The notes under the pieces: generated by a model | The model's database searches: none | What the model was told of the DNA's origin: nothing | The model's input: the letters and a program-made list of their open reading frames with translations, nothing else | Position numbers and translations under genes: made by a program | In this document: in pieces, positions 1 through 34,316 of the stretch | How positions within the stretch are numbered: position 1 is the stretch's first letter | Layout: each line of letters begins with the position of its first letter | NCBI GenBank assembly: GCA_030835085.1 | Contig: JAUQWQ010000105.1 | Location: 1 to 34,316 of the forward strand | Source: Ignavibacteria bacterium | GTDB lineage: Bacteria > Bacteroidota > Ignavibacteria > Tepidaquicellales > OLB5 | Reading direction: 5' to 3' | DNA: 34,316 nucleotides

Positions 1-84
1 AACCAGCGGGCATAACATGTCCACAAAGAGCCCTGTAATAGGTGCTGAATTCTGGATCAGATATATTTTAATGCCGTTTTTCAT
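1..84 (-). CDS. possible 5' end of a truncated gene
   Basis: On the minus strand an ATG at 84-82 opens a frame that stays open for 28 codons to the window edge. It begins M-K-N-G-I-K-I-Y-L-I-Q-N-S, which looks like a first beta-strand. A weak purine stretch (AGGA) lies about 13 nt upstream. The product cannot be recognised from 28 residues. A plus-strand frame at 17-211 overlaps it but gives a low-complexity peptide with no ribosome-binding site. The call rests only on an open frame and a plausible N-terminus, so it is weak. The remaining sequence to 256 is AT-rich and shows nothing recognisable. Confidence 0.3.
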   Translation of the reverse strand, partial: MKNGIKIYLIQNSAPITGLFVDMLCPLV

Positions 85-256
85 TTTATATTTAGAGTCC
101 TTTTACAAGCTCTGGTTAGTTATAAATATTTGTGAGTTAAAATTTGATGCTAAATTGTGTTATTACAAAACTAATAATTTTTTAAATGAGTGTCAAGAAA
201 TAATTCAGTAATTTTTTACAAAATGTCATTTATGAAGTTTAATCAATGAAAAAAAT

Positions 257-1927
257 TTATTTCAGCACAACCATTTTTTTCACATCTGAATAATTTCCGG
301 CTGTAAGCCTGTAATAATACACACCGCTTGGCAGTTCAGATGCGTCAAAGTCCACTTCATAGCTACCGGTTTTGTATTCACCGTTATACAGTATCTTAAT
401 TTCTCTTCCTGTTACATCAAAGATTGCGAGCTGAACATTTTTGCCGGAGTTATTTCGCTCAGGCAGCTCAAACTTTATCTTAGTTACCGGATTAAACGGA
501 TTTGGATAATTCTGATATAACCTGAAATTTTCCGGAATTTCTGTGTTATTGTGAACAATTCCGATAACCTGCGAACATGGATCCAGCAGGTCAGTAATAA
601 CAATCCGCTCAGAACTGATATAACCACCCGCACTATAAGGGACATATACATAAAAAGTATCTGCAGAAGTTATTTCTATTGTTCTGGTTGTTTCTCCGGT
701 TGACCATAAATAAGAGCTGTGCCCTTCGGGTGCTTCCAGGAAATGTTTACCGCCTGATACACTGCAGTACAAAGGTGGTCTTTGCAAAGTAAACGGCAGG
801 GTTGTATAATTAAATGTACGGTAAGATGTCATACTGTCAGCAGAGCTGACTTCCATAACAATATTTCCATTTGGTTTAACAACGCTGAAAGTTGAGTTAC
901 CGCCCGAAAGTTTTCCCCAGTCAATTACTGTATTGCCGTTTGCTAGTCTTTGTGCGCCGCCTGTGAATCTGCTGTATATATTATTGCCGTATGTATAGCT
1001 CCACACAAGATTTGCAGTAAGGTTATTTTCGTTCAACTGGTATTCGAGTGCTCTTGCGGGGTGAATTGGATTTAAGTTATAACCGTTATCAAACAGAGTG
1101 ATATTCCCGTTTGAAATTCTCCGGATATCATGCTGGCCCCAGAATCCGGAATATGGATCGTTGCTGAAAGTGAACTGATTGCGCTTTCCTCCCAGCCGCC
1201 ACATAATTGCGCCCGTTTGACGGTTGATTTTCGTAATCTCGTTAAAATGGCGGGATGAAAGCAGTATATTCCCATCTGAATCCCTTTCAATTGCATTACT
1301 GTGCGTCCAGTCAACAAGCGTTGGCGAAAATAACCACTCTTCCGTCACATCACTGAAGTCGAAATGTTCGGATGCTTTCCACGTGAATACCGCGTTATTA
1401 TTATCGTCCAATTCCTGTACAATTACACTAAGCACTGTGGCAGCGCTGCTGCCGGGTGAACCGTTTCCATTGAAGTAGTTGTAAGAAGAAAGATCCATTG
1501 TTATTAACTCATACGCCAATACAAGATAATTACCGTTTGGCAGAAGCTGTACATCATGCAGGTCGGTAAAAATTCCGCCCGGACATTTAACTGAATCGAT
1601 TACATTGAACATACTATCAAGAATGTGGTACCTTGCCGTTACGTTGCTTCCGGTTGGTGCTGCTTGAGAGATAGTGCCATCAGGCTGCAGTTTAAAATCG
1701 TTTTGTGCCCTGGTATATTTTTTGATAAGAACTATCTGCCCGAACCGGTCGAGTATCATTGAATTAAAATTTTCAGCGGGAGTGTTTTGTTTGAGTCCGT
1801 GGATGAAATAATAACCCGTTGTTGCATCAGGATCATTTATGACAACTGAATATTGAGGGATAACCTGCGAAAATGACGCAGCAGAAAGTAATACAAAGGA
1901 AATAAAAATAAAAATTCGTTTAACCAT
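257..1927 (-). CDS. secreted aryl-sulfotransferase (ASST)-like protein with T9SS sorting domain
   Basis: 556 aa. Residues 1-20 are a signal peptide. Residues about 25-385 resemble the ASST/arylsulfotransferase beta-propeller family, with blade motifs of the type H-D-x-Q-x-L-P-N-G-N (H124), T-H-S-N-A (H209), G-Q-H-D-I-R (H266) and G-G-A-Q-R-L-x-N-G-N (324-332). In characterised ASSTs a histidine is transiently sulfated while sulfate moves between phenolic compounds; which histidine would serve here was not established. Residues about 470-556 are a type A sorting domain (Y-P-N-P-F-N-P at 474-480, ending in K-K-M-V-V-L-K). The protein is therefore expected on the cell surface or released, rather than periplasmic like the enterobacterial enzymes. 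It stands alone, with no DsbA/DsbB-like partners beside it. Family assignment is good; sulfotransferase activity is inferred. Confidence 0.8.
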   Translation of the reverse strand: MVKRIFIFISFVLLSAASFSQVIPQYSVVINDPDATTGYYFIHGLKQNTPAENFNSMILDRFGQIVLIKKYTRAQNDFKLQPDGTISQAAPTGSNVTARYHILDSMFNVIDSVKCPGGIFTDLHDVQLLPNGNYLVLAYELITMDLSSYNYFNGNGSPGSSAATVLSVIVQELDDNNNAVFTWKASEHFDFSDVTEEWLFSPTLVDWTHSNAIERDSDGNILLSSRHFNEITKINRQTGAIMWRLGGKRNQFTFSNDPYSGFWGQHDIRRISNGNITLFDNGYNLNPIHPARALEYQLNENNLTANLVWSYTYGNNIYSRFTGGAQRLANGNTVIDWGKLSGGNSTFSVVKPNGNIVMEVSSADSMTSYRTFNYTTLPFTLQRPPLYCSVSGGKHFLEAPEGHSSYLWSTGETTRTIEITSADTFYVYVPYSAGGYISSERIVITDLLDPCSQVIGIVHNNTEIPENFRLYQNYPNPFNPVTKIKFELPERNNSGKNVQLAIFDVTGREIKILYNGEYKTGSYEVDFDASELPSGVYYYRLTAGNYSDVKKMVVLK

Positions 1928-2002
1928 ATCTTACAATATAATTAAACGAATTCAGAATCTAAACAGCCTGTAAAACCCTCTGTAGTTTACTATAACTACA
2001 TA

Positions 2003-2803
2003 TTATACTTCAATTTCGCCGTTTATAACTGTCAACGCTTCGCCAGTCAAATAAACCCTGTCACCTTCAATAACTATATCAAGTGTGCCGCCGCGCTCAG
2101 ATGCCTGGTAAGCTTTGAATGTGTTCTTACCAAGTCTGCCTTGCCAGTAGGGCGCCAGCGCACAGTGCGCAGAGCCTGTTACGGGATCTTCCTGGATACC
2201 TTTTTCAGGAGCGAAAAAGCGAGAAATGAAATCATACCCCGGCATATCAGCCACTGCAGTGATAATTGTTCCCCACCCGGGAAGCTTAAGCATCACATTA
2301 AAATCAGGTTTAAGGTTGCGAATATCTGATTCGCTGCCAAGCTCAATGATGTAATTCCATTTTGTCATTCCCACATACTTTGGCTGTACTCCGCCAATTG
2401 CATCAATGAGTTCCGGGGGATATTCAATTTTCTTCTGCGGAATCGCGGGAAAATCGAGAGTAATTTTTCCATTGTTGTACTTTGCAGTAAGCAAACCGCT
2501 GCGCGTATTGAAATTTATCGTTTCATCCTTTTTGCAGATTCCTTCCTGCCACATAATGTGTGAAGATGCAAGTGTAGCGTGACCACAGAGATCAACTTCG
2601 CTGACAGGTGTCATCCATCTTAAGCTGTAGGTGTCAGAATCTTTTTCCCTCAGCACGAATGCCGTTTCAGCCAGATTAAGCTCAAATGCAATATTCTGCA
2701 TAAGGCTGGTTGGGATATCCTCTTTGAGCAGGCATACTGCTGCGGGATTCCCTTTAAACGGTTCATTTGTAAATGCATCAACTGTGAATATTGGTAGTTT
2801 CAT
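2003..2803 (-). CDS. PhzF-family epimerase/isomerase-like enzyme
   Basis: 266 aa, normal for the PhzF / diaminopimelate-epimerase-fold family. The start gives M-K-L-P-I-F-T-V-D-A-F-T, the usual family N-terminus. Seen: G-N-P-A-A-V at 18-23, N-L-A-E-T-A-F-V with the candidate catalytic glutamate E46, C-G-H-A-T-L-A at 73-79, and D-P-V-T-G-S-A-H at 206-213. PhzF of phenazine producers isomerises trans-2,3-dihydro-3-hydroxyanthranilate, but most relatives lie outside phenazine clusters and have unknown substrates. No phenazine genes are nearby, so the substrate is unknown. It is cytoplasmic with no signal peptide. It appears monocistronic, with a promoter candidate at 2846-2876. Confidence 0.9.
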   Translation of the reverse strand: MKLPIFTVDAFTNEPFKGNPAAVCLLKEDIPTSLMQNIAFELNLAETAFVLREKDSDTYSLRWMTPVSEVDLCGHATLASSHIMWQEGICKKDETINFNTRSGLLTAKYNNGKITLDFPAIPQKKIEYPPELIDAIGGVQPKYVGMTKWNYIIELGSESDIRNLKPDFNVMLKLPGWGTIITAVADMPGYDFISRFFAPEKGIQEDPVTGSAHCALAPYWQGRLGKNTFKAYQASERGGTLDIVIEGDRVYLTGEALTVINGEIEV

Positions 2804-2845
2804 TTGAATGATGTGATTAAATTATGAGCGGCTTTTATTAGTCTT

Positions 2846-2876
2846 CAAAGATAAAAGGAAGAGAGAGATAATTCAA
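2846..2876 (-). promoter_or_regulatory. Bacteroidota-type promoter for the PhzF gene
   Basis: Read on the minus strand: TTG at 2876-2874, 20 nt, then TATCTTTG at 2853-2846. This matches the Bacteroidota housekeeping pattern TTG / TAnnTTTG. Transcription would start near 2840, about 35 nt before the ATG. The imperfect palindrome at 2876-2904 abuts the upstream edge of the TTG element. Confidence 0.55.
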
Positions 2877-2904
2877 GGCAGACCATGATTTACATGATCT
2901 GCCT
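2876..2904. repeat. imperfect palindrome next to the PhzF promoter
   Basis: Arms AGGCAGACCAT (2876-2886) and ATGATCTGCCT (2894-2904) pair with one mismatch on the plus strand, which becomes a C:A on one RNA strand and G:U on the other. Arms are 11 nt with a 7-nt centre. Read on the minus strand the centre contains TAAATC, also the loop of the palindrome at 3085-3100. It could be an operator or a member of a dispersed palindromic repeat family. Confidence 0.5.
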
Positions 2905-2912
2905 GAATAACA

Positions 2913-2940
2913 TGTACAGACGTGCCGGTGGCACGTCTCA
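2913..2940 (+). repeat. REP-like palindrome, unit A
   Basis: A perfect 9-bp stem, AGACGTGCC (2918-2926) and GGCACGTCT (2930-2938), around a 3-nt loop, flanked by TGTAC and CA. It pairs with unit B at 2991-3017, which has the same flanks in the opposite orientation. No U-tract follows, so a terminator role is unlikely. Together the two resemble an inverted REP pair (BIME-like). Confidence 0.6.
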
Positions 2941-2990
2941 AAATATAAACCATTGAATTTCTGTTTGGCAATTTTTTTAAAATCTAACCA

Positions 2991-3017
2991 TGAGACGCCC
3001 CAGCGGGGCGTCTTTAC
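2991..3017 (-). repeat. REP-like palindrome, unit B, inverted relative to unit A
   Basis: A perfect 9-bp stem, AGACGCCCC (2993-3001) and GGGGCGTCT (3005-3013), with a 3-nt loop. Read on the minus strand its flanks are TGTAA and CA, matching unit A. Two stem positions differ from unit A with both partners changed, so pairing is kept. Confidence 0.6.
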
Positions 3018-3041
3018 AGAATCTGAAACATGATATAAAAC

Positions 3042-3071
3042 AAAAAAGCCGCTCAATTTTTGAGCGGCTTT
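3042..3071 (-). terminator. Rho-independent terminator of the gene at 3111-4031
   Basis: A perfect 12-bp stem, AAAGCCGCTCAA (3045-3056) and TTGAGCGGCTTT (3060-3071), with a 3-nt loop. On the minus-strand transcript the stem is followed by a run of U (complement of the A-run 3042-3047). It lies about 40 nt past the stop codon of the upstream minus-strand gene. Confidence 0.85.
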
Positions 3072-3084
3072 GAAATTCTGTGAA

Positions 3085-3100
3085 ATCCTTAAATCAGGAT
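3085..3100. repeat. short palindrome with TAAATC loop
   Basis: ATCCT (3085-3089), loop TAAATC, AGGAT (3096-3100). The loop is shared with the 2876-2904 palindrome read on the opposite strand although the arms differ. This suggests two members of one palindromic repeat family in the same gap. Low certainty, since arms are only 5 bp. Confidence 0.3.
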
Positions 3101-3110
3101 AATCTGTAGT

Positions 3111-4031
3111 TTATTTTGTAAATACCATCTTCTGAACTTCAACCATTTCAGGGGTTTTAATTCTGTAGAAGTAAACGCCTGATGGAAGGTTTGCAGCATT
3201 GAATGTAACTGAATGCTCGCCTTCCGACTGTGATTCATCAACTAAAACCACAACTTCACGGCCTAAGCGGTCGTAAACTGTAATTTTAACGCTGGTTGAG
3301 TTCTTTAATGTGTAGTTAATTTTTGTTTCGGGGTTAAACGGGTTAGGATAGTTCCTTGCGGTGAAATATGACTCACCGTTATTCATATCAGTCTGAGCGG
3401 TTTCCTGTTTAAGCTCTTTGCTGTAACGCTCTGAGATCATTGCAACACCTGTTTCAACCGGGCTTGCTGAAAACTCTTTGCCTGTCTGGAAAGAGAACTG
3501 GATTCCTAAAGCTTCCTGCTCTAAGATGGAAAAATCGTCATCTTTGCTTTTTGATACTATTTTGAACTCTGACTGGTTAATGTTAAAATGCGCTTCTTTC
3601 CAGCCTGAAAAATTCATGCTGAACGGTTTTGATTCAAGCCTTGCATCAGTGTTCTCATCATACTTACCATCGTTGTTCTTATCGAATAACACCTGTATTG
3701 TTACGGTCATATCGTTATTGATACCCTGTAACATCACTGAAAGTATGTTATTTTCAGCAACCTGAAGCTTTTCTTCTTTTCTGATCAAGCCTGCGAACGA
3801 ATTCGGTGTGATCTGCTTGTTTGATGAGGAGATTATACCGTAGCCGTTTTCGAGGTTATCCTCTTTATGGGAATATTTCATGGAAAGATCGCCGCCTGAA
3901 TACCAACCCGGCATTGTGTGATCACCAAAGCTATCGATAACGTATAAGTTTGAATTTTGTGCAAGGACTGCTGAAGCTGAAAGCAAAACTGCAAAAACAG
4001 TAAATACAAATCTAGTAATGAATTTGATCAT
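3111..4031 (-). CDS. secreted T9SS cargo of unknown function
   Basis: 306 aa. The signal peptide is residues 1-24, ending A-V-L-A-Q. The middle region (25-220) is beta-rich. It has an acidic loop D-K-N-N-D-G-K-Y-D (117-125) that looks like a dockerin/EF-hand-type calcium site, and a following F-S-G-W-K-E-A-H-F-N-I-N stretch reminiscent of carbohydrate-binding jelly-roll domains. Residues about 226-306 form a type A sorting domain (R-N-Y-P-N-P-F-N-P to M-V-F-T-K). The start is supported by a G-rich ribosome-binding site (GGGGG) just upstream. It is expected at the cell surface. No catalytic motif was recognised, so function is open. It ends in a strong terminator. Confidence 0.8.
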   Translation of the reverse strand: MIKFITRFVFTVFAVLLSASAVLAQNSNLYVIDSFGDHTMPGWYSGGDLSMKYSHKEDNLENGYGIISSSNKQITPNSFAGLIRKEEKLQVAENNILSVMLQGINNDMTVTIQVLFDKNNDGKYDENTDARLESKPFSMNFSGWKEAHFNINQSEFKIVSKSKDDDFSILEQEALGIQFSFQTGKEFSASPVETGVAMISERYSKELKQETAQTDMNNGESYFTARNYPNPFNPETKINYTLKNSTSVKITVYDRLGREVVVLVDESQSEGEHSVTFNAANLPSGVYFYRIKTPEMVEVQKMVFTK

Positions 4032-4087
4032 TAAATTACCCCCATGGTAAATTTTTTGAAAATGTTAATAAATGATAAGTATTTCGG

Positions 4088-4104
4088 CCCGTAAGTATTA
4101 CGGG
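4088..4104 (-). terminator. hairpin after the small sorting-domain gene
   Basis: A perfect 7-bp stem CCCGTAA / TTACGGG with a 3-nt loop starts 4 nt past the stop codon of the 4109-4477 gene. AAGTA (4077-4081) and TACTT (4109-4113) can add an outer stem. No U-tract follows on the minus strand, so it is a weak or Rho-assisted terminator, or an RNA-stabilising hairpin. Confidence 0.4.
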
Positions 4105-4108
4105 TAAA

Positions 4109-4477
4109 CTACTTAACCAGAGTCATTCTCTTTACAGAGGAATAGTCTCCGACTTGCAGTTTATAGAGGTAAATGCCTGCGGGCAGATCGTTAGCATCAA
4201 ATGTAACTTCATAGTATCCGGCTGTTTGATAGCCATCAACTAAAACCCGCACAGACTGTCCGACAAGATTAAAAACAGTTAATTTAACGTTGCCATCGGT
4301 CTTCAGATCATACGAAAGTTGTGTAGATGGGTTGAATGGATTGGGATAATTTTGATTGAGTTCGAACTTATCAGGATTACCCTTGAAATCCAACAGCTGT
4401 TCTTTATTATCGGCGCTCACTTTTAAAGTGCCGAAGACAAAGAATAGACTAAATAGTATTATGTAAACTTTCGTCAT
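4109..4477 (-). CDS. stand-alone T9SS sorting-domain protein
   Basis: 122 aa. Signal peptide about 1-22, a short charged linker (23-40), then a complete type A sorting domain (41-122: N-Q-N-Y-P-N-P-F-N-P at 41-50, ending V-K-R-M-T-L-V-K). No cargo domain exists between signal peptide and sorting domain. In ordinary cargo this domain is recognised by the T9SS translocon and removed or processed at the surface, so a protein made only of it is odd. It could be a remnant of a shortened cargo gene, a small surface protein in its own right, or a competitor or regulator of sorting. It has its own promoter candidate and a downstream hairpin, which favours an expressed gene over a decaying remnant. 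Confidence 0.8.
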   Translation of the reverse strand: MTKVYIILFSLFFVFGTLKVSADNKEQLLDFKGNPDKFELNQNYPNPFNPSTQLSYDLKTDGNVKLTVFNLVGQSVRVLVDGYQTAGYYEVTFDANDLPAGIYLYKLQVGDYSSVKRMTLVK

Positions 4478-4506
4478 TTACTGGTTTTATCTCTAAAATA
4501 CTTGTA

Positions 4507-4537
4507 CAAAGTTAATTATAAATGTTTTTAATGTCAA
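4507..4537 (-). promoter_or_regulatory. Bacteroidota-type promoter for the small sorting-domain gene
   Basis: On the minus strand TTG at 4537-4535, 20 nt, then TAACTTTG at 4514-4507. It lies 30 nt upstream of the ATG. Spacing is identical to the PhzF, lon and 9160 promoters. Confidence 0.55.
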
Positions 4538-4573
4538 TACAACCTATACTGTAAACCCGTGATATTGAATTAT

Positions 4574-4607
4574 GGGGAAAATGGCATATTTTCAGGCCAC
4601 TTTCCCC
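4574..4607 (-). terminator. hairpin downstream of htrA
   Basis: Arms GGGGAAAATGGC (4574-4585) and GCCACTTTCCCC (4596-4607). The single non-Watson-Crick position is A:C on the plus strand but G:U on the minus-strand RNA, so the 12-bp stem is fully paired only in the htrA transcript. It starts 13 nt past the htrA stop. The U-tract is poor, so termination strength is uncertain. Confidence 0.5.
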
Positions 4608-4620
4608 TAAAAATGTACTA

Positions 4621-6144
4621 TTATTGTATTTTTAAAGCAACAATTCGTTCCTGTCCTGATTTATCAACTACCTTAAGAAGTATCGGATCCCCTGACTTCT
4701 TGTCGCTAATTACATCGGTCAGATCCTTAACATCGTTTATTTTCTTCTTATTTGCCTCAACAATCACCATTCCTTCAGCCAAACCGCGTAAAAATGATTC
4801 TGACATTCTTTCAACCGAGGTTACCACAACACCGCCAGAAATATTGTACTTTTCCTTAAGCGATGAAGGCGCATCCTGAACAGCCATACCAAGTGAATTT
4901 ATGGAAGTTGAAGAAACTCCCTTGTTACTTCCCTCTTCTTTGTTGTTATTGTTCATGGATGTCTGTTTCTCTTCTTCAGCCCTTGGCTTTAAAGTTACAT
5001 CCTTCTCAATTGTTTTGCCATCCCTGAACACAGTAAGCTTGGCAATATCGCCCGGGCGTTTGCTGTTGATAATTACCTGCAGCTCGTTTGAAGCATTTAC
5101 TTCTTTGCCGTCAACAGAAAGTATCACGTCGCCTGCCTGCAAGCCTGCTTCATCGCCGCCGCCGCCTTTTTGAACGCTCTGCACAAGAACGCCTTTGGCT
5201 TTATCCAAACCAAGGCCCTTTGCCATTGTCTCATCAACTGTCTGTATCTGTACACCAATGTATCCGCGTACTACTTTACCTGATTTTATAAGTTCCTGTG
5301 AAACTGATTTTACAATGTTAACAGGAATAGCAAATCCATATCCCTGGTAATAACCGGTATTTGTTTTTATAGCGCTGTTGATACCTATTAACTGACCGTT
5401 AACATCAACCAGTGCGCCGCCGGAATTACCCGGATTAATAGCTGCATCAGTCTGAATAAAATTCTCAATTGCATAACCGCCGCCGTTGACACCGATATTT
5501 CTGCCCATTGCGCTGACAATACCTGCTGTTACGGTGTAGTTGAGTCCAAGCGGATTACCGATTGCAAGAACCCACTCACCTACCTGCAGATTATCAGAAT
5601 TGCCCATTGACATTACCGGCAGATCGTTTGCTTCAATTTTAATTACTGCAAGATCTGTATTTTCATCAAGTCCTATTACCTTTGCATCAAATTCACGTTT
5701 ATCGGTAAGCACAACTTTAATGCCATGCTCTCCGGCACCTTTTACAACATGGTTATTAGTTACAATGTAACCATCTTTAGAAATGATAACGCCGGAACCG
5801 CTTCCCATCTGGGGACCCTGGTCAGGCATCTGGCCATCCGGACCGAAGAAGAATCTGAACGGATCGTTGGGATCCTGCGGCTGCTGGTTATTTTCAGGCT
5901 GTTTCTGGCCTGATTTCACTTCAATGTAAACAACAGTTGGAGTAACAGTCTTGCTTATCTCAATGAACGCGTCATTTAAGCTCTTTACATTCGGGTTCAC
6001 TGTAATAGGCGGTGTTGTGTTGAACTCCACCTGTGAATCAGAGTGTACAACTTTAACGCCGCTGAAATTAGCTATGAGCACAGCTCCGAAGATTATTGAA
6101 AGCAGCACCACAAAACCGGCTGCTATTATTGATTTTCTAGGCAT
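4621..6144 (-). CDS. htrA: HtrA/DegP-family periplasmic serine protease
   Basis: 507 aa. Residues 7-26 form a hydrophobic N-terminal segment, either a signal sequence or a DegS-like anchor; no clear cleavage site is visible. The trypsin-like domain (about 55-285) has the full S1C triad: H132 in T-N-N-H-V-V, D164 in N-T-D-L-A-V and S241 in G-N-S-G-G. A Q/P/F-rich loop (about 80-112) precedes it, like the LA loop of DegP. PDZ1 is about 290-390 and PDZ2 about 415-507, joined by an N/E/K/S-rich linker. The role is degradation or refolding of damaged envelope proteins. The start has AAGGAG 11 nt upstream. It lies 93 nt downstream of recO on the same strand and may be partly co-transcribed with it; no promoter of the type seen elsewhere was found in that gap. 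Exact orthology to degP, degQ or degS is not settled. Confidence 0.95.
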   Translation of the reverse strand: MPRKSIIAAGFVVLLSIIFGAVLIANFSGVKVVHSDSQVEFNTTPPITVNPNVKSLNDAFIEISKTVTPTVVYIEVKSGQKQPENNQQPQDPNDPFRFFFGPDGQMPDQGPQMGSGSGVIISKDGYIVTNNHVVKGAGEHGIKVVLTDKREFDAKVIGLDENTDLAVIKIEANDLPVMSMGNSDNLQVGEWVLAIGNPLGLNYTVTAGIVSAMGRNIGVNGGGYAIENFIQTDAAINPGNSGGALVDVNGQLIGINSAIKTNTGYYQGYGFAIPVNIVKSVSQELIKSGKVVRGYIGVQIQTVDETMAKGLGLDKAKGVLVQSVQKGGGGDEAGLQAGDVILSVDGKEVNASNELQVIINSKRPGDIAKLTVFRDGKTIEKDVTLKPRAEEEKQTSMNNNNKEEGSNKGVSSTSINSLGMAVQDAPSSLKEKYNISGGVVVTSVERMSESFLRGLAEGMVIVEANKKKINDVKDLTDVISDKKSGDPILLKVVDKSGQERIVALKIQ

Positions 6145-6237
6145 ATTAATTTTTTCTCCTTGTTTCGTTTTTTAGAGTATTGAATCTAAATAAATGGTAA
6201 GAACGGACTATAATTTATCCCCTGTATGAATTAATTC

Positions 6238-6951
6238 TTAAAATAAATCCTGTGAATTAAAAACTTTTTTCGCGTTAGAAAAACCCGCGTATTCAAAATG
6301 ATCTCTCATGTAATTTTCGAAGAATTTTTCAAGCGCAAATACCTGTTGCTTTGATATATTAAGGGACATCAACTGATTAAAGTTCCCTTCGCTTAAGACC
6401 TCGAGTGTGCTGTGATCACCGGCCGAAAACCTGTTTTCGTAAAAATATCTATTTTGCCCGTTAATTTCAACATTACCGCCGGGCAACTCACCCAGTCTTA
6501 TATTATACCCAAGCAGGCTCAATAATCTGAATTCAAAGTTAAATAACACATTTACATAGTTTTTAGTTGCACTTTCCAGAATTTGCAGCGAGTTGGCAAG
6601 CAAATTGTAAATATTTGTATTTTCCTGATATTCGGCGGTAGTTTTGTTAACCAGCTCAACCATCCTGTAGCCTATCTGCATTTTATCGTAATCATCGTAA
6701 ATGCTGTTCAATGTAATTAGATGCTCGGCACCGGAAATTAGATGCAGTGTGCGGGTCTCTTTATAATAAAACATTACATTTACCAGCGCCATTGATTGCA
6801 GGGCGCCGCCCCAGCGTGTTTTGGAATTCCTGACACCTTTGGCAATGCCTTTTAGCTTGCCGTGCGAATCGGTAAAAAAGGTGATAATTTTACTGGTCTC
6901 TCTGTAATTATCACATTTTAAAATCACGGCTTTTGTTTTTACTATCGGCAT
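6238..6951 (-). CDS. recO: DNA repair protein RecO
   Basis: 237 aa, typical length. The N-terminal OB-fold is recognisable (K-T-K-A-V-I-L, then Y-R-E-T-S-K-I-I-T-F-F-T, then G-K-L-K-G-I-A-K-G-V-R, residues 5-41). RecO anneals SSB-coated single strands and helps load RecA with RecR. The C-terminal part has the helical region with L-L-G-Y-N, but the CxxC pairs that bind zinc in many RecO proteins are absent: the region after L-G-Y-N-I-R-L-G-E-L-P has no cysteine. It starts 17 nt after mtnA ends, the last tight member of the pfkB-mtnA-recO group. Confidence 0.9.
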   Translation of the reverse strand: MPIVKTKAVILKCDNYRETSKIITFFTDSHGKLKGIAKGVRNSKTRWGGALQSMALVNVMFYYKETRTLHLISGAEHLITLNSIYDDYDKMQIGYRMVELVNKTTAEYQENTNIYNLLANSLQILESATKNYVNVLFNFEFRLLSLLGYNIRLGELPGGNVEINGQNRYFYENRFSAGDHSTLEVLSEGNFNQLMSLNISKQQVFALEKFFENYMRDHFEYAGFSNAKKVFNSQDLF

Positions 6952-6968
6952 TTATTCAGTGCAGCAGT

Positions 6969-8054
6969 TTAATTATCGTTTTCGTTATCATCAGCCCTTT
7001 GAGTTTGAATATAACTTTGGAACATATGTTTCAGTCCCCCGAAATTATACGGCGGGTAATGCACCTTGTATTCGGTAATAATAGCAGTAACCAGTTCGTG
7101 AGGAACAAGATCAAACGCGGGATTTAAAACACTAAAATCCTGGGAAGTTATTTTCTCTCCATAAACTTTCGTAATTTCCTCAGGACTGCGTTCTTCTATT
7201 TCAATATCCTTACCTTCGGCAATATCAAAATCAATTGTGCTGCCGGGCGCTGCAACGTAGAACGGAATTTTATGGAACGCGCAGTTTACTGCAAGCGAGT
7301 AGCTTCCCACTTTATTAACAACATCACCGTTTGAGGCGATCCTATCGGCGCCTACTATGACACAATCAATTATTCCGTCTTTCATCAGATTGGCTGCCAT
7401 GGAATCTATTATAATATCAAAATCAATTTCATTTTCGGCAAGTTCGTATGCTGTGAGCCTTGAGCCCTGCAGCAGCGGACGGGTTTCATCAGCATACACA
7501 AAAATATCCTTTCCCTGGTCGCGGGCTGTGTAGATAATTCCAAGGGCAGTGCCTATACCGCCTGTAGCAAGCTCACCTGCATTGCAGTGTGTAAGGATAG
7601 TCATCTTCTCGCCAATAAGCTCAGAACCGTTGACACCAATGCGTTTGCACATTTCGGCATCTTCATCAAATATTGCGTCAGCTTCCCTTAACAGAAGGTC
7701 TTCAATTTCAACAAAATCTTTTTCAATATTCTCCTCAAAAACCTTTACCATTCTATCCAGGGCGTAGAAAAGATTTTTGGCTGTCGGGCGTGAGGTGCGA
7801 AGGGTTTCTGTTACCTTGTAGAAATGTATATCAAAATTTTTCCTGTTATCTGTATCGTAATGGTGAACGCCCATTACAACACCATAAGCAGCGGCAATGC
7901 CGATAAGCGGAGCGCCTCTGATCCTGAGTTTCTGAATTGCTTCGGCTACATCCTTATAGCTTTTGGTCTTAAGATACTTTTCTTTTAACGGAAGAAGTGT
8001 CTGGTCTAAGAAAATAAGCTCGTGTTTGTTTGTATATTCAAGCTTATCTATCAT
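6969..8054 (-). CDS. mtnA: S-methyl-5-thioribose-1-phosphate isomerase
   Basis: 361 aa, of the eIF2B-alpha-like MtnA family. It converts 5-methylthioribose-1-phosphate to 5-methylthioribulose-1-phosphate in methionine salvage from methylthioadenosine. Seen: I-R-G-A-P-L-I-G-I-A-A-A-Y-G (45-58), T-H-C-N-A-G with catalytic C157, E-T-R-P-L-L-Q-G-S-R-L-T-A-Y-E-L (190-204), and G-A-D-R-I-A with catalytic D237. These separate it from true eIF2B subunits. The acidic C-terminal tail (about 350-361) is extra. It lies 15 nt after the pfkB gene and 17 nt before recO. No other mtn genes are in the window, so a full salvage pathway is not shown; a shunt from methylthioribulose phosphate or a promiscuous 5-deoxyribose-phosphate role is possible. 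Confidence 0.95.
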   Translation of the reverse strand: MIDKLEYTNKHELIFLDQTLLPLKEKYLKTKSYKDVAEAIQKLRIRGAPLIGIAAAYGVVMGVHHYDTDNRKNFDIHFYKVTETLRTSRPTAKNLFYALDRMVKVFEENIEKDFVEIEDLLLREADAIFDEDAEMCKRIGVNGSELIGEKMTILTHCNAGELATGGIGTALGIIYTARDQGKDIFVYADETRPLLQGSRLTAYELAENEIDFDIIIDSMAANLMKDGIIDCVIVGADRIASNGDVVNKVGSYSLAVNCAFHKIPFYVAAPGSTIDFDIAEGKDIEIEERSPEEITKVYGEKITSQDFSVLNPAFDLVPHELVTAIITEYKVHYPPYNFGGLKHMFQSYIQTQRADDNENDN

Positions 8055-8069
8055 TAGTTATATTTAAAT

Positions 8070-8990
8070 TTACAATTCAGCCGGTTCAAAAGTTGAAAAC
8101 CTTGTGAATTCGTTGAACCTGTCTTTTATTTTCAGGTGAGAAAGCTCTCTTGTACCTTCAAGCGAGAATTTTTCCACACAGAAAGATGCAATTGTACTGC
8201 CGAAAATTACAGCGCGTTTCATGTTCTCGAATGAAATATCATCCGTCTTTGCAAGATAGCCTATAAAACCGCCTGCGAAGCTGTCGCCGGCGCCGGTTGG
8301 GTCGTAGATCGATTCCAGAGGGTAAGCCGGGGCACTGAAGAGCTCATTTTCGTAAAAGAGCAATGCGCCATGCTCGCCTTTTTTTATAATTACTATCTTT
8401 GGACCCAATTCCTGTATTTTTTTTGCGGCTTTAAACAGATTGGCTTCTTTGGATATTTCTCTTGCTTCGGAATCATTGATGATAAATACATTAATGTGTT
8501 TTAAAACTTCAAGCAATTCATCATATGCGCCGTCAATCCAGAAGTTCATAGTATCAGCAACAACCAGTTTCGGGCTCTGCATCTGTTCGTAAACTTTTTT
8601 CTGCAGAGCAGGGTGAATGTTTCCAAGGCAAAGGTACTGGCTTTTCTGAAATGATTCAGGGACGATAGGATCGAAATCAGCGAATACATTAAGCTCGGTA
8701 ACCAGGCTCTCTCTTGTATTGAGGTCATAATCATATTTACCGTGCCAGTGAAAAGTTTTTCCGTCTTCTTTTATCTGCAGACCTTCGAGGTCAATTTCCC
8801 GTTCTTCAAAATATTCCAGTTCCTTTTTCGGGAAGTCACCGCCAACAACACCAACCAGCCTTACAGGCTGTGTGAAATAAGACGCTGCAACGGAAATAAA
8901 GGTTGCAGAACCGCCGAGAGTTCTTTCCGCTTTCCCGAAGGGAGTTTCTATTGTATCAAGTGCAAGTGAGCCAACTACCAATAATGACAT
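8070..8990 (-). CDS. PfkB-family sugar/nucleoside kinase
   Basis: 306 aa, ribokinase-like fold. Seen: N-terminal G-S-L-A-L-D (7-12) and the G-G-S-A-T glycine motif (26-30) for substrate binding, D-T-M-N-F-W-I (146-152), N-D-S-E (172-175), and the PfkB signature D-P-T-G-A-G-D-S-F-A-G-G (230-241) with catalytic base D236. It transfers phosphate from ATP to a sugar or nucleoside hydroxyl. The substrate cannot be read from the sequence. Position directly before mtnA (15 nt gap) suggests a pentose or methylthio-pentose/nucleoside in the same salvage route, which is inference from context. A strong AAGGAG lies 5 nt before the ATG. Confidence 0.9.
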   Translation of the reverse strand: MSLLVVGSLALDTIETPFGKAERTLGGSATFISVAASYFTQPVRLVGVVGGDFPKKELEYFEEREIDLEGLQIKEDGKTFHWHGKYDYDLNTRESLVTELNVFADFDPIVPESFQKSQYLCLGNIHPALQKKVYEQMQSPKLVVADTMNFWIDGAYDELLEVLKHINVFIINDSEAREISKEANLFKAAKKIQELGPKIVIIKKGEHGALLFYENELFSAPAYPLESIYDPTGAGDSFAGGFIGYLAKTDDISFENMKRAVIFGSTIASFCVEKFSLEGTRELSHLKIKDRFNEFTRFSTFEPAEL

Positions 8991-9049
8991 TAATTCTCCT
9001 TAATTTTTATGAGCTATCCCTTAATTACAAAGGGAAAATCTGTATTCTG

Positions 9050-9057
9050 CAAAAATA
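9050..9057 (-). promoter_or_regulatory. possible -7 element for the pfkB-mtnA-recO group
   Basis: TATTTTTG on the minus strand fits TAnnTTTG and lies about 60 nt upstream of the pfkB ATG. No TTG is found 20 nt upstream (the site reads TTT), so it is weaker than the other promoter candidates. Confidence 0.3.
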
Positions 9058-9106
9058 GCATTCAGTTTAATGAAATGAAAGAAATTAATTTTTGCCGTAA
9101 ATGTGA

Positions 9107-9137
9107 TTGATTTGCCGTGTTTAAACAGTTAATTTTG
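9107..9137 (+). promoter_or_regulatory. Bacteroidota-type promoter for the 722-codon secreted protein gene
   Basis: TTG at 9107-9109, 20 nt, then TAATTTTG at 9130-9137. The octamer TTTGCCGT occurs at 9091-9098 and again at 9111-9118, 20 nt apart, flanking the TTG element; this may be a regulator site. Confidence 0.55.
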
Positions 9138-9159
9138 TAATAAGTAATAAGGAGGTCCT

Positions 9160-11328
9160 TTGCCTAAAATATTATTCACAATAGCCCTGATATTTGTAAT
9201 TAATTATGTATTATTTTCCCAAAGCGGATGGATATGGCAGAATCCGCTGCCCCAGGGAAACACTATGAGTGATCTTCAGTTTGTTAATTCCACAACTGCG
9301 TATGCAATGTGTTTTAACACCGTGATGAAGACCACAAATGCTGGCAATAACTGGAGTATTTATTACACCAATCACAATCAGAATAATACTTCTCTTCAAT
9401 TTATTAACGAGACAACCGGATTTGTTGTTAGTGATTCAGGTATTGTCCTTAAAACAGTAAACGGCGGAGTAAACTGGAGTGTGTTATATGATTTCCATCA
9501 AGCGAAATTTCATAAGATATACTTTAGCGATGTTAATACAGGTTACCTGCTGAGATATAACAATTATGGCTATAGAGGTACTACCCTTTACAGAACATCA
9601 AACAGCGGTTTGACATGGAGTGGATTATTAAATGATTCAACAATTGATTTAAACGATATTAAATTTTCTGATCTACAAACAGGATATTTTGGAGGCCATT
9701 TAAATAACATTACTAACAGTAACAGTTATTTAAAAATTTTTAAAACAACGAACGGAGGATTGAGTATTGATTCTATATATACAGGTTTTATATTTCCTAT
9801 TACCAGCATTTTGATCAAGAATAATATCATATTTATTTACGGTGGCAATAGTTTTCCGATAGTTAGCGGCTTAAATTACTCAACAAATTCAGGACTAAAC
9901 TGGATAACAACTGACATTCGTAAAAGTTTGAAGGATATTTCTTATTTTGATCCGTCAAATTTATATGCAACAACTCCAAGCGGAGGAGGCACACAATATT
10001 TATATAAATCCACTAATAACGGCTTAAACTGGTTTAGTATTGGAAGTGATCTTATAGTGTTTGATATTGAATTCATTTATCCATCAGCCGGGGTTGGTGT
10101 GGGCGGAAATGGGGGTGTATACAGAACAACAAACTCTGGTGTTAATTGGAATTCACAGTTTACACAATTAGCTTATTATATTTGGGAAGTAGATTTTTCA
10201 AATACAAATACCGGTTATGCCGCTGATGATGGGGGATTATTAAAAACAACCAATGGTGGAATAAACTGGATAAAAATATTCAGCCGGGCTTTATATAGAA
10301 TGGATTTTATTGATGCGAATACTGGTTATTGTTCTGGTACCGATTCTCTATATAAGACCACAAATGGAGGACTTGACTGGACAAAGTTAAACTATGGTTT
10401 TCTTACACAGCTAAATGAAATTCATTTCATCAATAATAATACCGGTTATATTTTGGCAAACAATTTAAAGAAAACCACCGATGGCGGCCTGACATGGTTA
10501 GACTTCCCTGGTTACGGGGGTTATTATTCAGAATGTTTGTATTTTTACAATGAAATGCTGGGATTCATTGGCAGTTACAATTATCAACTGGGCTGGAGAG
10601 TATGCAGAACTACTAATGGCGGAGTAAATTGGGATTACCAGACTATACCTACAGTTGATGATTACATTTATGATTTTTATTTTGTGAATTCTTCAACCGG
10701 ATTTTTTACCACCACGGGAAGGATATTTAAGACAACAAATTCCGGCAATAATTGGTTCGAAGTATACGAGTATACCGACTCTTTTGGATATTGGTCAGCG
10801 TTATGGTCAATTCAGTTTTTGAATGAAACTGTAGGGTATGTTACAGCATCTCAGGGTAAAGTTTTAAAAACAACAGATGCGGGCAATACCTGGAAGATAT
10901 ATCAATCAATAGCAAATTTTGGCTTTTATAACATGCACTTCACAGATGTTAATACCGGGTATTTTGTTGGAGGTGGCGGTGTGATCGTAAAAACAACCAA
11001 TGGCTGCGGTGACCCAATCGGTATTGAGCCAATCAGCAATAATATTCCGGAAAGTTTTGAACTGTACCAGAATTATCCAAACCCGTTCAATCCGGTAACT
11101 ACCATTCGGTTTTCTATTCCCAACAGTACTAATGGAAAAAATGAGCTAACTTCCCTCAGGGTCTATGATATGCTGGGGAAAGAGCTTACTATATTAATTG
11201 ATGAGCTGCTTTCTCCGGGGGAATATGAAATTACATGGGACGCCCGTAATTATCCAAGCGGCATATATTTCTGCAGTTTGGTTAGCGGAAACTTCGCAGT
11301 AACTTCAAAAATGGTGCTTGTGAAGTAG
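9160..11328 (+). CDS. secreted YCF48/BNR-like repeat protein with T9SS sorting domain
   Basis: 722 aa from a TTG start. The most upstream in-frame codon before it is a stop (9148-9150), and a strong AAGGAGGT (9149-9156) sits only 3 nt away, which is short spacing. Residues 1-20 are a signal peptide. The body (about 22-620) holds about a dozen repeats of the form K-T-T-N-G-G-x-N-W, each followed by a strand pair and F-x-x-x-x-T-G-Y. This is the Asp-box-like pattern of YCF48/BNR beta-propellers; these act as binding scaffolds and often lack enzyme activity. The sorting domain runs 636-722 (Y-P-N-P-F-N-P to K-M-V-L-V-K). The repeat count suggests two propellers or one large one. It is a likely surface adhesin or binding protein with unknown ligand. 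Confidence 0.85.
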   Translation: MPKILFTIALIFVINYVLFSQSGWIWQNPLPQGNTMSDLQFVNSTTAYAMCFNTVMKTTNAGNNWSIYYTNHNQNNTSLQFINETTGFVVSDSGIVLKTVNGGVNWSVLYDFHQAKFHKIYFSDVNTGYLLRYNNYGYRGTTLYRTSNSGLTWSGLLNDSTIDLNDIKFSDLQTGYFGGHLNNITNSNSYLKIFKTTNGGLSIDSIYTGFIFPITSILIKNNIIFIYGGNSFPIVSGLNYSTNSGLNWITTDIRKSLKDISYFDPSNLYATTPSGGGTQYLYKSTNNGLNWFSIGSDLIVFDIEFIYPSAGVGVGGNGGVYRTTNSGVNWNSQFTQLAYYIWEVDFSNTNTGYAADDGGLLKTTNGGINWIKIFSRALYRMDFIDANTGYCSGTDSLYKTTNGGLDWTKLNYGFLTQLNEIHFINNNTGYILANNLKKTTDGGLTWLDFPGYGGYYSECLYFYNEMLGFIGSYNYQLGWRVCRTTNGGVNWDYQTIPTVDDYIYDFYFVNSSTGFFTTTGRIFKTTNSGNNWFEVYEYTDSFGYWSALWSIQFLNETVGYVTASQGKVLKTTDAGNTWKIYQSIANFGFYNMHFTDVNTGYFVGGGGVIVKTTNGCGDPIGIEPISNNIPESFELYQNYPNPFNPVTTIRFSIPNSTNGKNELTSLRVYDMLGKELTILIDELLSPGEYEITWDARNYPSGIYFCSLVSGNFAVTSKMVLVK

Positions 11329-11503
11329 AATAGTTGAAAATAACGCTGTTTCTGTAATTTCCCTTCAAGTGAATCTCACCATTTCACAGTATTGAATAGT
11401 TTTTTTAATTAGTATAATTTATGATGAATTTAGGCAAGTATCTGTAAATTGCACGTAAAAATTTAAATTATAAATGCACATTCTATCGGAGGAGATAGGA
11501 AAA

Positions 11504-11965
11504 ATGATAATTAAAATAACAAAAATTTTCTTCATAATAGCGCTTTTTGCGTTCTTTGCGGGCTGCAATTCAGCAATATATGAAATTGTTGAAGTAGAAG
11601 AGCCTGTTGAAGAAGTAAAAGAAGAAATAAAGGAAGAAGTTAAACCTCCTGTAAGCGAGATAAAGGAGGACCCTAAACCAACTGAAAATAAATTCAGTGA
11701 AAAAACTGTTGTTGCCTACAGTTATTTTGTCCAGCTTGGAGCATACATTGAAGAATACAGTGCAATCCGTATATCAAATACAGCAAAGAACAGGTTAGGC
11801 AGAACTGATATTACAGTAACAAACGTTGACGGTCTTTACAAAATAAGGATCGGAAATTTTAATACAAGGGAAGAAGCAATTGAGTATCTCGATAAAACCA
11901 AGTATGCAGGTTATCGTGATAGCTTTTATGGATCGCTTAGTTATCTAAAGCAGGAAAATAAGTAA
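11504..11965 (+). CDS. SPOR-domain lipoprotein (SPOR1)
   Basis: 153 aa. An ATG 30 nt upstream (11474) is in frame, but GGAGGAG (11488-11494) followed by AGGA lies just before 11504, and this start gives a clean lipoprotein signal (F-A-G-C, C21), so 11504 is chosen. After the cysteine comes N-S-A-I-Y-E, then an E/V/K/P-rich acidic linker (about 28-66) and a SPOR domain (about 73-143: Y-F-V-Q-L-G-A-Y, then L-Y-K-I-R-I-G-N-F). SPOR domains bind peptidoglycan glycan strands lacking stem peptides, typically at division sites. With a lipid anchor this protein could bridge a membrane and the wall. It opens the six-gene SPOR/barrel block. Confidence 0.85.
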   Translation: MIIKITKIFFIIALFAFFAGCNSAIYEIVEVEEPVEEVKEEIKEEVKPPVSEIKEDPKPTENKFSEKTVVAYSYFVQLGAYIEEYSAIRISNTAKNRLGRTDITVTNVDGLYKIRIGNFNTREEAIEYLDKTKYAGYRDSFYGSLSYLKQENK

Positions 11966-12076
11966 TTAATATTACTTGAATTTGAGGTTTTTTATAAATA
12001 ATTTACAACGTAAGTTACGGTTATTATAGAGTAAATTTTTTACATTCAAAAATTTAGTAGGGAATACAAACGGGCT

Positions 12077-12934
12077 ATGAAATTACAACATTTCTGCGCA
12101 GTATTATTATTGGCCATACTGCCTTATTTTTATGGATGCGGATCGGGCTCTTATGATATCGAAAAAGGAGAGTACAAGGATACAACAAAGTATAAATCTA
12201 CAGGTATAAAATTAAAAAACTCCTACAAAATTCAGACTCCCCCGGCATTAACAATTCAGGTCTCAGGCGGTTTAAACCTTGGGATGGCGGAGCTTTCTTC
12301 AAACTTCAATACTGTTTTTGACTCAGCCCAGTTTTCCAAAGGGTTGAATTTTGGTGTAAAGAACGGTTACGGAGTTATGCTTATTGGCAAAATACCTCTT
12401 CATAAAAAAGGGAATGTCAGGCTGAATGTCTCCGGGAATTTTAACAGGTTTACCAGCAGTTTCCTTGCTGAAAAATCCGAATTCGGGGAAGTAGGTTATA
12501 ATGTTTTTGGGATCGGTGTAGGAATAGAAAATTCATTTAATCCAAGTTTCAGACTTAAGCCATATCTTGCAGGTGAGTTCCAGGCAAACCTGATATCCGG
12601 TAAAGCCAATATAACAAGTGTTACAACAGGCGGAACAAGAACGGTTACTATAAAAAATTCATTCCGTATAGGCTATATGATCTATGGCGGTGTTGAATAT
12701 ATGTTCAGCAATAAGATCGGGATGAACTTCGGTATAAAAGTTACAAATTCAAACCAGGTACTTAAATCAACCAAAACCAGCGATAACCCTGATGAGGTAC
12801 CATTACGGGATAAAAAAGATGATACCGGTACTATTGAATTCGGCGGGTTCAAGAATTTTATTTTCACTTCATTCTATTTAGGGATGAACTTGTACATCGG
12901 GGTTAAAGATGTAATTTATAAGTTTAAGAAATAA
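12077..12934 (+). CDS. outer-membrane beta-barrel, lipoprotein-type N-terminus (barrel 1)
   Basis: 285 aa. It has a lipoprotein signal (Y-F-Y-G-C, C21) followed by G-S-G-S-Y-D, like the SPOR lipoproteins around it. Residues about 55-285 alternate polar and hydrophobic positions in beta-hairpins typical of small outer-membrane barrels. Shared with barrels 2-4: an N-F-G-x-x-x-G-Y-G box (about 91-100), G-K-I-P-L-H-K-K-G-N-V-R-L (104-116), N-R-F (122-124) and a G-V-K-D-x-x-Y-K tail. No known family was recognised with certainty. Barrels rarely carry a lipidated N-terminus; here it may anchor or position the protein beside the SPOR lipoproteins. Confidence 0.75.
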   Translation: MKLQHFCAVLLLAILPYFYGCGSGSYDIEKGEYKDTTKYKSTGIKLKNSYKIQTPPALTIQVSGGLNLGMAELSSNFNTVFDSAQFSKGLNFGVKNGYGVMLIGKIPLHKKGNVRLNVSGNFNRFTSSFLAEKSEFGEVGYNVFGIGVGIENSFNPSFRLKPYLAGEFQANLISGKANITSVTTGGTRTVTIKNSFRIGYMIYGGVEYMFSNKIGMNFGIKVTNSNQVLKSTKTSDNPDEVPLRDKKDDTGTIEFGGFKNFIFTSFYLGMNLYIGVKDVIYKFKK

Positions 12935-12942
12935 TTCTACAT

Positions 12943-13776
12943 ATGATGAAAAGGATCTTCGGTTTAAAAATAACACTGATATTAATTATACTTTTTGCCG
13001 CGGGCTCCGCAGTATACGGACAGAAAACACAGATAAAAAGATATATGATAGTTCGCAGTTCCCCTAGCTATACACTGCAGTTTTCAATAGATTATAACCA
13101 GTCACTGCTTGAGCTATCAGGAGCATATAATGATGACTACCAGTCAGAAACTGTATATGATGGTGAATCATTCGGAGCAGATAAAGGATACGGATTAAGC
13201 GCACTTTCGAAGATCAATCTGAACGAACGTGGAAGCCTTCGTTTCACTCAGTCATTAACTTTCAACAGGATCTTATCATATACTTTTGGTGATAAAACCA
13301 CAGTTGCTGATAACGGCAAAGCCAATTACAATTGCTTTACTGCAGGATTAGGGATGGAATATAACTTTACCCCGGCTCATAAATTCAAAATTTTTATGGG
13401 AGCTGAACTGAACGCAAGTATGATAAACGGTGATGTATCAGTCTGGTTTGAAAACAGGGGGCAGCCTGATCCGCCTTACACAGAGTATTATAAAGTGACA
13501 AACAGTTTCAGGCTCGGTTTCGGTCTTATGCTGGGGTCTGAGTTTGTGTTGAGCGATAAGTTTGGTTTGAATATAGGTGCAAGAATACTGAATGTAAATG
13601 CTCTGTTAAAAGAAGCAAAAGGAACGAATGCCGATAAGGAATTCAAGTTAAGAGATGATTCTGATTCAAATCTTAATTTTGCCGGAAATAACAGAAAGAG
13701 TTTTGCTTTTTACAGTATTATGGCAGGTGTCAACTTCTTTTTTGGTGTAAAAGAAAAAAGATATAAACTGAACTAA
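12943..13776 (+). CDS. outer-membrane beta-barrel protein (barrel 2)
   Basis: 277 aa. The signal peptide is about 1-26 (A-V-Y-G-Q), a normal exported form rather than a lipoprotein. The barrel body is paralogous to barrels 1, 3 and 4: S-F-G-A-D-K-G-Y-G, L-N-E-R-G-S-L-R-F and F-N-R, with D-K-F-G-L-N-I-G and a C-terminal F-F-F-G-V-K-E-K-R-Y-K-L-N. It is the most divergent of the four. It starts 8 nt after barrel 1, so the two are likely one transcript. Two consecutive ATG codons make the start ambiguous by one residue. The gene is followed by a strong terminator. Confidence 0.75.
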   Translation: MMKRIFGLKITLILIILFAAGSAVYGQKTQIKRYMIVRSSPSYTLQFSIDYNQSLLELSGAYNDDYQSETVYDGESFGADKGYGLSALSKINLNERGSLRFTQSLTFNRILSYTFGDKTTVADNGKANYNCFTAGLGMEYNFTPAHKFKIFMGAELNASMINGDVSVWFENRGQPDPPYTEYYKVTNSFRLGFGLMLGSEFVLSDKFGLNIGARILNVNALLKEAKGTNADKEFKLRDDSDSNLNFAGNNRKSFAFYSIMAGVNFFFGVKEKRYKLN

Positions 13777-13799
13777 TTTTTCTGTTTTTAAGTTATATA

Positions 13800-13841
13800 G
13801 GTTAGCTGAAATTGTTACTTTCAGCTAACCATTTTTATTTT
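13800..13841 (+). terminator. Rho-independent terminator after barrel 2
   Basis: A perfect 12-bp stem GGTTAGCTGAAA (13800-13811) and TTTCAGCTAACC (13819-13830) with a 7-nt loop, followed by a T-rich tail. It closes the first SPOR1-barrel1-barrel2 unit. The rest of the gap to 13982 is AT-rich and must hold the promoter of the second unit, but no clear TTG/TAnnTTTG pair was found. Confidence 0.9.
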
Positions 13842-13982
13842 GCAGTTCAATTTGAAAAATTTTTGATAAAAATTTCGAGTTTATAACTATTTTATTTATA
13901 AGCAATTATGGAACTATTTTCAATTAACTCTTTACCAGTCTTGTTTTTCTTAAGATTATGGCTTATATTGATTTAGAAAATT

Positions 13983-14405
13983 ATGCTAAAATTTGCTAAA
14001 ATATACATATTAGTTCTTCCTGCAGTTTTGGCGTTTTGTTTTACTGCATGTACTTCAGGAGAATATGAAGCAACAACTTACAAGATCAATTACACTGAAA
14101 AAACAGTGAAAGCTGATACTATTAAAAAAATTACCCTGAACGACGATAAAATAAAACAGGATAAGAACAGCTCCAGCTACAGTTTTGTAGTGCAAATCGG
14201 GGCATTTTCAATTCAGTCAAATTTTGAAAATTTCCTTTCCCGTGCTAAACAGCTGCTTGGAGATGATGTTTATTATGAACAATCCGGAAATTTATTTAAA
14301 ATAAGGATAGGCAAATTCAGCAACAGGATTGAAGCAGTAAAATTAGCGGAAATATCACGTTCAAAAGGATTTACTGACGCATTTATTATAACTAAGAAGA
14401 ACTGA
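13983..14405 (+). CDS. SPOR-domain lipoprotein (SPOR2)
   Basis: 140 aa. The lipoprotein signal ends F-T-A-C (C23), followed by T-S-G-E-Y-E. A lysine/threonine-rich linker (about 30-62) leads to a SPOR domain (65-137: F-V-V-Q-I-G-A-F, L-F-K-I-R-I-G-K-F). It matches SPOR1 in domain order and core motifs but has a neutral-to-basic linker instead of the acidic one. It begins a second unit after a terminator and is followed 8 nt later by barrel 3. Predicted to bind peptidoglycan from a membrane anchor. Confidence 0.85.
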   Translation: MLKFAKIYILVLPAVLAFCFTACTSGEYEATTYKINYTEKTVKADTIKKITLNDDKIKQDKNSSSYSFVVQIGAFSIQSNFENFLSRAKQLLGDDVYYEQSGNLFKIRIGKFSNRIEAVKLAEISRSKGFTDAFIITKKN

Positions 14406-14413
14406 AATTTTTG

Positions 14414-15232
14414 ATGAGAATAAGGACCATATACATTATTTTATTTATTATCATCATACCTTCTGCATTTTTGCATTCGCAGGAAGTAACCAAAGATACA
14501 ACTTACAACTCAATAGCAACAACCAGGATACTTAACATGCTTAAACCCGGCAAAGCACCAAAGGTGACTTTGCAGCTTAGTTTTGATTACAATATAGGTC
14601 ATTTGGATCTTGCTGCAAATGAAAATACTTATTTCAGGAAAGAAGATTTCGTATCGGGTGCTAATTTCGGCACAAGATACGGTTATGGTGCCTCACTTAC
14701 CGGTAAAATTGCACTGCATAAAGAAGGTAATGTAAGACTTAATGTTACCACAGGTTTCAACAGGTTCATGAGTAATTTTGTAATATCTGAATCACCTGAA
14801 GGCAAGGTTAGCTATAATGTATTTTCGTGGGGACTTGGCATCGAAAATAATTTTACACCACAAAATAAATTCAAACCATATATTGGCCTGGATTTTGTAG
14901 CCAGCCTTATTGGCGGAAACGCAACTCTTGCCACAGATTCAGCTGACTTTGATCTTAAGATCAAAAATTCACTTCGTTTCGGGGTGACGTTTAATATGGG
15001 AATTGAATACGCTTTCAATGATAAAGTAGGCTTCAATCTCGGCTATAAGATAACACATGCCAATATTGTAGGTAAAAAATCACAGGCTCAAACCACATTA
15101 AACGAAACATACGTTAATGATGATAAGCTTAAAACCGGTGAGTCAATTCAATATGCCGGATGGAAACAGTTCATGTACAGTTCGTTTTACTTAGGTATTG
15201 ATTTTTATTTCGGTATGAAGAATAAAAAGTGA
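14414..15232 (+). CDS. outer-membrane beta-barrel protein (barrel 3)
   Basis: 272 aa from ATG 14414; a TTG one codon earlier is also possible. The signal peptide ends about F-L-H-S-Q. The barrel core resembles barrels 1 and 4: A-N-F-G-T-R-Y-G-Y-G, G-K-I-A-L-H-K-E-G-N-V-R-L-N and G-F-N-R-F, then V-S-Y-N-V-F-x-x-G-L-G-I-E-N, A-G-W-K-Q-F and a terminal F-Y-F-G-M-K. It starts 8 nt after SPOR2, so they are probably translated from one message. No enzyme motif is visible; it may be a pore or a structural protein. Confidence 0.75.
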   Translation: MRIRTIYIILFIIIIPSAFLHSQEVTKDTTYNSIATTRILNMLKPGKAPKVTLQLSFDYNIGHLDLAANENTYFRKEDFVSGANFGTRYGYGASLTGKIALHKEGNVRLNVTTGFNRFMSNFVISESPEGKVSYNVFSWGLGIENNFTPQNKFKPYIGLDFVASLIGGNATLATDSADFDLKIKNSLRFGVTFNMGIEYAFNDKVGFNLGYKITHANIVGKKSQAQTTLNETYVNDDKLKTGESIQYAGWKQFMYSSFYLGIDFYFGMKNKK

Positions 15233-15269
15233 CCCATTAAAAAATCAAAGTATATTACAAGTTAACTAA

Positions 15270-16127
15270 ATGAGGATACATCCCGCAAAAATAATAATTT
15301 TGGTTCTTATACTGCTTTTTTGTACTTCTTTAAAAGCGCAGGATACTTCTATTACTATAAGGGTAGATACGGTAAAGATACAGAAGACAAAATTAATTAC
15401 AATTGTAAAAGTAAAGACTGTACCAAAGTTCATACTTCATTTTAACGGCGGATTAAATACAGGTGCAATGGAGCTTACCAGTCACAATGGAGGCTTTAAC
15501 CGCGATGATTTTACTTCCGGAAAGAATTTTGGTGCACGAAACGGATATGGATTCAGCTTAATCGGGAAACTGCCTCTGAACAAAAAAGGAAACCTTTGGC
15601 TTGATTTCATCTCAGGTTTTGACAGGTTCCAGAGTGATATATTTGCCAAGAATACCGAAGAAGGAAAAGTCTCATACAATTCAATAAACGGCGGCATTGG
15701 GCTTGAATACAGTATAACTCCAAGTCACAATATAAAGTATTATTTTGGACTGAACCCTCTGTTAAGCTTTATTTCGGGTAAAGCCGAAATTACAAATCCG
15801 GATAACAACAGGGTTGATATAACAATAAAAAGCAGCATGCGAATCGGATACCAGGTTTTCCTGGGGCTTGAAAGTGCAATTGATAAAAACTTTGGATTTA
15901 ACATCGGGCTAAAGTTCACTCATGCCAATTTACTGCTTAAAAAGAGTGAAACTCCCGAGCAGGATGAAAATTCTAACCCTCCAACATCAATACTGGGACT
16001 TAACGACGATGCATCTTTTGAACCAATTGAATTTGCGGGATGGAAGCAGTTTGCTTACTTCAATTTTCATGTAGGAATAAGTTATTTCTTCGGAGTAAAA
16101 GAAATGAAATATAAGTTACCTGATTAA
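15270..16127 (+). CDS. outer-membrane beta-barrel protein (barrel 4)
   Basis: 285 aa. The signal peptide ends about S-L-K-A-Q. The core is closest to barrels 1 and 3: K-N-F-G-A-R-N-G-Y-G, G-K-L-P-L-N-K-K-G-N, G-F-D-R-F, N-F-G-F-N-I-G-L-K-F-T-H-A-N, A-G-W-K-Q-F, and an F-F-G-V-K-E-M-K-Y-K tail. A longer loop (about 228-250, rich in N, P, E, S) is predicted to face outside. It lies 37 nt after barrel 3 and closes the block. The next gene, lon, is convergent, with a shared terminator between. Confidence 0.75.
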   Translation: MRIHPAKIIILVLILLFCTSLKAQDTSITIRVDTVKIQKTKLITIVKVKTVPKFILHFNGGLNTGAMELTSHNGGFNRDDFTSGKNFGARNGYGFSLIGKLPLNKKGNLWLDFISGFDRFQSDIFAKNTEEGKVSYNSINGGIGLEYSITPSHNIKYYFGLNPLLSFISGKAEITNPDNNRVDITIKSSMRIGYQVFLGLESAIDKNFGFNIGLKFTHANLLLKKSETPEQDENSNPPTSILGLNDDASFEPIEFAGWKQFAYFNFHVGISYFFGVKEMKYKLPD

Positions 16128-16144
16128 CAATAATTATTATTTAT

Positions 16145-16179
16145 AAAAAAGGCGGTCAATTTATTGTCCGCCTTTTTTT
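16145..16179. terminator. bidirectional terminator between barrel 4 and lon
   Basis: GGCGG and CCGCC with an inner CAA/TTG pair (one mismatch) are flanked by six A upstream and seven T downstream. Each strand therefore gives a G/C stem with a U-tract. It fits termination of both convergent transcripts. Confidence 0.9.
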
Positions 16180-16194
16180 ATTCTGAATAGTATT

Positions 16195-18735
16195 CTATTT
16201 TCTTTTAGCAGATTTTTTACTTACAAACTTCTTCTTAAAAATATGAGCTAATGCATCATCAAGTTTTTCCACACTAACAATATCGAGTCCTTTTTTAATT
16301 TTATCAGATATTTCCTTCAGGTCTTTAACATTATCCTTTGGTATCAGGACTTTCTTGATTCCGCTGCGCTGAGCTGCAAGCAGTTTTTCATTTAATCCGC
16401 CAATAGGCAGAATTTCACCTCTTAAAGTGATCTCCCCTGTCATTGCAACATCGCTTCGAGTGGGGTTGCCTGTAAGTGCGGATATCATAGCAACTGTCAT
16501 TGTTATTCCGGCTGATGGTCCGTCTTTCGGTATTCCTCCTTCAGGTATGTGAATATGAATTTCTTTGCCGTTAAAGAAATTACCTGCCAAACCAAATTTC
16601 TTTGAGTTACTTCTGATATAAGTAAAACCTGCTAAAGCAGATTCCTTCATTACATCACCCAATTGACCGGTTAATGTAAGCTTTTCTTTACCGGGCATAA
16701 CAGATACTTCAATATCCAGTATATCGCCGCCCATGGAAGTCCATGCCAGTCCAACAGCTGTGCCAATTTTATCTTCTTTATCAGCCTGTTTTTCTTTAAA
16801 CTTAGGAACACCAAGGTATTTTTCGATCAGTTCAGAAGTAACGGTCATTGGCTTTTTATCTTTTTTAACTGAACCGTTTGATTTGATCTTATTTAATACT
16901 ATTTCCTTGGTAATTTTCCTCATCAGGGAAGCTATTTCGCGCTCTAGATTCCTGACACCTGCTTCGCGGGTATATTCATTAATAATTTTCCTGATCGATG
17001 AATCAGGGATTATTACCTCTTCGGCTGTAAGACCGTGTTCAGTAAGCAGTTTTGCTACAATGTGTCGTTTAGCAATTTCAAGCTTTTCATGCTCAAGGTA
17101 TCCCGGCATCTGTATGATTTCCATCCTGTCCTGCAACGGAAGCGGTATCTGGTACTGCACATTTGCAGTAGTAATAAAGAGCACTCTGGATAAATCGTAG
17201 TCAACATCCAGGTAATGGTCATTAAATGTGTTGTTCTGTTCAGGGTCAAGAGCTTCCAAAAGGGCGCTTGCGGGATCCCCGCGGAAATCCATGCCCATTT
17301 TATCTATCTCATCCATGAGTATCACCGGGTTATTAGTACCTGCTTTACGCATTGATTGAATTATCTTTCCCGGCATTGAACCAATATAAGTTCTGCGGTG
17401 ACCGCGGATTTCCGCTTCATCTCTTACACCGCCAAGTGATATCCTCACAAATTTTCTGTCAAGTGCTTTTGCAATTGATTTCCCCAGTGATGTTTTACCA
17501 ACTCCGGGCGGCCCTACAAGGCATAATATCTGAGCCCTTGCTTTAACCTCAGCGCGGTTCTTTTTTCCTTTATTTATTGTTTCAAGATTATTAAGTATCG
17601 CAATATGCTCAAGAATTCTTTCTTTGGGTTTTTCCAGACCAAAATGATCTTCATCCAGGATTTCCTTGGCATGCTCTATATTCAGATTATCCTTTGTGTA
17701 AGTTTTCCAGGGTACACTTACCATCCAGTCGAGGAAATTACGTGATACCGTTGCTTCAGGAGACATCGGCGGAATTTTTTTCAGCTTCTGGAATTCCTCA
17801 AGAGCTTTTTCCTTAACATCCTTGGGCATTTTAGATTGCTGAATTGCATCTTTGAGCTTCATGAAATCAGGATCAGTTTCATCCTCGTCATTCATCTCTT
17901 CCTGCAGTATCCTTATCTGCTCCTGCACAATGAACCTTCTCTGGTTCTTCTGCATGCTCTGGTTTATTTTGGTCTCAATATCCTTTTCAACCTTAAATAT
18001 CTCAATTTCAGAGCTAAGAATATCGATCAATTCATAATACTGTTCTTTCAGTGTTGATATTTCCAGCAGCTTTTGTTTACGCTGAATTGAAACCAGAATT
18101 GTGGAAGCTATATAATATAATTTCCTGTCAGGTTCTTTAATGTTCTCATATGCCATTAATGATTCCTGTGCAACACCCCTGTGGTTAGTTACGTAATCAT
18201 TGAATAATTTTGTTGCCTGCCTTATGAGAGCATTAAGCTCGGTTGATTCTTCGATCGGAGGGAATATATATTCAATATCCGCTTCTATAAAATTATTCTT
18301 CTGAAATTTAATAACCTTTGCCTGCGCAATGCCATCAACAAGCACTTTTATAAGATTGTTTGGCAGTTTTATCACCTGTAGGATCTTCGCAACAGTACCA
18401 TACTCATAAAGATTATTTGTTTCCGCTTCTTCGGCTTTATGATCCTTCTGTGTAAGAAGCATGACATACTTATCCTTATCAAGCGCGAAATTTATTGCGC
18501 TTATGGTGGATTCCCTGCCTGCTAAAATGGGATACATCATGTACGGAAATATGACAATATCTCTTAAAGGTACAATTGGCAAAAACTTAGGCAGGTCGTT
18601 TTTGCTGTCAATTTTGGTTTCCTCTGTTTGTTTGAATTCGGCTAATGAACCTGTTTCAGTATCAATAGTTACCGGTTTGATTTCTTTTGAATCAGGGGTG
18701 GTTTCTAAATCTTCGTTATCTTTAAATTCACTCAT
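16195..18735 (-). CDS. lon: ATP-dependent Lon protease
   Basis: 846 aa. An acidic, disordered-looking extension (1-48) precedes the LonN substrate-binding domain (about 50-250: L-P-I-V-P-L-R-D-I-V-I-F-P). Next come a coiled linker (250-300) and the AAA+ module with Walker A G-P-P-G-V-G-K-T (408-415) and Walker B V-I-L-M-D-E-I-D (471-478). The protease domain (about 650-830) has S741 in P-K-D-G-P-S-A-G and K784 in N-E-K-L-L-A-A as catalytic dyad. It degrades damaged and regulatory proteins in the cytoplasm. A lysine-rich tail ends the protein. The promoter candidate abuts the start codon, so the message may be leaderless. The gene is divergent from the Fe-S oxidoreductase gene. Confidence 0.98.
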   Translation of the reverse strand: MSEFKDNEDLETTPDSKEIKPVTIDTETGSLAEFKQTEETKIDSKNDLPKFLPIVPLRDIVIFPYMMYPILAGRESTISAINFALDKDKYVMLLTQKDHKAEEAETNNLYEYGTVAKILQVIKLPNNLIKVLVDGIAQAKVIKFQKNNFIEADIEYIFPPIEESTELNALIRQATKLFNDYVTNHRGVAQESLMAYENIKEPDRKLYYIASTILVSIQRKQKLLEISTLKEQYYELIDILSSEIEIFKVEKDIETKINQSMQKNQRRFIVQEQIRILQEEMNDEDETDPDFMKLKDAIQQSKMPKDVKEKALEEFQKLKKIPPMSPEATVSRNFLDWMVSVPWKTYTKDNLNIEHAKEILDEDHFGLEKPKERILEHIAILNNLETINKGKKNRAEVKARAQILCLVGPPGVGKTSLGKSIAKALDRKFVRISLGGVRDEAEIRGHRRTYIGSMPGKIIQSMRKAGTNNPVILMDEIDKMGMDFRGDPASALLEALDPEQNNTFNDHYLDVDYDLSRVLFITTANVQYQIPLPLQDRMEIIQMPGYLEHEKLEIAKRHIVAKLLTEHGLTAEEVIIPDSSIRKIINEYTREAGVRNLEREIASLMRKITKEIVLNKIKSNGSVKKDKKPMTVTSELIEKYLGVPKFKEKQADKEDKIGTAVGLAWTSMGGDILDIEVSVMPGKEKLTLTGQLGDVMKESALAGFTYIRSNSKKFGLAGNFFNGKEIHIHIPEGGIPKDGPSAGITMTVAMISALTGNPTRSDVAMTGEITLRGEILPIGGLNEKLLAAQRSGIKKVLIPKDNVKDLKEISDKIKKGLDIVSVEKLDDALAHIFKKKFVSKKSAKRK

Positions 18736-18742
18736 AATAATA

Positions 18743-18773
18743 CAAAAATACTCTTTATTTTGGGCACATTCAA
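18743..18773 (-). promoter_or_regulatory. Bacteroidota-type promoter for lon
   Basis: On the minus strand TTG (18773-18771), 20 nt, then TATTTTTG (18750-18743). The last base of the -7 element is 7 nt from the first base of the ATG. Transcription would begin 0-4 nt before the start codon, and no Shine-Dalgarno sequence is present. Confidence 0.55.
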
Positions 18774-18877
18774 TTCAATCATTTTTCAGGAATAATGGTT
18801 TCACGGCTTTTCTTTTAATTTCAATAATAAATTACCTATTCCCTTTATATTTTCCTCATTTTTCAATAATTTTGCAC

Positions 18878-20875
18878 ATGCATATACAAAACATTGTATT
18901 TATAGTACTCTTTCTGGCTGCACTATCTCTATTTACTTATAATTTATTACGAATACGCACTTACCTTATGCTTGGCAGAAGCGATAACCGTTTCAGCAAT
19001 GCCGGCAAACGTATTATGAAAGTTTTGGGGATCGGTATTGGACAGGCTAAGATCTTCCGGGATCCTGTTGCAGGGCTTATGCATGCGATGATTTTCTGGG
19101 GATTTTTAGTACTTGTCACAGCTGTTTTGGAAGCATTCATACAGGGTTTTTATTCAGGTTTTTCACTGGGAATGCTCGGTTCTGTTTCTCAGGTATTCTT
19201 TGCTTCGCAGGATCTGTTTGGATTACTTGTTATACTTTCAGTTATATATGCTCTGTTTCGCCGATATATCTTGAAACCAAAACGACTGACCGGTGATGGA
19301 AGCACGAATGCTGATGCAACATTCATATTATGTATGATAATGGGTGTTATGCTCACTATGTACGGAGTGAATGCGACTAAATCACTCATTCATCCGGAAT
19401 ACGCATCATACTATAAAGCTCATTTTATTGCTTCACACCTGGTATTCTTATTTAAAGGAAACGAACTTACATTCTATAATATATTCTGGTGGGCGCATAT
19501 TGTAATAATACTTACATTTATGAATTACCTGCCTTACTCAAAACATTTTCATATTGTAACATCACTTCCTAATGTTTATCTTTCAAAGATAGGTCCGCAG
19601 ACACTTGATACCGAAGAAATTGATTTTGAAAAGGAAGATGTATTCCTTGGAGCAGGTGATATTGAACAGCTTACATGGAAGGAAATGTTTGATGGCTACG
19701 CCTGCACTGAGTGCGGCAGGTGTACTTCGGTGTGCCCGGCAAACTTAACCGGCAAACCGCTTTCGCCGCGTAAAATAATAATGGATATCAGGGAACGTAC
19801 TTCTGAAAAGGCTCCCCTGCTTGTTGCAGGAGGTGAAATTCCCGCTGAAATTGAAAGTAAAAAACTGATTTCGGAACATTACATCACAGATGCAGAGCTC
19901 TGGGCATGTACTAGCTGTATGGCTTGTGTTCAGGAGTGTCCCGTAAATATTGAACATGTGAACCCCATTGTTGATATGAGGCGTTTCCTGGTGCAGAGTG
20001 AATCACGCTTCCCCGAAGAGCTGATGACAGTTTTCGGTAACATGGAAAATAACGGCGCACCGTGGGCATATCCGCAGTCTGATAGACTCAAATGGACTGA
20101 AGGTTTGGATATCACTGTTCCGGTTGCAGCAGAGAAGAATGATTTTGATGTATTATATTGGGTTGGATGCGCAGGTTCATTTGACGCAAGATACCAGAAT
20201 GTAACACGTTCAGTGGCAACATTGCTTGATAAGGCTAAGGTAAATTATGCCGTGCTTGGCACCGAGGAAAAATGTAATGGTGACTCAGCCCGCCGCCTTG
20301 GTAATGAGTTTTTAGCGCAGATGATGATAAAGGAAAATGTTGAAACGATGAAGAAGTATAATTTCAAAAAGATACTTGTCAGCTGCCCCCATTGCCTGCA
20401 GACAATAGGCAATGAATATAAAGAATTTGGCGGCGATTACGAAGTTGTACATCACAGTGAGTTCATAAACGGACTTGTGGCTGAAAAGAAGATCGAAATT
20501 GATGATTCTAAGAAAACTGATCAGAAAATTACATACCATGATTCGTGCTACCTTGGCAGGTATAATGATATTTATGAAGAACCCCGTGAGCTTATCAAAA
20601 AAACCAATAAGGGTGAACTTGCCGAAATGAAACGCAGCAAGGACCGCGGCTTATGCTGCGGCGCAGGCGGCGGAAGAATGTGGATGGAAGAGAAGATCGG
20701 CAAAAAGGTGAATATCGAAAGGACTGAAGATGCACTGGAAACAAACCCTGATGTTATTTCAACAGCTTGTCCGTTTTGCATGACAATGCTAACAGATGGC
20801 GTTAAAGAAAAAGGAAAATCAGAAGAAGTAAAGGTTAAGGATTTTGCAGAATTAGTTTTGGAATCAAGTAAATAA
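18878..20875 (+). CDS. membrane-bound heme/Fe-S oxidoreductase (NarI-like + dicluster ferredoxin + two CCG domains)
   Basis: 665 aa from ATG 18878. The frame stays open further upstream, but only as antisense to lon. The N-terminal part (1-225) has about five membrane helices with histidines (for example H69, H188, H207) resembling the b-heme NarI/HdrE domain. The central part has two 4Fe-4S motifs: C276-x2-C279-x2-C282-x3-C286 and C344-x2-C347-x2-C350-x3-C354. The C-terminal part has two cysteine-rich CCG-type domains (around C431/C466/C503/C506 and C557/C593-C594/C631/C634), as in HdrD and GlpC. The fusion resembles proteins that pass electrons between electron-transfer flavoprotein or acyl-CoA oxidation and menaquinone. 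The donor here is inferred; no etf genes are in the window. It is followed 36 nt later by metK. Confidence 0.88.
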   Translation: MHIQNIVFIVLFLAALSLFTYNLLRIRTYLMLGRSDNRFSNAGKRIMKVLGIGIGQAKIFRDPVAGLMHAMIFWGFLVLVTAVLEAFIQGFYSGFSLGMLGSVSQVFFASQDLFGLLVILSVIYALFRRYILKPKRLTGDGSTNADATFILCMIMGVMLTMYGVNATKSLIHPEYASYYKAHFIASHLVFLFKGNELTFYNIFWWAHIVIILTFMNYLPYSKHFHIVTSLPNVYLSKIGPQTLDTEEIDFEKEDVFLGAGDIEQLTWKEMFDGYACTECGRCTSVCPANLTGKPLSPRKIIMDIRERTSEKAPLLVAGGEIPAEIESKKLISEHYITDAELWACTSCMACVQECPVNIEHVNPIVDMRRFLVQSESRFPEELMTVFGNMENNGAPWAYPQSDRLKWTEGLDITVPVAAEKNDFDVLYWVGCAGSFDARYQNVTRSVATLLDKAKVNYAVLGTEEKCNGDSARRLGNEFLAQMMIKENVETMKKYNFKKILVSCPHCLQTIGNEYKEFGGDYEVVHHSEFINGLVAEKKIEIDDSKKTDQKITYHDSCYLGRYNDIYEEPRELIKKTNKGELAEMKRSKDRGLCCGAGGGRMWMEEKIGKKVNIERTEDALETNPDVISTACPFCMTMLTDGVKEKGKSEEVKVKDFAELVLESSK

Positions 20876-20911
20876 AAATATTTTAACTAATAATATATTC
20901 AGGAGATAAAA

Positions 20912-22054
20912 ATGTCTTATTTTTTCACATCGGAATCAGTCAGCGAAGGACATCCGGATAAAGTATGCGACCAGATATCAGACGCAATATTGGATGATAT
21001 ACTTGCACACGATAAATATGCACGCGTTGCGTGCGAGACTTTCTGCGCTACAGGACTTGTGCTTGTTGGCGGCGAAATAACAACTACACATTATGTTGAT
21101 ATTCAGAAAGTTGTAAGAAACGTTGTAAAAGATATTGGTTACACAAAGGGAGATTACAGGTTTGATTTCCATTCAATTAATGTAATGTCTGCTATTAACA
21201 AACAGTCACCCGATATCGCAATGGGTGTTGATACAGGCGGCGCGGGTGACCAGGGTATGATGTTCGGTTACGCTTCCAATGAGACTCCCGAATACATGCC
21301 TATGGCATTAGTTTACGCTCACAAGCTTGTTAAAAGACTTGCTGATATAAGAAAGCGCAATCTGAAACTTATGCCCTATTTAAGACCTGATTCAAAATCA
21401 CAGGTAACGATCGAATACAGCGATGACCACAAACCTTTAAGGGTTGATACTGTGGTTATTTCAACCCAGCATGACCCGGGCGTATCACAGGCAAAGATAA
21501 AAGCTGATGTCTTGAAGAATGTTATAAAGAAAGTAATTCCCGCAAGACTGCTTGATAAAAAAACAGTAATTCACGTTAACCCTACAGGTAAGTTTGAAAT
21601 TGGCGGACCCCATGGTGATACAGGCTTAACAGGCAGAAAAATTATTGTTGATACTTATGGCGGAAAAGCTCCCCACGGCGGCGGCGCATTTTCAGGCAAG
21701 GATCCAAGCAAGGTTGACAGAAGCGCTGCTTACGCAGCAAGGCATCTTGCAAAGAACATCGTTGCTGCAAAGGTTGCCAAAGAATGTATGATACAGCTTT
21801 CTTATGCAATTGGTGTTGCGCAGCCGGTTTCTATATATGTAGATACTAATGGCACAGGCAGAGTTGCCGATAACAAGATTGCCGCATTCATAAAGAAGAA
21901 TGTTAATCTTACACCAAAGGGTATTATGGAAAGATTAAAACTTCGCAGACCAATCTACAGGAAAACCGCTGCATACGGACACTTTGGAAGAAATGAAAAA
22001 GAATTCACATGGGAAAAACTTGACCTTGTAAGTCTTTTCAAAAAAATAAAATAA
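20912..22054 (+). CDS. metK: S-adenosylmethionine synthetase
   Basis: 380 aa, a normal length. It makes S-adenosylmethionine from methionine and ATP. Seen: E-G-H-P-D-K (12-17) in the ATP site, G-A-G-D-Q-G (110-115), [11 protein letters not shown] (264-274) and the glycine-rich G-G-G-A-F-S-G-K-D loop (256-264). The start has AGGAG (20901-20905) 6 nt upstream. There is no room for a SAM riboswitch in the 36-nt gap after the Fe-S oxidoreductase gene, so the two may be co-transcribed. The product's by-product methylthioadenosine feeds the route served by mtnA elsewhere in the window. Confidence 0.98.
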
Positions 22055-22074
22055 CTGCAGCGGAGAAAAACTAA

Positions 22075-22839
22075 ATGAAGGATTTTCTATTCGGATTTAC
22101 ATACCCGTTCAGAAGTCTGAAATTCTTTTTCTCGCATTCAGTTTTAATTAAATATTCCATCGCTCCCATGATAATCAATTTATTGATCTATGGGAGCGTT
22201 TTTATTTTATCATACAGCTGGTTTACCGGATCGATTGAGAGCTGGCTTGGCATTGAAGGTACAGAAGCCGGTTTCTGGCTGAAATTCCTGCATACTGCCC
22301 TGCTTATTCTAGGTTTCATCCTGCTGCTGTTTTTCTGTTATCTATTATTTACTATACTTGGTAATGTAATTACAGCGCCTTTTAATGAAGAGATATCTCA
22401 AAGGGTTGAAGAGATCGTAACAGGTACCAAAGAGGCTCACAAAATGGGCTTTTGGGAAGATGCATATATCAGTATTAAGGGTGAAGTTCAGAAGCTTGCG
22501 TTTTATCTGATAATACTGCTTTTGATATTCTCATTAAACCTGATACCTGTTGCCGGCTCTGTAATAGCCACTGTTCTTGGTGTTGTCTTTTCAAGTTTCT
22601 ACAATGCCCTGGATTTCCTGGACTACCCTATGACCAGAAAGAAAATGCGGTTCCTTGATAAAATAAAAGTCACAAGAAAAGGAAAACTTGTGACTTATGG
22701 ATTCGGATTTACTGCCTTTTTGCTTCTGTTCCTGCCTGTAATAAATATATTTATGAAACCTATACTTGTTGTTGCCGGTACAAGCTTGTATTACGAAAAA
22801 GATTTCCACAATAATGCCGGATATATTACAGGTGGTTAA
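22075..22839 (+). CDS. EI24/CysZ-like integral membrane protein
   Basis: 254 aa with about four hydrophobic segments (27-48, 72-98, 143-175, 207-238). It has the family features G-N-V-I-T-A-P-F-N-E (96-105) and L-D-Y-P-M-T-R-K-K (182-190), which mark the EI24 domain (PF07264). CysZ members carry sulfate into the cell for cysteine synthesis, but many EI24 proteins have unknown roles, so transport of sulfate is only a possibility. It starts 20 nt after metK with a GGAGA-type binding site, so it is likely in the same transcript. Its stop is 1 nt from the stop of the convergent lipoprotein gene. Confidence 0.8.
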   Translation: MKDFLFGFTYPFRSLKFFFSHSVLIKYSIAPMIINLLIYGSVFILSYSWFTGSIESWLGIEGTEAGFWLKFLHTALLILGFILLLFFCYLLFTILGNVITAPFNEEISQRVEEIVTGTKEAHKMGFWEDAYISIKGEVQKLAFYLIILLLIFSLNLIPVAGSVIATVLGVVFSSFYNALDFLDYPMTRKKMRFLDKIKVTRKGKLVTYGFGFTAFLLLFLPVINIFMKPILVVAGTSLYYEKDFHNNAGYITGG

Positions 22840-22840
22840 G

Positions 22841-23290
22841 CTATTTTGATTCCGTTATTCTGGTGCCTATCATAGTTGCAGAAACGGAGCCAATCAAGTT
22901 ACCTAAATACAGGTCGTGATAGTCACAGGTCAGTACCAGCTTTCCATCTGAAAAATACCCAAACTGCTCCCCTACATCGTAACTTTTTCCTGCCTTACTT
23001 CTGCCCGTCTGGCTTGCTATATAAAGCGTATCACCTCTTGCCACTCCATATATACCGAAGAGTGTTTTATTAATATTATCAATAACAACTGAACTATCTC
23101 CCTTTGCCTGTATAGTCAATTCATATTCAAGCGAGCCGCTTCCTATCTCAGGCTTACTGCTTGCCCAAACGTCCTTTACCATATACGAACCTATAAACTT
23201 CGCATTGGGTCTTTCTGTTTCTTTCTTTCCGCAGCCGGATAAACTAAAGCCAATTACCAGAAGAAGTGTTGCCAAATAGATTTTTTTCAT
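22841..23290 (-). CDS. small predicted lipoprotein
   Basis: 149 aa. The lipoprotein signal ends S-L-S-G-C (C20), followed by G-K-K-E-T. The rest is a beta-rich domain of about 115 residues with G-S-Y-M-V-K-D near its start and regular strand spacing, resembling small lipocalin/META-like Bacteroidota lipoproteins; the family was not identified. It is convergent with the EI24-like gene with a single base between the two stop codons and no terminator between them. It has its own promoter candidate. Confidence 0.75.
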   Translation of the reverse strand: MKKIYLATLLLVIGFSLSGCGKKETERPNAKFIGSYMVKDVWASSKPEIGSGSLEYELTIQAKGDSSVVIDNINKTLFGIYGVARGDTLYIASQTGRSKAGKSYDVGEQFGYFSDGKLVLTCDYHDLYLGNLIGSVSATMIGTRITESK

Positions 23291-23322
23291 TATTTAATAT
23301 TTAATTGTTTTAAAAAACTTAA

Positions 23323-23354
23323 CAAATATAGGTCTGCAACAGGGTTAATCTCAA
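23323..23354 (-). promoter_or_regulatory. Bacteroidota-type promoter for the small lipoprotein
   Basis: On the minus strand TTG (23354-23352), 21 nt, then TATATTTG (23330-23323). It lies 32 nt upstream of the ATG. The rest of the gap to 23472 shows nothing else clear. Confidence 0.5.
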
Positions 23355-23472
23355 AGAATATTTATCTGCAAAGATTATAAAGGAATTCAAAACTCTCTTC
23401 AATTTACGGCATTTATATCAATTTTTTAACTATATTTACCATAATTATATTCCAAAAAGATTATAATATTCT

Positions 23473-24921
23473 ATGAACAATAGTGCGCTGCTCCAGATTT
23501 TAAGAAAGCTTGATAAGACTGAATTAAGAGAACTGGAAAGTTTTCTCAACTCACCATATTTTAATAAGAATAAGAATGTAACAGCCCTGTTCCGATTTCT
23601 GATATCACCGGCTCATGAAAACTTACAGTTGATCACGAACCGTGATATTCACAATTTCATATTTAAAAGAAAAAGATTCAGCAATGAAAATGTCAAAACA
23701 ATAATATACCTCTTAACCAGGCTAACGGAAAAATTCCTTGTGATCAAAGGATCAGAAAAAGATGACGGGGAGTTCAACAGAAAACTGCTGAAGATTTTCA
23801 ATAACAAAGGGCTTGATAAACATTTTAAAAGACATTTGCTAAAAACCGGAAAGCCGGAATTTGCCCGGGGAGAGGTGGAGCTGGATAAGATCTCCCGGAA
23901 AGCTGAATTTGAAAAAACACTCCTGCAGTACTATCTTCCGAGGAATGAGGAGAATAATATCTTTGCCCATGAGATCAAACTAAGCGAAGACCTGTTAGCG
24001 GCTTTCCTGGTGGATATGTTCAAGCAATTCAATGTTTTCTGGAGAGCAATTTACCTGAATAATATGGTAGATGTGGAATTTACTTCTGTTATACTTGATT
24101 CAATTGATCTCGAAAAACTTTTCAGTTCATTCAGTAAACATAATTACCGCTATGTTTTGCTTGTAAAGCCGCATTACGAAATTTACAAACTTCTGAAAGA
24201 CGATTCAGGTATAATAGACATTGAAAACCTGATATCAAATATTACAGGTAATGATTTCATATCCGGCAATGAAAAATTTGTTCTTTCTACTATTCTGGTA
24301 AATACAATTTACTACAAAAGACTTAAAAGCGGAAGTTCGTATACCAAAGAACTTTTTGAAGCATTAAAGCTAATGATGGAGTTTTACAAATATTCCGGTG
24401 AGCAATTTTTAAGATATACTACTTACAGCAATATTCTTCGTATAGGGCTGCAGCTGGGAGAGTATGAATGGACTGAGGAATTCATTAAAAAATATCATAT
24501 TTTGCTCGAAGACTCAATTAAAGATAACATGCTCATTTACAGCAACGCATATTTAGCCTTTACCCGGGGTGATTTTGAAAAGTGCCTTGAGTATGAATCG
24601 AAAATAAATTTTCAGACTTTTCAGCAGCGCTATTACCTTCGTGATCTCAGATTGACATCACTATATGAACTTGGTAAATTTGAAACTGCTTTGGATCTGA
24701 TCGACTCTTACAAACATTTCATAAAAAAGGATCAGAATTATACACCGAAAATGAAGCAGGGCTACCTTTTGTTTTTATTTTTTATAAATGACTTAATAAA
24801 GCTGAAATTAGGAATGTCAAGGAAGAATATCACTGAAATCAAAGAAAAGCTTGATAAGGCAGCGCCTATGAGAAAGGACTGGCTCACGATTAAATTCGAA
24901 GAAATTTCACCAAAAACATGA
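23473..24921 (+). CDS. alpha-helical protein of unknown function (FCB-type conserved family)
   Basis: 482 aa, no signal peptide, no membrane segment. The N-terminus L-x-K-L-D-K-T-E-L-R-E-L-E-S-F-L-N-S-P-Y-F-N-K reminds me of an uncharacterised protein type common in Bacteroidota, built of helical TPR-like repeats; this comes from memory, not a search. The body is rich in charged helices (for example around 330-440) with a TPR-like periodicity. There are no catalytic motifs. It is probably a cytoplasmic scaffold or interaction protein. It is followed 61 nt later by the zeta-like kinase gene but is not clearly part of that module. Confidence 0.7.
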   Translation: MNNSALLQILRKLDKTELRELESFLNSPYFNKNKNVTALFRFLISPAHENLQLITNRDIHNFIFKRKRFSNENVKTIIYLLTRLTEKFLVIKGSEKDDGEFNRKLLKIFNNKGLDKHFKRHLLKTGKPEFARGEVELDKISRKAEFEKTLLQYYLPRNEENNIFAHEIKLSEDLLAAFLVDMFKQFNVFWRAIYLNNMVDVEFTSVILDSIDLEKLFSSFSKHNYRYVLLVKPHYEIYKLLKDDSGIIDIENLISNITGNDFISGNEKFVLSTILVNTIYYKRLKSGSSYTKELFEALKLMMEFYKYSGEQFLRYTTYSNILRIGLQLGEYEWTEEFIKKYHILLEDSIKDNMLIYSNAYLAFTRGDFEKCLEYESKINFQTFQQRYYLRDLRLTSLYELGKFETALDLIDSYKHFIKKDQNYTPKMKQGYLLFLFFINDLIKLKLGMSRKNITEIKEKLDKAAPMRKDWLTIKFEEISPKT

Positions 24922-24982
24922 TAAATCAGAACGAATTCTGGGATAATTTATATGATTAGTTTTTTTTATCTTTGTTAATTCA

Positions 24983-25579
24983 TTGAATTATTTCTTCCTT
25001 CAATTATTGCCAACCATATATATTATTGCGGGATGCAATGGAGCAGGTAAATCAACTGCTGCAAATGTTATTTTACCTCAATTTTTAAATTGTAAGGAAT
25101 TTGTGAATGCTGATTCAATCGCAGCAGGGCTCTCCCCTTTTCAGCCGGAAACAGTTTCCTTTCAGGCCGGCAGAATAATGCTGAACAGGATCAAAGAACT
25201 TATTTCAGAAAGATCAACATTTGCATTTGAAACTACTCTTACCACAAAGAGCTATGTTAACATTATAAAGGAAGCTAAAGCAAAAAAATATAAGATCGTT
25301 TTATTCTACTTCTGGCTGAATGCTGTTGAACTTGCACTTGCAAGAATAGAAGACAGAGTTAAAAAAGGCGGTCATAATATTCCAAATGATGTTGTAATAA
25401 GAAGATATACTAGAAGTTTGGATAATCTGATAAATTTATTTATTCCGATTTGTAATGAATGGTATATTTATAATAACTCATTGGAAAAGCTGACCTTGAT
25501 CTCTGAAGGAAAATCCGAATCTGTAAAACAAATTTATAATATAGGGGAATGGACACTAATTAATGAATACAAAAGTTAA
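24983..25579 (+). CDS. zeta-toxin-like P-loop kinase
   Basis: 198 aa from TTG 24983; a second TTG at 25007 gives M-P-T-I-Y-I-I-A-G-C-N-G, closer to the family's usual N-terminus (190 aa). Seen: Walker A G-C-N-G-A-G-K-S-T (17-25), N-A-D-S-I-A-A-G-L-S-P (42-52) with D44, A-F-E-T-T-L (81-86) with E83, and R-V-K-K-G-G-H-N-I-P (125-134) followed by R-R-Y-x-R-S. Zeta toxins phosphorylate UDP-N-acetylglucosamine; short chromosomal relatives are poorly known, so the substrate is inferred. Its 3' end overlaps a 53-codon gene by 17 nt. A TATCTTTG at 24967-24974 may be a -7 element, but no TTG sits at the right distance. Confidence 0.8.
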   Translation: MNYFFLQLLPTIYIIAGCNGAGKSTAANVILPQFLNCKEFVNADSIAAGLSPFQPETVSFQAGRIMLNRIKELISERSTFAFETTLTTKSYVNIIKEAKAKKYKIVLFYFWLNAVELALARIEDRVKKGGHNIPNDVVIRRYTRSLDNLINLFIPICNEWYIYNNSLEKLTLISEGKSESVKQIYNIGEWTLINEYKS

Positions 25580-25724
25580 GACCGAATCTATTGGGAAAAT
25601 AGTTTTGAAAGGTGCTCGTAAAGCTATTAAACAATTGATTGAAGAGCGAAAAAAGACTGATGATTATCTCGTTGTTTCACGTAATGGTAAAGTAGTGAAA
25701 GTTAAAGCTCGGAGCTTGAAATAG
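25563..25724 (+). CDS. 53-codon partner of the zeta-like kinase (possible antitoxin)
   Basis: A 53-aa frame that overlaps the kinase stop by 17 nt in a different reading frame (ATG at 25563, TAG at 25722-25724). It is basic and helical at the start (K-A-I-K-Q-L-I-E-E-R-K-K at about 20-31), then a beta-hairpin-like V-V-S-R-N-G-K-V-V-K-V-K-A. The overlap implies translational coupling. Small proteins of this shape follow similar kinases in other genomes as far as I recall, and an antitoxin or modulator role is a fair guess. It does not resemble the classic epsilon antitoxin, which is longer, helical and precedes zeta. Confidence 0.65.
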   Translation: MNTKVKTESIGKIVLKGARKAIKQLIEERKKTDDYLVVSRNGKVVKVKARSLK

Positions 25725-25727
25725 TTC

Positions 25728-26135
25728 ATGAAAAATATCTTAATTCTTATAAATTTAGTAGTTATTAATTTTAATATATTATCACAGGCCGATTCAGTAG
25801 TTTTTTCTTCTGAAAAAGTTGGATTAACTATTTATACACAAAACATCGATTCTATAAAGTTATTTAGCGATAAAGATATCCCCAATCCTTTTAGTCCAAG
25901 TATGATTACGTATTCAATAAAGATAAATACATACGATTCAGCAAAACTTGTTATAAATATTAACGATCAATATGAAGAAACTCTAGTGGTTTACAGATGG
26001 AATATGATAACACCCGGTGCATATAGATTTGACTGGTGGGAATATTTAGGTTACAACCTTCCAAGCGGTATATACTTCACAGAAAAAATAATAAATGGTA
26101 AAACTGAAACCAAGAAAATTGTATTGGTAAAATAA
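25728..26135 (+). CDS. short secreted protein with divergent sorting-domain-like C-terminus
   Basis: 135 aa. The signal peptide is about 1-20 (I-L-S-Q). After a linker of about 30 residues comes a sorting-domain-like region: D-I-P-N-P-F-S-P (50-57), then Y-S-I-K-I, L-P-S-G-I-Y-F (111-117) and the terminal K-K-I-V-L-V-K. It is a divergent version of the type A domain with almost no cargo, as in the 4109-4477 protein. The coding sequence is markedly AT-rich compared with purL. It starts 3 nt after the 53-codon gene and ends 1 nt before the purL ATG, so all are probably on one message. Confidence 0.7.
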
Positions 26136-26136
26136 C

Positions 26137-28380
26137 ATGAACGAACCCGAAGTAAATTTTGAATTAGCCAAAACTTTTGGCTTAATGGAAGAAGAATATA
26201 ACAGGATATTGGATATACTTGGCAGAAAACCAAGCTATACTGAGCTTGGTATTTATTCTGTAATGTGGTCAGAGCACTGCTCATACAAGAACTCAATACT
26301 TGAAATTAAAAAACTGCCCCGCTCGGGCGGAAGGCTGCTTGTTGGCGCAGGTGAAGAAAACGCGGGACTTGTTGATATTGGCGATGGACTCGCAGTCGCC
26401 TTTAAAATTGAATCACACAATCATCCCTCTGCTGTTGAGCCATACCAGGGCGCAGCAACAGGTGTTGGCGGCATTCTGCGTGATATTTTTACAATGGGAG
26501 CAAGACCTATAGCTGCACTGAATTCATTAAGATTTGGAAGTATTACCTCCAAAGAAAGCGATGTAACCCGCACAAAGTATCTTTTCAAAAATGTTGTAAA
26601 AGGAATCGGTGATTACGGCAATTGTTTTGGCGTTCCTACAGTTGGCGGTGAAATTTATTTTGATGAGAGCTACCGCGATAATCCGTTAGTAAATGCAATG
26701 GCAGTTGGTATTGTAAAACATGATGAAGTTGCAAAAGCTACTGCCAAAGGCATTGGGAATCCTGTATTCATTGTCGGTTCATCTACCGGAAGAGACGGCA
26801 TTCACGGCGCTACTTTCGCTTCGGAAGAAATATCAGAAGCATCGGAGGCAAAACGGCCTTCAGTACAGGTCGGCGACCCGTTCACAGAAAAATTATTGCT
26901 TGAGGCTTCACTGGAATTGATAAAAAGCGGAGTTGTTGTTGGAATGCAGGATATGGGAGCCGCTGGTATAACCTGCTCAACCAGCGAAATGAGCGCTAAG
27001 GACGGAATGGGTATGGATATCAATCTTGATTTTGTACCGGCTCGAGAAGAAAATATGTCAGCATACGAATTGATGCTATCTGAATCACAGGAAAGAATGC
27101 TGGTTGTTATACAAAAAGGAAAAGAAGATACTGCAAAGAAAATATTTGATAAGTGGGATCTTAATTGTGTTGAAATAGGAACCGTAACACAGGGACCGAA
27201 TGTAAAAATTACTTACCATGGAAAAGTAATGGCAGAAGTTCCGGCGAATACTCTTGTACTTGGGGGAGATGCTCCGGTATATGTGCGTGAATCAAAAGAA
27301 CCTGCATATTTGAAAGAAGTACAGAATATTGATGAGTCAGCGTTGCCGGAACCAAAAGACCTGAACGCAGTACTGATCAATCTGCTTTCTACACCTAACA
27401 TAACTAACAAGAACTGGGTTTACGAACAATACGATACACAGGTAAGAACAAACACAGTAATCATGCCCGGAGGCGACGCTTCTGTGGTGAGAATTAAAGG
27501 AACAAAAAAGGCGCTTGCGATGAAAACTGACTGTAATGGCAGGTATGTTTACCTGAATCCATACAAAGGCGCAATGGCTGCCGTATGTGAATCAGCCAGG
27601 AATGTAGCATGCACAGGTGCAATACCGCTGGCTATCACAAACTGCCTGAACTTCGGTAATCCTTATAAACCGGAAGTATACCACCAGTTCCGCGAAGCAA
27701 TCAGGGGAATTGCCGATGCATGCAAAAAATTAAACACACCTGTAACCGGAGGTAATGTAAGTTTCTATAATGAATCACCCGACTACGCCGTTTACCCTAC
27801 CCCAACTATAGGAATGGTTGGACTCATTGAAGATATTGAATGTATGGTTACATCATATTTCAGAAATGAAGGTGATATTATAGCATTAATAGGCAATGTA
27901 AACTGCAGTAATTCAATAGGAGGCAGTGAATACCTCCAGCAGCAATATAACCTTGTAAAGGGCGATGCACCGGAAATTGATCTTGATAAGGAATTTAACC
28001 TGGTTAATGCACTGGTTCAGCTTGCCAAAGAAAAAAGCATCAATTCCGCTCATGATGTTTCCGATGGAGGATTGGCAGTAAATATCGCAGAATCATGCCT
28101 TATAAACAGAACCTTACCTATAGGCTGCGTTGTTAATATAGAATACAAGGATAGACCTGATTTTCATCTTTTCAATGAATCACATGGCAGAGCCGTTATA
28201 TCATTTGACAAAAAAAATGAAGAAATTGTCAAAAGGATCTGTGAAAAGAACAATATTGGGTTTGAAAATATTGGGAAAACCGGCGGTAATTCCATTATTA
28301 TCAATAAAGAGGTAAAAATACCTCTTGAAATCGGAAAAGATGCTTATTATAATTCGATATCAAAAATAATGGAAACTTAA
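26137..28380 (+). CDS. purL: phosphoribosylformylglycinamidine synthase subunit PurL
   Basis: 747 aa, the small form of PurL that works with separate PurQ and PurS. It converts FGAR and glutamine to FGAM in purine synthesis. Seen: [11 protein letters not shown] (43-53) with active-site H47, and [20 protein letters not shown] (92-111) of the ATP/Mg site. The second AIRS-like half contains M-K-T-D-C-N-G-R-Y and [10 protein letters not shown]. It begins 1 nt after the preceding secreted-protein gene. No purQ or purS is in the window. The tight junction suggests transcription together with the preceding genes unless an internal promoter exists. Confidence 0.97.
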
Positions 28381-28470
28381 CTTCAGAAAGTCTGCAGCAG
28401 AAGAAGCTGTTTTCAATTTTTTATACTCTGAATTATTCCCGTCTAAAAAATATAAAACAACGGAAGTTTA

Positions 28471-29133
28471 ATGGAAATTAAGAGCATGATGTACAAAATT
28501 ATAACAATATTGATGCTCTTTTCAGCCGGATCGGTGTTTTCGCAGGTTAACCTGCAGCAAAATTTTTCTCTTACAAATTTAAAATTAAAGAATTCAGAAA
28601 AAGAATACAAACTTCCCGGCATCTCAGGAAAGGCATCTTCTGTGCTTCCGATCTCTATTGGGGTGTTGGCTGCAGTTTACCTTTTGAATCCAATGGTCGA
28701 ATACACAGATAAAAAAGTATATGCAGGATTAACAAAAGAATTTTCGATCGGCTTTGGAAAATTGGGTGAGCACAGAACCGCAATTGAGTATTCAATGGTT
28801 TTTGGGGGTAATATACGGCATTACTTAAGATTTTCATACAAATACGATATTCTTATGGCTAATGGTATTGAGCCTTCACATATGCTTCAGGGAACAAGTG
28901 TAGTTTCAATTGGAGCAGGATATTTCACCGACTTCAAAGGAAAGGGTGTCTTCCCTGAACTGACCTATGGTTACTCTATACGGAATCACAAATTGTTATT
29001 TTACCCGCATGTAAAATTAAGACATACATTCATGATCACAAAGGATAAACCTGATATCACGGATATTTCCTTTGGAATAATCCTGGGGATAGCAAATCCG
29101 TTTATAGATGTGGATATTAGAAGAAAATATTAA
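28471..29133 (+). CDS. predicted small outer-membrane beta-barrel protein
   Basis: 220 aa. The signal peptide ends V-F-S-Q; it fits equally well from ATG codons at 28486 or 28489, so the start is uncertain by about six residues. The mature part (about 60-220) alternates hydrophobic and polar residues with aromatic residues at strand ends and finishes V-D-I-R-R-K-Y, consistent with a small barrel. The family was not recognised. It lies 23 nt before the MlaE-like permease gene, so it could be an outer-membrane part of that lipid transport system; this is inferred from position only. Confidence 0.65.
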   Translation: MEIKSMMYKIITILMLFSAGSVFSQVNLQQNFSLTNLKLKNSEKEYKLPGISGKASSVLPISIGVLAAVYLLNPMVEYTDKKVYAGLTKEFSIGFGKLGEHRTAIEYSMVFGGNIRHYLRFSYKYDILMANGIEPSHMLQGTSVVSIGAGYFTDFKGKGVFPELTYGYSIRNHKLLFYPHVKLRHTFMITKDKPDITDISFGIILGIANPFIDVDIRRKY

Positions 29134-29156
29134 TGCATTAAAAATTTAATACAGCT

Positions 29157-29927
29157 TTGTTAAAAGATATTTTACCAACATCGGTTCAGAATATGCTCCT
29201 TGAAACATGGGGCTTATGGAATTTTGCCTTACGGTTCTTCCGAGAGGTATTTAAGCCGCCATATAACCTGAATGAACTAACAAAACAGTTTTTCCAGATA
29301 GGAAATAAATCGCTGGGCTTAGTTGGCATTACCGGGTTTATAATCGGCTTTGTACTTGCCCTCCAGGCAATTCCTACACTTCAGCCATTCGGTGCTACAT
29401 CGTTAATTCCTTCAATGATAGGGCTCTCAATCATTCTGGAAATTGGTCCGGTAATTTCAGGGTTAATTTGCGCCGGTAAAATTGGTTCAAGCATAGGCGC
29501 TGAGCTTGGCTCTATGAAAGTTACAGAACAGATCGATGCAATGGAAGTTTCTGCCTGTAATCCGTTTAATTACTTGGTTATCAGCAGGGTTATTGCTACA
29601 ACATTCATGATTCCGTTACTGATAATTTATGCAGATACTATTGCACTTCTGGGCGGATTTATTGCTTTGAATTTTGTCAGTGATGTTTCCATCGGTCTGT
29701 ATTTCAGGTCTGTTTTTGAAGCGATCTCAATAAGTACATTAATTGCTCCGGTTGTAAAGACTTTCTTTTTCGGATTCACAATTGGCCTGGTAGGCTGTTA
29801 CAAGGGATATAATGCAGATAAAGGAACTGAAAGTGTAGGAATTGCCGCAAATACTTCCGTGGTGATTTCTTCCTTGATGGTTATAATTTGGGATATGCTT
29901 GCAGTACAAATTTCTAACTTATTTTAA
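29157..29927 (+). CDS. mlaE: MlaE-family permease of a lipid (MCE) transporter
   Basis: 256 aa from a TTG start. It has about five to six hydrophobic segments with the MlaE family signature: G-F-I-I-G-F-V-L-A-L-Q-A (60-71), then E-I-G-P-V-I-S-G-L-I-C-A-G-K-I-G-S-S-I-G-A-E-L-G-S-M (95-119) and E-Q-I-D-A-M-E-V (123-130). It is the inner-membrane permease that works with an MlaF ATPase and an MlaD MCE protein to move phospholipid between membranes. It is separated from mlaF by 6 nt. Which direction lipid moves is not shown here. Confidence 0.93.
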   Translation: MLKDILPTSVQNMLLETWGLWNFALRFFREVFKPPYNLNELTKQFFQIGNKSLGLVGITGFIIGFVLALQAIPTLQPFGATSLIPSMIGLSIILEIGPVISGLICAGKIGSSIGAELGSMKVTEQIDAMEVSACNPFNYLVISRVIATTFMIPLLIIYADTIALLGGFIALNFVSDVSIGLYFRSVFEAISISTLIAPVVKTFFFGFTIGLVGCYKGYNADKGTESVGIAANTSVVISSLMVIIWDMLAVQISNLF

Positions 29928-29933
29928 TTCGTT

Positions 29934-30743
29934 TTGTCAGAAACTGAAACAGTAATAGATTTAGAGCATCTTAAGAAATCATTCGGAAAATCCGAAATTC
30001 TTACTGATATAAACCTGAAGATAAACCGGGGTGAAACAGTTGTTACACTTGGAAAATCAGGAACAGGAAAATCAGTTACCTTAAAGTGCATTGTAGGCCT
30101 CATAAAACCTGATTCAGGCAAGGTAAAGGTACTTGGAAAGAACATACCTGATCTTTCATATGAAGAACTGCAGTACATGAGAAAAAAGATCGGGTTTGTA
30201 TTCCAGAGCGGCGCGTTGTATGATTCTATGTCTGTAAGGCAGAACCTTGAATTCCCGTTAATGAGAAATACTGATCTCTCTGCCGGGGATATAAATAAAA
30301 AAGTTGAAGAAGTATTAAATGATGTCGGACTTTCTAAAGCAATTGATAAAATGCCTGCTGAACTTTCCGGGGGTATGCGAAAAAGAATAGGTGTCGCCAG
30401 GACTATCATAATGAATCCTGAGGTTATGCTATGGGATGAGCCTACTACAGGACTTGATCCTGAAACTACACGTGATATCAGTCATCTTATTGTAAGAATG
30501 CAGCGCAAATACAAGGTAACTTCAATTGTTGTAACCCATGATATGATATGCGCCAAGATCGTTTCAGATAAGATAGTGGTATTAAAAGATGGTGCTTACA
30601 GTGAGCCGGGCACCTATGATGAACTTGAAAATTCAAAGGATGAATTTGTAAGATCATTCTTTGAAGAAGTTGAAAATGATGAAAACGCTGAATTGACGAA
30701 CTATCAGCCTTCATCCATTGATAAAAAAAAATATAGAAATTAA
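29934..30743 (+). CDS. mlaF: MlaF-family ATP-binding protein of a lipid (MCE) transporter
   Basis: 269 aa from a TTG start 6 nt after mlaE. ABC ATPase: Walker A G-K-S-G-T-G-K-S (40-47), Q-loop V-F-Q-S-G-A-L-Y (89-96), signature L-S-G-G-M-R-K-R (144-151), Walker B and D-loop V-M-L-W-D-E-P-T-T-G-L-D-P (164-176) and H-loop V-V-T-H-D-M. The G-A-L-Y-D-S-M and S-G-G-M-R-K-R forms are typical of MlaF/Ttg2A. A charged C-terminal tail (about 235-269) is longer than the core requires; in other Mla systems such tails contact a partner. No mlaB gene is seen here. Confidence 0.95.
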   Translation: MSETETVIDLEHLKKSFGKSEILTDINLKINRGETVVTLGKSGTGKSVTLKCIVGLIKPDSGKVKVLGKNIPDLSYEELQYMRKKIGFVFQSGALYDSMSVRQNLEFPLMRNTDLSAGDINKKVEEVLNDVGLSKAIDKMPAELSGGMRKRIGVARTIIMNPEVMLWDEPTTGLDPETTRDISHLIVRMQRKYKVTSIVVTHDMICAKIVSDKIVVLKDGAYSEPGTYDELENSKDEFVRSFFEEVENDENAELTNYQPSSIDKKKYRN

Positions 30744-30756
30744 ATAAAATAATTTT

Positions 30757-31812
30757 ATGGAAACTAATAATGCGAAAAGACTAAAGGTTGGTTTATTTAT
30801 AATTGCCGGTTTTGTATTATTCTTAGTAGCAATTTTTGTACTGGGAGGCAAGGATAACCTGTTTACTCCGACATTTAAGATAAAATCTCAATTTGAATCC
30901 GTTAGCGGACTAAAAACAGGCGGTTCTGTAAGGCTAAATGGTATCGTTGTAGGAAAAGTTGACGGGATTGATATTGAAGCCTCAAATAAAGTGCTGGTAT
31001 CTATGACTCTTGAGAAGGGCATTCAGAAATTTATTAAAAAGGATTCAAAAGTTACTATTGGTTCAGATGGTTTGGTTGGCAATAAGGTAATAGATATCAC
31101 TCCGGGTACACCGGGCGGACCCGAGGTGCAGGATGGTGAAATGTTAGGTTCGATTAAACCCGTTGAAGTATCCGATATTCTAAACAGCCTGAAAGAATCA
31201 AGCGACAATGCCTCTGACCTTACTAAAGATCTTTCCGAGATCACTAATAAAGTAAATATGGGGCAGGGAACTTTAGGGCAATTGGTTAATAACGATACTC
31301 TGTACAGAAGCATTGATACTACATTCAGATCTTTTGCAAATTATTCAGGTCAGTTAAATGTAGTGTTTTCAAAAGTAACAAATACAGTTGATAATGTTAC
31401 AGGTGATCTGGACATATTAACAAAACAGATAAATAAAATTACAGCTGATGTCGGTGAAATAGTGAGGAAAATGAATTCCAGTGAAAGTATTGTCGGCACA
31501 TTGCTTACAGATACGGTATTTGCAAATAATTTGAAATCTTTAATGAATAATGCTAATTTGACAACTAAGAATCTTGAAACCGGTTCATTCAGTTTTGCGC
31601 AAAATATGGAAGCATTAAAACATAATTTCCTTTTTAAAGGATATTTTGAGGATATAGGTTACTGGAACCAGGCTGATTGGGAAAAGAATATGGATAAAAA
31701 AGGACTTGAATTAAGGATAAAAGAACAGGAACTTATAAAAAAAGAAAAAGAGTTAAGAGAGTTAGAACAAAAATTAAAACTGGAACAGAAACTTGACGAT
31801 CAGAACAAATAA
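30757..31812 (+). CDS. mlaD: MlaD/MCE-family substrate-binding protein
   Basis: 351 aa. One membrane anchor (about 11-30), an MCE domain (about 38-118: F-E-S-V-S-G-L-K-T-G-G-S-V-R-L-N-G-I-V-V-G-K-V), then a long helical region with repeated N/S/T heptads (about 140-290). A highly charged E/K/L coiled coil (about 312-351) ends it. MCE domains form hexameric rings that pass lipid; the long tail may form a needle or barrel spanning the periplasm, as in PqiB/LetB-like forms. It follows mlaF by 13 nt and overlaps the next gene by 20 nt. Confidence 0.92.
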   Translation: METNNAKRLKVGLFIIAGFVLFLVAIFVLGGKDNLFTPTFKIKSQFESVSGLKTGGSVRLNGIVVGKVDGIDIEASNKVLVSMTLEKGIQKFIKKDSKVTIGSDGLVGNKVIDITPGTPGGPEVQDGEMLGSIKPVEVSDILNSLKESSDNASDLTKDLSEITNKVNMGQGTLGQLVNNDTLYRSIDTTFRSFANYSGQLNVVFSKVTNTVDNVTGDLDILTKQINKITADVGEIVRKMNSSESIVGTLLTDTVFANNLKSLMNNANLTTKNLETGSFSFAQNMEALKHNFLFKGYFEDIGYWNQADWEKNMDKKGLELRIKEQELIKKEKELRELEQKLKLEQKLDDQNK

Positions 31813-32908
31813 TTTTATTAAAATTGTATTTTTAGGTATATTTCTCTTATTTACAGGCTGCAAAAAAGAAGAATCGGTACAATCTCCGGTTAATAATGAT
31901 CCGGAAGAGAACTCTGTTACATTATTGGAACCGGCTAACAATAGTGCTGTAAATTCATATATACCATTATTAAAATGGAATACCTTTGTGGGAGCAGCAG
32001 CTTATTCCATTCTTGTTTCTGCGGATGCAAACTTCATTACTCCCGGAATAATGGATACCAGTGTTTCTACGACAGAAGTTAATATACCTCCGGGCAAATT
32101 ACAGACCGGAATATATTATTATTGGAAAGTAAGAGCAGATCTTGGAAGCGGAAACTTTTCATCATATTCACAGATAAGGAGGTTCAGAGTGATCTTGTCT
32201 CCCCCGCCTCCTCCGGTTTTACTCTTACCTTTAAATAATTCGGTTGATCAGTCATTTTTGCCATTTTTTGACTGGGAAGATACACCTACTGCCGAAACAT
32301 ACAGAGTTCAGGTATCAGTAAATTCATCTTTTATTCCGGTTCTGCTTGATTCATCTAATATTTCAGGCTCACAGCTCCAAGCACCTTATTTCTTTTTCAA
32401 TACAGGTACAAACTATTTCTGGAAAGTAAATGCATCCAATTCAAACGGTATGAGCACCGGTAACTGGTCCGATATTTTCAGTTTCAGGACAATAGACGGA
32501 CCTCAGCCAAGCTCAATCAGCGGAAGGGTCAGTTTCGCAGAATCAAATTTCATTCAGCCTCCTTTCAGGTATTTTATATGCGCTTATAAAATTGAAAGAT
32601 GGCCGCCCAAAACTTTATTTCCTGATTATAATGATACACTGAATATCCAGTTCGTTAATAACGAGTATATTGCAGATTATAGGTTATCAAATATTGTGAA
32701 CGGAAGTTATCATATTACTGTATATGCTCAAACAAGATCTATCAGCAATGATATTTTACACAAATCGGTCTACGGCTGCGATACAGCCAGGGTTGAATTT
32801 TCGAACTGTGCAATAATAAATCCCGGCACAGTCATTATAAATAATGGAATTGGTGTGACTAACATCAATATGCTATCCTGGGCAGATTCAAATAAATCTA
32901 TTTTTTAA
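31793..32908 (+). CDS. Fn3-like repeat lipoprotein overlapping mlaD
   Basis: 371 aa from TTG 31793, which overlaps the last 20 nt of mlaD in another frame. The lipoprotein signal ends F-T-G-C (C23). Two fibronectin-III-like repeats follow (about 42-134 and 143-233), each with a P-x-N-N-S start, L-x-W or F-D-W core strand, Y-x-V-x-V-S strand, Y-Y/F-W-K-V and a final R-x-F-R-V/T strand. They are linked by a run of five prolines (about 137-141). A separate C-terminal beta domain begins near S-I-S-G-R-V-S-F (241-248). The coupling to mlaD suggests a role in the same transport assembly, not known for classical Mla systems. Confidence 0.8.
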   Translation: MTIRTNNFIKIVFLGIFLLFTGCKKEESVQSPVNNDPEENSVTLLEPANNSAVNSYIPLLKWNTFVGAAAYSILVSADANFITPGIMDTSVSTTEVNIPPGKLQTGIYYYWKVRADLGSGNFSSYSQIRRFRVILSPPPPPVLLLPLNNSVDQSFLPFFDWEDTPTAETYRVQVSVNSSFIPVLLDSSNISGSQLQAPYFFFNTGTNYFWKVNASNSNGMSTGNWSDIFSFRTIDGPQPSSISGRVSFAESNFIQPPFRYFICAYKIERWPPKTLFPDYNDTLNIQFVNNEYIADYRLSNIVNGSYHITVYAQTRSISNDILHKSVYGCDTARVEFSNCAIINPGTVIINNGIGVTNINMLSWADSNKSIF

Positions 32909-32948
32909 ATACCCCGTGCAAACCATAGCTTAATAGCTTTCAAATCGT

Positions 32949-32956
32949 TATTTTTG
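32949..32956 (+). promoter_or_regulatory. possible -7 element before the M16 peptidase
   Basis: TATTTTTG fits TAnnTTTG; no TTG lies 20 nt upstream. A perfect short palindrome CAGAGA-A-TCTCTG (32976-32988) sits about 20 nt downstream, near the expected transcription start, where an operator would act. Both are weak calls. Confidence 0.3.
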
Positions 32957-33029
32957 CAGTATTAATATACAACTACAGAGAATCTCTGCTCCCTCGGCAG
33001 TATCCAATTAAAATTAATTCTAATTATTT

Positions 33030-34316
33030 ATGACTGATATTTTTAAGTTTAAAATTTACCTGTTTCTGATCATTGTAATATCAATGTTTACTGTTAAAAA
33101 TTCCGCTTCACAGGTAAGAACAGTGACCGAAGGTAATTATACATATACAATAGTAGAAAATGACCCTACAAAAACAAGGATGTATAAACTTGATAATGGT
33201 TTAACGGTCTATATGACCGTTTACAAGAACCAGCCAAGGATACAGACTTATATTCCCGTAAAAACGGGAAGTAAAATGGATCCTGCGGATGCTACAGGAC
33301 TTGCACACTACCTTGAACACATGCTTTTCAAAGGAACAGATAAATTCGGCTCGAAAGATTATTCAAAAGAAAAACCGCTGGTAGATGAAATTATAAACCT
33401 GTATGAAAAATACCGCGGCACAAAAGATGAGAAGAAACGCAAACAGATCTATAGACAGATCGACAGCGTTTCAGGGCTTGCAGCCACATACGCCATTGCC
33501 AACGAATACGATAAAATGATGAGCATTATTGGTGCAACAGGAACAAATGCTTATACTTCTGTAGAGCAGACAGTATATACAAATGATATTCCTTCTAACG
33601 CACTTGAAAAATGGATAAAAATTGAAGCAGAAAGATTCCGCAACCCTGTAATGAGATTATTCCATACAGAACTTGAGGCGGTTTATGAAGAAAAGAACAT
33701 CAGCCTTGATGACGATAACGATAAGGTGTGGGATGAACTTTTTCTGAACCTCTTCCCTACTCATCAATACGGAACGCAGACTACTATTGGCACAATAGAT
33801 CATTTAAAGAATCCATCAATTAAGAAAGTTGTTAATTATTACAATACATATTATGTTCCTAACAATATGGCAATTGTACTTTCAGGTGATCTCGATCCCG
33901 AAAAGACAATTGAACTTATTGATAAATACTGGGGCTCAAAACCTTCGGGTAATGTCCCGACATTTGTTCCTGCTGTGGAAAAGCCGATCACCAAACCGAT
34001 TGAAAAAGATGTGTTCGGTCAGGAAGCAGAATACCTGATGATGTCATACAGATTCCCCGGAGCCAATACAAGGGAGAATGATATTGTAACAATGATAGAT
34101 ATGATACTTGCAAACAGCGCTGCAGGTTTACTTGACCTTAACCTGAACCAGAACCAGAAAGTTCTCGCATCAGGTTCATTTGTAGTTACCAATAAAGATT
34201 ATTCCGCGCACGTTCTGTATGGTAACCCCAGGGACGGACAGAAACTGGAACAGGTTAAATCACTGCTTCTGGAGCAAATTGAAAAAGTGAAAAAAGGAGA
34301 ATTCCCTGATTGGCTG
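33030..34316 (+). CDS. M16-family zinc metallopeptidase, 3' truncated by window edge
   Basis: 429 codons are present and the frame is open at the right edge; relatives of this form are about 900-1000 aa, so roughly half is seen. A signal peptide (about 1-27) indicates export. The inverted zinc motif H93-Y-L-E96-H97 and a downstream E-x-x-x-V-x-x-E (E214-E221, ligand probably E221) mark an active M16 subunit. A helical insertion (about 111-165, lysine/glutamate rich) separates the two, longer than in pitrilysin and typical of large Bacteroidota M16 proteins. It is likely a periplasmic peptidase for exported peptides. It begins 121 nt after the lipoprotein gene. Confidence 0.93.
   Translation, partial: MTDIFKFKIYLFLIIVISMFTVKNSASQVRTVTEGNYTYTIVENDPTKTRMYKLDNGLTVYMTVYKNQPRIQTYIPVKTGSKMDPADATGLAHYLEHMLFKGTDKFGSKDYSKEKPLVDEIINLYEKYRGTKDEKKRKQIYRQIDSVSGLAATYAIANEYDKMMSIIGATGTNAYTSVEQTVYTNDIPSNALEKWIKIEAERFRNPVMRLFHTELEAVYEEKNISLDDDNDKVWDELFLNLFPTHQYGTQTTIGTIDHLKNPSIKKVVNYYNTYYVPNNMAIVLSGDLDPEKTIELIDKYWGSKPSGNVPTFVPAVEKPITKPIEKDVFGQEAEYLMMSYRFPGANTRENDIVTMIDMILANSAAGLLDLNLNQNQKVLASGSFVVTNKDYSAHVLYGNPRDGQKLEQVKSLLLEQIEKVKKGEFPDWL

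Follow-up and report, generated by a model that had tools for sequence, protein, structure and literature searches.

An array of two short SPOR lipoproteins (S1 and S2) and four small outer-membrane barrels (B1 to B4), conserved throughout one uncultured Ignavibacteria family, is tentatively read here as a lineage-specific tether between the outer membrane and the cell wall, OmpA-like but built from separate parts. We favor this reading at slightly less than even confidence. It draws on domain and fold assignments, the co-conservation of the array across the family, glycan-contact residues retained in the SPOR domains, and an N-terminal segment common to S1, S2, and B1; lipidation of the array proteins, their assembly into a complex, its location, and its function are predicted from these. 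The array lies in a 34,316-nucleotide stretch of DNA from an Ignavibacteria bacterium (hereafter the window), which is contig C3 of a 4.05-Mb assembly of 234 contigs.

Organization of the array

On the forward strand, the array runs S1, B1, B2, terminator, S2, B3, and B4, and is followed by a convergent lon gene that probably lies outside the SPOR–barrel module. The same order—SPOR lipoprotein, barrel, barrel, and terminator, with the SPOR–barrel–barrel set then repeated—had been given in the original prediction and is confirmed by the open reading frames and coordinates of the following features:

11504–11965, + strand: S1, short SPOR lipoprotein of 153 aa, with signal peptide, lipobox Cys 21, conserved acidic segment, and C-terminal SPOR domain (11720–11914)
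11564–11623, + strand: S1 segment following the Cys, CNSAIYEIVEVEEPVEEVKE, with identity across 11 orthologues above that of the SPOR domain
11966–12076, + strand: S1–B1 spacer, in which a promoter-like block (ACTTG...TATAAATAATTTAC) is kept in most relatives in a 12-locus alignment
12077–12934, + strand: B1, predicted lipidated 8-stranded barrel, with Cys 21 and barrel residues 58–274 (12248–12898)
12943–13776, + strand: B2, barrel, with a predicted signal peptidase I leader and Gln at the mature N-terminus
13800–13830, + strand: intrinsic terminator 3′ of B1–B2, a 12-pair hairpin and T-run, with the stem GGTTAGCTGAAA/TTTCAGCTAACC kept in most relatives
13899–13982, + strand: promoter-like block 5′ of S2, core AGTCTTGTTTTTCTTAAGATTATGGCTTATATTGATTTAG, conserved in the alignment of relatives
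13983–14405, + strand: S2, short SPOR lipoprotein of 140 aa, with Cys 23, conserved linker, and SPOR residues 65–136
14049–14144, + strand: S2 segment following the Cys, CTSGEYEATTYKINYTEKTVKADTIKKITLND, conserved to about the same degree as the SPOR domain
14414–15232, + strand: B3, barrel, with a Gln-start signal peptidase I leader
15270–16127, + strand: B4, barrel, with a Gln-start signal peptidase I leader
16195–18735, − strand: lon protease, convergent, a conserved neighbor

The spacers between B1 and B2 (8–12 bp), S2 and B3 (1–15 bp), and B3 and B4 (−4 to 46 bp) are short, thus suggesting two operons, B1–B2 and S2–B3–B4. The 70–85 bp directly 5′ of S2 are strikingly conserved, and promoter-like blocks are also found 5′ of S1 and of B1, with no terminator seen in the S1–B1 spacer; these blocks are putative promoters. 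A regulon sharing the block upstream of S2 was rejected, its core being matched once per genome in four genomes with up to three mismatches, and a short open reading frame upstream of S2 (ATG GCT TAT ATT...) was dropped because its ATG is absent in several relatives. Regarding start codons, S1 has a second in-frame ATG at 11474, and the ATG of B3 at 14414 is accompanied by a TTG at 14411.

SPOR lipoproteins S1 and S2

S1 (30.6 bits) and S2 (38.0 bits) both pass the gathering score of 21 for the Pfam SPOR family (PF05036). The S2 model has the SPOR fold, beta-alpha-beta-beta-alpha-beta, with strands at residues 66–75, 96–101, 104–112, and 134–139 and helices at residues 78–92 and 115–127, and it matches the solved SPOR structures of CwlC (Z 10.1) and RlpA (Z 9.2). 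In RlpA, the glycan is contacted by Q270 and a basic patch consisting of R302, R309, and R311, and SPOR domains prefer bare, that is, peptide-free, glycan (Alcorlo and co-workers, PMC6895207). Motif alignment assigns to Q270 a Gln that is invariant in the S1 and S2 orthologues, and places on the R309/R311 strand the invariant K113 and R115 of S1 and, in S2, the invariant R108 and the nearly invariant K106. The contact Gln and basic residues are thus kept in both proteins relative to the published contacts (PMC6895207), in line with the peptidoglycan binding originally ascribed to SPOR domains. A phage origin was also considered for S2 and rejected, as no match was found. The host genome encodes N-acetylmuramoyl-L-alanine amidases, enzymes that generate bare glycan.

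Barrels B1 to B4

B1 was modeled with AlphaFold2 from a 41-sequence alignment (pLDDT 82.6), giving eight barrel strands across residues 58–274, additional short strands at the N-terminal (49–53) and C-terminal (278–282) sides, and no further periplasmic domain, the chain ending about 11 residues past the last barrel strand. The best solved match to the model is a Legionella Dot/Icm-associated porin (Z 16.8), followed by OmpA (Z 15.2–15.8; for its transmembrane domain, Z 15.2–15.4 with an rmsd of 3.0–3.1 over about 170 residues), NspA (Z 14.9), and OmpW (Z about 14). The model, with VIA Z scores of 14–17, thus agrees with the outer-membrane barrel fold originally proposed and indicates a barrel of the OmpA/OmpW type. 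Individually, the window barrels match the OMP_b-brl family (PF13505) with at best 27–28 bits, just under the gathering cut-off of 28.7, and 28 of the 41 barrel orthologues match it at E ≤ 1e-3. The OmpA_C wall-binding domain (PF00691) was not matched in any barrel.

B2, B3, and B4 are 31–39% identical to B1, and this, together with retention of the array in every genome of the family, argues that the arrangement did not arise by chance. The common core earlier described for the four barrels is real, with F92, G93, G97, Y98, G99, K105, L108, G112, and K277 invariant in all four window barrels, but the sequence boxes quoted for it show some variation (E-R-G-S in B2, and an I-G-V-K tail in B1). 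B1 differs from the other three in its leader: a [hydrophobic]-x-G-C lipobox follows the signal peptide, with Cys 21 present in all B1 orthologues, and B1 is therefore a predicted lipoprotein—a feature absent from the original prediction—with putative acylation at this residue. The signal peptides of B2, B3, and B4 instead end before a Gln, a residue described at this position in many Bacteroidetes signal peptidase I substrates (PMC5837995).

A segment common to S1, S2, and B1

Directly after the lipidated Cys, S1, S2, and B1 have a common segment, C-x-S-x-x-Y-[E/D/N/K]-[I/V], starting as CNSxIYEI in S1, CSSGEYEV in S2, and CGSGSY[N/D/K]I in B1. In S1, the mean pairwise identity among 11 orthologues is 0.81 for the first 20 residues after the Cys versus 0.44 for the SPOR domain; in S2, the corresponding values are 0.63 and 0.60, and in both proteins conservation reaches about 30 residues past the Cys. 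For comparison, a set of lipoproteins was drawn from 40 stretches (798 kb) of one near-complete family relative, with the PorW/SprE region deliberately included. The pattern C-x-[ST]-x-x-Y occurred in none of the 37 other predicted lipoproteins of this sample, PorW/SprE aside. In position-specific profiles, the three segments score 5–8 among themselves, the S2 profile giving 7.9 for B1 and 6.5 for S1, versus 0.3 for the best of 33 other lipoproteins from one family genome.

The weight of this motif should not be overstated, since it was set after the sequences had been viewed, and since S1 and S2 are homologous to each other. B1, on the other hand, is not a SPOR protein, so common descent of the whole protein cannot account for its segment, which could have originated by capture of a lipoprotein leader or by convergence for one partner.

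Proposed tether

In the proposed tether, the four small barrels would serve as OmpA-type transmembrane domains devoid of a periplasmic wall-binding domain, and S1 and S2 would provide wall binding in trans. The SPOR domains of S1 and S2 would grip bare glycan, which is enriched at division sites, while the segments following the Cys in S1, S2, and B1 would join lipoproteins and barrels close to the outer membrane's inner face. Such a tether would concentrate the barrels where the cell constricts and hold the outer membrane to the wall there; the division site is the expected location because SPOR domains prefer bare glycan. A more specific version, in which the common segment docks and thereby gathers four specialized barrels on division-site glycan as an in-trans OmpA, possibly coupling constriction or the placement of type IX secretion systems (T9SSs) to wall remodeling, is considered doubtful.

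Distribution and the possibility of independent roles

When 84,980 species genomes were scanned, 14 loci were recovered, all in metagenome-assembled genomes labeled Ignavibacteria or Chlorobi/Chlorobiota, and most of the loci on sufficiently long contigs have the order S1-B1-B2-S2-B3-B4-lon. Among individual loci, L045 has no S1 at the site, L038 diverges after B2, and in three members B1 is preceded by a third SPOR lipoprotein, which separates it from S1. Whole-genome searches detected S2 and the array barrels in all 15 genomes of the host family, which comprise three genera; about 230 further genomes of the class gave no orthologue-level array barrel. A gene that we take to be folD, from its sequence as read by eye, is adjoined in the sister family by one or two short SPOR lipoproteins, without barrels. 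The conserved SPOR–barrel neighborhood anticipated earlier therefore holds for every genome of the family but is confined to that family, and from this distribution the SPOR–barrel pairing is regarded as a derived trait of one family. The array is kept in two genera despite changed flanks. Many main-genus members are syntenic over the wider region as well, and this lessens the weight of gene order as evidence.

The array proteins could also be neighbors rather than partners, a reading that we consider a real possibility, though distinctly less probable than the tether: S1 and S2 would be ordinary division-site SPOR lipoproteins, the barrels would be one locus of an expanded OmpW/OmpX-like family with separate roles, for example small-molecule passage or surface adhesion, and the array would persist through shared regulation or slow rearrangement. 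Consistent with this, barrels multiply elsewhere without SPOR genes: the host genome has about 12 more barrel-family genes without a SPOR neighbor, including a tandem set of four to five adjoining lptF/G, and two genomes carry extra barrels past lon. Together with the barrel-free tandem SPOR lipoproteins of the sister family, these show that neither component needs the other in general. The separation of S1 from the barrels in genus g3 and the presence of three separate promoter-like regions point in the same direction. However, the S2-B3-B4 and B1-B2 linkages are maintained across all three genera, and the segment after the Cys is common to the SPOR lipoproteins and the non-homologous B1 while being rare in other lipoproteins. 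Substitution of the array for OmpA_C proteins was rejected because both occur in all 15 family genomes; with OmpA-type wall-binding domains thus retained, the array is not a plain OmpA replacement.

Possible relation to type IX secretion

A further lead concerns the T9SS, and is a rival or an addition to the tether rather than the main reading. The array proteins would here be lineage-specific accessories that anchor an extended translocon containing PorW/SprE to the wall, the role proposed for PorE elsewhere in the Bacteroidota. In genus g3, the divergent neighbor of S1 codes for a TPR lipoprotein that matches PorW/SprE (E 1.8e-43; 149 bits, below the NCBIfam cut-off of 250), and in genus g2 this gene lies just past lon, next to the array. 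The N-terminus of the PorW/SprE-like protein reads CS[ST]F[NR]YKTY in 15 of 15 family genomes and is similar to the segment found in S1, S2, and B1, whereas five sister-family members start with CN or CS followed by different residues. T9SS cargo tails are common here. Yet PorW/SprE matches the profile of the common segment only weakly, at 2.1, compared with 0.3 for the best background and with the scores among S1, S2, and B1 given above. Moreover, the PorW/SprE-like gene is unlinked to the array in the 13 main-genus genomes, most PorW-bearing genomes have no array, and porW adjoins lon in one sister-family genome in which the array is absent, so the porW–lon neighborhood may be old. Among the 41 barrels, no curated T9SS component family was matched at E ≤ 0.01, for which reason a PorG-like identity of the barrels was rejected; among single window proteins, none exceeded a T9SS family cut-off, B4 giving a weak match to the PorU N-terminal family (14 of 40 bits). 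Overall, a role of the array in serving the T9SS is unlikely.

Least probable, and hardly to be expected, is that the segment is a sorting or retention signal by which S1, S2, and B1 only reach the same outer-membrane face: it is short, lies directly after the acylated Cys where sorting signals are placed, and is resembled by PorW/SprE, but a general signal should be common rather than absent from all 37 other sampled lipoproteins, and the conservation in S1 and S2 extends well beyond it.

Comparison with known systems

The means by which the outer membrane is fixed to the wall and follows it inward at division are known mainly from proteobacteria (Pal, OmpA, and Lpp). The tether proposed here would be OmpA-like in having barrels of the same 8-stranded type and the same job of linking the outer membrane to the wall. 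It would differ in that OmpA carries OmpA_C on its own chain, whereas the array barrels are without it and wall binding would fall to a separate SPOR lipoprotein that, by analogy, would recognize bare glycan rather than the stem peptide. With RlpA, S1 and S2 share the lipid anchor and a SPOR domain at the C-terminus, identical in fold and with retained contact residues, but they have no enzymatic domain, their lipid and SPOR domain are joined by a short conserved linker, and they are in fixed genomic pairing with barrels. OmpM combines tether and channel on one polypeptide, unlike the array, in which barrels and binders are encoded by separate genes; it is described as a barrel-based outer membrane–wall tether of diderm Firmicutes, that is, of non-proteobacterial diderms (PMC10628300). 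PorE is described as a peptidoglycan-binding T9SS outer-membrane lipoprotein, and the structure of its C-terminal domain was determined with a bound peptidoglycan fragment (PMC7192894, PMC10994853). PorE and PorW/SprE are, like the array lipoproteins, outer-membrane lipoproteins of the FCB group, and the PorW/SprE relative is linked to the array by its genomic position and its N-terminus, but the searches detected no homology between the array proteins and known T9SS components. Among open-access papers, the literature covered, no system of this composition was found, in line with the original prediction. If the tether is correct, recruitment of separate barrels by SPOR lipoproteins would be another way of joining the outer membrane and wall, and SPOR domains would gain a role in the placement of outer-membrane proteins, for which the segment after the Cys offers a short, testable motif.

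History of the barrels

In the barrel tree, each of the four array positions corresponds to a single, well-supported orthologous clade, indicating that the four distinct barrels are older than the family. The best tree weakly favors grouping B1 with B2 (71/72), and the AU test does not reject trees of unit duplication in which B1 is forced to group with B3, or B2 with B4 (p 0.34 each). The caution expressed earlier about a simple block duplication was thus justified, as the trees neither show nor reject duplication as a unit. The extra barrels past lon fall on the B2 side of the tree.

Genes neighboring the array

Around and within the array of short SPOR lipoproteins (S1, S2) and small outer-membrane barrels (B1 to B4), ordered S1-B1-B2-S2-B3-B4-lon, the following additional genes were found:

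Window 9160-11328: upstream gene, YCF48-like repeat protein with a type IX secretion system (T9SS) sorting tail
L062:6744-8909; L060:1-1926; L097: TPR lipoprotein resembling the T9SS lipoprotein PorW/SprE
L043:5337-5876; L044:3564-4061; L046:1100-1618: third SPOR lipoprotein in the S1-B1 interval, three relatives
L047:4951-6834; L072:7065-7883: extra B2-related barrels on the far side of lon, two relatives

Close relatives of the upstream gene precede S1 only in some genomes, and the gene for the PorW/SprE-like lipoprotein, which has a family-specific N-terminus (CS[ST]F[NR]YKTY), adjoins S1 or lon in two genera. The additional SPOR lipoproteins of the S1-B1 interval group as a separate clade, and their own segment following the predicted lipidated cysteine is not conserved.

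Barrel and SPOR genes elsewhere

L025:7284-11969 (host genome G000, contig C225); likewise L073, L074: four to five tandem barrel-family genes
L048-L066: sister-family SPOR lipoprotein loci
L032:3966-5846 (G000, contig C126): SPOR-domain protein, 626 aa

The tandem barrel set, kept across the family, adjoins an lptF/lptG gene, and no SPOR genes lie beside it at these three loci. In the sister family, short SPOR lipoproteins, single or two in tandem, with DTV repeats abundant in their linkers, adjoin a putative folD and a putative peptidase gene, identified from their sequences, with no barrels nearby. In an order-wide search, many sister-family genomes gave no match to OmpA_C, the peptidoglycan-binding domain of OmpA-type proteins, yet contain SPOR lipoproteins. 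The 626-aa protein, whose gene adjoins an HU-like gene, has an N-terminus resembling, as judged by eye, an HU/IHF-type DNA-binding domain.
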